Positions 1 through 47,516 of a stretch of 47,516 nt of DNA are shown in pieces. The notes below the pieces were generated by a model. The model worked only from the letters and a program-made list of their open reading frames with translations, had not been told where the DNA came from and ran no database searches. The stretch is from Desulfotomaculum sp. GTDB taxonomy: Bacteria > Bacillota > Desulfotomaculia > Desulfotomaculales > Desulfallaceae. The stretch is from the NCBI GenBank assembly GCA_016841675.1, contig JAENYQ010000019.1:1-47516 (forward strand), read 5' to 3'. The position numbers were made by a program, and so were the translations under genes. How positions within the stretch are numbered: position 1 is the stretch's first letter; the number at the start of each line of letters is the position of its first letter.

Positions 1-41
1 TCATAAAAAGTCGCGCTTTTTTTCAACAATTTACTTGACTT

Positions 42-371
42 TTACCGCAGTCTTTCGACGGAAGCCATTGGCTCGCCGGCACTTTTAACTAACTTAACTG
101 ATTTTTGCAGCTGCACCAGGTCTTGTTTAACCCTCTCGACCTGCGCCAGCTGCTTTTGAATTTCCGCCGTGGCCGCGCCGGTAAATTTTTCACCTGCCTC
201 TTTTTTGGCCAGAGCACGCTCCAACACGATCCGTGTCTGGCTGACCACCGCTTTAAATTTATCATCCAGCGCCCTTGTAAACAAGCGCACGCTTTTTATC
301 ACCCGCTCTGTCATATCATACCGCACCCGGCCGCGGTTACGGTCCAATTCCTTATCCACTTTGGCCGTCAT
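42..371 (-). CDS. Hypothetical coiled-coil protein, 109 aa
   Basis: No family is recognised. The predicted protein is highly charged (many K, R and E) with heptad-like spacing in its second half (roughly residues 60-100, AEIQKQLAQVERVKQDL...), suggesting an alpha-helical coiled coil. It has no signal peptide or membrane segment. The start used is the ATG at 371; no strong Shine-Dalgarno was evident. It overlaps on the opposite strand an unrelated fragment that ends at 512. It could be a real small cytoplasmic protein or the tail of a larger decayed gene. Confidence 0.45.
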   Translation of the reverse strand: MTAKVDKELDRNRGRVRYDMTERVIKSVRLFTRALDDKFKAVVSQTRIVLERALAKKEAGEKFTGAATAEIQKQLAQVERVKQDLVQLQKSVKLVKSAGEPMASVERLR

Positions 372-625
372 TTCCCGCAGGATGACAGGCCTGGAAATAA
401 ACCGGGGCAGAACGGCAGCGGAGATTTGTATTTCGGTGGTGTGATGGGCCTTCTGGCGGCGCTGGGTCTGGCGGTGGTGCTAAAGATGGATAACGCCAGG
501 CAAACCGGTTAATTGTGGTTGCATAAATAAATAGTAACTGGTCTAGAGTCAGGATAAAATAAGCTATATCTTGCATATCCTGACTCCTGAATACTATAAT
601 TAATACCAGCGAAAGAGGATATAAC

Positions 626-835
626 ATGGCCGAAAAAGATATTCAAGGGGATGCAATCAGCACCTGGATGAACAAAAATGACCTGGAAAAAGTATTGTCC
701 ATTGGAATGTACGGGCCTCCGGAACTTAAACACGATGAAAAAATATATTATCTGGGGGAATTTAAAGAACGGGTTATCAACTTGCTCACCAGCTATTTAG
801 CCCCTTTAAGGAATTTGAGTCTTATCCCCAAATGA
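626..835 (+). pseudogene. Truncated YueI-like (DUF1694) gene
   Basis: The 69-codon reading frame starts with ATG after AGAGGATATAAC. Residues about 15-52 (NKNDLEKVLSIGMYGPPELK and the following LGEFKERV) resemble the N-terminus of Firmicute YueI/DUF1694 proteins, which are usually about 130 aa. After ERVINLLT the similarity stops, and the remaining residues look like random translation up to a stop. A transposase-like fragment begins 30 bases downstream, so the gene was probably cut by an insertion or deletion. The YueI assignment is from memory of the family, not a search. Confidence 0.5.
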
Positions 836-865
836 TATAAACTTTAAAACGGAAAGGGGATAAGC

Positions 866-1057
866 ATGAAAGGTAAAAGATATCCAAAAGAATTTAAGGA
901 ACAACTAATTCAAGAAGCACAGGAAATCGGAAACGTATTGCAAGTGGCCAAACGCCATGAAATAAGCCCAAGATCCTGTACCGCTGGATTAGCCAATCAA
1001 AAAGCCTGGCAACATACAAGCGGACTATTTACCTGGTTTCAAATTAAAAGTGGTTAA
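866..1057 (+). pseudogene. IS3-type transposase OrfA fragment, frameshifted
   Basis: The N-terminus KGKRYPKEFKEQLIQEA..GNVLQVAKRHEISP has the look of the helix-turn-helix of IS3-family OrfA proteins (HTH_Tnp_1). A frameshift occurs near base 970: the expected continuation KILYRWISQSK is found in the neighbouring frame. Nothing of OrfB or the catalytic DDE domain is present. An inverted repeat CTTATCCCC/GGGGATAAG flanks the start (822-830 and 856-864). A good ribosome binding site (GGAAAGGGGATAAGC) precedes the ATG. This is a dead remnant. Confidence 0.55.
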
Positions 1058-1106
1058 AGAATCTTTTGAAACTGGCACCGCTTCCCTTGAGGTGGATAAG
1101 TAAAAA

Positions 1107-1490
1107 ATGAGTCAAAAAAAGAAAAAAAGATTCATATATATTACGGCACAAGACATTCTTGGTTTTCACGAAATGTTAATTAAAAGACATGGCGGAATAC
1201 AGGGTAACTATGAAAATTCTTATGGAAGGGCAGAATCTATCGTATCACAACAATATTATGCTCATTGACGTTACAAAACGGTGGATAAAAAAACTGCTTA
1301 TCTTATGTATCTTATTATTAAAGGACATATTTTTCCCGATGGTAATAAGAGAACAGGGCTTTTATCAGGTATGGTGTTTTTAAGGGTAAACGGATTTGTT
1401 TTAGAGGCTGAACAACATAGTGTTGAAAAATTTGCTGAATGGGTTGCCGATAGTGATGCACGAAAAAACGCCTACACCAAAAACAAGTAA
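1107..1490 (+). pseudogene. Doc/Fic-family toxin gene with in-frame TGA
   Basis: The 127-codon frame has the length of a Doc (death-on-curing) protein. The N-terminal part (FIYITAQDILGFHEMLIKRH) and the active-site loop HIFPDGNKRTG at about residues 74-84 match the Doc motif HxFx(D/N)xNKR, where the His is essential in this family. Codon 54 is TGA (1266-1268), and the reading frame continues unchanged after it, so this is one nonsense mutation, not a frameshift. A GTG at 1281 could restart the C-terminal half, but it has no ribosome binding site. A frame ending in SFETGTASLEVDK stops at 1103, just before the ATG; it may be the tail of a lost antitoxin. Confidence 0.6.
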
Positions 1491-1554
1491 ATTAAAAGGT
1501 TTGTGAGTTGCCTGACCGGCTAAGCTAATATTAGATTTTATCTAATACGCATTT

Positions 1555-1593
1555 TCGGTGGCTTGATGGTTCGATCCCGTCATTGCCCACCAA
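1555..1593 (+). other. tRNA-like 3' end (T-arm plus CCA), 5' part absent
   Basis: The bases contain GATGG-TTCGATC-CCGTC, a 5-bp stem with the TTCGATC T-loop, followed by a 7-base acceptor-like strand and ACCA. No matching 5' acceptor strand (GGGCAAT), D-arm or anticodon arm is visible upstream. It could be the 3' remnant of a tRNA left at an integration site, which fits the neighbouring IS and toxin debris. It could also be chance, since the same bases can form a shorter GGTGG/CCACC hairpin. Confidence 0.35.
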
Positions 1594-1595
1594 AT

Positions 1596-1637
1596 AAAAA
1601 AGATTCGGCATTATCTAAGATGATGCCGAATCTTTTT
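1596..1637. terminator. Strong hairpin terminator
   Basis: An AAAAAGATTCGGCAT arm pairs perfectly with ATGCCGAATCTTTTT across a short loop. The arms end in A- and T-tracts, so it can act on both strands. It follows the tRNA-like remnant on the plus strand and lies downstream of the minus-strand gene at 1718-1903. Confidence 0.75.
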
Positions 1638-1658
1638 ATTGTTATTGTTAAGGAATGT

Positions 1659-1695
1659 ATACCAAAAAAGTGGCCTGTGCCCTTTTGGGTATAGT
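1659..1695. repeat. Degenerate ATACC-A(n)-GGC palindrome
   Basis: ATACCAAAAAAGTGGCC and GCCCTTTTGGGTAT form an imperfect inverted repeat. It resembles the perfect GCATACC-type palindrome at 15659-15729, so it is probably a decayed member of the same family. Confidence 0.35.
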
Positions 1696-1717
1696 AAAAG
1701 CAGTTTTATACGAACCG

Positions 1718-1903
1718 CTACTTTGACACTGGTATGGCCAAAATCAAAGCAATTAAAAAAGCAGATGATGCAATGGCAGCCAGCAGCCACTTTTTCCATA
1801 CAGGGTCTCCTTTTATTAAAAAGATTACGGTGGCAATGATAGTTAGTGGAGCAAGAGATACGCTCAACATTGTTAGCCATATCAGGCCCAAGGTTATACA
1901 CAC
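1718..1903 (-). CDS. Small two-helix membrane protein (hypothetical)
   Basis: This is a 61-aa frame with two hydrophobic stretches, about residues 3-31 and 39-58, joined by a short polar loop (KGDPVWKK). No family is recognised. The start is uncertain: the GTG at 1903 sits too close to a GGGAAG, and an internal ATG at residue 12 is possible. It would be followed by the strong hairpin at 1596-1637, which supports it being a transcribed unit. Confidence 0.4.
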   Translation of the reverse strand: MCITLGLIWLTMLSVSLAPLTIIATVIFLIKGDPVWKKWLLAAIASSAFLIALILAIPVSK

Positions 1904-2524
1904 CTTCCCGAGTATGCTGTTTTTTTATACTATGTAGGGCTTATGTGATATATCTTACTTTAACATTGTTAATAAAAAAATAACAACTCTAAATTTATGA
2001 CCAGCTTAAAAATGAACCACCAATTTGTGCAGCTTATCGGTAATTGGGCCATGGCCGGAGGCTCTTGGAGCAGGGGAGCTATGCAAAAAACGCCCACGTA
2101 TTGCGGGCGTTTTTTAGGGATGTTGCAGAAGAGGAGGTTGAATTATTATCTAGGATTATATACATTATAATGTTTTTTGTCGTTTTACAATGTCAAGTGT
2201 GTGACAATTATAAAAATTGTTTTAAAATTTTTATTGGTAAAATGCATCGCACTTAAAGATTGTTTGTTGCACTGTAATGTTCCATAATAAAAGGATTTTA
2301 TAAAAATTATGCGAAGTATAAATATAACCCGCTATTATAATTTACGATGTTAATTACACTGTTTAGCTGGTAAATTAGCTTGAACCAGTAGAACCTTTAA
2401 TTTTTGAATATTCATCCGGACTGAAATTCATGGGCTAAGGACGTTCCGGTCTGGATTTAATGCCGAATGACTGGCCATGCTGGTAGCGGCTTGTACAGGG
2501 TTAAAGAAACGTAGGAGGTGTGGA
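1904..2524. other. 620-base intergenic stretch
   Basis: No convincing gene was found. It holds the terminator hairpin at 2084-2116, which has no gene ahead of it on the plus strand, and GC-rich small dyads before it (GGCCATGGCC; GCTC-TTG-GAGC). A frame of 57 codons from 1997 runs through the hairpin and is not credible. The part from 2120 to 2430 is AT-rich and probably carries the promoter of the response regulator, but no clear -35/-10 pair could be assigned. Confidence 0.4.
2084..2116 (+). terminator. Intrinsic terminator with no obvious gene upstream
   Basis: ACGCCC pairs with GGGCGT around a short loop, followed by TTTTTT. The bases upstream (1931-2083) show no gene, so it may end a small RNA or a leader. 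Confidence 0.6.
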
Positions 2525-3217
2525 ATGACAAAAAGCATACTAGCTGTAGATGACGATTCTAAGGTATTGAAAATACTACAGCATTCTCTAACCAGGGAAG
2601 GATTTGAGGTAACCTGCGCTTCCGATGGGTTTGAGGCTCTGGAAAGAGCTAAAGAAACCAAACCAGACTTGATACTGCTGGATATTATGATGCCGGGCAT
2701 GGACGGTTTTGAAACTTTAAGGCATTTAAAAGAATTTTTAGACGTGCCGGTAATTATTTTATCTGCCCGCGGTGAAGAATTGGACCGGGTAGTGGGTTTC
2801 CGCATGGGTGTGGACGATTACCAGACCAAACCCTTTAGCCCGGTGGAGTTGGCCTTACGTGTAAAAGCGGTGCTGCGGCGCAGCGAATTATCACCCAAAC
2901 AGAAGGCGGCAGAGATTATCAAATACGGCCGGCTGGTTATAGATTATAGCAAGCGGTTGGTAGAAAACGGTGACCGAAGTGTCAATCTTACGCCTAAAGA
3001 GTTTGAACTGTTGTGGCTGATGGCTTCGCATCCGGGTCAGGTGTTCACCAAACCGCACCTTTTAGAACGTATCTGGGAAAGTACATATGAGGGCGATGAA
3101 AACACAGTTAACGTGCATATTCGCAGGTTACGTGAAAAAATTGAGGATGATCCTTCAAGTCCCATTTACATTAAAACCGTGTGGGGTACGGGTTATAAAT
3201 TTGGGGTTAATTTATAG
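2525..3217 (+). CDS. OmpR/PhoB-family response regulator (orphan)
   Basis: A 230-aa two-component regulator. The receiver domain (residues about 4-118) has the acidic pocket D9-D11, the phosphoacceptor D53 in LLDIMMPGMDG, S80 and K102 (DDYQTKPFSP). The C-terminal winged helix (about 130-228) contains VNLTPKEFELLWLMASHPGQ and the WGTGYKF wing typical of OmpR/PhoB DNA-binding domains. The ATG at 2525 is preceded by GTAGGAGGTGTGGA, which decides the start over a longer frame from 2477. No histidine kinase gene lies next to it, so its partner and signal are unknown. A terminator follows directly. Confidence 0.93.
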   Translation: MTKSILAVDDDSKVLKILQHSLTREGFEVTCASDGFEALERAKETKPDLILLDIMMPGMDGFETLRHLKEFLDVPVIILSARGEELDRVVGFRMGVDDYQTKPFSPVELALRVKAVLRRSELSPKQKAAEIIKYGRLVIDYSKRLVENGDRSVNLTPKEFELLWLMASHPGQVFTKPHLLERIWESTYEGDENTVNVHIRRLREKIEDDPSSPIYIKTVWGTGYKFGVNL

Positions 3218-3236
3218 ATCACGGCCTATAAAAATT

Positions 3237-3276
3237 AATCCCCACCGTCGTAAATCCATTGGCGGTGGGGATTTTG
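3237..3276. terminator. Hairpin terminator between convergent genes
   Basis: AATCCCCACCG pairs with CGGTGGGGATT and is followed by TTT. It separates the plus-strand response regulator from the minus-strand reductase and can serve both. Confidence 0.75.
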
Positions 3277-3296
3277 CAGTTTTAAAAAGCATCACT

Positions 3297-4037
3297 TTAT
3301 AAAACCAACCCGCCATCAACACTTAAAACCACGCCGTTGATGAAATCAGCTTCCGCTGAGGCCAGGAACAGGTAGGCATTGGCAATGTCTGCAGGTTGGC
3401 CTAACCGGCCCAGGGGTGTCTTAAGCCTGAAGGCTTGCAAAACTTTGTCCGGCACCGTGCCAGTCATTTCAGTTTCGATAAACCCGGGCGCCACGGCGTT
3501 TACCCGGATACCTTTCAGACCCAGTTCACGGGCCCATGTCTTGGTCAAGCCGATGACTCCGGCCTTGGTGGCCGAGTAGTTGGTCTGGCCGATGTTGCCG
3601 TAAATACCAACCACCGAAGATGTGTTAATTACCTTGCCCCAGCCTTTTTCGATCATTATCGGAGCAACTGCTTTGGTGCAGTTGAATACTCCCTTCAGGT
3701 TGACATCCACTACTAAGTCAAAATTTTCTTCGGCCATTTTAACCAGGAATCCGTCCCTGGTAATGCCGGCGTTGTTGATTAAAATGTCAATAGTATCGAA
3801 CTTGTTCAAAACCTGCTGGACCATGTTTTGGACTGACTCGCTGTTTGCAACGTTAACCTGGACATAATAAGCATCACCACCACCGTGGTTAATTTCTTCT
3901 GCTGTATGCAGCCCGGCTTGCTCGTCAGAATCTGCTATGGCCACCCGCGCTCCTTCCCGGGCAAACAGCAGAGCAGCCTCTCTGCCGATCCCCCTGGCGG
4001 CCCCGGTGATAATGGCAACCTTTCCCTCCAGTTGCAA
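3297..4037 (-). CDS. SDR-family 3-oxoacyl-ACP reductase-like (FabG-like)
   Basis: A 246-aa short-chain dehydrogenase of classical type: TGAARGIG cofactor motif (residues about 11-18), NNAG (about 88-91), catalytic Ser (NTSSVVG) and YSATK, then PGFIETEMT. The overall pattern and length match FabG/PhaB-type NAD(P)H-dependent 3-oxoacyl reductases. The start is a TTG at 4037, placed after GGAGGTGTTTAAT. It stands alone, with no other fatty-acid genes nearby, so it may act on another 3-keto substrate. It is read toward the response regulator and shares its terminator. Confidence 0.88.
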   Translation of the reverse strand: MQLEGKVAIITGAARGIGREAALLFAREGARVAIADSDEQAGLHTAEEINHGGGDAYYVQVNVANSESVQNMVQQVLNKFDTIDILINNAGITRDGFLVKMAEENFDLVVDVNLKGVFNCTKAVAPIMIEKGWGKVINTSSVVGIYGNIGQTNYSATKAGVIGLTKTWARELGLKGIRVNAVAPGFIETEMTGTVPDKVLQAFRLKTPLGRLGQPADIANAYLFLASAEADFINGVVLSVDGGLVL

Positions 4038-4436
4038 AATTAAACACCTCCATTATAAATATCCTCTTAATCTTTTTCTTTTCTAGATTATATATTAACA
4101 TGACTATTCCCTTTACTCAGTAATTCCCATTGATGAGATAAACATTTTTAATAAACAATTGTGCAACGCGGGGGTAGAGCTGTCATCCTGAGCGTTAGCG
4201 AAGGATCTAGATTCTTCACTTCGTTCAGAATGACACGACGCTGTACCACTTACTGAGTTAACGGTATAACCATGTATATTAATTCTTTGCTTAGCGAAAT
4301 TTATTTAAGGTAACCCTGTTTCGTATAGCTCAGAACTACTGCATACGCCACAAAATTTTTTGCAAGGTCAGGGGATGATTAAGTGAAAATCGGTAAAACT
4401 TTATTTATCGTACCGCATATCAAGGGAGTAATATAA
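4038..4436. other. Intergenic stretch dominated by a MITE-like repeat
   Basis: The interval is largely occupied by the repeat element at 4111-4265. The rest (4266-4436) is AT-rich and presumably carries the promoter of the ferritin-like gene; no clear promoter was assigned. Confidence 0.5.
4111..4265 (-). repeat. MITE-like element, copy A
   Basis: About 155 bases bounded by inverted termini CTTTACTCAGTAA and TTACTGAGTTAACG, with an internal palindrome GTCATCCTGAGCG...CGTTCAGAATGAC. It is in reverse orientation relative to the copies at 13521, 15481 and 40611. No coding capacity. Confidence 0.8.
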
Positions 4437-4877
4437 GTGCGTGAAAAAGAGTTAATTGCCAAACTAAACTGGTTTTATAGCCTGGAACTTAATCAAGTGG
4501 ACTTGTATACCGCCCAGGCTCATGCCATGGAAGAAGACATCTACTTGGCCAAAACTTTGGCTCGTATTGCGGCCATTGAGCAGCAGCACGTGGATAACAT
4601 GGCGGCAGAAATAAAAAGGAGAGGCGCAGAGCCCACAAAATTGGGAGATGTGATTTCTCCGCTGCTGGGTAAAACTGCGGGTTATTTAAGTGGATTGGCC
4701 GGGCCCAAGGCGATATTAAAGCTGGATATTACCCTGGAGGAAAAGGCTATGAAAGATTATAAGGATTTAATCGTGCGGGTGGGTGACGACCAGCATCTTT
4801 TTGACGTCTTGTGGGACAATTTGATTGATGAGGATATCCATACCGCCTGGTTTGCCAATAAGCTTTGCGAACTGTAA
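4437..4877 (+). CDS. Ferritin-like four-helix protein
   Basis: A 146-aa all-helical protein with ferritin-like spacing of acidic and His residues: ELNQVDLYTAQAHAMEED (about residues 16-33), EQQHVDNM (about 47-54), and the second pair TLEEKAMKDY (about 100-109) and DEDIHTAWF (about 132-140). These resemble the E...ExxH metal-binding pattern of rubrerythrin, COQ7 and related di-iron proteins. It has no rubredoxin tail. The start is GTG at 4437 behind AAGGGAGTAATATAA. It probably binds iron for oxidative-stress protection or storage; the exact reaction cannot be read from sequence. Confidence 0.8.
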   Translation: MREKELIAKLNWFYSLELNQVDLYTAQAHAMEEDIYLAKTLARIAAIEQQHVDNMAAEIKRRGAEPTKLGDVISPLLGKTAGYLSGLAGPKAILKLDITLEEKAMKDYKDLIVRVGDDQHLFDVLWDNLIDEDIHTAWFANKLCEL

Positions 4878-4957
4878 TATTTGCGAACCGTAATAGGAGT
4901 ATTTTTATATAATTACACCTTTCTCTACAAATACAAGCGCCGGCGGTGAGATCTACT

Positions 4958-5743
4958 ATGAGGGGAAACGGGTTAATAATACCGGCTATAGTGATTATAG
5001 CAGTAATTATGGTTAATCTCGGGTGTATGCAGCGGCAGGGAAGTATCCGGAGTGAAACGCCGCTACCCAAAAAAGTACCGCCAAATGTCGTTATTTTCCA
5101 GGATAACCGGGTAGTGGTTTACAGGGATATCGGAGCGACCAGGGTTATAAATAAGGAAACCGGGCAGGAAATAAAGGTTAGTTCAAGTGGCGCAGTGAAG
5201 ATGATCAGGAATAAAACCGCTGCGGTCCCACCACTGGTAGGAGTATCTATAGCGGAAGGAATTAAGCTGGTTAATAACGATGAGATCCATGTCATTGAAA
5301 CTAAACCCGGATTTAAACATTTGCATTCTTTTCCTAACCCTGGTAAAGAGAAAGATAAAATTATTATCAATAAAAGCACTAATACCCTGTATTTGTACAG
5401 TAACGGCGAGTTGTATAAAACTTACCCCATCGCCACCGGTAAGGATCCCCAATATACACCGGAAGGCAACTTCAGCATTGCCAATAAAGTAGAAAACCAC
5501 CGCAATGAGCTTAAAGAACAGTTGGGGATATGCTGGATGGGTCTTAGCGTACCCTATGAAAAGGATAACCGGGCCGCTAATGATGACCGGGCGCCTATGG
5601 GAAAAAAGTACGGTATTCACGGTACTAACGAGCCTGATTCCATTGGCGAGTACGCGTCAGGAGGCTGTATCAGGATGAGCAATGAGCAGGCGGTAGAGCT
5701 TTTTGCCCTGGTTGATGTAGGTACTCCGGTGGAGATTAGGTAA
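4958..5743 (+). CDS. L,D-transpeptidase (YkuD domain), membrane-anchored
   Basis: A 261-aa exported cell-wall enzyme. An N-terminal hydrophobic segment (about residues 5-22) ends in NLGC, a possible but imperfect lipobox; otherwise it is a signal anchor. The C-terminal YkuD/ErfK domain starts near INKSTNTLYLY and carries the catalytic set H221 (HGTN) and C237 (SGGCIRM). The family makes 3-3 peptidoglycan cross-links or attaches proteins. The middle region (about 30-130) is of unknown fold. ATG 4958 is preferred over GTG 4946 because GGCGGTGAG lies at a suitable distance. Its 3' end nearly touches the truncated LCP gene read from the other strand. Confidence 0.88.
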   Translation: MRGNGLIIPAIVIIAVIMVNLGCMQRQGSIRSETPLPKKVPPNVVIFQDNRVVVYRDIGATRVINKETGQEIKVSSSGAVKMIRNKTAAVPPLVGVSIAEGIKLVNNDEIHVIETKPGFKHLHSFPNPGKEKDKIIINKSTNTLYLYSNGELYKTYPIATGKDPQYTPEGNFSIANKVENHRNELKEQLGICWMGLSVPYEKDNRAANDDRAPMGKKYGIHGTNEPDSIGEYASGGCIRMSNEQAVELFALVDVGTPVEIR

Positions 5744-5754
5744 TATTAATCAGT

Positions 5755-6144
5755 TTAGTTCGCCTTCAGCTTCGGTGAATATACTCTGGTGTCCCGTGGA
5801 ATGGAAAGCAGACTCACCTTGTGCTGCTCACGATCAACCCGCACCAGGATAATTACGTCGGAGCGCCAAGGCTTCGGGCGGGGCGGTCCATTTATCGTGC
5901 CGCCTTTATCGATACCGACTACCAGAATATTTAAAGGTGCCTCCATCTGGGGTGTTTTATCCTGCGCCACCTGCGGTAGTTGCTGTTCGGTCTGGTTATT
6001 TCCGTCGGCCTTCCCTGGCGGACCGGTGGACGGCTTTGTTTGTTGATTTCCCCAACCCAGGTAAAAATAAAAGCAGGCGCTTGCCATAAACAGCAGCAGC
6101 GATAACGCCAGCATTGGTAGATACAGTTTCCTTTTCATCTTCAT
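5755..6144 (-). pseudogene. Truncated LytR-CpsA-Psr (LCP) protein
   Basis: The 129-codon frame has an N-terminal membrane segment (about residues 8-30), a low-complexity linker and then the start of an LCP domain: NILVVGIDKGG, RSDVIILVRVD and LLSIPRDTRVY. Normal LCP proteins continue for more than 150 residues with a conserved KIN..Y..GG core that contributes lipid and phosphate binding; here a stop follows SPKLKAN. The missing part is not found downstream, where the L,D-transpeptidase gene ends 11 bases away. It is probably a deletion remnant, non-functional as a wall-polymer ligase. Confidence 0.65.
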
Positions 6145-6304
6145 CCCGCCCTGTTAAATAATTGCTTAATAATCTATTCAATGGGGCTGGCGGGGGTGAT
6201 TGCCCTTACGGGCGTTTAAAAATGTACCGACGTTATTCTTCAAGCTCCCTCACTTTTAGTTTTTGATAAACATGGCCTTTGATTTTATTTTTCATCCGTT
6301 TTCT

Positions 6305-7690
6305 TTAGGCCAGGTTGATGTCGGCAATTTCAGCAGTATCCCTGTCCAGTGCGAATAAATCGGCCTTGTTTACCGCCTGAAGGGATTTTTTGCCCAGGGC
6401 AGCGGTGGCTATTTTCATTTCCTCTACCGTTGACACCAGATAATTGGCCAGGTTTTGGGCGCCCTTACCCACATCCAACTTATCTTTATCTTTACCTGAA
6501 AAAAACACTGCTTGCACCGGGGGTTCATAAGGTAGAGATTTGAATACCTGGGTGTGGGTCATGGCCCACAGGATAATGGTGCCCAGGGCTACAGCGTCAG
6601 CGCCTAGTGCCAGGGCTTTGAGGTAATCCCCAGGTGTTTTCAAACCGCCACTGATAATTAAACTGATTTCCTTTTTAACTCCTTGTTGTTCCAAAAAACT
6701 AACTGCCCGGCAAAGGGCGTGCAAGGTGGGTAGACCGAAATCGTCTTGCAAGATGGGTGCGGCACCAGCGGTGCCGCCCTGAGCGCCGTCAATGGCAATA
6801 AAATCAGCCTGGGCGTCAATGATGTAAGCCAGATCATCTTCTAGGCTGTTTCCTGCCGCTATTTTAACTCCCACTGGAATACCTTCCGTTATCTGCTTCA
6901 ATTTATTCACCAGGCCGGTTAGTTGTCCGGGTGAGGATAGTTCCGGCATTCGGGCATGTAGCACAGCGTTTTCACCCGGTTTCAAATTGAGCAAACGGAT
7001 CATTTTTTGATCCATCTTGTCCCGCTTAAAAATTTCCCCGGTGCCGTCAAGGGCTCCCTGTCCAAACTGAATTTCTATTGCATCGGCTTTTCTCAGTATC
7101 TCCGGTTCCTTGGACCAGTTACCCCTGCTGTATTGCACAATCAGGTGTTTAGCCGCGTCCCTTTCTTCCTGCAGGAAGGGGCCGTAACCGCTGTTGGTGG
7201 CGGTCCCAGCCTGAGATGCGCCTTTGGCCAGGGCCAGCTTGGCTTTCTCGCTAAGCGCAAAACCGTAAGCCATACCCGAAATAATGATGGGTATATCCAA
7301 GCATAGTGGTTGCAGGGCCTGAGGGCCAATTTTAGTGGACGTTGAGATTTCCGCATCTTCGGAAACCGGAAAGGTGTTTAACTGCGCTACGTCGAACATG
7401 ATACCACTAAAATCAGGGAACTTTTTGGGACCGCCAAAGGGGCGCAAAATTTTTTTCCCGTTTTCAGCTCTCATGTTGGTTTCCACAATCACCTGGGGCG
7501 TGGTCCGGGCACCGGCGGATACTACTTCCCACAAATTGTTTTCGTATGGCTCGGTCATAAAACGGGTGGCAATCCATTTAGATGTATACCCGGCCAGGGT
7601 ACGGCCCAACAAAAGAGTACCGGCTGTTATTGCACCGGCCCCCATTAATAGATATGGCCATTTTGTTTTTTTCCGGCTGCCGGACATCAT
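6305..7690 (-). CDS. FMN-binding glutamate synthase-family protein with N-terminal membrane anchor
   Basis: A 461-aa protein with one hydrophobic segment (about residues 11-29) followed by a Glu_synthase (GltB FMN barrel) domain: GYGP, GQGA, the phosphate-binding IDGAQGGTAGAAP and SGGLKTPGDYLKALALGADAV. In bona fide glutamate synthases the barrel is followed by a 3Fe-4S cysteine cluster; here the same region (WAMTHTQVFKSLPYEPP) has no cysteine. Amidotransferase and GltD domains are also absent. It is therefore likely an FMN oxidoreductase of unknown substrate at the membrane. The start ATG follows AAAGGAGATT. It stands alone. Confidence 0.85.
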   Translation of the reverse strand: MMSGSRKKTKWPYLLMGAGAITAGTLLLGRTLAGYTSKWIATRFMTEPYENNLWEVVSAGARTTPQVIVETNMRAENGKKILRPFGGPKKFPDFSGIMFDVAQLNTFPVSEDAEISTSTKIGPQALQPLCLDIPIIISGMAYGFALSEKAKLALAKGASQAGTATNSGYGPFLQEERDAAKHLIVQYSRGNWSKEPEILRKADAIEIQFGQGALDGTGEIFKRDKMDQKMIRLLNLKPGENAVLHARMPELSSPGQLTGLVNKLKQITEGIPVGVKIAAGNSLEDDLAYIIDAQADFIAIDGAQGGTAGAAPILQDDFGLPTLHALCRAVSFLEQQGVKKEISLIISGGLKTPGDYLKALALGADAVALGTIILWAMTHTQVFKSLPYEPPVQAVFFSGKDKDKLDVGKGAQNLANYLVSTVEEMKIATAALGKKSLQAVNKADLFALDRDTAEIADINLA

Positions 7691-7771
7691 AATCTCCTTT
7701 GGACAATCATTTTCTGCCTGATTATATTATTTCTGGAAAACTGCACAAAATGCATTATTCATAGTTAAAGA

Positions 7772-7840
7772 AAGGATACCAAAAAAATGCCTGTCTCCAA
7801 GGGCATTGAAAAAGTCAATTAATATGGCAAATAGCCAAGC
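7772..7840 (+). repeat. Composite repeat, copy 1 (inverted copy at 17938-18006)
   Basis: The block GATACCAAAA...GCCTGTCTCCAAGGGCATTGAAAAAGTCAATTAATATGG...AGCCAAG recurs in inverse orientation near 17.9 kb with the same order of sub-motifs. No coding potential. Confidence 0.65.
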
Positions 7841-7852
7841 TTGTCATTGCTA

Positions 7853-7965
7853 TGAATACAACGAATCTGTCATTCTGAGCGCAGCGAAGAATCTTAAAGA
7901 CTAGATCCTTCGCTACGCTCAGGATGACAAGCTTAATCTTGACGAAGGTAGATTGTATTCGTTTA
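7853..7965. repeat. Palindromic GTCATTCTGAGCG repeat with its own imperfect inverted ends
   Basis: The core 7868-7929 is a long inverted repeat (TGTCATTCTGAGCGCAGCG paired with CGCTACGCTCAGGATGACA). It is flanked by GAATACAACGAATCT on the left and AGATTGTATTCG on the right, suggesting a small mobile unit. The core is related to the inside of the MITE-like elements in this window. Confidence 0.65.
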
Positions 7966-8205
7966 TCGTGGTGCGGGTACGCGTAGTAATTCTGAACGTG
8001 GCGAAGAATCTAGTATGTAAGCGGCTTTATAGTTTCTTCATGTACTTTGTCAGTGGCCTCCTATCCCCTTTTTGTTTTATATTTCGCTTCCCGGCGGTTG
8101 GTGTGTTATGAATTTAACCGGGTTATTTTTACCGCATGTGGATGGCCATACTTGGCATGCTTTGTAGTATAATATTTGTGACTACGCAGGGGTTTGTAGT
8201 CAGAA

Positions 8206-8658
8206 ATGAGCGGTGGCATGTGGGATTTACTGATGCGGGTGTTAATGGTGGGTCTGGGCGGTGCCTTTGGTGCCCTGGCTCGGTATGGAACATCAATTTG
8301 GCTAAACGAAAGAGACTTGATACCCTGGGGTACATTGGTTGTGAACTTAATGGGTTGTTTTTTGCTGGCACTGTTCCTCACGGTTGTACTTAGCCGTTTT
8401 AGTGATGGATCATTCTTTGTATTAGCGGTGTCCACCGGTTTTGTCGGTTCTTTTACCACCTTTTCGGCAATCAGCGTGGAAAGTGTCCTGTTAATGCAGT
8501 ATTTTATCCATATGGCCCTGCTTTATCTCTTGCTGACCTTAACTCTTGGTTATTTTTGTACCTGGGCCGGCTGGGCCGTGGGGAATTTGGTTTTGGGCAG
8601 CGGTTGGGGAGAACGGTGGTTCGGCAAGGTATTTGCGGGAGGTAAGGGCAATGATTGA
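8206..8658 (+). CDS. crcB: Fluoride channel CrcB/FluC, first subunit
   Basis: A 150-aa four-helix membrane protein. The FluC hallmarks are GGAFGALARY (about residues 19-28), NLMGCFLLAL (about 47-56) and GFVGSFTTFSAIS (about 86-98), the last carrying the Phe/Thr pore motif GxxGxxTTFS. Such channels export fluoride as dual-topology dimers. A second crcB overlaps its 3' end by 8 bases, implying a heterodimer and translational coupling. The start at 8206 is uncertain; ATG 8218 behind GAGCGGTGGC fits the ribosome binding site better and would give 146 aa. Confidence 0.93.
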   Translation: MSGGMWDLLMRVLMVGLGGAFGALARYGTSIWLNERDLIPWGTLVVNLMGCFLLALFLTVVLSRFSDGSFFVLAVSTGFVGSFTTFSAISVESVLLMQYFIHMALLYLLLTLTLGYFCTWAGWAVGNLVLGSGWGERWFGKVFAGGKGND

Positions 8659-9019
8659 CGTTATAGCGGTAGGCGCGGGTGGTTTTATGGGTGCTACCGG
8701 ACGCTATCTGGTGGGCCGGGCGGTGGCCGGTGTTTGGCGGGGCGATTTTCCGCTGGCTACATTTGTGGTCAACATGCTGGGTAGCTTTGCTCTGGGGGTT
8801 CTGGTGGCCCACCCGTATTTCGTCGGCCAACTGCTGAACGGGGGAGTCCGGGCCGCCCTGGGGATTGGATTCATGGGTTCCTTCACCACTTTTTCTACTC
8901 TGATGTATGAAAGTTTTATGCTGGTGGGCCGGGGTAAGCCATGGCTTGGTGTTTTTTATGTTTGGACCAGCATCCTAACCGGTTTGCTCCTGGCCTGGGT
9001 GGCATTATATCTTTTTTAA
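8651..9019 (+). CDS. crcB: Fluoride channel CrcB/FluC, second subunit
   Basis: A 122-aa membrane protein with GAGGFMGATGRYLVG (about residues 8-22), TFVVNMLGSFALG (about 37-49) and GFMGSFTTFSTLMYE (about 75-89). It starts with ATG behind GAGGTAAGGGCA inside the end of the first crcB. Paired overlapping crcB genes are common in Firmicutes and are expected to form a heterodimeric fluoride exporter. Confidence 0.94.
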   Translation: MIDVIAVGAGGFMGATGRYLVGRAVAGVWRGDFPLATFVVNMLGSFALGVLVAHPYFVGQLLNGGVRAALGIGFMGSFTTFSTLMYESFMLVGRGKPWLGVFYVWTSILTGLLLAWVALYLF

Positions 9020-9040
9020 GTGCCACATGGTTATTAGAAC

Positions 9041-9068
9041 AAACCCCCCCCCCTTGGCTAGGGGGGGT
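9041..9068. terminator. Homopolymer C10/G7 hairpin
   Basis: A run of ten C (9044-9053) and a run of seven G (9061-9067) around TTGGCTA can form a very stable hairpin between the convergent crcB and Usp genes. It is likely terminator-like but lacks a T-tract, and it is prone to length variation. Confidence 0.5.
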
Positions 9069-9086
9069 GCGCAAATGATTATCTGT

Positions 9087-9527
9087 CTATATTAGGCAAA
9101 CCGTTCCGGTGGGAATATCTTGCGGCTTGCGCCATAAACTCAGCCAGCTGTAGCTCTCCGGTGTGCAATACTTGGAGTGCCCGGTGATGAAGATCTTATC
9201 ATAGCTGTTAATTTCGCTTAAACGCTTGATTTCAGTATCCTGATCCTTGTCGGTGATGAGCAACTTTGTATCAAGCTGGGCTTCCTCAAGTATAGGTGTA
9301 ATATCCTCATTGAGCACCCGTTCCCTCAGCTGCCGAGCTCGAATTTTATATTCGAATTCCGGCATCCAGAAACACAGGCCAGGGACATTCGGGTATAACT
9401 GTACGCACGTAGGATTAATGTAAAGGACCTCCACCTGGGCTCCGTCCTTTTGAGCCAGCCAAACCGCCTTTCTGACCGCTTCCATTGAATAATCCGCACC
9501 ATTTACGACCAAAAGCATTTTGGCCAT
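9087..9527 (-). CDS. Universal stress protein (UspA-like)
   Basis: A 146-aa protein beginning MAKMLLVVNGADYSMEAVRKAVWLAQ, the typical first strand and helix of Usp domains. A DKIFITGHSK strand near residue 111 is where ATP-binding members have a G-x2-G-x9-G(S/T) loop. That loop is not canonical here, so ATP binding is doubtful. ATG 9527 is preferred because AGAGGTG precedes it. Monocistronic; role in stress response inferred from family only. Confidence 0.8.
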   Translation of the reverse strand: MAKMLLVVNGADYSMEAVRKAVWLAQKDGAQVEVLYINPTCVQLYPNVPGLCFWMPEFEYKIRARQLRERVLNEDITPILEEAQLDTKLLITDKDQDTEIKRLSEINSYDKIFITGHSKYCTPESYSWLSLWRKPQDIPTGTVCLI

Positions 9528-9819
9528 TTGAATCACCTCTTGTGTTCTACTTTATATCTAATTTACACTCCGTATCTCTTTATAGCAATGAGTTGCGGCT
9601 GTTTTGACTTATCTGACCCCCTAGGGGCTGTTTCTACATGTCGAATTTTTCACTTGGGTGTTAAAACGTGTTTGGTAAGTTTAACTGTGCATAATGACCG
9701 TTTAATCTGCTTGCGCAAGTGATAACTAGTGCATCATCCTTTAATGCCGGCGCCGTCGGGAGGAAAACGGCCGCCGGTGGGGAAAGATATGGTTATAGTG
9801 CCATGCGGAGGTATACGGT

Positions 9820-10533
9820 ATGTCAGTTAAACTATCTGCGCGGTTGACCTGTCTAGTTCGCTATGTACCAACGGATTCCGTGGTGGCGGATATAGGCACT
9901 GACCACGCTTACCTGCCTGTTTACCTGGTTAGAAATAGGATTGCCAGCCGGGTGGTGGCCGGCGAGATAAGCCGCGGACCTTACGGTACTGCCCTTGAGG
10001 CTGTGCGTAAAGCGGGCCTGGACAGCCATATTGAAGTGCGTTTAGGTGATGGCTTACAGGTAATTTCCCCTGGCGAGGTGAACGTTGTGGTCCTGGCAGG
10101 TATGGGTGGCAGGACCATTTGTAGTATTCTTACCTCGGGCCAGGCGGTTTTGGCAGGGCTGGAAAGATTGATTTTGCAGCCCATGCGTGATGTTGCTTTG
10201 GTGCGACGCTGGCTGGATGAAAACGGTTGGCGGATGACTGATGAGGACATGGTTTATGAGGACAACCATTTTTATGTGGTTATTGTGGCCAGGCCGGGTC
10301 GGGAAGAAATAGCGGATAGTGTTGTTTTTGAGCTGGGTCCCCGCCTGTTGGAAAACCGTTCGGCGGTGTTTCGCCGATTTTTGTTGAAAAGGCAGGCTGA
10401 AATCGGGGCTGTGTTAACTGAATTACAGACAGCCCGGGGAGCGCGGGTATTGGAAAAGAGCTCCCGCTTACAGAGAGAGGCGGATAAAATAGAGGAGGTG
10501 CTTACTAATTGGCCGCTAGGGCAAAGGACATAG
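9820..10533 (+). CDS. trmK: tRNA (adenine(22)-N1)-methyltransferase TrmK
   Basis: A 237-aa class I SAM-dependent methyltransferase of the TrmK (DUF633) family. It starts with LSARLTCLVRYVP followed by the SAM motif VVADIGTDHAYLP (about residues 21-33), and contains the family signature VVLAGMGGRTI (about 88-98) and LQPM. The C-terminal third is a charged coiled coil (about 175-228), as in TrmK. It methylates N1 of A22 in tRNA. ATG follows GCGGAGGTATACGGT. Its 3' end overlaps the nif3-like gene by 25 bases, a conserved Firmicute pairing. Confidence 0.95.
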   Translation: MSVKLSARLTCLVRYVPTDSVVADIGTDHAYLPVYLVRNRIASRVVAGEISRGPYGTALEAVRKAGLDSHIEVRLGDGLQVISPGEVNVVVLAGMGGRTICSILTSGQAVLAGLERLILQPMRDVALVRRWLDENGWRMTDEDMVYEDNHFYVVIVARPGREEIADSVVFELGPRLLENRSAVFRRFLLKRQAEIGAVLTELQTARGARVLEKSSRLQREADKIEEVLTNWPLGQRT

Positions 10534-11630
10534 TAGCTGTTTTGGAACAACTGGCACCGCCGGGGTTGGCTGAGGAATGGGATAACAGCGGCTGGCAGGT
10601 GGGTGACCCAGAGGCCGAGGTCGACAAGGTGCTGTTAGCACTGGATGTAACACCCGAAGTGGCCAAAGAGGCTGTAAAATACAGCGCTCAGTTGATTATC
10701 AGCCATCACCCGGTGCTCCTTAAAGGCATTAAATCAGTTCGTTGCGATGATCCGTCCGGTGGATTGATCTACCGGTTAATTGGGGCGGGGATAGGCGTAT
10801 ATGCCGCTCACACCAACCTGGACAGCGCTCGGGATGGTGTGAATGAGGTATTGGCCCGGTCACTGGATTTGCGGTCCCCGGAAGTGCTGCATCCGGTCAG
10901 ACACGAACAGTTTGTCAAGTTGGTTGTTTTTGTTCCGGAAGAACGCGCCGAAACGCTTCGTGAGGCCCTGGGCAGGGCAGGAGCAGGCTGGATTGGTAAA
11001 TACAGTGATTGTACCTTCAACTTGCGGGGTACAGGCACCTTTCGGCCCCGGGAGGGAGCTGATCCCTATATCGGCACGGTTGGTGAATTGGAACAGGTAG
11101 ACGAGGTGCGTATTGAGACCATTGTCAGGAAAAGTGAGCTTGGAAGGGTGGTGGGCGCCATGCTGCAGGCTCATCCTTATGAAGAGGTGGCCTATGACCT
11201 GTACCTGCTGGAAAACAGCGAGGTCAAACTGGGGTTGGGTCGGATAGGTTTCTTGGACCTACCCGTCACATTGGCCGGCCTGGCCACAAGAGTCAAGGAT
11301 ATTTTACAGGCGGAAAGTGTGCGTTATGGCGGCCATCCAGACGCCATGGTAAAAAAGGTAGCGGTCTGCGGTGGTTCCGGCGGCGATTTATGGCCCCTGG
11401 CCCGGCGAAGGGGGGCAGATGTACTGGTCACCGGTGATATACGTTATCACGCCGCCCGGGACATGCAGGCGGCAGGGATGCATTTTGTGGACGCCGGGCA
11501 TTTCGCCACCGAGCGAGTAATCCTGCCCGAATTACGAGAACAGCTGACGGTGGCCCTGACCGCCGCTGGCATTCCAATGGAGATAATGGTTTCGGGGGTG
11601 GAGCGGGATCCCTGGTGCACGGTTTCTTGA
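10509..11630 (+). CDS. Nif3-like dinuclear metal-centre protein (YqfO type)
   Basis: A 373-aa Nif3/DUF34 protein. The metal-binding motifs are visible: ISHHPVLLKG (about residues 64-73), AAHTNLDSARDGVN (about 99-112) and, near the end, GDIRYHAARDMQAAG and DAGHFATE (about 312-340). A middle insertion (about 130-240) including GxGTFRPREGADPYIG is the PII-like insert of the long YqfO form. The start is TTG 10509 behind AGAGGAGGTGCTTACTAA, inside trmK. The biochemical function of the family is not settled; GTP cyclohydrolase-like or metal-insertion roles have been proposed. Confidence 0.93.
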   Translation: MAARAKDIVAVLEQLAPPGLAEEWDNSGWQVGDPEAEVDKVLLALDVTPEVAKEAVKYSAQLIISHHPVLLKGIKSVRCDDPSGGLIYRLIGAGIGVYAAHTNLDSARDGVNEVLARSLDLRSPEVLHPVRHEQFVKLVVFVPEERAETLREALGRAGAGWIGKYSDCTFNLRGTGTFRPREGADPYIGTVGELEQVDEVRIETIVRKSELGRVVGAMLQAHPYEEVAYDLYLLENSEVKLGLGRIGFLDLPVTLAGLATRVKDILQAESVRYGGHPDAMVKKVAVCGGSGGDLWPLARRRGADVLVTGDIRYHAARDMQAAGMHFVDAGHFATERVILPELREQLTVALTAAGIPMEIMVSGVERDPWCTVS

Positions 11631-11655
11631 ATGTCTCTAATTAAGGAGGGTGCGC

Positions 11656-12273
11656 TTGTCTGAACATGACTTAACCAGGTTGGCCGGGACGTTCGACAGG
11701 GTGTCCCGTTACTTTGATATTATGCGCCCTTTGTTTATCGGTCCCTACCGGCGGGCGGCGGAATATGCCTTGGGCCGGTTAATAACTTCGGGCAGTTCAC
11801 CTTTAATAATGGATATAGGAACCGGCACCGGTACTCTGGCCGGAGCTTTTGCGGTTCGGGGAGCAAATGTAACTGCAGTGGACATCTCACGGGGCATGCT
11901 TGAACAGGCCAGGAAAAAATACGGCCAACGGGTGCATTTTATTCAAGCCCCGGCTCATGCACCCGGCCCGTTTGACGATGACAGTTTCGATATGGTATCG
12001 GCAGCATTTGCGTTGCATGAGATGCCCATGGACTACCGAGCCCGGGTGTTGGGAGAAATGAAAAGGCTGGCCGGACAGAAGGTGCTGATAATTGATTACA
12101 TTCCCAACCCAAACCCGATCATCACATTGGTCGAGCATCTGGAAAAAAGCTATTATCGGCAGTTTTTGGCCGAAATTGACGACCAACTCAAACAATTCTT
12201 TAACAACTACGAAAAGAAAAAGCTAAACCACTTCATGGGTCTATACCTATGCGATACAGGTGGCAGACGTTAA
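11656..12273 (+). CDS. Class I SAM-dependent methyltransferase (UbiE/COQ5-like)
   Basis: A 205-aa protein with the SAM-binding motif IMDIGTGTGTLAG (about residues 52-64), the acidic motif VTAVDISRGMLEQA (about 73-86), the post-II FDDDSFDMVSAAFALHEMP (about 103-121) and a VLIIDY strand. It resembles small-molecule or quinone methyltransferases; the substrate is unknown. TTG 11656 is preferred because AAGGAGGG sits five bases ahead; a GTG at 11650 lies inside that site. It follows nif3-like by 25 bases, so it may be co-transcribed. Confidence 0.8.
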   Translation: MSEHDLTRLAGTFDRVSRYFDIMRPLFIGPYRRAAEYALGRLITSGSSPLIMDIGTGTGTLAGAFAVRGANVTAVDISRGMLEQARKKYGQRVHFIQAPAHAPGPFDDDSFDMVSAAFALHEMPMDYRARVLGEMKRLAGQKVLIIDYIPNPNPIITLVEHLEKSYYRQFLAEIDDQLKQFFNNYEKKKLNHFMGLYLCDTGGRR

Positions 12274-12284
12274 AATTATCTTGT

Positions 12285-12300
12285 TGTGATCAACATCACT
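12285..12300. promoter_or_regulatory. Putative CRP/FNR-family operator
   Basis: TGTGA-TCAACA-TCACT is one mismatch from the TGTGA-N6-TCACA palindrome of CRP-type regulators. Its centre lies about 64 bases ahead of the start predicted by the -10 at 12345-12350, a class-I-like distance. A Crp/Fnr protein with the matching R-E-x3-R recognition helix is encoded at 26651-27331. Confidence 0.5.
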
Positions 12301-12344
12301 GTAAAACAATTTTAACAGTCACAGCGGACATGGGCAGTTGGTTA

Positions 12345-12350
12345 TATAAT
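12345..12350 (+). promoter_or_regulatory. -10 element of the MetE-like gene
   Basis: TATAAT in GTTATATAATACG. No good -35 lies 16-18 bases upstream, which fits an activator-dependent promoter driven from the operator at 12285-12300. Confidence 0.45.
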
Positions 12351-12388
12351 ACGTAAAAACCAGAAATGCTTAGCGGAGGTGCATTGTT

Positions 12389-13420
12389 ATGAAAAAACTG
12401 CCTGGTAACTGTATGACTACTGCCATGGGCATTTTACCACACACCAAAATCGAAGCTGCCATGCCGTTGTCCCTGTCTGTGGATATTCCCTTTTGGCCCC
12501 AGCTGCCCCGTTATAGTTTTTATGAAGATATGTATGTGCAGGTGAGTGAGAATTTCCCCGGCATCAAGCTGGATGAAGACAAAAAAAAGTTGTGGCTGGA
12601 CACCGGGGCGTTTTACGAAGAACTGGCCGATTATGCGGTACGCAGCGAGGATATCGGAACCTTCGAACTGTCAGAAAAATATTCGGCCGCCTTTGACGCA
12701 TTTTTGAGTCAGGATTTGGGCAAATTTGAGCTTGTGCGAGGGCAGAATATCGGGCCGTTAAGTTTTGGTCTTAAAATTACCGATGAATACAAAAAGCCCA
12801 TAATCTACAATGATGAAATACGATCTTTTATGTTTGATTTTATCGCTCAAAAAATTAACGCCCAGTACCGCCAACTTTTGGCGGTGCACCCGAACACCTT
12901 TGTCTGGATTGATGAACCCGGGCTGGAAATTCTTTTTGGTTCATTTACCGGCTATTCAAGCGATCTGGCTAAAAAGGATTTCAAGGCGTTTCTTGATACC
13001 CTGGAAGGCCCCCGGGGAGTACATCTGTGTGGTAACCCAGACTGGTCATTTCTGCTTAGTGGGCTGGATCTGGATATTTTATCGGTGGATATTTACGGTA
13101 ACGGTCACATTTTTACTCGCTATGCCGACGAAATAAAGAGCTTTTTAGAGCGAGGCGCTATCTTATCCTGGGGTATTGTTCCCACGCTTACCGAAGAACT
13201 GGCTACTGAAAATCCGGATCACTTGACAGCTAAGCTTGAAGAGTACTGGGCTTACCTGGTGAGCCGGGGAATACCAATGGCCACAATCTTGGATCGGGCC
13301 TGGATAGCCCCGGCCCGCTGCTGTCTGGTTAACGCCGATGGTGTAGCTACGGTGGAGCGGGCCTATGACGCAGTGAGAAGGATTTCCCGCCGGCTGAGGG
13401 AAAAGTATGGTTTGGGGTAG
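12389..13420 (+). CDS. Short MetE-like (UROD/MetE superfamily) zinc methyltransferase
   Basis: A 343-aa TIM-barrel protein resembling only the C-terminal catalytic half of cobalamin-independent methionine synthase. The likely zinc ligands are H212 and C214 (VHLCGNPDW), an acidic residue E176 (WIDEPGLE) and C311 or C312 (IAPARCCL, equivalent to the PDCGL region of MetE). WGIVPTLTEEL (about 261-271) also matches MetE/UROD folds. The folate-binding N-terminal half is absent. Such short forms can take methyl groups from a corrinoid protein rather than folate, so methionine synthesis or another methyl transfer is possible. ATG follows GCGGAGGTGCATTGTT. The gene is monocistronic behind a CRP-type site. 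Confidence 0.75.
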   Translation: MKKLPGNCMTTAMGILPHTKIEAAMPLSLSVDIPFWPQLPRYSFYEDMYVQVSENFPGIKLDEDKKKLWLDTGAFYEELADYAVRSEDIGTFELSEKYSAAFDAFLSQDLGKFELVRGQNIGPLSFGLKITDEYKKPIIYNDEIRSFMFDFIAQKINAQYRQLLAVHPNTFVWIDEPGLEILFGSFTGYSSDLAKKDFKAFLDTLEGPRGVHLCGNPDWSFLLSGLDLDILSVDIYGNGHIFTRYADEIKSFLERGAILSWGIVPTLTEELATENPDHLTAKLEEYWAYLVSRGIPMATILDRAWIAPARCCLVNADGVATVERAYDAVRRISRRLREKYGLG

Positions 13421-13718
13421 AACGAAGTGAAACTTCCATCATGAAGCATAATTATTTAAAAAAATGCTTTTTGTATTAAAGGGGATTGAGGGAAAATCAT
13501 AAAAACAAACATGGTTATACCGTTAACTCAGTAAGTGGTACAGCGTCGTGTCATTGTAGAACGAAGTGAAGAATCTAGATCCTTCGCTAACGCTCTTAGA
13601 TGACAGCTCTCCCCCCGCGGTGCACAATTGTTTATTAATAATGTTTATCTCATCAATGGGGATTACTGAGTAAAGGGAAAAATCATAAAAACAAAATAAA
13701 GGATGCGAGGTGTACGGC
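13421..13718. other. Intergenic region with MITE-like copy B
   Basis: Just under 300 bases; apart from the repeat at 13521-13677 it holds AT-rich sequence and the ribosome binding site of the next gene (GATGCGAGGTG). Confidence 0.5.
13521..13677 (+). repeat. MITE-like element, copy B
   Basis: Starts CGTTAACTCAGTAAGTGG and ends GGATTACTGAGTAAAGGG; the termini share the inverted core ACTCAGTAA/TTACTGAGT. The internal part AACGAAGTGAAGAATC..GATCCTTCGCTAACG forms a hairpin. It differs from copy C (15481) at only a few bases. Confidence 0.85.
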
Positions 13719-13934
13719 ATGAAAGAAATTATTATGGAGTTGGAAGACCTGTCCTGCCCCGTTTGTGCTCAAAAGGTTAACGATGCGTTGAAAAATGTGA
13801 CCGGGGTGGAGAATGTGGATGTGTCATTTAACACCGGTCGGGCCAAGGTTAAGTTCGACCCCGACCGCCAATCACAGGACGAGATTAAAAAGCTTGTGGA
13901 AAAACTCGGCTACGGGGTGAAAAGTATTAAATAG
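13719..13934 (+). CDS. Heavy-metal-associated (HMA) domain protein, CopZ-like
   Basis: A 71-aa single HMA domain (beta-alpha-beta-beta-alpha-beta). The metal site reads DLSCPVCAQKV, so the CxxC pair is CPVC instead of the usual GMTCxxC, followed by NDALKNVTGVENVDVSF and the KLGYGV end. Such chaperones carry Cu(I) or other thiophilic metals to a P-type ATPase. ATG 13719 follows GCGAGGTG; a GTG at 13710 is less likely. A decayed P-type ATPase fragment lies just downstream, suggesting a broken copper operon. Confidence 0.85.
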   Translation: MKEIIMELEDLSCPVCAQKVNDALKNVTGVENVDVSFNTGRAKVKFDPDRQSQDEIKKLVEKLGYGVKSIK

Positions 13935-13967
13935 TTCCCGATTAAAACTAAGTCCTCACCAAGAGCT

Positions 13968-14017
13968 GTCATCCTGAACGAAGTGAAGGATCTAAGATCC
14001 TTCACTTCGTTCAGTGA
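13968..14017. repeat. Palindromic repeat fragment (MITE core)
   Basis: GCTGTCATCCTGAACGAAGTGAAGGATCT is followed by its inverted counterpart AGATCCTTCACTTCGTTCAG. It is the internal hairpin of the MITE-like family without the ACTCAGTAA ends, and it sits exactly between copZ-like and the P-type ATPase remnant. Confidence 0.7.
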
Positions 14018-14036
14018 TTATGTCCCCGGGGCTGGC

Positions 14037-14177
14037 CGAGAAGCCGATGAATTTGAGGTATTTCCGGGTCAGGGCGTCCGATCACTGGTGGATGGGCGCA
14101 CAGTACTTGTGGGCATTAGAAGGATAATTAAAAGTAATGGCGTAAATATTGATCAGGAGGCAACATTACCTGGATAA
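14037..14177 (+). pseudogene. P-type metal ATPase (CopA-type) remnant
   Basis: About 45 codons reading EFEVFPGQGVRSLVDGRTVL, then VGIRRIIKSNGVNI. This matches the piece of heavy-metal P1B ATPases that precedes the ATP-binding core (usually FEA.PG.GV.A.V.G..VLVGN..L). No phosphorylation motif (DKTGT), membrane helices or hinge motif remain. It is a leftover of an efflux pump once paired with the HMA chaperone upstream, with a palindromic repeat at the junction. Confidence 0.6.
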
Positions 14178-14341
14178 ACAGGAAAAGGGCGGCGGTTACT
14201 GAACACCATGCGCCTGCTGACCTGCAAGAAAGGTAAACTATAATTTGTTCGCTAAACGCGCTACTGCTTATCCCTTGCCAATGACCAATACTTATTTTGG
14301 CAAAGCGCGAAAAACTTTGCACATGAAATGGGGGGCCTTTG

Positions 14342-14668
14342 ATGACAAATGAAAAGCTGCGATTGAGCGCCAAGGAAGAGTATTTACTGGAAGAATTAAG
14401 TAATGTCGACGTACAGCTAATTGCCTTGGGGCAAAGCTTAATGGCACTAGGGCATAATCTAAAGGAGAACCCGGCTAATATACTACTCACTGGATGCGAT
14501 ATTAACAATATTAATGCTAAATGTTCATTTTCCATGGATTTTGGTGAAATCCAGGAATGCCCGGCTCTTATTCTTAGGCTCCTGCGTTCTTACCACAAAA
14601 TTCAAAACGACCTGGAAAAAGTCAAGCTCCAATTGGAGCAGTATGAGAGTACTGACGATTTGGATTAG
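14342..14668 (+). CDS. Hypothetical protein, 108 aa
   Basis: No family is recognised. The protein is mostly helical, with a C-terminal coiled coil (about residues 78-103, LRLLRSYHKIQNDLEKVKLQ and on). It has no membrane segment. ATG 14342 is chosen because GGGGGG precedes it; the TTG one codon earlier is less likely. It stands between the ATPase remnant and the Nudix gene, with its own 84-base gap to the next gene. Confidence 0.6.
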   Translation: MTNEKLRLSAKEEYLLEELSNVDVQLIALGQSLMALGHNLKENPANILLTGCDINNINAKCSFSMDFGEIQECPALILRLLRSYHKIQNDLEKVKLQLEQYESTDDLD

Positions 14669-14752
14669 ATTAATTTAACAAAGTAAAATTGTTTTTATTT
14701 CGAATGCTCTTTAAGACCAGCTTCGTGTAAAGTAAAACATGGTGAAAATAAT

Positions 14753-15400
14753 ATGAAAAAACTGGTTAACAAATTGGCAGGTCGCACTCCTAATCTTATA
14801 GGTCAAGAGAATCTACTGGTTTCTGCGGTTCTGCTGCCGTTAGTCAAGGTAGACGAGGCTGTTTCAATTTTGTTTGAGGTGCGTTCCATGCTGTTGGACC
14901 GGCAACCGGGTGAGATTTGTTTTCCCGGTGGGCGGGTTGAAAAGCACGAGCTGGTTAATCCAGCTGATGCTGCGATTCGGGAAACCGCTGAAGAACTGGG
15001 TCTGCAATGCAACGATATAGAGTTGTTGGCGCCCATGGATTTTATGGTTACTCCTATGGGTACGGTTACCTACCCTTACGTGGGTTACATAACTTCCCCG
15101 AAACGGATTAAACCTAATCGGGAAGAAGTGGAAAGCACTTTTACCGTGCCCCTCGCTTTTTTAACTGCATACCAACCCCAAACCAGCTTTGTGGATGTGG
15201 CCACCCGTTTAAACGGAGACTTCCCGCTGCACCGGGTTCCTGAGCTATATCGGGGGGGGTGGCACAAACGGTGGTCTTATCCTACTTACATTTACGAGTA
15301 CGGAGATTATTTTATCTGGGGTATGACCGCGATTATTCTGCACCATTTTCTGGTTGTATGCAGTAGTAATTTTCCACTAGCATGGGACTTTAAATCATAG
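14753..15400 (+). CDS. Nudix hydrolase, CoA pyrophosphatase (NudL/YeaB)-like
   Basis: A 215-aa protein with a Nudix box (about residues 62-84): CFPGGRVEKHELVNPADAAI then RETAEELGL. The slightly stretched box and the preceding LLDRQPGEICFPGGR match the UPF0035/CoA pyrophosphatase subgroup, which hydrolyses CoA to phosphopantetheine and 3',5'-ADP. The C-terminus (YIWGMTAIIL region) also fits. It is preceded by TGGTGAAAATA. The gene looks intact and monocistronic. Confidence 0.85.
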   Translation: MKKLVNKLAGRTPNLIGQENLLVSAVLLPLVKVDEAVSILFEVRSMLLDRQPGEICFPGGRVEKHELVNPADAAIRETAEELGLQCNDIELLAPMDFMVTPMGTVTYPYVGYITSPKRIKPNREEVESTFTVPLAFLTAYQPQTSFVDVATRLNGDFPLHRVPELYRGGWHKRWSYPTYIYEYGDYFIWGMTAIILHHFLVVCSSNFPLAWDFKS

Positions 15401-15480
15401 ATGTCCAGCATCTTTAAAACCCCGTCCACGGCAGAACAAAGCGTTTACTCCCGGGACTATATTTATTAACATGGTTATAC

Positions 15481-15636
15481 CGTTAACTAGTAAGTGGTAC
15501 AGCGTCGTGTCATTTCTGAACGAAGTGAAGAATCTAGATCCTTCGCTAACGCTCTTAGATGACAGCTCTCCCCCCGCGGTGCACAATTGTTTATTAAAAA
15601 TGTTTATCTCATCAATGGGGATTACTGAGTAAAGGG
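15481..15636 (+). repeat. MITE-like element, copy C
   Basis: Nearly identical to copy B at 13521; its left terminus has lost one base (CGTTAACTAGTAAG). The right terminus is GGATTACTGAGTAAAGGG. The flanking ATGGTTATAC is also shared with copy B, so the repeat unit may extend about 10 bases further left. Confidence 0.85.
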
Positions 15637-15658
15637 ATGTTTATTAATTTTTAAACCG

Positions 15659-15729
15659 CATACCAAAAAGGGGACAGGCCGCTTTTTCGGTCTTTGAAAA
15701 TGATGCCTGTCCCCTTTTTGGTATGCTTT
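15659..15729. repeat. Perfect 22-bp-arm palindrome (GGGGACAGGC type)
   Basis: GCATACCAAAAAGGGGACAGGC and its exact inverse GCCTGTCCCCTTTTTGGTATGC are separated by about 25 bases. This is the type of palindromic unit often associated with REP-like elements. Related half-motifs occur at 1659, 7772 and 17990. Confidence 0.75.
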
Positions 15730-15938
15730 CTGTGGAGGATGATAATTTCTTTTCAAACTACTTTTTAGCTGTTGATTACTATTTAAGTCTTGAAGGTTTT
15801 TGGAAACGGCTTGGTTTGATTATGCTATTTTAGAAAATAAGTATGTTGGTGCAGGGATTATAATATTTTTGTAAAAGTATTCTTAAGGCACTTTTTAACT
15901 TTAAAGGTCTTTAATATTTTGGGGGAGGCGTATCAAGT

Positions 15939-17813
15939 GTGCAAAGGGCATTAAAATTCGTTCCAATTATTGAAACAGTGACTACATACAAGATGCAATA
16001 TTTACGGTTTGATTTTATTGCCGCTCTAACGGTGGCGGTTGTGGCCCTCCCGCAGTCTATGGCTTATGCCATCATTGCGGGTGTTGACCCGGTTTACGGT
16101 TTGTACTCCGCCATTGTCCTTTCTATCCTGGGTGCCATGTTCGGAAACTCAAACCACCTGGCCACCGGTCCCACCAACGCCATATCACTGCTTATTGCCA
16201 GTAACATGGCAGTTTATGTTGGCAAGCCAAACTTAATTGAAATGCTAATGATGCTTACGTTTTTAGCCGGCGCGATACAGTTTATGATGGGGGCGCTAAA
16301 ATTAGGCAAGCTGGTCAATTATGTATCACACTCGGTAATTGTAGGGTTTACCGCCGGGGCCGGTGTGATTATCGCTCTGGGGCAATTTAACCAGTTGGTG
16401 GGTATTACCTTACCCCAGGGAATCCATTCTACCGTGGAAAAGGTTATCGTGACTTTTGAGCACATAGACCAGACAAACTACTATGCACTAGGTTTGGGTC
16501 TGCTTACCATATTTATTAGCGTGATGGCCAAGAAAATTAATAAAAATTTGCCCGGTGCCCTGCTGGGCCTTATAGTTTGCGGTTTTTTGGTTGTAATCTT
16601 GGGGTTGGATCGTTTTGGCATCAAACTGACAGGTGAAATACCATCCGCAATTCCCCCTTTTCAGATCCTGAGCTTTAATGTGCAGGCTATGGGGGCCCTT
16701 TTTAACGGTGCTATGGTTATCGCGGTCATCGGTTTGGTAGAGGCTGTAGCCATATCCAAGGCCATTGCCACCCGCTCGGGGCAAAAACTTGATTCGAACC
16801 AGGAGTTTATTGGACAGGGTGTCGCCAACATGGGGGGCGCTTTTTTTGGGGCTATCGCAGGTTCCGGGTCTTTTACCAGGTCGGCCATTAACTTTCAAAA
16901 CGGGGCAGTAACCAGGCTGTCCGGGGTTATGGCCGGTGGCATGGTGATGGTAATCCTTCTTTTCATGGCCCCTTATGCTAAATTTATACCCAGCGCCGCT
17001 TTGGCGGGGGTGATTATGGTGGTAGCCTATTCAATGGTAGATAAAAATGCTTTTCGGAAGGTTTTTAAGTCCAATAAAAACGATGCTGCGATTATGACCG
17101 TTACCTTCCTCACCACCATTCTGGCACCCGAATTGGAGTATGCTATCTATGCCGGCATACTTATTTCACTATTTCTTTATCTTAAAAATAATGGCCATGC
17201 TACGGTGCGTATGCTTTCGCTATTAGATAAAGAAGGTAGCAAAATTAGCGAAACCAACGTCCAACCCAAGAGCAGCCTGCCCCTGGGTTTACCCATCGCC
17301 ATCATTCAGTTGGATGGTAACCTCTACTTTGGCAATGCTTCCGACCTGGAAGAGAAATTAAACCTTACCCGTGGGAATGCTAAAGTATATATACTGAAGT
17401 TTAAAGGTGTATCGCTTATTGATATAACCGCCATGGAGGTTATTGAAAACTTTATTGAAAAAGTTCAACATGAAGGCAAAAAGGTTTTGTTGTGCGGCAT
17501 TTGCCCGGAATTAAAAGAAAGTATGGAGAGATGTCATATCACCAACTGCGTAGGTGAGCATAATGTGTTCCTTGCTGATAACGTGGTATATAAATCACTG
17601 GCCAGTTCCTTACGCCGTGCTGAAGCACTTTTGAGCGGAATTGCCCTACCAGAGCCTGCTGCTGCAGTTGTTGCAATGCCGCGTGAAGCTGCGGCTACCT
17701 TGATCACAAAAGATTCACCGCTGAAAAGGCTGGTCGGATGGGTGGAAAGGTCTTTGCAAGATCCTTTTTACCAGGCTGAGATACTTAAGACGCAAATGAA
17801 TTTAAGGAGTTAA
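15939..17813 (+). CDS. SulP-family anion transporter with STAS domain
   Basis: A 624-aa permease. The N-terminal two thirds hold a multi-helix membrane domain starting DFIAALTVAVVALPQSMAYA (about residues 25-44) with the family patterns GLYSAIV, GPTNAISLL and GSGSFTRSAINFQNGA (about 307-322). A cytosolic STAS domain follows (about 445-560; IIQLDGNLYFGNA, SLIDITAMEVIENF). SulP proteins move sulfate, bicarbonate or other anions; sulfate uptake would suit a sulfate reducer, but the substrate cannot be read from sequence. GTG 15939 is supported by GGGGGAGGCG. Monocistronic. Confidence 0.93.
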   Translation: MQRALKFVPIIETVTTYKMQYLRFDFIAALTVAVVALPQSMAYAIIAGVDPVYGLYSAIVLSILGAMFGNSNHLATGPTNAISLLIASNMAVYVGKPNLIEMLMMLTFLAGAIQFMMGALKLGKLVNYVSHSVIVGFTAGAGVIIALGQFNQLVGITLPQGIHSTVEKVIVTFEHIDQTNYYALGLGLLTIFISVMAKKINKNLPGALLGLIVCGFLVVILGLDRFGIKLTGEIPSAIPPFQILSFNVQAMGALFNGAMVIAVIGLVEAVAISKAIATRSGQKLDSNQEFIGQGVANMGGAFFGAIAGSGSFTRSAINFQNGAVTRLSGVMAGGMVMVILLFMAPYAKFIPSAALAGVIMVVAYSMVDKNAFRKVFKSNKNDAAIMTVTFLTTILAPELEYAIYAGILISLFLYLKNNGHATVRMLSLLDKEGSKISETNVQPKSSLPLGLPIAIIQLDGNLYFGNASDLEEKLNLTRGNAKVYILKFKGVSLIDITAMEVIENFIEKVQHEGKKVLLCGICPELKESMERCHITNCVGEHNVFLADNVVYKSLASSLRRAEALLSGIALPEPAAAVVAMPREAAATLITKDSPLKRLVGWVERSLQDPFYQAEILKTQMNLRS

Positions 17814-17887
17814 AGGATGTTTCCTTGGCTCAATTTATCCCTTATGCCAATGAGCATCGAGAGGCATCGGGTAGTTGTAATAAAAAA

Positions 17888-17925
17888 ACAATGAGGGTAC
17901 AGGATGACACTGAAAGATTCTAGGT
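17888..17925. repeat. Degenerate GTCATCCTGAGCG-type fragment
   Basis: ACAGGATGACACTGAAAGATTCTAG resembles a decayed arm of the palindromic repeat that stands next to the composite repeat at 7.8 kb. The order is the same in inverse orientation. Confidence 0.35.
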
Positions 17926-17937
17926 CTGGGGCATTCA

Positions 17938-18006
17938 TCTTGGCTATGCCATATTAATTGACTTTTTCAGAGCCCTCAAGGACAGGCTGCCTTTTGGTAT
18001 ACTTTC
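17938..18006 (-). repeat. Composite repeat, copy 2 (inverse of 7772-7840)
   Basis: CTTGGCTATGCCATATTAATTGACTTTTTCAGAGCCCTCAAGGACAGGC...TTTTGGTATAC matches the reverse complement of the block at 7772-7840 with few differences. Confidence 0.65.
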
Positions 18007-18017
18007 CGTAAACAATT

Positions 18018-18060
18018 AAAAAGGAAACGCATTTCGGTCACCGAAATGCGTTTCCTTTTT
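18018..18060. terminator. Very long near-perfect hairpin terminator
   Basis: AAAAAGGAAACGCATTTCGGT is followed after one base by its exact inverse, ending in TTTTT. It serves the oligopeptide operon (read from the minus strand) and the SulP gene from the other side. Confidence 0.85.
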
Positions 18061-18094
18061 AGTTTAAACTATACGGGTCTAAATGTGGGACAGT

Positions 18095-19720
18095 TTATTT
18101 GACGATATCGGCCTTATCATAGTAAGTGAAGCCTAGCAATGATTTGACCAGGCCTTTCACGTAAGGCTTGATCATAGTGTTTTCAGTATCGTGGAAGATG
18201 GGGATCATAATCACTTCTTCCATGATTATCTTTTCAGCTTCGTGCAGGGCAGCCATTCGGTCGCCCTCATCAGTGGCCAGTCTGGCTTTGTCAATTAATT
18301 CGTCAAAGTCCTTGCTGCTCCACTGGGCGTCGTTATTCCCGTTGTCGGTGGTAAACAGGTCAAGGAAAGTCATGGGGTCGTTGTAGTCACCCAGCCAACC
18401 GTGCCGTGCGATCTGGAAGTCACCGTTTTGTCTGGTATTGATAAACACCGCAAATTCTTGGTTATTGATGGTGATGTTTTCAATACCGAGATTTTGCTTC
18501 CACATTTCCAGGGCAGCTTCGGCGATAATCTGGTGCTCTTCGTTGCTGTTAAAGATAAAGGTTACATTGGGCAAACCTTGGCCATCGGGATAGCCCGCTT
18601 CAGCCAGCAGTCTCTGAGCCTCTTGGGGCTGTGCCTTTATGGGGAAGTATTCACCGCCCACTTCGCGGAAGTCCTTGCCGGCGGCGGTGTCAGGCACTCC
18701 GGGGGCTACGAAGGCAGTGGCCGGAACACCGGACTTCCTGACTTTATTAGTGATATCCTCGCGGTCAATGGCCAGGGCGAATGCTTTACGCACTTTGGGA
18801 TTGTCAAAGGGCGGTCTGGTTACATTAAAGCAGTAATAGTAAGTACCTAGTTGGGTAATCATTTGGAATTCGTCGTTTTGTTTCAGATTGTCGATTTCGT
18901 TTAAAGGCACGGAGTCGATGACGTCGAGTTCACCGGCTTCGTAACCGGCCAGCATGGTACTGGCTTCAGCGATGAATGTTTTAACCACTGCATCTAGCTT
19001 GACCCGGTTGCGATCCCAGTAAAATTCATTAGGTACAAATTTCATGTGGTCTTTGCTTTGCCATTCCACCAGCTTGAAGGGGCCGTTGCCGATGTATGTT
19101 TCGGGGTTGAGGGCCCACTGTTTGCTGTTGGTTTCAACAATGTCCTGCCGCACCGGGAACAGGGTGGGGAAGGTAGTCAGGGTCAGGAAGTAGGGGGTGG
19201 GAGCGCTCAGTTCCACTTCCAGAGTGTATTCGTCAACCACTTTGATGCCCAGCGCTTTGGAGTTGGTTGCACCCTCGTTGTACTCCGGAGCGTTCTTAAT
19301 GTAAAAGAGCTGGTAAGCATACTCTGCGGCAGTGTCGGGGTGTAGGGCCCGATTCCAAGCGTAATCGAAATCATTAGCCGTTACTGGCTGACCGTCTGAC
19401 CACTTGGCATCTTTGCGCAGATGGAAAGTGTACAGAGTCTTATTTTCGTTTACATCCCATGATTCGGCTACGCCTGCTACCGGCAAGTCGTTTTCGTCCA
19501 GTGAGGTCAGACCCTCAAAACAGGCAATAACAATAGAGCCGCCGTCAACAGTGGTGCTTAATGCAGGATCAATGGATTCCGGTTCTTCGCCGTGGTTGTG
19601 ACGCAGCACTTTTGCGCCGCCTTCGTTGGCAAGCTGCTTATTTTCACCGCCGCCGCATCCGGTTGCCAGTGTCACTACTAAGACTAATGCCATCAACATT
19701 AACAGGATTCGTTTGCTCAA
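18095..19720 (-). CDS. Oligopeptide ABC transporter, solute-binding lipoprotein (OppA/DppA-like)
   Basis: A 541-aa SBP family 5 protein. The signal peptide MSKRILLMLMALVLVVTLAT ends in the lipobox LATGC, so it is a membrane-anchored lipoprotein. Typical motifs are EPESIDPALS, LDENDLPVAGVAESW, YTFHLRKDAKWSDGQPVTA and NPETYIGNGPFKLVEW. It captures peptides for the permease encoded upstream. It is the last gene of the operon, 85 bases after the second ATPase gene, and is followed by the strong hairpin at 18018-18060. Its start follows AAGGAGGTAAGAA. Confidence 0.95.
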   Translation of the reverse strand: MSKRILLMLMALVLVVTLATGCGGGENKQLANEGGAKVLRHNHGEEPESIDPALSTTVDGGSIVIACFEGLTSLDENDLPVAGVAESWDVNENKTLYTFHLRKDAKWSDGQPVTANDFDYAWNRALHPDTAAEYAYQLFYIKNAPEYNEGATNSKALGIKVVDEYTLEVELSAPTPYFLTLTTFPTLFPVRQDIVETNSKQWALNPETYIGNGPFKLVEWQSKDHMKFVPNEFYWDRNRVKLDAVVKTFIAEASTMLAGYEAGELDVIDSVPLNEIDNLKQNDEFQMITQLGTYYYCFNVTRPPFDNPKVRKAFALAIDREDITNKVRKSGVPATAFVAPGVPDTAAGKDFREVGGEYFPIKAQPQEAQRLLAEAGYPDGQGLPNVTFIFNSNEEHQIIAEAALEMWKQNLGIENITINNQEFAVFINTRQNGDFQIARHGWLGDYNDPMTFLDLFTTDNGNNDAQWSSKDFDELIDKARLATDEGDRMAALHEAEKIIMEEVIMIPIFHDTENTMIKPYVKGLVKSLLGFTYYDKADIVK

Positions 19721-19805
19721 TTTCTTACCTCCTTAAGAAAATATTATGTATGTAATTTATATTCCATTTTTTTAGCTTGTTTTCCTTTATTCGCCTCTTT
19801 GCCTA

Positions 19806-20813
19806 TCATTTATTAAAAAATCTATCGGTTAATCGGTTAATTACGATATGACAAGCTACCATGTGTTTCAAACCAACCTGAATCATTTCCGGATTTGACC
19901 GACTGCAAATATCACGGGCAAATTGACACCGGGTTCTGAAGCGGCATCCAGCGGGCGGGTTTATTGGGCTGGGTAGATCACCTTTAAGGATTACCCGCTG
20001 CTTTTGTGCCGCTGCGTCCGGGTCGGGAACCGGGATGGCCGAAAGTAGGGCCCTGGTATAAGGGTGCAGAGGTCTTTGGTAAAGCTCGCTGCTCTCCGCC
20101 AACTCTACCAGTTTGCCCAGGTACATAACCCCGATGCGTTTGGAAATATGTTTTACCATAGACAAGTCATGGGTAATGAACAAGTAAGTCAGTCCCATCT
20201 CTTGTTGTAGATCTTCCAGCAGGTTAACTACCTGAGCCTGGATGGAAACGTCTAGGGCTGAGATAGGTTCGTCGCAGACAATAAAATCTGGATTAACAGC
20301 CAGTGCCCGGGCAATACCGATTCGCTGCCTCTGTCCACTGCTGAATTCGTGGGGATAACGATTAATATAGTTGGGGCTTAAACCTACTTTTTGCAGTAGT
20401 TTTACGGCCTGTTCCCTAAGTTTGGGGCCTCGGGCCAGGCTGTGTATTATCAGCGGTTCGCTGATAATGTCACCCACAGTCATGCGGGCGTTCAAGGAGG
20501 CATAGGGGTCCTGAAAAATAATCTGCATCCTTTTACGCAGGGAACGCATTTCTTTTTCTTTTAGGCCGGTGATATCCCGACCGTCGAAAACAATGGCCCC
20601 TGCCGTTGGTTCATATAGTTTGATGACAGTCCTGCCTACGGTGGTTTTGCCGCATCCGCTCTCACCCACTAACCCAAGGGTCTCACCCTGGCAAATGTGG
20701 AAGCTCACGTCATCAACTGCCTGCACTACGGCCTTGCGGCCCCAAAAACCCTGGCTTAGTTCAAAGTGTTTAACTAGGCCGTCTACTTTTAAGAGGATGT
20801 CATCCTTACCCAT
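19806..20813 (-). CDS. Oligopeptide ABC transporter ATPase (OppF/DppF-like)
   Basis: A 335-aa ABC ATPase: Walker [10 protein letters not shown] (about residues 49-57), signature [14 protein letters not shown], Walker [13 protein letters not shown] and the H-loop ITHDLS. The C-terminal oligo_HPY extension [14 protein letters not shown] and the cysteine-containing [14 protein letters not shown] tail are typical of OppF. The last is a probable iron-sulfur motif known in Opp/Dpp ATPases. ATG 20813 lies two bases after the stop of the preceding gene with AAAGGGGG ahead, which rules out the longer frame reading into that gene. Confidence 0.93.
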
Positions 20814-20815
20814 CT

Positions 20816-21811
20816 CTAGCGCCCCCTTTCCACCCGTGGAGCGCTCGGGTGAAGCAGCCAGCAGGCCGCCCGATGCTGTTCGCCCAGTCGGTACAGTGGG
20901 GGTTGGTCTTCGGCACAGATTTGCATGGCGTATGCACACCGGGGGCAAAAAGGGCACCCGGCCGGGGTATGCATTAAATCTGGCGGCTGGCCGTCAATGG
21001 GGATTAGCCGTTCTTTTTGTTCCGCGTTAGCATTGGGTATGGACTTCAAAAGCCCCCAGGTATAGGGGTGCCTGGGGTTGTAAAACACGTCCCGGGTGGT
21101 TCCCTTTTCCGCTACGCTCCCGGCGTACATAACTATGACCCGGTTGCATAACTCGGCTACCACGCCCAAGTCGTGGGTAATCAGTATTATAGAGGTGTTA
21201 ATATTGACCTCCAGATCCTTTAGTAATTCAATGATCTGGGCTTGGATGGTAACATCCAGCGCCGTGGTAGGCTCGTCGGCAATGAGTAGCTTAGGCTTGC
21301 AGCATAGTGCCATGGCGATCATGACCCTTTGGCGCATGCCGCCGCTAAACTCGTGCGGGTACAGGTTTAGCCTGTTTTCCGGCCCGGGAATGCCTACCAG
21401 CGAAAGCATTTCAATTGCTTTATTTCTTGCTTCGCCGCGGTTTAGCTTTTGATGGCGAATAAGCGGCTCCATAATCTGGTTGCCCACGGTATACACGGGG
21501 TTTAGAGAGGTCATGGGATCCTGAAAAATCATGCCCATCTCATTACCTCTGACCAGCTGCATTTTTCTTTCTTTTAAATTAGTTAATTCAGTTCCGGCAA
21601 AACAAACAGAACCTCTTATAATTCTACCCGGGTAGGGCAGCAGGTTCATAATTGAAAGGGCGGTAACGCTTTTACCGCTGCCGGACTCGCCCACAATACC
21701 GATTGCTTCGCCTGCCCCGACATTAAAACTAATGTCCCTGACGGCTTTAATTTCTCCGGCGTGGGTAAAGAACGATGTGCTCAGATTTTTAACTTCTAAG
21801 ATATTATTCAT
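20816..21811 (-). CDS. Oligopeptide ABC transporter ATPase (OppD/DppD-like)
   Basis: A 331-aa ABC ATPase: Walker A GESGSGKS (about residues 38-45), [15 protein letters not shown], signature [15 protein letters not shown], Walker [13 protein letters not shown] and H-loop ITHDLG. The C-terminus has [14 protein letters not shown] and the Cys-rich [14 protein letters not shown]. It pairs with the OppF-like protein to power peptide import. ATG follows AAGGAGCAGCC; the gap from the permease gene upstream is nine bases. Confidence 0.94.
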
Positions 21812-21820
21812 GGCTGCTCC

Positions 21821-22738
21821 TTATTTGCGCAGACGGGGATCTAGGGCATCCCGCAGGCCGTCGCCCAGGAAGTTAAACGCTAGTATGGTAAGCGAGATGG
21901 CCATAGCCGGGAAGAATAACAGGTGGGGGTAAGACCGTATGGCCGGCAAGGCATCGGAAGCCAGCACACCCCAGCTAGCCATGGGAATGGCCACCCCCAA
22001 ACCCAGAAAACTTAAAAATGCTTCGGTAAAAATGGCCAGGGGGATATTCATTGATACGGTGATAATGATCGGGCCCATGCAGTTTGGGATCAGGTGCCGG
22101 AAAAGAATCCTGGCCTGGCTAGCTCCCAGCGCCCGGGCAGCCATGACGAATTCCTGCTCCTTAAGGGTGAGGATCTGAGCCCGCACCACCCGGGCCATCT
22201 CCAACCAGTATACAAGCCCCAGGGCCATGAAAATACTTTTCAGGCCCGGCCCTATAAGCACCATCATTAGAATTACGTAAAGCACCAGAGGTATTGAATA
22301 AAACATATCCACCATACGCATCATCAAGTTATCAACCCGCCCGCCGGCGAGGCCGGCAATACCGCCATACAGCACACCTACGGTGAGGTTGAGCAAACTG
22401 GCCACCAAACCTACTGCCAGAGATATTCTGGCCCCGTAAAGGACACGCACAAACAGATCGCGGCCCAGGCCGTCGGTGCCGAACCAGTGTTCATTGCTGG
22501 GACCAAGGCCCTGCTTGTCCAGGTACTGGTCGGAGTATGAGTGTTGGGATAAAATTGGGCCCCAAATAGCTAATAAAATGATCAATATAATGGTATACAT
22601 ACCCAACATGGCCATTTTATTTTGACGCAGCCTATGCCAGGCGTCTCCCCAGTATGTTACGCCGGGCCTAATTATGTCGGCGGTATCATTATTGCGCTCC
22701 AGCAGAGGGTTAAATTTCTCTTTTGGGATTTCGTACAT
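21821..22738 (-). CDS. Oligopeptide ABC transporter permease (OppC/DppC-like)
   Basis: A 305-aa inner-membrane permease with about six helices, the N-terminal OppC_N segment (RQNKMAMLGMYTIILIILLAIW), the FGTDGLGRDLFVRVLYGARISL signature and the EAA loop ALGASQARILFRHLIPN, which contacts the ATPases. It begins with ATG behind AGGAAAG; eight bases separate it from the OppB-like gene. Confidence 0.95.
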   Translation of the reverse strand: MYEIPKEKFNPLLERNNDTADIIRPGVTYWGDAWHRLRQNKMAMLGMYTIILIILLAIWGPILSQHSYSDQYLDKQGLGPSNEHWFGTDGLGRDLFVRVLYGARISLAVGLVASLLNLTVGVLYGGIAGLAGGRVDNLMMRMVDMFYSIPLVLYVILMMVLIGPGLKSIFMALGLVYWLEMARVVRAQILTLKEQEFVMAARALGASQARILFRHLIPNCMGPIIITVSMNIPLAIFTEAFLSFLGLGVAIPMASWGVLASDALPAIRSYPHLLFFPAMAISLTILAFNFLGDGLRDALDPRLRK

Positions 22739-22746
22739 CTTTCCTC

Positions 22747-23667
22747 CTATTTGCCAAGCCTGATGCGAGGGTCAATAAAACAGTAGAGTATATCAACTAT
22801 CAAATTAACTGCTACCAGCAGGGTGGCATAAAAAACTGTTACCCCCAGGATTACGGTATAATCCCTGTTCCCGATGCTGGCGACAAAGTGTTCACCCAGT
22901 CCGGGGATGGCGAAGATTTTTTCAATAACGAAAGATCCCGTCAGTATTCCCGCTAAAATAGGTCCCAGGTAAGTAATGATAGGTATGAGTGCGTTTTTTA
23001 AGGCATGCTTGTAAACCACCACCCGCTCGGGCAGGCCCTTAGCTCTGGCGGTGCGAATATAATCCTGCTGTAAAACTTCAAGCATACTGGAACGGGTAAG
23101 CCTGGCCACGTAAGCTGTGTAATAGCCGGCCAGGGCAATGGAAGGCATAATTACGCTTTGCCAGGAAAGCCACCTGGCGGTAGGCAGCCAGCCAAGCTTA
23201 ACGCCAACGATGTACATAAGTAGGGTGGCAACCACAAAATTGGGTACGGCAACCCCGACAGTGGCCAGGGTCATGGCCAGATGATCCTGCCATTTGGTTT
23301 GCCTGAGGGCGGAAATGATACCGGCGGGCAATCCGACAAACAACATTATGAACAACGAAGCCAAGCCCAGTTGGGCTGAAATGGGGAAACTCTCGGCGAT
23401 AATTTGGTTGACGGTGACACCCTGGTACTTAAAGGAAGGACCCAGGTCACCGCGAGCAAGGTTTTGTATGTAGTCAGTGTATTGTTTCCAGAGAGGGTCG
23501 TTTAGGTTATATCTTGCTTCGATGTTCTTTAGTACGGCGAGGGGCAACGCCTTTTCCCGGGTAAAGGGTCCTCCGGGTATGGTGTGCATTAACAAGAAGG
23601 TAATAGTGACTACCATCCAGATAGTCACCAATGAAGTTGCCAGCCTTTTGATTATGTAACTAAGCAT
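22747..23667 (-). CDS. Oligopeptide ABC transporter permease (OppB/DppB-like), first gene of operon
   Basis: A 306-aa permease starting MLSYIIKRLATSLVTIWMVV, the standard OppB start, with LLMHTIPGGPF and the EAA-type loop ARAKGLPERVVVYKHALKNALIPIITYLG. The frame extends 21 codons further upstream, but those residues are not OppB-like and ATG 23667 is the natural family start, although its ribosome binding site (GGGGT, 11 bases ahead) is modest. It opens the five-gene oppBCDFA-type operon. Confidence 0.92.
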   Translation of the reverse strand: MLSYIIKRLATSLVTIWMVVTITFLLMHTIPGGPFTREKALPLAVLKNIEARYNLNDPLWKQYTDYIQNLARGDLGPSFKYQGVTVNQIIAESFPISAQLGLASLFIMLFVGLPAGIISALRQTKWQDHLAMTLATVGVAVPNFVVATLLMYIVGVKLGWLPTARWLSWQSVIMPSIALAGYYTAYVARLTRSSMLEVLQQDYIRTARAKGLPERVVVYKHALKNALIPIITYLGPILAGILTGSFVIEKIFAIPGLGEHFVASIGNRDYTVILGVTVFYATLLVAVNLIVDILYCFIDPRIRLGK

Positions 23668-23954
23668 TCGAAATTGTACCCCATAAAATGTTTTAATAAA
23701 ACTAACCATTATCCCAGCAAATATATACAATATTCTGTAGTTTTTTAGATTTTACCTTTAAGAAATAAAAGATAAAAAAAGAAAACGAGGTTGAAGCATA
23801 AATGGATTATGTCGATCTAGCTCGTGAATAAGGTTATCATGTAATAATTTGTGTTGATACTGTTAGAGTTTCAAGTAACAGTTGAAATTGAGTTAATGTT
23901 ATAATACCACCAAACTTATATTCAGCTAAGGAACATAAAACTTGATTTGATTAT

Positions 23955-24110
23955 ATTGTTAACTCAGTAAGGCACAGCGTCAGGTCATTTTTGAAAAAAA
24001 CGGAGAAGTTAGCTCCTTTTCTAACCCTCTTAAATGATGCTCCCTTTTGTGGTGCATAAATGTTGATGAAATATGCTTTGCACATTAAAGGAGATTAATC
24101 AGTGAGGGAT
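23955..24110 (+). repeat. MITE-like element, degenerate copy D
   Basis: Starts TTGTTAACTCAGTAAGGCACAGCGTC and ends GGAGATTAATCAGTGAGGGA. Both termini and the order of internal blocks match the family, but many bases differ and the internal hairpin is eroded, so this looks like the oldest copy. Confidence 0.6.
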
Positions 24111-24189
24111 ATCATCTTGAAGGTATAATTATATAAAAACTTTTCAAAATAACTTTTCAAAATATTTTGTTTATCTGGAATTAAATTCC

Positions 24190-24218
24190 TTGATATATAT
24201 TATAGGCAATGTTATAAT
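24190..24218 (+). promoter_or_regulatory. Sigma-A-type promoter of the HD-GYP operon
   Basis: TTGATA (24190-24195), 17 bases, TATAAT (24213-24218). This is one mismatch from consensus in the -35 and perfect in the -10 and spacing. The predicted start is near 24225, about 170 bases ahead of the first gene. Confidence 0.65.
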
Positions 24219-24399
24219 AGGTCAATTAATTATTATCTCAAATTATATGGCTTTTGAATAGTATTAAATAATTAAAACTCAAGTTTATTTTTATCGCCCC
24301 TCATCTCATAGGGCTTCCTGGAATCAAACATCATCGAGGTTAATTACATCGTATGTGGCAAGGGTTGGTTGGCACCAATCCACTGGGAGGCAGTTTATT

Positions 24400-25656
24400 T
24401 TGGATGTGCAGGATATTAAATTTAAAACATACTTTTTTGTTATAAATTTAATTGGTATATTAATATTTTTATTTGCTTTTGTGAAAATTAATTGGGATAT
24501 GTGGTATTTTTACTTTTTCTGGGTACTTTTATTTACTTTTATTGAGATGAAACCCATATCGCTTAATATCAAAGGTAAATACTCACTATCATTTCCTTTA
24601 TCTTTAGCTGTTCTATTAATTTATGGCACTTGGTTTTGTGTTATTGTTTCCGGTTTAGCTATTGTTATAGCTGATGCCATAGCTAAACGCGGTTGGCAAA
24701 AAATACTATTTAACTGTTCGCAATTTTCAATTAGTATTTTGATAGCTGGTACTGTTTATAGTAAGTTAAGTCCACCAACCAACGAATTGTTTGCAATTAA
24801 TGAACATATTATTCCTTTTGTTGCTGCTGCCGTTACAGACATAGTCGTTAATTTTTTGCTAGTCGAAATTATAATTTCATTATCTAATAGAATACCTTTG
24901 TACAGCGTTATCAAAATGGACTGGGAAATGGAGGCTTTATTCCTATTTTCGCTAGCTCCTGTAGGCCTGTTGATGGTGATTCTGTATACCAGCGAGCCTT
25001 GGAGCACGGTGTTGATAGTTCCACTACTACTCTTGGCACATAATGGTTTTGAGAACTATTTAAGACTTAGAAAACAGGCAAGAACGACGATAGAGTTGCT
25101 GGCGGATGTAGTGGATAGGCGTGACCCCTATACGGCAAGTCACTCATCCAGAGTGGCGGACTATGCCGTAAAAATAGGGAACGAGATGGGCTTGCCTTAC
25201 GAGCAGGTGGAGGATCTGGGAATGGCAGGCAGGGTTCACGACCTGGGAAAAATAGCGATAACTAACGATATTCTTCAAAAGCCAGGGCGGTTATCGGATG
25301 CGGAATTAAGGCTGATGAAAACGCACCCCGAAACTGGGTATAAAATACTCTATCCTTTGGATATATACAAAGATTTACTTTCCTATGTTTTATGCCATCA
25401 CGAAAGAATGGATGGTAGAGGATATCCGAGGGGGTTGACTGATCATCTCATCCCTCTTGGTGCCCGGATACTGGCTGTGGCCGACAGCTTTGATGCCATG
25501 ACAAGTGACAGACCGTACAGAAATGCCATGAGTGGTGAAGAAGCAATTAGCGAACTAGTTAATAATAGCGGAAAGCAATTCGACCCTGAAGTTGTGGATG
25601 CATTTTTGAAGGTTTGGGAAAAAGAAAAGCAGACCAGGGGAGAAGAAAATAAATGA
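24400..25656 (+). CDS. Membrane-bound HD-GYP domain protein (putative c-di-GMP phosphodiesterase)
   Basis: A 418-aa protein with an N-terminal membrane sensor of about six or seven helices (about residues 8-215), a short helical linker and an HD-GYP domain (about 230-400). The catalytic motifs are complete: SHSSRVADY, VHDLGKI (HD at about 280-281), HHERMDGRGYP and VADSFDAMTSDRPYR. It is expected to hydrolyse cyclic di-GMP or a related dinucleotide in response to a membrane signal. The start is uncertain: TTG 24400 lies 9 bases after GGGAGG, while a GTG at 24355 lacks a good site. It overlaps the DUF5317 gene by 4 bases. Confidence 0.9.
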   Translation: MDVQDIKFKTYFFVINLIGILIFLFAFVKINWDMWYFYFFWVLLFTFIEMKPISLNIKGKYSLSFPLSLAVLLIYGTWFCVIVSGLAIVIADAIAKRGWQKILFNCSQFSISILIAGTVYSKLSPPTNELFAINEHIIPFVAAAVTDIVVNFLLVEIIISLSNRIPLYSVIKMDWEMEALFLFSLAPVGLLMVILYTSEPWSTVLIVPLLLLAHNGFENYLRLRKQARTTIELLADVVDRRDPYTASHSSRVADYAVKIGNEMGLPYEQVEDLGMAGRVHDLGKIAITNDILQKPGRLSDAELRLMKTHPETGYKILYPLDIYKDLLSYVLCHHERMDGRGYPRGLTDHLIPLGARILAVADSFDAMTSDRPYRNAMSGEEAISELVNNSGKQFDPEVVDAFLKVWEKEKQTRGEENK

Positions 25657-26228
25657 TTTTTCTAGTGCCACTAGTAATTGTAGCAATAATCGTCATTGTA
25701 TTTTTTGGGGGCAGGTTGGACAATCTATTAAATTGCAAGTTCAAACACTCGTGGTTGGTGCTAGTTGCGTTGGGATTGAAAGCTATAAGTATTTTTGGAA
25801 TATATGAGATACTGGGATTGCCGCTAGCTGTTGTTCCTTATATTCGCATATTGTCGCTTTTCATGGTGGTTGTTTTTGTTCTATTAAATTTCAATCTTCG
25901 AGGGTTACCCTTGGTGGGCTTGGGTTTATTGTCAAATACACTGGTCATATTATTTAACGGTGGGAATATGCCCATAAAAGGCGATTATGAATATTTAGTT
26001 TTTAATGGTTCCGACCTGGACAAGTTTAAAGCAGGTTTTCCAGTGGACAGCTTTATTTTGGCTTCACCTAGCACTAAGCTATCTTTCCTGGGCGATGTCA
26101 TGTCAATCCCGTGGGGAGGGCAGTATTTAAAATTTTTTAGTATAGGTGACGTGGTGATTACTCTGGGGGGAATTATATTTATTACATACTGCTTAAGGAA
26201 AAATACTTATGAAAAGTTTAATAATTAA
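25653..26228 (+). CDS. DUF5317-family membrane protein
   Basis: A 191-aa protein with an N-terminal helix, three further central helices (about residues 33-105) and one near the C-terminus (about 165-185). The block LLSNTLVILFNGGNMPI (about 93-109) and the FLGDVMSIPWGG stretch before the last helix are what I associate with DUF5317. The function is unknown. ATG overlaps the HD-GYP stop (ATGA), so the two are translationally coupled and likely act together. Two micro-genes follow 41 bases later. Confidence 0.8.
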   Translation: MIFLVPLVIVAIIVIVFFGGRLDNLLNCKFKHSWLVLVALGLKAISIFGIYEILGLPLAVVPYIRILSLFMVVVFVLLNFNLRGLPLVGLGLLSNTLVILFNGGNMPIKGDYEYLVFNGSDLDKFKAGFPVDSFILASPSTKLSFLGDVMSIPWGGQYLKFFSIGDVVITLGGIIFITYCLRKNTYEKFNN

Positions 26229-26269
26229 TGGCTAGATAAAGTACTTGTTCATTGAAAGGAGGGTGTCCA

Positions 26270-26341
26270 ATGCGTCGTTGGTTTCCCATATTGGTAGTAG
26301 TCGCGTTCATACTGAGCAGCATAGCCAGGCACAGCTGGTAG
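26270..26341 (+). CDS. Tandem micro-gene 1: 23-aa hydrophobic peptide
   Basis: The ATG follows a strong ribosome binding site, GAAAGGAGGGTGTCCA. The 23-residue product starts with two arginines (MRRWFPI), has a hydrophobic core (LVVVAFIL) and ends SSIARHSW. It is nearly identical to the second copy 120 bases downstream: W4 against L4 and I7 against V7. At DNA level six of 72 bases differ and three of the codon changes are silent, which points to selection on the peptide. It could be a secreted signal, a membrane micro-protein or a type I-like toxin; none can be assigned from sequence. Confidence 0.6.
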   Translation: MRRWFPILVVVAFILSSIARHSW

Positions 26342-26389
26342 TTGCCAAACAAATTATTAATTGGATAATTAAAAGAAGGAGTGAAAAAC

Positions 26390-26461
26390 ATGCGTCGTTT
26401 ATTTCCCGTATTGGTAGTAGTAGCGTTTATACTGAGCAGCATAGCCAGGCATAGCTGGTAG
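26390..26461 (+). CDS. Tandem micro-gene 2: 23-aa hydrophobic peptide
   Basis: This is the second copy, ATG behind AAAAGAAGGAGTGAAAAAC. The product starts MRRLFPV, shares the core LVVVAFIL and the end SSIARHSW with copy 1, and stops at TAG like copy 1. The 48-base spacer between the copies is unlike either gene, so only the coding block and ribosome-site region are kept. A terminator follows at 26599-26629, which places both micro-genes at the 3' end of the HD-GYP/DUF5317 transcript. Confidence 0.6.
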   Translation: MRRLFPVLVVVAFILSSIARHSW

Positions 26462-26598
26462 TGTTCTAACTAAGCCAATAAAGGCTAGGAAGGTAGCATA
26501 TATACTAAAGTGATATACATAGGTAAGGAGTTACATGACATTATTTCTTTCCTTACGATAAGAGATTTAAAAACTAATAAATTGTATAACAATTTTTG

Positions 26599-26629
26599 AG
26601 ACCCTGCTTATAGTAAATACGCAGGGTCT
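26599..26629. terminator. Hairpin terminator
   Basis: AGACCCTGC pairs with GCAGGGTCT. It ends the plus-strand operon and, read from the other strand, the crp/fnr-like gene. Confidence 0.7.
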
Positions 26630-26650
26630 TCGTATTTATTATTGGCCGAT

Positions 26651-27331
26651 TTACAACCATGACTTTAACTTATACTTATCCAATATGGTAACCCGGCTTT
26701 TATGTACGGCAATTGCCTTTTGGCGTCTAAAGTCGTTTAGGATGCGGTTGGCCGTTTCCCTAGATGTGCCGATTAAGTTGGCCAAGTCCTGGTTGGTTAG
26801 TGATATATCAATTTCTATGCCTTTTTCGGTTTTTATGCTTTGTTCGCCGGCTAGAAACAAAAGCATACTGGCGGCACGACGAGTGGTGTCAAGCAGAGCT
26901 AATTCGATTAACTGCTGCTGCGATATCCTTAACCGCCGGGCCATAATTTTTAATAGACCTAGAGCAATGCCGGAATTAACGCTGGTAATTCTCTCCATAT
27001 CTACATTGCGGATCATTCCAATAGTGCAATCTTCCACCACTTCGGCAGTGGCCGGGTAAGTTCCGTCCCCGAACATAACTACTTCGGCAAATACTTCCCC
27101 TGGGTTGATGAAATGAAGAATATGCTCGCGTCCATCTGATGTTTGTTTGGATATTTTAATTCGTCCGGATTTGACAAAAAAGACCGCCTCGCCAGGTTCA
27201 TCCTCCATAAAAATTATGCGGCCTTTTTGATAGTTCCTTTCTAGGATAACTTGTTCAACTGCACCAAGTTGAACGTCATCAAGGTAGGCAAAAAGGGGAA
27301 TTTTTTTTAAATACTGCAAATTACTTCCCAT
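26651..27331 (-). CDS. Crp/Fnr-family transcriptional regulator
   Basis: A 226-aa protein with an N-terminal cyclic-nucleotide-binding-type beta roll (about residues 12-115; GEAVFFVKSGRIKI, INPGEVFAEVVMFGDGTYPATAEV), a dimer helix (about 118-145) and a winged HTH. The recognition helix GTSRETANRIL has R191, E192 and R196, the same R-E-x3-R spacing as E. coli CRP and unlike the FNR E-x2-SR pattern, so TGTGA half-sites are predicted. There is no N-terminal cysteine cluster for oxygen sensing. The effector is unknown. A TGTTATAAT extended -10 lies about 100 bases upstream on the minus strand (27431-27439). Confidence 0.9.
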   Translation of the reverse strand: MGSNLQYLKKIPLFAYLDDVQLGAVEQVILERNYQKGRIIFMEDEPGEAVFFVKSGRIKISKQTSDGREHILHFINPGEVFAEVVMFGDGTYPATAEVVEDCTIGMIRNVDMERITSVNSGIALGLLKIMARRLRISQQQLIELALLDTTRRAASMLLFLAGEQSIKTEKGIEIDISLTNQDLANLIGTSRETANRILNDFRRQKAIAVHKSRVTILDKYKLKSWL

Positions 27332-27430
27332 AACCGCTCCTTTTTTATCTTAAGATAACCATTATGGTATCAGGCTACTGTTAATCAAAAGATTACCTCG
27401 TGCACCGGGGTTATGCATGTGATTTGAAAA

Positions 27431-27439
27431 ATTATAACA
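27431..27439 (-). promoter_or_regulatory. Extended -10 of the crp/fnr-like gene
   Basis: Reading the minus strand, TGT-TATAAT is an extended -10. The bases 17 upstream (TTATAG) are a poor -35. A TTGTGTTAATCAA just beyond it loosely resembles an FNR-type site and could be an autoregulatory operator. Confidence 0.4.
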
Positions 27440-27522
27440 CATTTACGTTAAGCTATAAACTTGATTAACACAAATGCAGTGTTTAAAACGCGTTAATCTT
27501 TTATTCTATTATCAAAAGAAAT

Positions 27523-27550
27523 AGGCTGTTGGCTTGCTCGCCAACAGCCT
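27523..27550. terminator. Hairpin terminator
   Basis: AGGCTGTTGGC pairs with GCCAACAGCCT. On the minus strand it lies 17 bases after the stop of the winged-helix-like gene. Confidence 0.65.
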
Positions 27551-27566
27551 AATAGCATAAGGTGCC

Positions 27567-27842
27567 TTATCCGGCTTGAACCAAACTGAAGAATTCATCG
27601 CCCAGTTTGGTTGCGCTACATATTTTGCTTTTGCCTTCGGTAGAAATCTCTACCAGGCCCAGTGCATATAACTGCATAATTATGTGGTCCAGAACGGCCC
27701 GTTTGACCCGAGCGGTTAGTGAGAGTTCTTCTTTGTTCATGCTGCCTTGTTGCAATAGTGCATGTAATACTCTTTCAGCTTCTTCCGGCAGCCTTTCGTT
27801 GGCCTTGAGCAGAAAGTCAGACAGACTGGTTGTTGAGACCAT
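27567..27842 (-). CDS. Small winged-helix-like protein
   Basis: A 91-aa protein with the profile of a winged helix domain: AERVLHALLQQGSMNKEELSL, then VKRAVLDHIIMQLYALGLVEI and a short wing (STEGKSKICSATKLG). No strong family match is recalled. It may be a DNA-binding regulator of an HTH_MarR/ArsR-like fold or an interaction domain. It is monocistronic, flanked by hairpins on both sides. ATG 27842 is 12 bases from AGGAGGT, a rather wide spacing. Confidence 0.65.
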   Translation of the reverse strand: MVSTTSLSDFLLKANERLPEEAERVLHALLQQGSMNKEELSLTARVKRAVLDHIIMQLYALGLVEISTEGKSKICSATKLGDEFFSLVQAG

Positions 27843-27911
27843 GTTTACTTCAAAACCTCCTGTTTATTTATTTGCTAGGTAGTATGCGCATTTTTTGCTT
27901 AATTAATAAGT

Positions 27912-27943
27912 CAAAACCCGGTCGTTTTTTTGACCGGGTTTTA
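27912..27943 (-). terminator. Terminator of the HdrD-like gene
   Basis: AAAACCCGGTC pairs with GACCGGGTTTT around a T-rich loop, 38 bases after the stop of the minus-strand gene at 27981. Confidence 0.7.
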
Positions 27944-27980
27944 AGGACGATATTTTTAGTTAAACAGGAGTTTAGTTAAT

Positions 27981-29138
27981 CTAGTCAATGGCCTCGCTGA
28001 TTAGCTCGCTGATGTCTTTGACAGCCATTTTTTCGTCTTTGTCAATGTTTTTCAGGCTGTCTTCCAACATCACAATGCAGTAGGGGCATGCTGTTACCAG
28101 GTAGTCAGCTTCCTTGTCCATGGCTTCCTGAGCCTTAACATCCGAGAAACGAAGCCCGGCTTCAGTTTCCATCCAAATGCGGGCACCGCCGCCGCTGCAG
28201 CACATGCTGTTGTCCTTGGTCTTGTCAAATTCAATATTTTGCACTTCAGGAATGGCTGACAGGATTTCTCGGGGAGCTTCAAATACCTTGCTGTGTCTAC
28301 CCAGGTAGCATGGTTCGTGGTAAATAACCTTTTTGGCCAATCCTTTGACGGGTTTGATTTGGCCTTCCTTAATCAGGTTGGCATAGAGTTCGGTGTAGTG
28401 GATGACTTCAAATTCGCCGCCCAGTTCAGGATACTCGTTTTTAAATGTGTAAAAGCAGTGGGGCGAGGTGGTGATGATCTTTTTCACGCCTTTTTCTTTA
28501 AAAAGCTCAATATTATGTTCGGCCAGGGCGGTGAATTCTTCTTCGGCACCGATTTTACGGACTGCTTCCCCGCAGCATTTTTCTTCATTGCCGATGATTC
28601 CGAAGCTAACGCCGGATTTTTGCAGGGTGGTGGCGATGGCCCGGGCAATTTTTTGGCTGCGACCGTCAAATGCAGATGTGCAGCACACGTACAGTAGGTA
28701 CTCCTGGTCGGTGTAGGTGGGAATATCCAGGTCCTTGGCCCAGATGGTGCGTTTTTCGCTGTCCTGGGACCATGGGTTGCCTTGACTGTTAATACTGCCC
28801 AGAACTGCTTTTAAGTTTTTGGGAATGCCGCCGGTTTCAGCCACCACTGAGCGCATGGCCCGTACGATATCAATTATCTTTACATCCCGTGGACAGCGCA
28901 CCACACACTGACCGCAGGTTGTGCAGGCGTAAAGTATATCGTCGCTCTCAAAGCCCTCAAGACCCAGACGTCCCATGTAGAGCATCTGGCGAATGCTAAA
29001 TGGACTCTCTTTTTCCATTCTTCCCCAGGGGCAGGAACCGCTGCATAACCCACACTGCATGCAGACAGTGATGTCCTGTCCGCCCATTTCCTGGACTACT
29101 TCTCTAACCTCGTCGAAGTAATTAATTGCTTCTGGCAT
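27981..29138 (-). CDS. HdrD/GlpC-like iron-sulfur protein with two CCG domains
   Basis: A 385-aa electron-transfer protein. Two [4Fe-4S] ferredoxin motifs are at C26-C29-C32-C36 (CMQCGLCSGSCP) and C72-C75-C78-C82 (CTTCGQCVVRCP). Two cysteine-rich CCG domains follow (EKCCGEAVRK with CCTSAFDG; HEPCYLGRHS with MCCSGGGAR). This is the layout of heterodisulfide reductase HdrD, DsrK/TmcB and GlpC-type subunits. Its partner (a membrane cytochrome b or HdrA) is not nearby, so the electron donor is unknown. ATG 29138 is fixed by GGGGAGGATAAAT, so the 59-codon upstream extension is rejected. Confidence 0.88.
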   Translation of the reverse strand: MPEAINYFDEVREVVQEMGGQDITVCMQCGLCSGSCPWGRMEKESPFSIRQMLYMGRLGLEGFESDDILYACTTCGQCVVRCPRDVKIIDIVRAMRSVVAETGGIPKNLKAVLGSINSQGNPWSQDSEKRTIWAKDLDIPTYTDQEYLLYVCCTSAFDGRSQKIARAIATTLQKSGVSFGIIGNEEKCCGEAVRKIGAEEEFTALAEHNIELFKEKGVKKIITTSPHCFYTFKNEYPELGGEFEVIHYTELYANLIKEGQIKPVKGLAKKVIYHEPCYLGRHSKVFEAPREILSAIPEVQNIEFDKTKDNSMCCSGGGARIWMETEAGLRFSDVKAQEAMDKEADYLVTACPYCIVMLEDSLKNIDKDEKMAVKDISELISEAID

Positions 29139-29495
29139 ATTTATCCTCCCCTTCCCGTTCGCTGGCATGAATATTTGCCAAAACATAATAATGATTCGTC
29201 GGTTTTGTAATAAAATCCTGCTTCTGACAAGTAAAAACTTTATACAACCACATATAATACTATGATTATATAACATAGGTTGTCTCATGTAGGTAGTGTA
29301 CTGTAACATCTGCATAAATAGGTGATTGCTGAGTGTAGTTCACGTTAAATTATACCACAAATCGGCCTTTATTGCGCTGAAACATCGGGCATGTAATATA
29401 AAAATGTATTGCATTTTAAAGCATTAGAGGGATTCATATGTGATACATAGAAGTAATTAATAAAATAACGTGATAAACTCGAGGTGAAATTAACA
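29139..29495. other. Divergent intergenic region
   Basis: 357 bases between the HdrD-like gene (minus) and the P-loop ATPase gene (plus). It is AT-rich. No repeat, RNA or clear promoter pair could be assigned. Confidence 0.4.
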
Positions 29496-30134
29496 ATGGC
29501 CAATAAAAAGACAAAAAAAATAGCTATTCTCGGGGGGCCCGGCACAGGTAAAACCACTTTATGTAAACAGTTGGACGTGGACTACAGCATGGCCGGTTAC
29601 GTTTGCGATGTTTGCCAAGAGTTTGCCCGGTCTTATATTGCCCGCTACGGTACACCGAATAGTATTTTTGAACAGTTCCTGCTGTACGAAGGCCAAAAGC
29701 GCCGCGAAGCGGAATTGGGGTACTGTGATATTATCTTTTGCGATAATGCCACCATACTGAACTATGTGTACGGGTTGCTAAGCTGTGACTTTAAAAACCC
29801 CAAGGAAGTATACTCCCTGATGAAACTTTACGAATGGGCCATGAAGGATCTGCCCGGGTACGAGGTTTTATATGTGCCTCGGGAGTTTGCCTGCGAAAAG
29901 GATGGCATTCGCTACCAAGATGAAGATTTTGCCCTTGTGGTGGACCAGAAAATCAAGAATTTCCTAGACATTATGAATGTGCCCTACAAAGTAATTACCG
30001 GGGATATCCAATCCAGGGTGGAAAAAGTCAAACAATTTATCGGGTTCGAGCCCAGGGAATGTCGTATTGTAACTGACAAAGATGTTGTGGAAGTGAAAGA
30101 TAGTGTTACCAGTGGCAATATATCTAATCAATAA
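29496..30134 (+). CDS. P-loop ATPase (AAA_28/NadR-like)
   Basis: A 212-aa protein with Walker A GGPGTGKTT near residue 14 and a later FCDNATILNYVYGLL stretch, as in the AAA_28/NadR ribosylnicotinamide-kinase-like ATPases. QEFARSYIARYG also fits that group. The nucleotidyltransferase half of NadR is absent. The real substrate is unknown. ATG 29496 follows CGAGGTGAAATTAAC. It is monocistronic with a terminator 26 bases after the stop. Confidence 0.75.
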   Translation: MANKKTKKIAILGGPGTGKTTLCKQLDVDYSMAGYVCDVCQEFARSYIARYGTPNSIFEQFLLYEGQKRREAELGYCDIIFCDNATILNYVYGLLSCDFKNPKEVYSLMKLYEWAMKDLPGYEVLYVPREFACEKDGIRYQDEDFALVVDQKIKNFLDIMNVPYKVITGDIQSRVEKVKQFIGFEPRECRIVTDKDVVEVKDSVTSGNISNQ

Positions 30135-30159
30135 AAAGCAAATAAAAACAAGCTGTTAA

Positions 30160-30193
30160 AAAACCGCCCGTGCTAGTGCCTGGGCGGTTTTTA
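30160..30193 (+). terminator. Intrinsic terminator
   Basis: AAAACCGCCC pairs with GGGCGGTTTT followed by T residues, just after the P-loop ATPase gene. Confidence 0.75.
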
Positions 30194-30350
30194 CGTGAGC
30201 AAGAACAAAAACAAAATTGGTGTCTACTGGAATTGGCTGTAAGCAATCTTCCGATAACCCCAAACTCCAATGGGTTTAATGAGGCGAGGTATACGGCAGG
30301 AAAATGGTACCGGTAAGTAGAATTATCGGGGTAATTGTTTAGTTATTAAA

Positions 30351-30382
30351 CCGGTAAGTTTTATGTCCGGTAAGTTTTATGT
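30351..30382. repeat. Perfect tandem 16-bp direct repeat
   Basis: CCGGTAAGTTTTATGT occurs twice without a gap, and a related ACCGGTAAGTAGAATTA lies at 30309-30325. It is 46 bases ahead of the oxidoreductase start, so it could be an operator array or a replication slippage product. Confidence 0.7.
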
Positions 30383-30428
30383 CATTTTTAAGACATCAAT
30401 AATTATACTTGTTGAGGAGGTATCTGAG

Positions 30429-32417
30429 ATGAAGCTTTTAACTCCGGTAAAAATAGGCCGGATGGAACTTAAAAACCGTGTAGTGATGCCGGCCATGCAC
30501 CTTGGTTACTGCCAGGATGGTTTTGTTACCGAAAGACTGGTGGAGTTTTACCGGGCCCGGGCCAGGGGCGGGGTAGGCTTAATTATTGTTGGCGGATGCA
30601 GTATTGATGAACATGGCTTAGGCAATATGATTATGATTAACAATGAAAAATATATAGCTGGTTTGGCGGAATTAACCGGTGCTGTACATGAGGCAGGCGG
30701 AAAGATAGCTGCCCAGTTGTTCCAGTCCGGCCGGTACGCATATTCTTTTTTGGCTGGCATTCAGCCTGTGGCGCCGTCGGCAGTAGTTTCCCGGTTGACC
30801 GGACAAAAGCCCCGGGAAATGACTTTAGATGAAGTAAAGGCCATGGTAGAAAAGTTTGCCCGGGCTGCTGCTAGAGCCAAAGAAGCCGGTTTTGACGCCG
30901 TAGAAGTAATTGCCAGCGCGGGTTACCTGGTGTCCCAGTTTCTTTCGCCGGTAACGAACTTGCGGGAAGACGAATACGGTGGAGATTTTGAGCGGCGGAT
31001 GAGATTTGGCCTGGAGGTAGCCTCCCAAGTTAGGGAGGCGGTAGGACCGGAGTACCCGATGCTGTTCCGGGTCGGTGGCAGTGACTACATGCCCGGTGGT
31101 AATACCAACCGTGAGATAGCCGCTTTTTGCGTTCGGTTGGAAGAAGCGGGTGTTGACGCGTTTAGCGTTACCGGTGGTTGGCATGAAACCACCGTACCCC
31201 AAATAACCATGGCGGTACCCAGGGGTGCTTTCGCTTACCTGGCCCGTGGTATTCGCGAGGCGGTGCAAGTGCCTGTCGTTGCCTGCAATCGGATCAACGA
31301 CCCGCTTCTGGCTGAGGAAATATTGGAGAACGAAAGCGCTGATTTGGTTGGGATGGCCAGGGCTATGATTGCCGATCCTAAGCTGGTGGCCAAGGCTGCT
31401 GAGGCCAGGTTTAATGAAATTCGCAAATGCATAGGGTGCAACCAAGGCTGCCTCGACGCGGTCTTTTCCATGCAGCCGTTAGGCTGTTTGGTCAACCCGC
31501 AGGCGGGCATAGAGTCCGAAGGTGGTCTTCGCCCAGCCGAACAGTCGAAAAAAGTGCTTGTGGTCGGCGGTGGACCGGCCGGTATGGAAGCAGCCAGGAC
31601 GGCGGCCCAGCGGGGACATAACGTTACATTATGGGAAAAAAATGGGCGACTGGGCGGCCAGCTTATTTTGGCCGCGGTACCACCCGGACGTAAGGAATTT
31701 GCCACTTTTATCGATTACCTTGTTGCAGAATTGGTCAGGTTGAGCGTTAAAGTAGAACTGGGCAAAGAGGCGGATGATAATAATATTGTAGCCTTTGGCG
31801 CAGATGCGGTAATCATGGCCACCGGGGCCACTCCCGCGGAACTGCCGGTGAATGGTGCCAATGGACCCGGTGTAGTTCAGGCGTGGGATATACTGGCCGG
31901 GCGTGTTCCTTCCGGCAGGCGGGTGGTAATTGTCGGTGGTGGGGCTGTCGGATGTGAAACTGCCATGCATCTAGCTCAAAAAGGCACCATTGATGCGGAA
32001 ACACTGTATTTTCTGGCCATAAACGGTGCGGAAGATTTGGAACGGTTAAAGGAACTGGCTACCAAGGGAATAAAAGAGGTTATAGTGATTGAGATGAACA
32101 AGTCTGTAGGCACAGATATAGGTATATCTTCGCGCTGGATTATTCTTCAGGAGCTGCGCCGCTATGGGGTACGGGTGGTTACCAGGGCTAAAGTCAATGC
32201 GATTAACGCTCAAGGTGTGTTGGTGGAACAGTGTGGGGAGGAAAAGCTTATCGAAGCGGATACCGTGCTACTGGCGGTAGGTTCCCGGCCGGAATCAGCA
32301 CTGTGCGAAAAGATTAAAGAGAGGTTGCCCGAAGTCTATATGGTGGGTGATGCTGTAGCACCGCGTAAAGCATTGGATGCTGTGCGTCAGGGTTACCTGG
32401 CCGGAACGGTGTTGTAA
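30429..32417 (+). CDS. NADH:flavin oxidoreductase / 2,4-dienoyl-CoA reductase (FadH)-like
   Basis: A 662-aa multidomain flavoenzyme. An Old Yellow Enzyme-type FMN barrel (about residues 3-330; RVVMPAMHLGY, AAQLFQSGRYA, EVIASAGYLVSQFLSP) is followed by the [4Fe-4S] motif CIGCNQGC..GCLVNP (about 337-360). Then come FAD and NAD(P) Rossmann domains (VLVVGGGPAGMEAARTA; VVIVGGGAVGCETAMHLA). This is the layout of enoate reductase and dienoyl-CoA reductase. The physiological substrate is unknown. ATG 30429 follows TTGAGGAGGTATCTGAG, so the earlier codons are not used. The gene ends in a palindrome that may terminate it. Confidence 0.9.
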   Translation: MKLLTPVKIGRMELKNRVVMPAMHLGYCQDGFVTERLVEFYRARARGGVGLIIVGGCSIDEHGLGNMIMINNEKYIAGLAELTGAVHEAGGKIAAQLFQSGRYAYSFLAGIQPVAPSAVVSRLTGQKPREMTLDEVKAMVEKFARAAARAKEAGFDAVEVIASAGYLVSQFLSPVTNLREDEYGGDFERRMRFGLEVASQVREAVGPEYPMLFRVGGSDYMPGGNTNREIAAFCVRLEEAGVDAFSVTGGWHETTVPQITMAVPRGAFAYLARGIREAVQVPVVACNRINDPLLAEEILENESADLVGMARAMIADPKLVAKAAEARFNEIRKCIGCNQGCLDAVFSMQPLGCLVNPQAGIESEGGLRPAEQSKKVLVVGGGPAGMEAARTAAQRGHNVTLWEKNGRLGGQLILAAVPPGRKEFATFIDYLVAELVRLSVKVELGKEADDNNIVAFGADAVIMATGATPAELPVNGANGPGVVQAWDILAGRVPSGRRVVIVGGGAVGCETAMHLAQKGTIDAETLYFLAINGAEDLERLKELATKGIKEVIVIEMNKSVGTDIGISSRWIILQELRRYGVRVVTRAKVNAINAQGVLVEQCGEEKLIEADTVLLAVGSRPESALCEKIKERLPEVYMVGDAVAPRKALDAVRQGYLAGTVL

Positions 32418-32456
32418 ACAGTGTCAGACGTTGAATTTCAACGTCTGACACTGTTT
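32416..32456. repeat. Perfect 20-bp-arm palindrome (GTGTCAGACGTTGAA type)
   Basis: AAACAGTGTCAGACGTTGAA, one base, then the exact inverse. It overlaps the stop codon of the oxidoreductase gene and ends in TTT, so it can serve as terminator. A decayed relative lies at 42780-42818. Confidence 0.75.
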
Positions 32457-32467
32457 ACCCGTTAAGT

Positions 32468-33073
32468 TTACAGTAGGATAGAATGCTGGTAGGTTAGATC
32501 GGTAAACATATCCACATGGTTTTTGGAAACGTTTTTGCCAACACGGACCATGAGCATATTTGCCTGATGCTCAAGGATCTCAGGATCGTCGGTGTGACGT
32601 CTTTTAAAACCAACCGAACCAAAAACCTTTTTTAGCATGTCACGGTATTGCCATACGTTAAGTCCGCTACTTTTCAAATCCCAGTGCCAATTAAACTCCG
32701 TGGTTATAACAATATACTCTTCCAGAGCCTGGTTTTTAAAGGCCTCCGCCAGCAGTGCTTTGGCCAGACCTCTTTTTTGCCAATTTATACTTATTTCAAT
32801 GGCTCCCAGTTCAAGCAGACGCGGGTGTCTGGTCCAGCGGCTAAACTCGCTGGGATAGTGAAATAATACATAACCCACTATTTTCTCTTCTATTTGGGCT
32901 ATATAAACCAGACCTTCGGATAAATTGGCAACCTGTGCTAGCGCTTCCTTTTGACGCATGGGAGATCTGAAATTGCCAAGTCCTTTGTCTATGTCCATTA
33001 ACTCCAGTTTGGCCTGAGAAACCGGTCCTTCTAAATTTACTATACCTTTGTCGGTTTTTAATTGCTTAGTCAT
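32468..33073 (-). CDS. acuA: AcuA-like protein acetyltransferase (GNAT)
   Basis: A 201-aa GNAT acetyltransferase matching Bacillus AcuA in layout: LKTDKGIVNLEGPVS, GLGNFRSPMRQKEAL, IAQIEEKIVGYVLFH, the acetyl-CoA loop NWQKRGLAKALL (about residues 102-113) and the family-specific FNWHWDL. AcuA acetylates and down-regulates acetyl-CoA synthetase. The usual acuBC partners are not adjacent. ATG 33073 is preferred over an ATG six codons earlier that has no ribosome binding site. Confidence 0.82.
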   Translation of the reverse strand: MTKQLKTDKGIVNLEGPVSQAKLELMDIDKGLGNFRSPMRQKEALAQVANLSEGLVYIAQIEEKIVGYVLFHYPSEFSRWTRHPRLLELGAIEISINWQKRGLAKALLAEAFKNQALEEYIVITTEFNWHWDLKSSGLNVWQYRDMLKKVFGSVGFKRRHTDDPEILEHQANMLMVRVGKNVSKNHVDMFTDLTYQHSILL

Positions 33074-33210
33074 AGCCACCACCACTTCCATAGTTTTAAA
33101 GAAGATTAATTATAATCAGTATAAAATTTGTCCGGCTTAACGGTATGGTTTTTAAAAATATTCTGAATAAATATCATTAATCCTGCCAAGAAGAATATTT
33201 TTTTATTTTT

Positions 33211-33254
33211 AATTCCCTGGTTCTTGCTAGAGAACTGGCAAGAACCAGGGAATT
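33211..33254. terminator. Long hairpin after the NtrC-like gene
   Basis: AATTCCCTGGTTCTTGC pairs perfectly with GCAAGAACCAGGGAATT. It lies 27 bases beyond the stop of the minus-strand regulator. It lacks a T-tract in that direction, so it may stabilise mRNA rather than terminate. Confidence 0.55.
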
Positions 33255-33280
33255 ATTTTCTTGTTTGTAGTATTTACCGT

Positions 33281-34633
33281 TCAATTCCAGTTGATGTCAT
33301 GTTTCTGTGAGCGATATAACAGAGCAGATCTGGTTATGCCTAGCAGTTGGGCCGCTTTGGTTTGATTACCAGCGCTCTTTTCCAATGCTTTTAAAATCAG
33401 TTCTTTTTCCAGTTCTTCTAATGATATCCCTCTATCCGGAAAATCAATCACAACATCGCTTGAAAACTGCTGCGGCACGTAAAGTTCCCTGGGCAGGTGT
33501 TCAGGGTCTATTCTATTGTTTCGACAGATAATGGCAGACCGTTCAATCACGTTCTGCAGTTCCCGTACGTTGCCCGGCCAATGGTAACTGCACAGCAGTT
33601 CCATGGCCTCGGGTGATATTTTTTCTACATGATAAATATGGCCATATTTTTGTAAAAAGTGTTTGGCCAACAATGGTATATCCTCCTTGCGCTCCCTTAC
33701 GGGCGGCAAATGGATATGGATGACGTTTAAGCGGTAGAAAAGATCTTCCCGAAAGGTGCCTTTTTTAATGGCCTCACCCAGCTCCCGGTTAGTAGCGGCA
33801 ATGACTCTTACGTCAACAGAAAGCGTTTCCGTGCCACCCACGCGTTCAAAGGATTTTTCCTGCAGTACCCTGAGCAGTTTAGCCTGCATATTTAAGGACA
33901 TCTCAGCTATTTCATCTAGGAAAATAGTGCCCTTATCCGCCAGTTCAAAACGGCCGAGTTTGCGAGCGGTGGCGCCGGTAAAAGCGCCTCGCTCGTGGCC
34001 GAAAAGTTCGCTTTCCAGAAGCTGTTCCGGCAGGGCGGCACAGTTGATGGGAATGAACGGCTTATTATGCCGCGGACTGTTTTGATGTAAGGCTACCGCG
34101 GCCACTTCCTTGCCGGTGCCACTTTCGCCGGTAATAAGTACACTGGCATTGCTGTGCGCCACTCGTTCAATAAGGGCGATAATGTCGAGCATAACTTTAC
34201 TTTGGGCTATAATGTTGCCGTATTTGCCTGTTAACTCCGAACGCAAAAAGGTGACCTCAGTTTCCAGTTGGATTACCAGCAGATTCTGTTTAATCACCAA
34301 TTTCAGTTCTTCCAGGTCAAATGGTTTGGTGATGTAATCCGCGGCCCCGATTTTCATTGCTTCGATAGCAGTTTCTATGGTCCCGTGCGCGGTTAGCATA
34401 ATAACCGGCAGCTTGGGATTGATTGCTTTGGCTTCTTTAAGTACATCCAAGCCGTCCATGTCGGGCAGGCGCAAGTCAAGGATAGCCAGGGAGGGAGATT
34501 CTTCGCGAATTAAATTTAAACCGTCGCGGCCTCGGTAGGCCACTTCTGTTTGATAACCTTCCTGACGCATAGCCCGGTCCAGCGCCCAACACATATGCTC
34601 TTCGTCATCAATGATTAATATTTTAGGAACCAC
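33281..34633 (-). CDS. NtrC-family sigma-54-dependent response regulator
   Basis: A 450-aa regulator: receiver domain (D9, D10, phosphoacceptor D53 in AILDLRLPDMDG, K in YITKPFDLEE); a sigma-54 AAA+ domain with Walker A GESGTGKE, the sigma-54-contacting GAFTGA loop (ELFGHERGAFTGAT), Walker B GTIFLDEIAEM and the arginine-finger region FREDLFYRLNV; and a C-terminal Fis-type HTH (GNQTKAAQLLGITRSALLYR). GTG 34633 is chosen because GGGGGGT ends nine bases ahead. The gene overlaps the kinase stop by 11 bases, so they form one unit. Confidence 0.93.
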   Translation of the reverse strand: MVPKILIIDDEEHMCWALDRAMRQEGYQTEVAYRGRDGLNLIREESPSLAILDLRLPDMDGLDVLKEAKAINPKLPVIMLTAHGTIETAIEAMKIGAADYITKPFDLEELKLVIKQNLLVIQLETEVTFLRSELTGKYGNIIAQSKVMLDIIALIERVAHSNASVLITGESGTGKEVAAVALHQNSPRHNKPFIPINCAALPEQLLESELFGHERGAFTGATARKLGRFELADKGTIFLDEIAEMSLNMQAKLLRVLQEKSFERVGGTETLSVDVRVIAATNRELGEAIKKGTFREDLFYRLNVIHIHLPPVRERKEDIPLLAKHFLQKYGHIYHVEKISPEAMELLCSYHWPGNVRELQNVIERSAIICRNNRIDPEHLPRELYVPQQFSSDVVIDFPDRGISLEELEKELILKALEKSAGNQTKAAQLLGITRSALLYRSQKHDINWN

Positions 34634-36191
34634 CGGTGTCACCCCCCATTTTTGTAGATAAGGGTAAATTAACGGTAAATTTGGTACCCGCTCCAAGCGT
34701 GCTATCGACATTTATATGACCGTCGTGCGTTTTGATGATCTGATGACTGATTGACAATCCCAGCCCCGTGCCGTATTCACGAGTTGTATAGAACGGATCA
34801 AAGATGCTGGCCACTTCTGATGGTGATATACCCGAACCGGTATCTATAAAGCTAATATTAACCCAGTCGCTGTCATGTCCCGTACAGATAATCAGTTTGC
34901 CTCCCTCAGGCATGGCCTGCACGGCGTTAAGGATGATGTTGACGAAAACCTGCTTGATCCTTTCAGCATCAACCTCAATAAACGGTAGTTCCTGAGTCAA
35001 CATCTTTTCCAACTTAATACTGTGCTGACGAAGCATTGGTAGTGTAAAAATCAAAACTTTTTCTAGTAATGAATTAATATTGGCGCTCTGCACCATGTGT
35101 TTGCTGGGGCGGCCGAAATCCAACAGCTCCTGGATGACCCTGTTTTGACGTTCAATTTGTTCTTCGATAATTTTAAAACATTCGTTGTCTACGTCAGCCT
35201 GTTCTAAATCTTTCTCCATCAGTTGTACCGTTGTTTTGATAATACCAATAGGGTTGCGCAGCTCGTGGGCCACCCCGGTTACCAGTCGCCCCAGAGCGGC
35301 CAGCCTTTCGGAGCGCCTTAATTCTTCCTCCAGCTTTTCCTTTTCCGCCAGCGATATCGCCATCCTGTTGATAGCCTTTGCTATTTCCCCCGGTTCTCCG
35401 GCCAGTGTGGGGATTTGGCTTTGAATGTCCTTTTCCATTGTTCCGAGTCCCCGCTTAATTACAGTTACGCTGCTGGATAAGTTGTGAATTACGAACAGCG
35501 CCCCCGTTGCGCCTATGAGCACCGCAAATAAAGTTAAATAACGGGTAATGGCACGGAAGTGTCGGCTCTGGGCAAATATGGGGTGAATGCGCTCGTCTGC
35601 CCAAGCTACGGCAGTCAGTTGGCCATCGATATAAACAGGCATAAGGTACTCATAAGTTTCGTCATCAAGGCTGCTGGTAAGGCGCGACAGTGTTTGACCA
35701 CTGGCAGCTACTGCAATAAGACCGCTTTTGGCTTCTTCTTTAATGCGTTCCTCTCTGGCCACTTTCTCGGACGGATCCATTGCCCGGTATTGGTGCAGAA
35801 AACCCTGCACATAAATTTGGCCGGTTTCAGGGATGTATAAACCAAATCTTACACCCAGGTTGCTCAGCACCAGTGGTCTAGTGGCCTCATCGAATGCCTC
35901 TCGCAGGTACGACGCTTTGCTTACAGGGTTTAAGGTGTCGTATTGTAATTGATCTCGTTGCATATAATAATCGATATTTTTTTGAATTTCCGGGATAACG
36001 ACGGTTTCAATAACCGAACCCAGTTTCTCTTCCCTTTCCTTCAACATGGCTTCGTCGCTTCGGCTGGCAAAAAAGATATCGTATAGGATTACCAGCACGG
36101 GTATGAGCAGGAGGGTGGCTATAACAATAAGAAACTGGAATCGTAAGCTTTTGCTGTCAAATAATGAAGAAATGGTTTTGATTTTTTCCAT
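34623..36191 (-). CDS. NtrB/AtoS-like sensor histidine kinase
   Basis: A 522-aa membrane kinase. Helix 1 (about residues 20-42) and helix 2 (about 216-237) enclose an extracellular sensor region of about 170 residues. A HAMP-like linker (240-285), the HisKA box with phosphoacceptor H309 (GVAHELRNPIG) and HATPase motifs N (NIILNAVQAMPEGG), G1 (DTGSGIS), F and G2 (GTGLGLSIS) follow. It should phosphorylate the adjacent sigma-54 regulator. The ligand is unknown. It is read divergently from a TauE-family exporter, a likely target. Confidence 0.93.
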   Translation of the reverse strand: MEKIKTISSLFDSKSLRFQFLIVIATLLLIPVLVILYDIFFASRSDEAMLKEREEKLGSVIETVVIPEIQKNIDYYMQRDQLQYDTLNPVSKASYLREAFDEATRPLVLSNLGVRFGLYIPETGQIYVQGFLHQYRAMDPSEKVAREERIKEEAKSGLIAVAASGQTLSRLTSSLDDETYEYLMPVYIDGQLTAVAWADERIHPIFAQSRHFRAITRYLTLFAVLIGATGALFVIHNLSSSVTVIKRGLGTMEKDIQSQIPTLAGEPGEIAKAINRMAISLAEKEKLEEELRRSERLAALGRLVTGVAHELRNPIGIIKTTVQLMEKDLEQADVDNECFKIIEEQIERQNRVIQELLDFGRPSKHMVQSANINSLLEKVLIFTLPMLRQHSIKLEKMLTQELPFIEVDAERIKQVFVNIILNAVQAMPEGGKLIICTGHDSDWVNISFIDTGSGISPSEVASIFDPFYTTREYGTGLGLSISHQIIKTHDGHINVDSTLGAGTKFTVNLPLSTKMGGDTGGS

Positions 36192-36344
36192 ATTTTTTAC
36201 CTTTCCAAGCCGACTAATCCGGCCGGTATTGGCTTTTTACACCATGTTTCTTGAGCCTATCACTCACTTTCGTGCCACCTCGAACGATTGAGTTAAAAAA
36301 CCTAAAAAATAATATGCCCTGTTGTAATGATATGGGGGGCATTT

Positions 36345-36388
36345 GACAGATGGCTGTATGAAAACATGCAGCCATCTGTTTGTTTTTG
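36345..36388 (+). terminator. Hairpin terminator in divergent region
   Basis: ACAGATGGCTGTATG pairs with CATGCAGCCATCTGT and is followed by TTGTTTTTG. It is oriented to stop plus-strand transcription coming from antisense to the kinase gene; no gene of its own is visible. Confidence 0.55.
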
Positions 36389-36694
36389 TACAGTAAATAT
36401 TCCGCATAATCAATGACCTGAGCATGAGTTGTTTGAAAACAATAATAGATTGTCTGATATTGAACAATCAATTGAAAGCCGTGGTAGTTGAAAAAGCTTG
36501 CAAACCGCTGAGCTGCGGATATCAACCACTGGCATGATTATTGTTATGGTTAATCAGTACATAAGATTTTTTTCACATTCCCAAATTTGTAGTATTTCAA
36601 ACAAATTCATTATATCACATTCTCATATCACATTCTCGATTTTCGATAAAGAAAATAGTAAAGGAGGAATGCGAATAACAAACGGCCAGAATGG

Positions 36695-36709
36695 CGGCGT
36701 CTTAAATGC
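36695..36709 (+). promoter_or_regulatory. Weak candidate sigma-54 (-24/-12) promoter
   Basis: CGGCGTCTTAAATGC has GG and GC twelve bases apart as in the sigma-54 consensus (TGGCAC-N5-TTGC) but deviates at several other positions. It lies about 115 bases ahead of the TauE-like gene and would fit control by the adjacent NtrC-type regulator. Confidence 0.25.
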
Positions 36710-36822
36710 TTGGTGACATAATACAGCGCTTGGTAACCATGTTTGAGTCTTTAATTAAAGCACAGCAGCTAGTGTGGAGATTTTGATGAGGACAATTTAA
36801 TTGAAGATAGCGGGGGATGCAT

Positions 36823-37758
36823 ATGCTGGATGGACTGATTTTAAAAGCAACTATGTTAATGGAAATGGCAAGCAATTCGCAGGCGGCTGTTGCAGTGACG
36901 GAGGCGACCGGATCGGGTTTGCCCTGGTGGGCGTGGCCTGCGTTGTTGCTGGTGACATGTTTTGGGATGGGTATCGTGGCTGTAATGGCAGGTGTGGGGG
37001 GCGGCGTATTGTTTGTGCCGATTGTGGGAAGCTTCTTTCCCTTTCACCTGGATTTTGTCCGGGGTGCGGGCTTGATTGTGGCCCTGGCCGGAGCACTGGC
37101 CGCCGGACCGGGTTTATTGAAAGCCAACCTGGCAAATCTTCGCCTAGCACTCCCAGTGGCCCTTATAGCATCAACCTTCAGTATTATAGGTGCCATTGTA
37201 GGGCTGGCCCTTCCAACCAATTTACTGCAGATAGCACTTGGAATCACTATTACGCTAATTGCCATACTGTTTATATTCTCTCAAAATAGTGAGTTTCCCA
37301 AAGTCGGTGAACCCGACGGCGTAACCAAGGCGCTAAAAATTGGCGGTTCTTATTACGAACCGTCTGCGGGGAAAGCGGTGGACTGGACGGTTTGGCGCAC
37401 TCCCCAGGGCTTCTTTCTGTTCATCGGCATCGGCTTGGTAGCGGGGATGTTCGGACTGGGGGCCGGTTGGGCCAATGTGCCGGTACTTAACCTGCTGATG
37501 GGCGCGCCGCTGAAAATAGCAGTTGGTTCCAGTAAGTTCCTACTCTCTATCACTGATACATCGGCAGCCTGGGTGTATCTGAACCAGGGTGCGGTGCTGC
37601 CAATAATTGCAGTGCCCTCGGTGGTGGGAATTATGATTGGTTCCCTGGTAGGGGTTAAGCTGTTGGCCGGTGCCAAGCCGGCATTTGTTCGGAAATTAGT
37701 GATTGCTATGTTGTTGTTTGCCGGAATTAGGTCCCTGCTTAAGGGACTAGGATACTAA
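36823..37758 (+). CDS. TauE/SafE-family sulfite/sulfonate exporter-like permease
   Basis: A 311-aa membrane protein with about eight helices in two TauE/SafE repeats, each opening with a glycine-rich stretch: GIVAVMAGVGGGVLFVPI (about residues 48-65) and GLVAGMFGLGAGWANVPVL (about 205-223). A longer soluble loop (about 155-190) separates the halves. Family members export sulfite, sulfoacetate or related anions. ATG 36823 is preferred; the ATG two codons earlier directly abuts CGGGGG. The next gene (DUF1634) follows after 33 bases, a common pairing. Confidence 0.88.
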   Translation: MLDGLILKATMLMEMASNSQAAVAVTEATGSGLPWWAWPALLLVTCFGMGIVAVMAGVGGGVLFVPIVGSFFPFHLDFVRGAGLIVALAGALAAGPGLLKANLANLRLALPVALIASTFSIIGAIVGLALPTNLLQIALGITITLIAILFIFSQNSEFPKVGEPDGVTKALKIGGSYYEPSAGKAVDWTVWRTPQGFFLFIGIGLVAGMFGLGAGWANVPVLNLLMGAPLKIAVGSSKFLLSITDTSAAWVYLNQGAVLPIIAVPSVVGIMIGSLVGVKLLAGAKPAFVRKLVIAMLLFAGIRSLLKGLGY

Positions 37759-37791
37759 GCTCTTTCAAGGGCTCGGATGGGGGTAGAAAAT

Positions 37792-38277
37792 ATGAGTAGT
37801 CAGGCAAGAGCTGAAAAGCAAACTTCCGCCAAGGTCGCACCAAGCAAGCAGGCTAAGGCGGTACCCAAGATAGATGTACCACCGGAGCAGATGGCTTACG
37901 CTAACCTGTTGCTATATTGCTCATGGGCTGGAATCGCAATACTGGCATTAACGTTTTTAATCTACATGAGTGGCTTGTTAACCCCGTTCATTCCTGCCAG
38001 CGAAATGCCCATGTACTGGGGTATGAGTGCGCATGATTTCCTGGCGGAAACCGGTGCTCCCATTGGCTGGGGCTGGCTGGGGATGCTGGGCTACGGTGAT
38101 TTTATAAACCTGGTCGGTATCGCTTTTCTGGCCCTGTTGACCATTGTTGGTTACCTGGTATTGCTGCTACCGGCTTACTTGCGCAAGAAAGATGTAGCCT
38201 ATACAAGCATCGTGGTGGTGGAAATTCTGGTTTTGTCTCTGGCTGCATCGGGTATCTTGGCCGTGGGTGCCCACTAG
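37792..38277 (+). CDS. DUF1634-family membrane protein, partner of TauE-like permease
   Basis: A 161-aa protein with a basic N-terminal tail and three helices (about residues 43-64, 105-128 and 137-158). The arrangement matches DUF1634 proteins, which often accompany TauE-type permeases and may form a complex with them. The function is unproven. ATG 37792 is chosen because GGGGGTAG precedes it; an ATG at 37777 is possible. Co-transcribed with the permease. Confidence 0.8.
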   Translation: MSSQARAEKQTSAKVAPSKQAKAVPKIDVPPEQMAYANLLLYCSWAGIAILALTFLIYMSGLLTPFIPASEMPMYWGMSAHDFLAETGAPIGWGWLGMLGYGDFINLVGIAFLALLTIVGYLVLLLPAYLRKKDVAYTSIVVVEILVLSLAASGILAVGAH

Positions 38278-38353
38278 CAGGCACGTTTTAAACCATAAAG
38301 AGTATGAAAGTCAGCCTGGAAGCGGTATGTTAAAAAACGGCGGGGGGGTTTTT

Positions 38354-39004
38354 ATGAGTGATTTTATGCAGCAGTACGCAGTTTATAAAGAAGAATTCCT
38401 CAAGGAGTTAAAGAGCGGTAATGTAGAGATTAATTTTAAGGATGGCGCAGATAGTAAAAAAATGGTGCTTGAGCTGTTTGAGCAATGGCTTAAAAAAACG
38501 ACTACTAAAAAGGGACCTAAAGTTGTTGAAAGCGTTTCTTTTGATTCATTTTTGGATGAGGTACTGCATAGAGCCAAGATCATTCTTCAGGAACGGGGCA
38601 TTAGAATTTCCTATATGTCATTTAGTCAACAAATGGGTATTGCTGAATCCTGGAAGTGCATTAAGGTTTTTGGCAGTAACAATATCTTTTACCGTATTGG
38701 CAAGACAAAACCTCGTAAAGGCCCCAACAAAGGCAGGGAGTATCTGGTAGTTGACTTGGTTATGGACGGCCATAAAAAGCAGGTATTCGTACCGCTTCTG
38801 GAAAAAAAAGATAATATAGAAAGTAGATTGGGTGTCTCCCTGGAAAGGGAACTGCCTAAAGTTGAAGCTACCGGTAAATATCGTTTAAAGCTAATGCTCC
38901 CATATGAAGTGGTAAGGGAAAAGAATATTCGCCTGGCGGCCAGAAAACTGGCGGACTTTGTGGGGGCCACCAAGCCCTACCTGGATGATTTGGGTGTAAT
39001 GTGA
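38354..39004 (+). CDS. Hypothetical protein, 216 aa (possibly DUF4268-like)
   Basis: A soluble mixed alpha/beta protein. An N-terminal helical part (about residues 1-70) is followed by a beta-rich C-terminal part with KQVFVPLLEKKDNIESRLGVS and KYRLKLMLPYEV, vaguely like DUF4268. I cannot name it with certainty. ATG 38354 follows CGGGGGGGTTTTT. It lies 76 bases after the DUF1634 gene and may be in the same transcript. A GC-rich hairpin follows. Confidence 0.65.
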   Translation: MSDFMQQYAVYKEEFLKELKSGNVEINFKDGADSKKMVLELFEQWLKKTTTKKGPKVVESVSFDSFLDEVLHRAKIILQERGIRISYMSFSQQMGIAESWKCIKVFGSNNIFYRIGKTKPRKGPNKGREYLVVDLVMDGHKKQVFVPLLEKKDNIESRLGVSLERELPKVEATGKYRLKLMLPYEVVREKNIRLAARKLADFVGATKPYLDDLGVM

Positions 39005-39382
39005 GTTTTGATTGCATCGCTGTTGCCAATGCGCAATAATTATCTTCAAGCTGGTAGCTCTCCTTGCTAAACAAAGCATGCCGGGGGGTTGGTGTTATCG
39101 CGCAGCACCAACCCCTTGACCGGACTTTTTCAGGAGACAGTAGTAAATAAAAGGCGGGGTGTATAATTTCGAACAACAGGTGTCTGTTATTAGACAACTG
39201 AACCCGCCACGTTTAGGATATATACAATTTTGGGATAACTAAACTAAAACGAAGCAGGGTCTTAAGCGCTTAAGTAGTGCATTTATATTTAGTTTTTATC
39301 AGCAGGGTTTGTGCCAAGCTGTTGCTGGCATAGAAAATGCAAGTAATTTAAAGGAAAATCCACTGCCGGGAGGGATGCTCCA
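39005..39382. other. Intergenic stretch with a GC-rich hairpin
   Basis: 378 bases; apart from the hairpin at 39083-39116 nothing was recognised. The ribosome binding site GGGAGGGATGC at 39368-39378 belongs to the CBS gene. Confidence 0.4.
39083..39116 (+). terminator. GC-rich hairpin, probable terminator
   Basis: GGGGTTGGTG pairs with CACCAACCCC, followed by TT and, after some bases, CTTTTTC. It ends the TauE/DUF1634/hypothetical group. Confidence 0.55.
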
Positions 39383-39913
39383 GTGTCAGAACAACCTGAA
39401 AAAAGGGTCGCCGATGTTATGATTCCTGTGCGTAATTACAAAACGATTTCACATAACTGCACCGTGGAAGATGCCGTCAGGCTGTTGCATAAATCATTTT
39501 ACCAACGCGGTAAAAGCGGATATGCGCACCGATCCGTGATTGTTTGTGACGACTACGGGAACCCGTTGGGTATGGTATCTTTTCGCTCCGTATTACAGGC
39601 CCTGGAACCCTTTTTTGCCAGAACACAAAATTTTTCCGTGCCGATGTTCTGGGAAGGGCTGTTCTCTGAAAGATGCCGGTCTGAAAACCATAAGAACATT
39701 AAAGAGATAATGCATCCGTTTAACTTTATAGCCTTGGACATTAACGACACTCTAATTAAGGCAGTGCACGCCATGGTCAAACATAAACTGGAAACTCTGC
39801 CGGTCACCAAGAACAATCATTTGGTTGGGATGATCCGGGTTAACGAGATTTTTGAGGAAGTAAATAACGTGATGACTGAGCTGGAATATTTTGAGGAGGC
39901 CATTACCGTATAA
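39383..39913 (+). CDS. CBS-domain pair protein
   Basis: A 176-aa protein consisting of two CBS motifs: RVADVMIPVRNYKTISHNCTV at the N-terminus and IKEIMHPFNFIALDINDTLI near residue 110, each followed by the usual V..A...... and LPVTKNNHLVGMI-type strands. Stand-alone CBS pairs bind adenine nucleotides and often regulate a partner enzyme or channel; none is adjacent. GTG 39383 follows GGGAGGGATGCTCCA. Monocistronic. Confidence 0.85.
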   Translation: MSEQPEKRVADVMIPVRNYKTISHNCTVEDAVRLLHKSFYQRGKSGYAHRSVIVCDDYGNPLGMVSFRSVLQALEPFFARTQNFSVPMFWEGLFSERCRSENHKNIKEIMHPFNFIALDINDTLIKAVHAMVKHKLETLPVTKNNHLVGMIRVNEIFEEVNNVMTELEYFEEAITV

Positions 39914-40252
39914 ACGGTGCCGGTTTTTATTATTTGCAGGTAAGCTTTAGCCCACTGCATGCCTGTACCCTGCTCTGCTAGTGCCCGTACTAATCCCCGG
40001 GTTGGTCAATGAGATACTAGGTAAAGCAAATTAGTTAGGGCTTTTTTTTGTTTCTAGTTATAATATATGTCACTAACTGCTAGAGAAACAAGGTATAATT
40101 ATATAATTCACAAAAGCACGTACAAAAGAGTGCCAGGGAAAAAGAGTGTCAGGGAAAATTAAATATTTCACAAACTATTGTTGCTTTTTCCTCAGGGTGC
40201 ATTTATAATGTTAAAAAGGGCACAAACTTCCAAGTCGGAGGGGGAGTGGGCT
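39914..40252. other. Intergenic stretch, nothing recognised
   Basis: 339 bases, AT-rich after 40010. No repeat, RNA or gene was recognised. GTATAATTATATAA near 40092 could hold a -10 for the small membrane protein downstream. Confidence 0.4.
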
Positions 40253-40492
40253 ATGGCCATTGTTATAAGTATGGGGGAACGGCGTAACAACCAGGTAATA
40301 ACTGGTAGCAGTAGTGGCATAGAAGAGTGGCTTGAGAAATCTTTATTAGATGGCGAAATGCATCGGGTAAATATGTCTCGTGTTGACCATCCAAATCATG
40401 CTAATGAAATTGTAATAGACTTGTTATATATCTGGGCGGCATTATATATTGGTATTAGTTCGTACTGGTTTGTGAAATATATTATATATTAA
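40253..40492 (+). CDS. Small protein with C-terminal membrane helix (hypothetical)
   Basis: A 79-aa protein; residues 1-55 are polar and residues about 58-77 form one hydrophobic helix (IDLLYIWAALYIGISSYWFV). No family is recognised. The start is set by an exceptionally strong ribosome binding site, GGAGGGGGAG, seven bases ahead of ATG 40253; longer versions from 40178 or 40208 lack one. A terminator at 40534-40566 closes the transcript. Tail-anchored topology is inferred. Confidence 0.55.
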   Translation: MAIVISMGERRNNQVITGSSSGIEEWLEKSLLDGEMHRVNMSRVDHPNHANEIVIDLLYIWAALYIGISSYWFVKYIIY

Positions 40493-40533
40493 CATGTGAA
40501 TTAGAGTTCATTCATTAAGAATATCCTTGGTTG

Positions 40534-40566
40534 CCGTTTAGGTTAAGATCTAAACGGTTTCTGTTT
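40534..40566 (+). terminator. Intrinsic terminator
   Basis: CCGTTTAG pairs with CTAAACGG followed by TTTCTGTTT. Confidence 0.7.
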
Positions 40567-40610
40567 GCATACATACTTAGGTGAGTTTATATTTTAAATA
40601 CATGATTATA

Positions 40611-40754
40611 CCGTTAACTCAGTAAGTGGTACAGTGTCGTGTCATTCTGAACGAAGTGAAGAATCTAGATCCTTCGCTAACGCTCTTAGATGACAGCTCT
40701 TCCTACGCGGTGCACAATTGTTTATCTCATCAATGGGGATTACTGAGTAAAGGG
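40611..40754 (+). repeat. MITE-like element, copy E
   Basis: Starts CGTTAACTCAGTAAGTGG and ends GGATTACTGAGTAAAGGG, as in copies B and C. It is shorter than they are because a TATTAAT-containing segment near the right end (TTTATTAATAATG) is missing. Termini and inner hairpin are intact. Confidence 0.85.
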
Positions 40755-40858
40755 AATAGTCATGTTTAAATATTGTTAAAAATAGTTGGCTTTAACTGGA
40801 ACGGTTAAGTGGATCGTCCGCCACTACATGAGAGCAATACTGAATAGTTATTGCATTT

Positions 40859-42706
40859 TCAATGAAGCAGTTTTCTTTTGTTCTGGGCGAGTTTGAAACC
40901 GGTTGGTCGTTGATAATGCACATGCAGGATTTCCTTTGCTTTTTTACTTAAGGGCCCCCCCAGGTAATTACGGTATAATTCCTGGACGGCGGGGTTTTCG
41001 TGCGCCCGACGTATTTTTTTGTTCAAATCGATACTGTACAGGGCGTTGGCTCTTTTGCGGCGTACCTCTTCGAGTGCTTTTCGGCTCCTTTGTTCTGCAG
41101 ATATCGGTTGGCCGCCGCCGCCAACGCAGCCCCCGGGACAGCCCATAATTTCAATAAAATCAATTCTTTCACCGGCTTTTACCCGTTCCATCAAGCGTTT
41201 AGCATTTCTAGTACCGTGAGCCACCGCCAGACGGACATTCCTGTCGCCCAAAACAACGGTAGCCTCTTTAACTCCTTTCAATCCACGGAAAGTTGCAAAC
41301 TCGATGCGGCCTTTTAGTTCTTCTCCCCCGACCAGGGCCGAAGCCGTGCGAACTGCAGCCTCCATAACACCGCCGGTAGCGCCAAAAATATTCCCCGCAC
41401 CGGTGTTGATACCAAGGGTTTCATCGAATTCCTCGTCCGGCAGTGCGTCAAAATTAATCCCCGCCTCACGGATCATGCGTCCCAATTCCCGCACAGTAAG
41501 CACATAATCCACGTCCCTGGTGCCCTGGGTAACCATTTCCGGTCTGGCAGCCTCGTACTTTTTGGCGGTACATGGCATCACTGCCACCACTACCATTTTT
41601 TTAGCATTTAGATTGTTTATTTCAGCAAAATAAGTTTTTACCAGTGCACCCAGCATTTCCTGGGGCGATTTGCAGGTGGACAGGTTTTCCACATATTCCG
41701 GGAAGAATCGCTCGCAATAGCGAACCCACCCTGGGCTACAGGATGAAATTAAGGGAAGTTTGCCTTTACCATTCAGTCTCTCCAACAATTCGTGGGCTTC
41801 TTCCACAATGGTGAGGTCGGCGGCGAAAACAGTGGAAAAAACGTATTCAAAGCCTATCCGCCGCAGCGCTGCGACCATTTTTCCAGTTACTACTGCGCCT
41901 GCCGGCAGGCCAAAAATCTCACCCAGTGAAACTTGGGCGGCGGGTGCTGTTTGTACGACGGTAATTAGCTCCGGATCCTCAATGGCGTCCCATACTTCCC
42001 TGATGTACTCTCTCTCCGCCAGAGCCGCAGTTGGGCAGACAGTCAGACACTGGCCGCAGGCTATACAGTCAGACTCGGACATATCCTGCATGAAAGCTGG
42101 TGCGATTACCGTGTTGAAACCCCTGCGCTGGGCTGAGTATACATTCACGTCCTGTATTTTTTTACATACCGCCTCACAGCGACGGCACTTGATGCACTTG
42201 TTGTAATTGCGCGTAATAAAAGGATTTTTATTATGGACCGGCAGGTTCAGCCGCTCGCCGGTCAGGCGAATGCTGCGTACACCCAGGTCGTCTGCCAGTT
42301 TTTGCAAATCACAGTTCCGGTTTTTGACGCAGTTTACACAGTCAAGGTCATGTTCGGAAAGGAGCAGTTCCAACATCCTTTTCCGGGCCCGCCTGACTCG
42401 GGGGGTGTTGGTAAAGAAGCGAATACCCTCCTGCACCGGATAAACGCAGGATGCCTGCATCGTCCGCCGGCCGCCGCTTTCAACCTCTACCAGGCAGATG
42501 CGGCAGGAACCGGATGCGCTGATACCTTTCAGGTAGCAGAGGCTGGGCACATCAATTCCGGCCAGCCTGGCTGCCTCCAGGAGGTTGGCCGTGTCCGCCG
42601 GAACGCTTATTTCACGATCATTTATCCATAGCTTTATTTCCCGCCCATCCGTTACTGCTGCTTGACTGTCGGTCGTCTCCGCCTGATTGTCAACCAATTG
42701 TGGCAT
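40859..42706 (-). CDS. [FeFe]-hydrogenase, NAD(P)-linked type catalytic subunit (HydA/HndD-like)
   Basis: A 615-aa hydrogenase. N-terminal [2Fe-2S] domain (C57, C68, C71, C87), a His-Cys [4Fe-4S] domain (H119, C123, C126, C132), two [4Fe-4S] motifs (C171/174/177/181 and C214/217/220/224), then the H-cluster domain with L1 SSCSPGW (320-326), L2 VMPCTAKKYE (about 376-385) and L3 EIMGCPGGCVGGGGQP (519-534), and an SSU tail. No NADH-binding HydB/HydC partner lies nearby, so the electron carrier is open. ATG 42706 follows GCGGGGGTAGTACC. It is the last gene of the minus-strand cluster with LarA-like and GlcDF-like genes, after a 113-base gap. Confidence 0.93.
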   Translation of the reverse strand: MPQLVDNQAETTDSQAAVTDGREIKLWINDREISVPADTANLLEAARLAGIDVPSLCYLKGISASGSCRICLVEVESGGRRTMQASCVYPVQEGIRFFTNTPRVRRARKRMLELLLSEHDLDCVNCVKNRNCDLQKLADDLGVRSIRLTGERLNLPVHNKNPFITRNYNKCIKCRRCEAVCKKIQDVNVYSAQRRGFNTVIAPAFMQDMSESDCIACGQCLTVCPTAALAEREYIREVWDAIEDPELITVVQTAPAAQVSLGEIFGLPAGAVVTGKMVAALRRIGFEYVFSTVFAADLTIVEEAHELLERLNGKGKLPLISSCSPGWVRYCERFFPEYVENLSTCKSPQEMLGALVKTYFAEINNLNAKKMVVVAVMPCTAKKYEAARPEMVTQGTRDVDYVLTVRELGRMIREAGINFDALPDEEFDETLGINTGAGNIFGATGGVMEAAVRTASALVGGEELKGRIEFATFRGLKGVKEATVVLGDRNVRLAVAHGTRNAKRLMERVKAGERIDFIEIMGCPGGCVGGGGQPISAEQRSRKALEEVRRKRANALYSIDLNKKIRRAHENPAVQELYRNYLGGPLSKKAKEILHVHYQRPTGFKLAQNKRKLLH

Positions 42707-42779
42707 GGTACTACCCCCGCGTTAAAATATGGTCGGAGTTTATTCTTTGAACCCAGACCGTTTTTCATGCACCATTGGT

Positions 42780-42818
42780 ATCAGACGTTGAAATTTCTCT
42801 TTTGAATGTCTGACACCT
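42780..42818. repeat. Decayed GTGTCAGACGTTGAA palindrome
   Basis: ATCAGACGTTGAAATTTC and GAATGTCTGACAC form an imperfect inverted repeat related to the perfect one at 32416-32456. It lies between the hydrogenase and LarA-like genes. Confidence 0.55.
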
Positions 42819-42819
42819 A

Positions 42820-44073
42820 TTAGGGTAGGGGAACTAGCCTGTTACGCCAATCAAACTCAACCTCCTTCGGTTGTCCCACTACTTCCACGGCTTGGTTCTG
42901 GTGCAGCTCGGCAAGCAGGGCGGATGACACCCGCATGCTGGTTAGCTCCAGTGTGTTTTTGATATGAATCACCCGGGCTCCTTCAGGCTGTACGTATCCC
43001 AGACTTTCCAGCGCCGTTTCAATGGCGGTTCGGTCGTCTGGCAGGGTGATGGGCTGCATAGCCCGTTTGATAAACGTGCTGGTAACTACATTTTTGACAG
43101 TGACGTCCCAGTCAATTTTATTTACCAGTCGCTTGGTGGTGAAATCCGCCAAGCCGATTCCGTTGGCGTTGCCGTGAGTCTCATCGGTCAAGTCCAGCAC
43201 TACAATGCGCTGAATACGGGGGTGTTCCGGTTCCTGGACGCCCATGATGTGCATCCGCCCGATGACATTGGTATCCATGCCGGTGCCGCTATAGTTTTTA
43301 CCCATTTTTTCCAAGATGAGCAGGTCCAATTTATCAACAGGCAAGCGGGGGAGGATCTCCCTGGCTTCTTGCAGCAACTTTTCTTCACCGGCGGCGAACT
43401 GTTCCGGTGGCAGAGCCGTTATTTTCATAGTATCCTTGTGGGCATCCTCTAGGATGGCCAGACCCATAACAATGGGTAAGTTAGCCATGATTAGTCTGGC
43501 TGCGGCGGGGATAATTTGATGCAGTTCAGTAGCCCCGGAGCGGTGCAGGGTTTTAGCGCCTTGGGGTCCTCCCAACCCTATGGTGATCATCTTCTGCAGC
43601 CCACTTTCGGCGGGGCCGTGGAAGGCGGTATGCTCTTTGACTCGGTTTACTACTACTATGGCGTCACACTGGCGGGCGATTTCGGTTACGTATACCGGTA
43701 CACCCTGGTCTAGGACGCCAACTTGCTTGCATTCAACTCCGGTGCGTACCGGAGCTCCAACCTTATCTTCGGTAATTTTCAACGCGTCTAGGATCTGCCT
43801 TTGCCCGTCGTCGGTGCCGCCCCCGTGGCTGCCCATGGCGGCAATAATTTCCGGCTTGGCATCTAACGATTTAATAAAAATAACCACTGCGGATAAAATG
43901 TCGGTGATGTTGGTTATACCCCGACTGCCAGCGGTAATGCCCACCTTCTGGCCGGGTTTGATTTTCTCTGCCAGGCCGCAGCGGCGCAGTTGGTCATTTA
44001 CTGTGCCAGTTATGTCTTCGAGACGCTGGTGGGGAAAGTTTTGCTTGACGCTGACCATTTTAGGTAACTTCAT
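42820..44073 (-). CDS. larA: LarA-like nickel-dependent (lactate) racemase family protein (DUF2088)
   Basis: A 417-aa protein of the DUF2088/LarA family. The motifs are ITAGSRGITN (about residues 47-56), MGSHGGGTDDGQ (about 80-91), VNRVKEHTAFHGPAESGLQKM (about 146-166) with the His and Lys residues used in LarA catalysis, and IVVLDLTDETHGNANGIG. LarA interconverts D- and L-lactate using a nickel-pincer cofactor; related proteins act on other 2-hydroxyacids. The cofactor genes larB, larC and larE are not in this window. The neighbouring 2-hydroxyacid oxidase genes support a role in making both isomers usable. The second of two adjacent ATGs fits GGAGGTC better. Confidence 0.82.
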   Translation of the reverse strand: MKLPKMVSVKQNFPHQRLEDITGTVNDQLRRCGLAEKIKPGQKVGITAGSRGITNITDILSAVVIFIKSLDAKPEIIAAMGSHGGGTDDGQRQILDALKITEDKVGAPVRTGVECKQVGVLDQGVPVYVTEIARQCDAIVVVNRVKEHTAFHGPAESGLQKMITIGLGGPQGAKTLHRSGATELHQIIPAAARLIMANLPIVMGLAILEDAHKDTMKITALPPEQFAAGEEKLLQEAREILPRLPVDKLDLLILEKMGKNYSGTGMDTNVIGRMHIMGVQEPEHPRIQRIVVLDLTDETHGNANGIGLADFTTKRLVNKIDWDVTVKNVVTSTFIKRAMQPITLPDDRTAIETALESLGYVQPEGARVIHIKNTLELTSMRVSSALLAELHQNQAVEVVGQPKEVEFDWRNRLVPLP

Positions 44074-44149
44074 CATGACCTCCGTTAATAGATGTTTGCT
44101 TATCTATAAATTAGTATGGCGCTAGTTTATATTTATATTTATTTACCTG

Positions 44150-44227
44150 CGGGGGCACCCCTTGCGGGTGCCCGGTTTACCCATACCCCCGCATGAGCGG
44201 TAGGGGCACCCGCAAAGGGTGCCCCTA
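44150..44227. repeat. Two GGGGCACCC hairpins, intergenic palindromic repeat
   Basis: GGGGCACCCCTTGCGGGTGCCC and AGGGGCACCCGCAAAGGGTGCCCCT are each hairpins and are inverse-related to each other. They fill the gap between the iron-sulfur subunit gene and the LarA-like gene and may attenuate or stabilise the transcript. Confidence 0.7.
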
Positions 44228-45445
44228 CATGCTCATAGCCAGCAGGTCAACGGTGTGAACCACCACTGCACTGCTCCCAGCTTCTCTAAGCGAGCGTTCT
44301 ATCTGCATCCGGCAGGAAGGGCATCCGGTGGCCACTATATCGGCACCCGTTGCCAGGATGACGGTGGATTTTTTGCGGCCGATGGCACTGGATATGGCGT
44401 GGTGCTCTAGTTGAAACGACCCGGATGCGCCGCAGCACTGGTTGGCGTTGTTCATTTCCGCCAACTCTACTCCATCAATGGTTCGCAATAGTTCCCGGGG
44501 TTGTTTGGTGATGTCCTGATACCGAACTAGGTGGCAGGGGTCGTGGTAGGTTACCCGGACTTGCGTTTCCAGTCGGCCCGGATGCAGGTCCGCCCGAGCC
44601 AAAAACTCGCTGATATCGTAAACCGGGAAAGGCAGGTCCAGGCCTGCCGCCGGGTAATCCTGTTTCCAGGCCGAACCACAGGTGGCGCAGTCTACCACCA
44701 GTGCCTCGACACCGGTAGCCTGGAATGAGGCTCTATTCCTTTGGGCCATATACATAAAAGAACTGTGTTCGCCGCTGACCAGCGCCGGCATGCCGCAGCA
44801 CAACTGGTCGGGGATAACCACCTCGCATCCGGCGGCGTTTAAAACCTTGACTACGTTTTTACCTGTCTCGGTATAAATGTAATTACTCATGCAGCCAGTG
44901 AAATAACCAACCCTCATTCGGGTTCGGCCGGGCGGTGCAATTATACCCGGCAACCCGGAGCGCAAGGGTGCGGCGGCGATAGGGGGCAGCAGCGTTTCTT
45001 TTTCCTTCCAGATGCCGGGTAATATTCCGGTCTTCCTGACCAGGCCTTGTAATCCGCTTTGCTGGTACAACGCCAGGCCTCTGGCAGCCAGATTTAGCCT
45101 GCCCTCGTTGGTCAGGAAGTGCTGCAACACATTCTTTTTGACAAAGGGCAGAGAAAGCTTTTTAGCGGCTTGTTCCCGGGCCGCCAGTACCAGGCGGGCA
45201 GTGGGAACCCCGTTGGGGCAGTACTCCTCGCACTGGCGGCACAGCAGGCAATACGAAATAATCCGGCGGTAGTGTTCGGTATGCTCCAAGGTTCCATTGA
45301 GTATGGCTTTATAAAGCTGCACTTTTCCCCGGGCTACCATGGGCTCGTTTGAAAGTTCGGCAAAAACCGGACAGACCGAGCGGCATTTACCGCAGCGGCC
45401 GCAGCGGGCAATTAATTGTAATAGATTGGTTGTATTAGCGCTCAT
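44225..45445 (-). CDS. GlcF/LldF-like iron-sulfur subunit of a 2-hydroxyacid dehydrogenase
   Basis: A 406-aa protein with two [4Fe-4S] motifs (C15/18/21/25 CGRCGKCRSVCP; C66/69/72/76 CLLCRQCEEYCP) and two CCG domains (GYFTGCMSN with LCCGMPALVSGEHS; YHDPCHLVRY with NQCCGASGSF). This is the layout of glycolate oxidase GlcF and of D-lactate dehydrogenase iron-sulfur partners. It should take electrons from the flavoprotein encoded just upstream and pass them on. Its ATG overlaps the flavoprotein stop by 4 bases (ATGA), showing translational coupling. Confidence 0.92.
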   Translation of the reverse strand: MSANTTNLLQLIARCGRCGKCRSVCPVFAELSNEPMVARGKVQLYKAILNGTLEHTEHYRRIISYCLLCRQCEEYCPNGVPTARLVLAAREQAAKKLSLPFVKKNVLQHFLTNEGRLNLAARGLALYQQSGLQGLVRKTGILPGIWKEKETLLPPIAAAPLRSGLPGIIAPPGRTRMRVGYFTGCMSNYIYTETGKNVVKVLNAAGCEVVIPDQLCCGMPALVSGEHSSFMYMAQRNRASFQATGVEALVVDCATCGSAWKQDYPAAGLDLPFPVYDISEFLARADLHPGRLETQVRVTYHDPCHLVRYQDITKQPRELLRTIDGVELAEMNNANQCCGASGSFQLEHHAISSAIGRKKSTVILATGADIVATGCPSCRMQIERSLREAGSSAVVVHTVDLLAMSM

Positions 45446-46824
45446 ACTTTCCGCTCCTGAAAAATCTTACCGGGGTTTAAAATGCCTTTGGGATCAAGAG
45501 CATCTTTGATTCGCCGCATAAAATCAAGTTCATGGGGACCGAACTCCAGGTGCATAAAGGGTGCTTTGAGGATGCCAATACCATGCTCGCCGCTTAGCGT
45601 TCCGCCCAGCGATACCGCAGCCTGGAATATCTCTTCAATCGCTGCCTCTACTCGTTGCATTTCTTCGGGGTCGTTTTCGTCGGCAATAATGTTGGGGTGC
45701 AGGTTGCCGTCCCCGGCGTGCCCGAAAATGACCAAATTAATACCGTATTTATCCCTGATTCCCTGCAGTTTGATAATTATTTCCGGCACTTTGCTGCGCG
45801 GTACCGTGGCATCTTCGGAAATTTTGGTAGGCTTAATTTGTACCAGCGCTGCCGAAATTGCTTTCCTGGCCCGCCAAATCATTTCCCGCTCATCGGGTGT
45901 CTGAGCTGCCACCACTTCTCGGGCCCCGGCTTCCCGGCATACCCGGGCTACAATATCCGCCTCTTGGGCCACGGCGCTCTCCATGCCATCCACTTCGATA
46001 ATCAGAATCGCCTCGGCGTCCTGGGGCAGATTACAGCCGGAATAACGGGTTACGCACTGGATGGTCAGCCGGTCCATAATCTCCAATGTGGCGGGGATGA
46101 CACCTGATGTTGAGATTTTAACGACGGATTCCCCTGCTTTTAACAGGTCGTCGTAAACCGCCATCAGCGTTCTAACTGCTCGGGGGCGGGGGATCAGTCT
46201 CAGTGTGGCCTCGGTGATAATGCCCAGCGTGCCTTCACTGCCCACCAACAGCCTGGTCAGGTCATAACCGCTGACGTTTTTTACTGTTTTGCCACCTGCG
46301 TGCAGTATTTCCCCGGTGGGGGACACTATTTCCAGGCCCATTACATAGTCCCTGGTGACGCCGTATTTAAAACCTCTGGGGCCCCCGGCGCACTCGGCAA
46401 TATTCCCGCCGATAGTGCATGCGTCGCTGCTGGCCGGGTCGGGCGGGTAAAACAGCCCCTCCTTTTCGGCAGCTTGGTGCAAGTGGGCGGTGACTACCCC
46501 GGGCTGCACTACGGCCAACAAGTTTTCCCGGTCAATTTCCAGGATGCGGTTCATATCAGTGAGTACAATTACAATGCCACCTCTCACCGGCAGGGAGCCG
46601 CCGCTCAGGCCGGTGCCCGCGCCTCGGGGGTAAAGAGGGATGCCCTTTTCATTGGCCAGTTTGACAATGGCCGCAACCTGGTTCCTGTCCCGGGGCTTGA
46701 CTACTACGTCGGGCGTAAAATTGCGGAAAGTGGCGTCATATCCGTAACAAAAAAGCTCTTCCGGGGCGGTAAGAACTTTATTTTTACCAACTATTTCGGT
46801 GAGCTGTTTAATTACTTGCCGCAT
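45442..46824 (-). CDS. GlcD-like FAD-linked 2-hydroxyacid (lactate/glycolate) dehydrogenase
   Basis: A 460-aa VAO-family flavoprotein: an FAD_binding_4 domain with PLYPRGAGTGLSGGSLPV (about residues 60-77), DPASSDACTIGGNIAECAGGPRG (about 128-150) and ILHAGGKTVKNVSGYDLTRLLVGSEGTLGIIT, and a C-terminal FAD-oxidase_C domain ending in FGHAGDGNLHPNI and GTLSGEHGIG. It oxidises D-lactate, glycolate or a similar 2-hydroxyacid. ATG 46824 follows AAAAGGAGATTGGCAG. It is the first gene of the operon glcD-like, glcF-like, larA-like, with the hydrogenase downstream. Confidence 0.93.
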   Translation of the reverse strand: MRQVIKQLTEIVGKNKVLTAPEELFCYGYDATFRNFTPDVVVKPRDRNQVAAIVKLANEKGIPLYPRGAGTGLSGGSLPVRGGIVIVLTDMNRILEIDRENLLAVVQPGVVTAHLHQAAEKEGLFYPPDPASSDACTIGGNIAECAGGPRGFKYGVTRDYVMGLEIVSPTGEILHAGGKTVKNVSGYDLTRLLVGSEGTLGIITEATLRLIPRPRAVRTLMAVYDDLLKAGESVVKISTSGVIPATLEIMDRLTIQCVTRYSGCNLPQDAEAILIIEVDGMESAVAQEADIVARVCREAGAREVVAAQTPDEREMIWRARKAISAALVQIKPTKISEDATVPRSKVPEIIIKLQGIRDKYGINLVIFGHAGDGNLHPNIIADENDPEEMQRVEAAIEEIFQAAVSLGGTLSGEHGIGILKAPFMHLEFGPHELDFMRRIKDALDPKGILNPGKIFQERKV

Positions 46825-46850
46825 CTGCCAATCTCCTTTTAATTGCAGTT

Positions 46851-46878
46851 GTCATCCTGAGCGTTAGCGAAGAATTCG
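46851..46878. repeat. GTCATCCTGAGCG repeat, half-copy
   Basis: GTCATCCTGAGCGTTAGCGAAGAATTC without the inverse arm; it belongs to the same family as the cores at 4.2, 7.9 and 14.0 kb. Confidence 0.6.
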
Positions 46879-46930
46879 GATTGCAAATTTGTTGCAAATG
46901 TTAACCTATTTTAAAAGACTTTCATCCTTT

Positions 46931-46958
46931 TTGTATACATGAAATTTATTGTATGCAA
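46931..46958. promoter_or_regulatory. Putative operator pair TTGTATACAT / TTGTATGCAA
   Basis: Two near-palindromic 10-mers, 18 bases from start to start and about 107-134 bases ahead of the glcD-like start. They resemble GntR/FadR-type operators known from lactate and glycolate operons. No GntR gene is in this window. Confidence 0.35.
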
Positions 46959-47141
46959 AAGATTAGTAAGACAATCTAATAAGTGAATATTAATACTACC
47001 TATTTATGTAGTCAACAAAATCTTGGTAAGCAAATGCTTTATTCAATTAATGCATGAGTTAAGGAAAAAAATGTGCCAGAGAAAGATTCTGGCAGGAAAT
47101 AACCGGCGGGAGTGGAATATGATATTAGGGAAAATCAAATA

Positions 47142-47311
47142 CATTGTGCAGCAGGTGCCCTACGGGGAGAATAGGGAACCGGGTGAGATTCCCGGGCGGT
47201 CCCGCCACTGTAACCGGGGTAGCCCTCGCCGAAAACGTCACTGGTAAAACCGGGAAGGCGGGCGGTACGGGCGATTGAGCCGGAAGCCAGGAGACCTGCC
47301 TGCTTGCGCGA
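47142..47311 (+). ncRNA. Cobalamin (B12) riboswitch
   Basis: The conserved elements occur in order: GCAGGTGCCC, AGAATAGGGAACCGGGTGAG, CGGTCCCGCCACTGTAACCG and the GGAAGCCAGGAGACCTGCC box. The outer stem pairs CATTGTGCAGCAGGT with ACCTGC...GCGCGATG. It senses adenosylcobalamin and normally represses B12 synthesis, cobalt or cobalamin uptake, or B12-independent enzymes. A terminator follows at 47348-47382; the controlled gene lies past the window edge. Confidence 0.93.
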
Positions 47312-47347
47312 TGCGCCGTTTTTGGGCATTTTAAGTGGATGATGGAA

Positions 47348-47382
47348 AAGTTCACGGTCTTTTGACTGTGGGCTTTTTTATT
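47348..47382 (+). terminator. Riboswitch-controlled terminator
   Basis: AAGTTCACGGTC pairs with GACTGTGGGCTT (12 bp with G-U pairs) around TTTT and is followed by TTTTATTTT. Its position after the cobalamin aptamer suggests transcription attenuation. Confidence 0.75.
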
Positions 47383-47516
47383 TTCCAAGTGCCAGGTCTA
47401 AAACCTTCGCCTTTAGGCGAATAGCTTTAGCGACTATTTTACGGAGAGCAGGGATATCATTCGAGTACATTCGAAAAACATATAATCCCAAATACCATAT
47501 AAAGGGTGATTTAAAA

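Follow-up and report, generated by a model that had tools for sequence, protein, structure and literature searches.

Desulfosporosinus SbF1, an organism of a related kind, has lutDF/glcDF, LarA and LarEBC; L-lactate stimulated lutDF, and the genes for the permease, the racemase and two dehydrogenases showed overexpression when lactate and sulfate were supplied together, whereas the paralogue named glcDF was not stimulated by lactate (PMC6372793, accessible excerpts). The locus analysed here, which lies in a window of 47,516 nucleotides (the whole stretch of DNA examined) from the draft genome of a Desulfotomaculum sp., is alike: here too, an anaerobe combines a GlcD/GlcF-type dehydrogenase, a LarA homologue and the genes for the LarA cofactor. 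It differs in that the LarA of SbF1 is called a lactate racemase, a lactate permease and a regulator are found beside lutDF, and an adjoining hydrogenase is not mentioned in the excerpts of that report (PMC6372793). The lactate response of SbF1 speaks for a single lactate unit in the window as well, in which LarA would racemise lactate, GlcDF would oxidise it and the electrons would leave through the adjacent hydrogenase as H2 in syntrophic growth; the unresponsive paralogue speaks against it, and on the evidence below we hold such a unit to be unlikely. The reading we consider probable is that of two adjoining but separate units, a glcD-glcF-larA module and a hydrogenase gene, hydA, with HydG probably lost in the species.

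HydG makes the CO and cyanide ligands of the [FeFe]-hydrogenase active site and is normally needed to build that site. In Clostridium thermocellum, deletion of hydG eliminated all [FeFe]-hydrogenase activity (PMC4355364, accessible excerpts). With HydE and HydF as the only maturases, about 1% activation was reached in vitro; hydG was undetected by motif in five of eight Clostridium acetogens, for which a variant HydG was proposed (PMC9431212, accessible excerpts).

Organisation of the glcD-glcF-larA-hydA cluster

Four complete open reading frames, all on the minus strand, were recovered as given in a preliminary description of this DNA, and domain searches bore out its gene identities in general terms. 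They encode a GlcD-like FAD-linked 2-hydroxyacid dehydrogenase subunit (45442..46824, 460 aa), a GlcF-like iron-sulfur subunit with dicluster ferredoxin and CCG domains (44225..45445, 406 aa), a LarA superfamily protein of nickel-pincer-nucleotide isomerase group 22 (42820..44076, 418 aa) and a stand-alone multi-cluster [FeFe]-hydrogenase of the NCBIfam group A6 type (hydA, 40859..42706, 615 aa). The glcD and glcF genes overlap by 4 bp (45442-45445), and gaps of 148 nt and 113 nt separate glcF from larA and larA from hydA, respectively; the palindromes reported earlier for both gaps were found again as inverted repeats. On its other side, hydA is flanked by a CBS-domain gene on the opposite strand. 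No lactate permease domain was found among the 19 window proteins scanned, which counts against a lactate unit. A literature search, mainly of open-access titles and abstracts, found no description of such a cluster. It is mostly ordinary; in it, an ordinary hydroxyacid-oxidising enzyme stands beside a little-known relative of the nickel racemases.

The GlcDF architecture was found as expected, with one subunit carrying FAD_binding_4 (155 bits) and FAD-oxidase_C (253 bits), the other carrying dicluster Fer4 and CCG domains (two stretches of the latter), and the two genes overlapping. Against TIGR00387 (glcD), the GlcD-like protein scored 529.9 bits, slightly under the cut-off of 567.9. The GlcF-like protein missed the cut-off of the GlcF model NF008434 (114.1 bits against 333), and its best curated model was LdhH, matched over the C-terminal part only at 268 bits; as this is below the cut-off of 800, the protein was given no specific function. 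A promoter-like site, TTGACT - 17 - TAATAT (46987..47015, minus strand), is located upstream of glcD, 191 nt before the start codon, and is kept in the closest relative (G010) at 145 nt. As the promoter scan as a whole returned 11 sites, against a mean of 7.0 (sd 2.8) for shuffled sequence, support for this site comes from its conservation.

A group 22 LarA homologue paired with GlcDF

The LarA-like protein is the sole Lar_N match in the genome (33.2 bits, cut-off 23.3) and scored 508 bits against NF052515, 'nickel pincer cofactor-dependent isomerase, group 22' (cut-off 400), a cut-off passed by a protein in 46 of the 113 genomes of the class that were searched. A relative at 88% identity, the sole one that a scan of genome contigs with this single protein returned, belongs to locus L041, 'MAG: Peptococcaceae bacterium BRH_c8a'; a query with an alignment would reach further. 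Because searches of solved structures gave nothing related, either with the sequence (no match) or with a 20-row LarA profile (only unrelated proteins, E 0.0069 or worse), membership in the LarA superfamily was settled by a predicted structure (pLDDT 90.9). With this model, a structure search returned 19 rows at E<=0.001, 18 of which were titled lactate racemase, malate racemase or LarA-like; the title of the remaining one, 4nar, gives a T. maritima accession only. VIA-align ranks 1-12 (Z 22.3 to 19.6) were taken by LarA or malate racemase entries and 4nar, with LarA of Isosphaera pallida (9eid) the best at Z 22.3, before a drop to Z 6.2 at rank 13. As modelled, then, the group 22 protein has the LarA fold.

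Residues R52, H84, H149, K162, H178 and K260 were invariant in all 20 aligned rows. Matched to L. plantarum LarA by order and near-equal spacing rather than by residue-level structural alignment, K162, H178, R52, H84 and H149 would correspond to K184, H200, R75, H108 and H174, and the distance of 16 between K162 and H178 equals that between K184 and H200. The cofactor lysine, the nickel-ligand histidine, the phosphate arginine and both catalytic histidines thus appear to be kept. Other spacings differ: invariant K260 lies 82 positions from H178, against 98 between H200 and K298, and the stretch from the second catalytic histidine to the cofactor lysine is three residues longer. Asp72, given as catalytic in LarA, is matched by spacing to Ala49, and the F-F that follows the second catalytic histidine in lactate racemases is, on the same spacing-based match, replaced, the sequence here reading H149-T150-A151-F152 (LarA features from excerpts of PMC7583248). 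Group 22 is absent from the activity table in the excerpts of PMC7583248, the nine enzymes in those of PMC11770544 could not be placed by group, and the literature searched yielded no substrate assigned to group 22. Group 22 membership and T-A in place of F-F leave lactate without support, and lactate as the substrate is a guess; both points also weigh against the lactate unit.

The preliminary description had pointed to larBCE elsewhere in the genome as a check on its reading, with a lack of larC or larE as the objection. That objection falls away, since the genome carries larB, larC and larE: LarB (299 bits), LarC1 (220 bits), LarE (318 bits) and LarC2 (131 bits) each exceeded their own cut-off, the first three on one contig (C28) and LarC2 on another (C134). 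The larC gene thus consists of two half-genes that are not linked, a state found in 11 of the 16 genomes of the family. The presence of larBCE is consistent with a lactate unit also.

In a LarA tree, for which 49 matches were cut to 36 different rows (L020, L024, L041, L062 and L063 being omitted as duplicates of the window or of G010, or as lacking larA), eight rows were glcDF-linked, a count drawn, as are the neighbour labels of the HydA tree below, from fetched loci only, many with about 1.5 kb of flank, so that neighbours may be missed. This distribution needs three changes, and well-supported branches force three; shuffles needed 7.4 on average, and none of 500 was as low as three. The pairing of glcDF with larA in separate parts of the tree therefore supports a racemase-plus-dehydrogenase module. 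The earlier proposal that both isomers of lactate or of another 2-hydroxyacid are used is accordingly favoured as regards 2-hydroxyacid isomerisation and oxidation, but not as regards lactate specifically. In this first unit, the group 22 protein would act as a racemase or epimerase interconverting both forms of a 2-hydroxyacid. GlcDF would then turn one form into the 2-oxoacid and hand the electrons to an acceptor; racemase activity, substrate and direction are all predictions, and Ala49 at the Asp72 position counts against this reading.

The position of hydA beside larA

The contiguous order of four genes on one strand, which is in favour of a single lactate unit, was found in three of four genomes of this genus and, among the loci read, in this genus only. 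Outside the genus, no contiguous larA-hydA was found in 41 stretches, which tells against such a unit. At the same site of the fetched stretches, hydA was present without larA in G015, G016 and G017, and larA without hydA in G014 and G021; presence and absence were confirmed by tblastn for L044, L047, L064, L068 and L069. As the gene table kept the longest reading frames, an antisense frame masks hydA in L053, where the gene is nonetheless present. In G025, G027 and G032 (family f4) and in G065 (family f9, opposite strands), larA and hydA are about 4-8 kb apart, so a long-standing link is possible. Read-through within the window is also possible, given one strand, gaps of 113 and 148 nt and the terminator scan, which accepted no site in either gap.

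Palindromic repeat copies occupy 44152..44228 of the glcF-larA gap (unstranded; 22-nt arms 95% and 12-nt arms 100% complementary), and an inverted repeat with 20-nt arms, 80% complementary, occupies 42774..42820 of the larA-hydA gap (unstranded). Within 144,512 bases of the genome read, relatives of the former were found at the hydE/MFS junction and at one further place in L096, while the sole notable match of the latter was a similar palindrome at window positions 32420-32450 (15 identical bases). The larA-hydA palindrome was not found in the corresponding gap of G010 or G012. A role as shared operators or terminators is unsupported, as the first type recurs in the genome, the second is missing in G010 and G012, and no terminator was accepted.

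Directly upstream of hydA lies a conserved block (42707..42776, minus strand), 83% identical to G010 over 70 nt, which holds a AAANAATA element at 42741-42748. The AAANAATA pattern occurred in 11 of the 14 upstream regions of the hydA clade (not in G010, G061 or G065), against a shuffle mean of 1.8 with none of 500 as high, a result that is exploratory because the pattern was picked after viewing the sequences and the rows are related. Of its variants, a longer form was seen in two of the 14 regions and another in six. With the gene order confined to the genus, larA and hydA split at the same site in relatives, and hydA having what appears to be its own conserved upstream block, a functional link of the module to the hydrogenase finds no support at the level of sequence, and the link looks merely positional. 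The second unit would be a stand-alone hydA, with its own conserved upstream block, that stays near larA by inheritance within an old syntenic block.

An intact hydrogenase gene

HydA matched Fe_hyd_lg_C (314 bits), Fe_hyd_SSU, Fer2_4, NADH-G_4Fe-4S_3 and Fer4, and scored 822.5 bits against NF040763 (cut-off 765); at E<=0.001, PF02906 had no other match in the genome. A role in H2 metabolism is suggested by its family membership. The H-cluster motifs are present as SSCSPGW, MPCTAKKYE and EIMGCPGGC. A mutated H-cluster ligand, considered on account of SSCSPGW, was rejected: the closest solved relative, 7q4v ('Iron hydrogenase HydA1'; 627 bits, residues 22-599), reads TSCSPGW, and as the serine is shared, the variant is no sign of inactivity. 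A text search for TSCSPGW gave no occurrences in the papers matched. We take 7q4v to be part of the bifurcating HydABC of Acetobacterium woodii. The window hydA differs from it in having no hydB or hydC adjoining, as a trimeric NADH-dependent HydABC would have, and in belonging to a clade whose members lack such neighbours. No row of this clade (15 rows, support 95/97) carries the label for hydB/hydC-type neighbours, in a tree of 24 rows from 25 matches; the label was assigned by hand from named gene clusters and applied to seven of the 24. The lack of hydB/hydC neighbours, like that of HydG below, argues against the hydrogenase as the outlet of a lactate unit.

The dN/dS of hydA was 0.085 against G010 (0.075 for glnA) and 0.105 for G025-G027; judged by these ratios, the gene is under strong purifying selection. 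Its dN to G012 was 0.129 for the window and 0.120 for G010. Values for hydE (0.291) and hydF (0.193) were above that of hydA, and were also higher for G010-G012 (0.199 and 0.152). Given the low dN/dS and similar dN to G012, hydA gives no sign of decay.

No hydG found in the draft assembly

The maturases HydE (348 bits) and HydF (563 bits) are present in the genome, but a whole-genome profile search of the draft assembly found no HydG. The best match reached 123 bits, against 664 in G010 and 648 in G012, and is ThiH, being 81% identical to a ThiH-like protein of G012 and 35% to the HydG of G010. The closest relative keeps hydF-hydE-hydG; in the window species a single contig (C61, with the hydE-MFS junction near 30.8 kb) reproduces the G010 order of hydE, the MFS gene and glnA, with hydG alone absent. 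As the assembly (G000) is a draft of 162 contigs, hydG could sit in a gap, and the hydrogenase would then be normal, active and unrelated to the hydroxyacid module. The intact hydA, hydE and hydF, their dN to G012 near that of G010, and the dispersed repeats at the hydE/MFS junction, which could mislead an assembler, would fit this. It would, however, require hydG to be both displaced and unassembled, in the face of the conserved order within one contig and a completeness given as 99.98%, and is for us the less likely account, though a serious one.

A second near-complete assembly, G027 (99%), likewise has an intact hydA, which belongs to the same clade, and no HydG over the cut-off, its partial match being ThiH by identity (75%). 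The two genomes, the low dN/dS of hydA in both comparisons, the slight in vitro activation with HydE and HydF and the acetogens in which hydG went undetected could together mean that the stand-alone hydA clade is kept and used without HydG, with CO and cyanide coming from elsewhere, or as an iron-sulfur oxidoreductase no longer needing a full H-cluster. The acetogens resemble the window genome in having HydE and HydF found and HydG not (five of eight species), but the search for HydG in them relied on sequence motifs (PMC9431212, accessible excerpts), whereas here a whole-genome profile search was used and the gap was seen at the hydE-hydG locus. Both assemblies are drafts and there are two near-complete cases only; every H-cluster motif is kept, which disfavours a function without the H-cluster; the variant HydG proposed for the acetogens also counts against it; and the C. 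thermocellum genetics indicate a need for HydG. We therefore rate use without HydG as very improbable.

Under the favoured reading of two units, the hydG gene has probably been lost in the species, and the hydrogenase would probably be activated poorly or not at all, barring a HydG in an unassembled gap. The H2 release predicted in the preliminary description is weakened, because no HydG was found for the only [FeFe]-hydrogenase detected in the genome, and must be called doubtful.

Implications

The glcDF-larA pairing gives activity assays of group 22, a widely distributed branch of the nickel-pincer isomerases, a concrete starting point. The hydrogenase without HydG is the part worth following: with hydE and hydF kept and hydG cleanly absent beside them, one can test whether an [FeFe]-hydrogenase has any function in nature without HydG, and a hydA gene by itself is unsafe ground for inferring H2 production.

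Identification of a probable isomerase-plus-dehydrogenase module

The cluster combines a probable hydroxyacid module of familiar type, isomerase plus dehydrogenase, with an adjacent hydrogenase that is linked to it by position. Its four genes, all on the minus strand, encode a GlcD-like FAD subunit (45442-46824), a GlcF-like iron-sulfur subunit (44225-45445; its gene shares 4 bp with the GlcD-like one), a LarA-like protein (larA, 42820-44076) and a multi-cluster [FeFe]-hydrogenase (hydA, 40859-42706). Reading frames and domains bore out the places, common strand and glcD/glcF overlap reported in the preliminary description, and the palindromes noted there were recovered as inverted repeats in both gaps (glcF-larA, 148 nt; larA-hydA, 113 nt). 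Sequence related to the glcF-larA palindrome turns up elsewhere in the genome; the larA-hydA palindrome is simply not conserved. A near-perfect palindrome based on GTGTCAGACGTTGAA at 32420-32450 resembles that of the larA-hydA gap. Between this genome (G000) and its closest relative (G010), dN/dS was 0.090 for larA, 0.101 for glcD and 0.179 for glcF.

The pairing of larA with glcD/glcF was not confined to the genus. In a LarA tree of 36 sequences from the fetched loci, eight were linked to these genes, a link being defined as a GlcD or GlcF homologue on the same strand at a distance of ≤2.5 kb. This distribution needed three changes, which may be gains or losses and all of which were forced by well-supported branches, against a mean of 7.4 after shuffling. 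Because the association recurs, it supports the predicted isomerase-plus-dehydrogenase module.

The LarA-like protein and its cofactor genes

The LarA-like protein is a genuine member of the LarA superfamily, but was not identified as a lactate racemase. Its best curated model was NF052515 (508 bits; cut-off 400), the NCBIfam class of nickel pincer cofactor-dependent isomerases termed group 22. An AlphaFold2 model from a 20-row alignment had a mean pLDDT of 90.9. With this model, 18 of the 19 Foldseek entries at E ≤ 0.001 were titled lactate racemase, malate racemase or LarA-like, the remaining one (4nar) being a T. maritima protein whose title is an accession only; ranks 1-12 of VIA-align (Z 22.3 to 19.6) all fell among those entries, and rank 13 dropped to Z 6.2. 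Residues R52, H84, H149, K162, H178 and K260 were invariant in 20/20 alignment rows. The first five correspond in order and near-equal spacing to R75, H108, H174, K184 and H200 of L. plantarum LarA, as numbered in PMC7583248, while K260 is, less surely, a putative counterpart of LarA K298.

In that paper, L. plantarum LarA carries Asp72 and lactate racemases carry F-F after the second catalytic His, whereas the protein studied here has Ala49 and T-A at these positions, as matched by spacing. On the T-A difference and the group 22 assignment, the earlier proposal of lactate as the substrate was not borne out. The literature does not fix a substrate either: the activity table of PMC7583248 holds no group 22 protein, and the term "group 22" is absent from the main text of the papers checked for it.

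The larB, larC and larE genes sought elsewhere in the genome were all found, each product scoring above cut-off. Contig C28 carries larB, larC1 and larE as a cluster, larC1 being the middle gene (locus L062, 7604-8455), and larC2 lies on a different contig, C134 (locus L063, 7304-7786). Unlinked LarC halves are common in this family: a LarC match was present in 15/16 genomes, 11 of the 16 having its N- and C-terminal parts matched separately, at different sites, and G018, G019, G020 and G023 having an N-terminal match plus a second, longer one. At E ≤ 0.001, Lar_N matched no other protein of the genome, which makes the LarA-like protein the only evident cofactor user.

Positional linkage of hydA to larA

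Gene order was read in 41 stretches, of which L041 and L042 overlap and L062 and L063 are the lar loci of G000 itself. Besides the window, contiguous glcD-glcF-larA-hydA was seen only in G010 and G012, giving three of the four genomes searched for this genus. The exception is G011 (86% complete), in which group 22 had no match. At the same site within the family, tblastn on fetched stretches located hydA without larA in G015, G016 (where the contig stops shortly past hydA) and G017, and larA without hydA in G014 and G021. In G025, G027, G032 and G065 (families f4 and f9), some 4-8 kb separates the two genes, which are on opposite strands in G065. The surrounding block also encodes CobT, fructose-bisphosphatase, a pyruvate-kinase C-terminal-domain protein, an FMN dehydrogenase-like protein, DUF2148 and FapA, whose functions show no evident tie. 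The neighbourhood looks inherited rather than operonic, and the hydrogenase link remained positional, as in the preliminary description. A cobalamin riboswitch (47137-47317, plus strand, 116 bits) is directed off the window; in G010, cobT comes next.

A 70-nt block upstream of hydA shared 83% identity with its G010 counterpart, and an AAANAATA element, a pattern chosen post hoc, preceded 11/14 hydA orthologues, some of them without larA. A promoter-like site upstream of glcD was retained in G010. From these sequences, hydA and glcD would have their own upstream elements, with hydA as a putative separate unit. Also upstream of glcD, at 46929-46960, is an imperfect 19-nt palindrome (TTTTGTATAC ... 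GTATGCAAAA), not clearly retained in G010, that resembles GntR-type operators.

An intact hydrogenase gene in a genome lacking detectable HydG

The hydA product matched the NCBIfam group A6 model at 822.5 bits (cut-off 765), and the genome search turned up no second [FeFe]-hydrogenase catalytic domain. Among solved structures its best relative is HydA1 (7q4v, 627 bits), and the two share a Ser in the first H-cluster motif. In a HydA tree of 24 sequences it fell in a 15-row clade (support 95/97), for none of whose rows hydB/hydC-type neighbours were labelled.

A whole-genome search for the maturase HydG (TIGR03955) gave nothing over 123 bits in G000, compared with 664 bits in G010 and 648 bits in G012. 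The 123-bit match was rejected as HydG, being a ThiH fragment with 81% identity to the G012 ThiH-like protein versus 35% to G010 HydG. This fragment of 215 residues (locus L094, 8601-9248; contig C17) lies next to a thiE-like gene and a reading frame of 2800 residues, and may be a true truncation or an assembly fault. The genes for HydF (563 bits) and HydE (348 bits) adjoin each other; the order hydF, hydE, hydG, MFS transporter, glnA of G010 is matched on a single contig of G000 (C61) with only hydG wanting. There, at the junction from the end of hydE to the MFS gene (locus L096, 8777-8935), the two reading frames are separated by 157 nt, part of which is dispersed-repeat sequence. Dispersed repeats of about 80-100 bp, 92-96% identical, occur in the window at 4151-4235, 13559-13663, 15514-15622 and 40641-40740, with further copies of the family in other contigs.

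Across the class, group A6 hydrogenase scored above cut-off in 91/113 genomes and HydG in 88/113. Both were present in 84 of the 91, leaving G000, G020, G027, G028, G075, G099 and G106 without HydG; of these seven, only G000 (99.98%) and G027 (99%) are ≥95% complete. Four of all the genomes lacking HydG were assigned by exclusion, and a further search confirmed G099 and G106. For G027 and G099 the partial match is to ThiH (75% and 66% identity with the G012 protein), that of G027 being broken, with no HydE-sized match in its HydG search. Those in G020 and G075 are closer to HydG, which may be broken or incomplete there. G027 hydA (locus L055, 5250-7082) lies in the same clade as the window gene and is intact, with all three motifs.

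The dN/dS of hydA was 0.085 (G000 versus G010) and 0.105 (G025 versus G027), and the gene shows no sign of decay; therefore, either hydG was lost recently, or it lies in an assembly gap, or HydG is dispensable. For hydF and hydE, dN/dS was 0.193 and 0.291 between G000 and G010, and 0.152 and 0.199 between G010 and G012; the higher hydF and hydE values could hint at relaxation, though they do not clearly exceed the relatives' values. According to PMC4355364, deletion of hydG in C. thermocellum abolished all [FeFe] activity; PMC9431212 gives an in vitro activation of about 1% when HydG is left out, and hydG undetected by motif in 5/8 Clostridium acetogens, where a variant HydG is possible. With HydG not found in G000, the H2 release put forward earlier was not borne out, and what was found leaves both the lactate and H2 parts of that reading unsupported.

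Possible substrate range of group 22

In relatives, the genes next to other group 22 larA genes differ in the acids they point to. They comprise a malate/L-lactate dehydrogenase, TRAP transporter and fumarate/tartrate-type hydratase at locus L081, a dihydroxyacid or phosphogluconate dehydratase and sugar kinase at L046, and, at L048, 2-oxoacid oxidoreductase subunits together with a LUD/CCG fusion. The differing 2-hydroxyacid or sugar-acid neighbours at L045, L046, L048 and L081 suggest that group 22 may act on several substrates.
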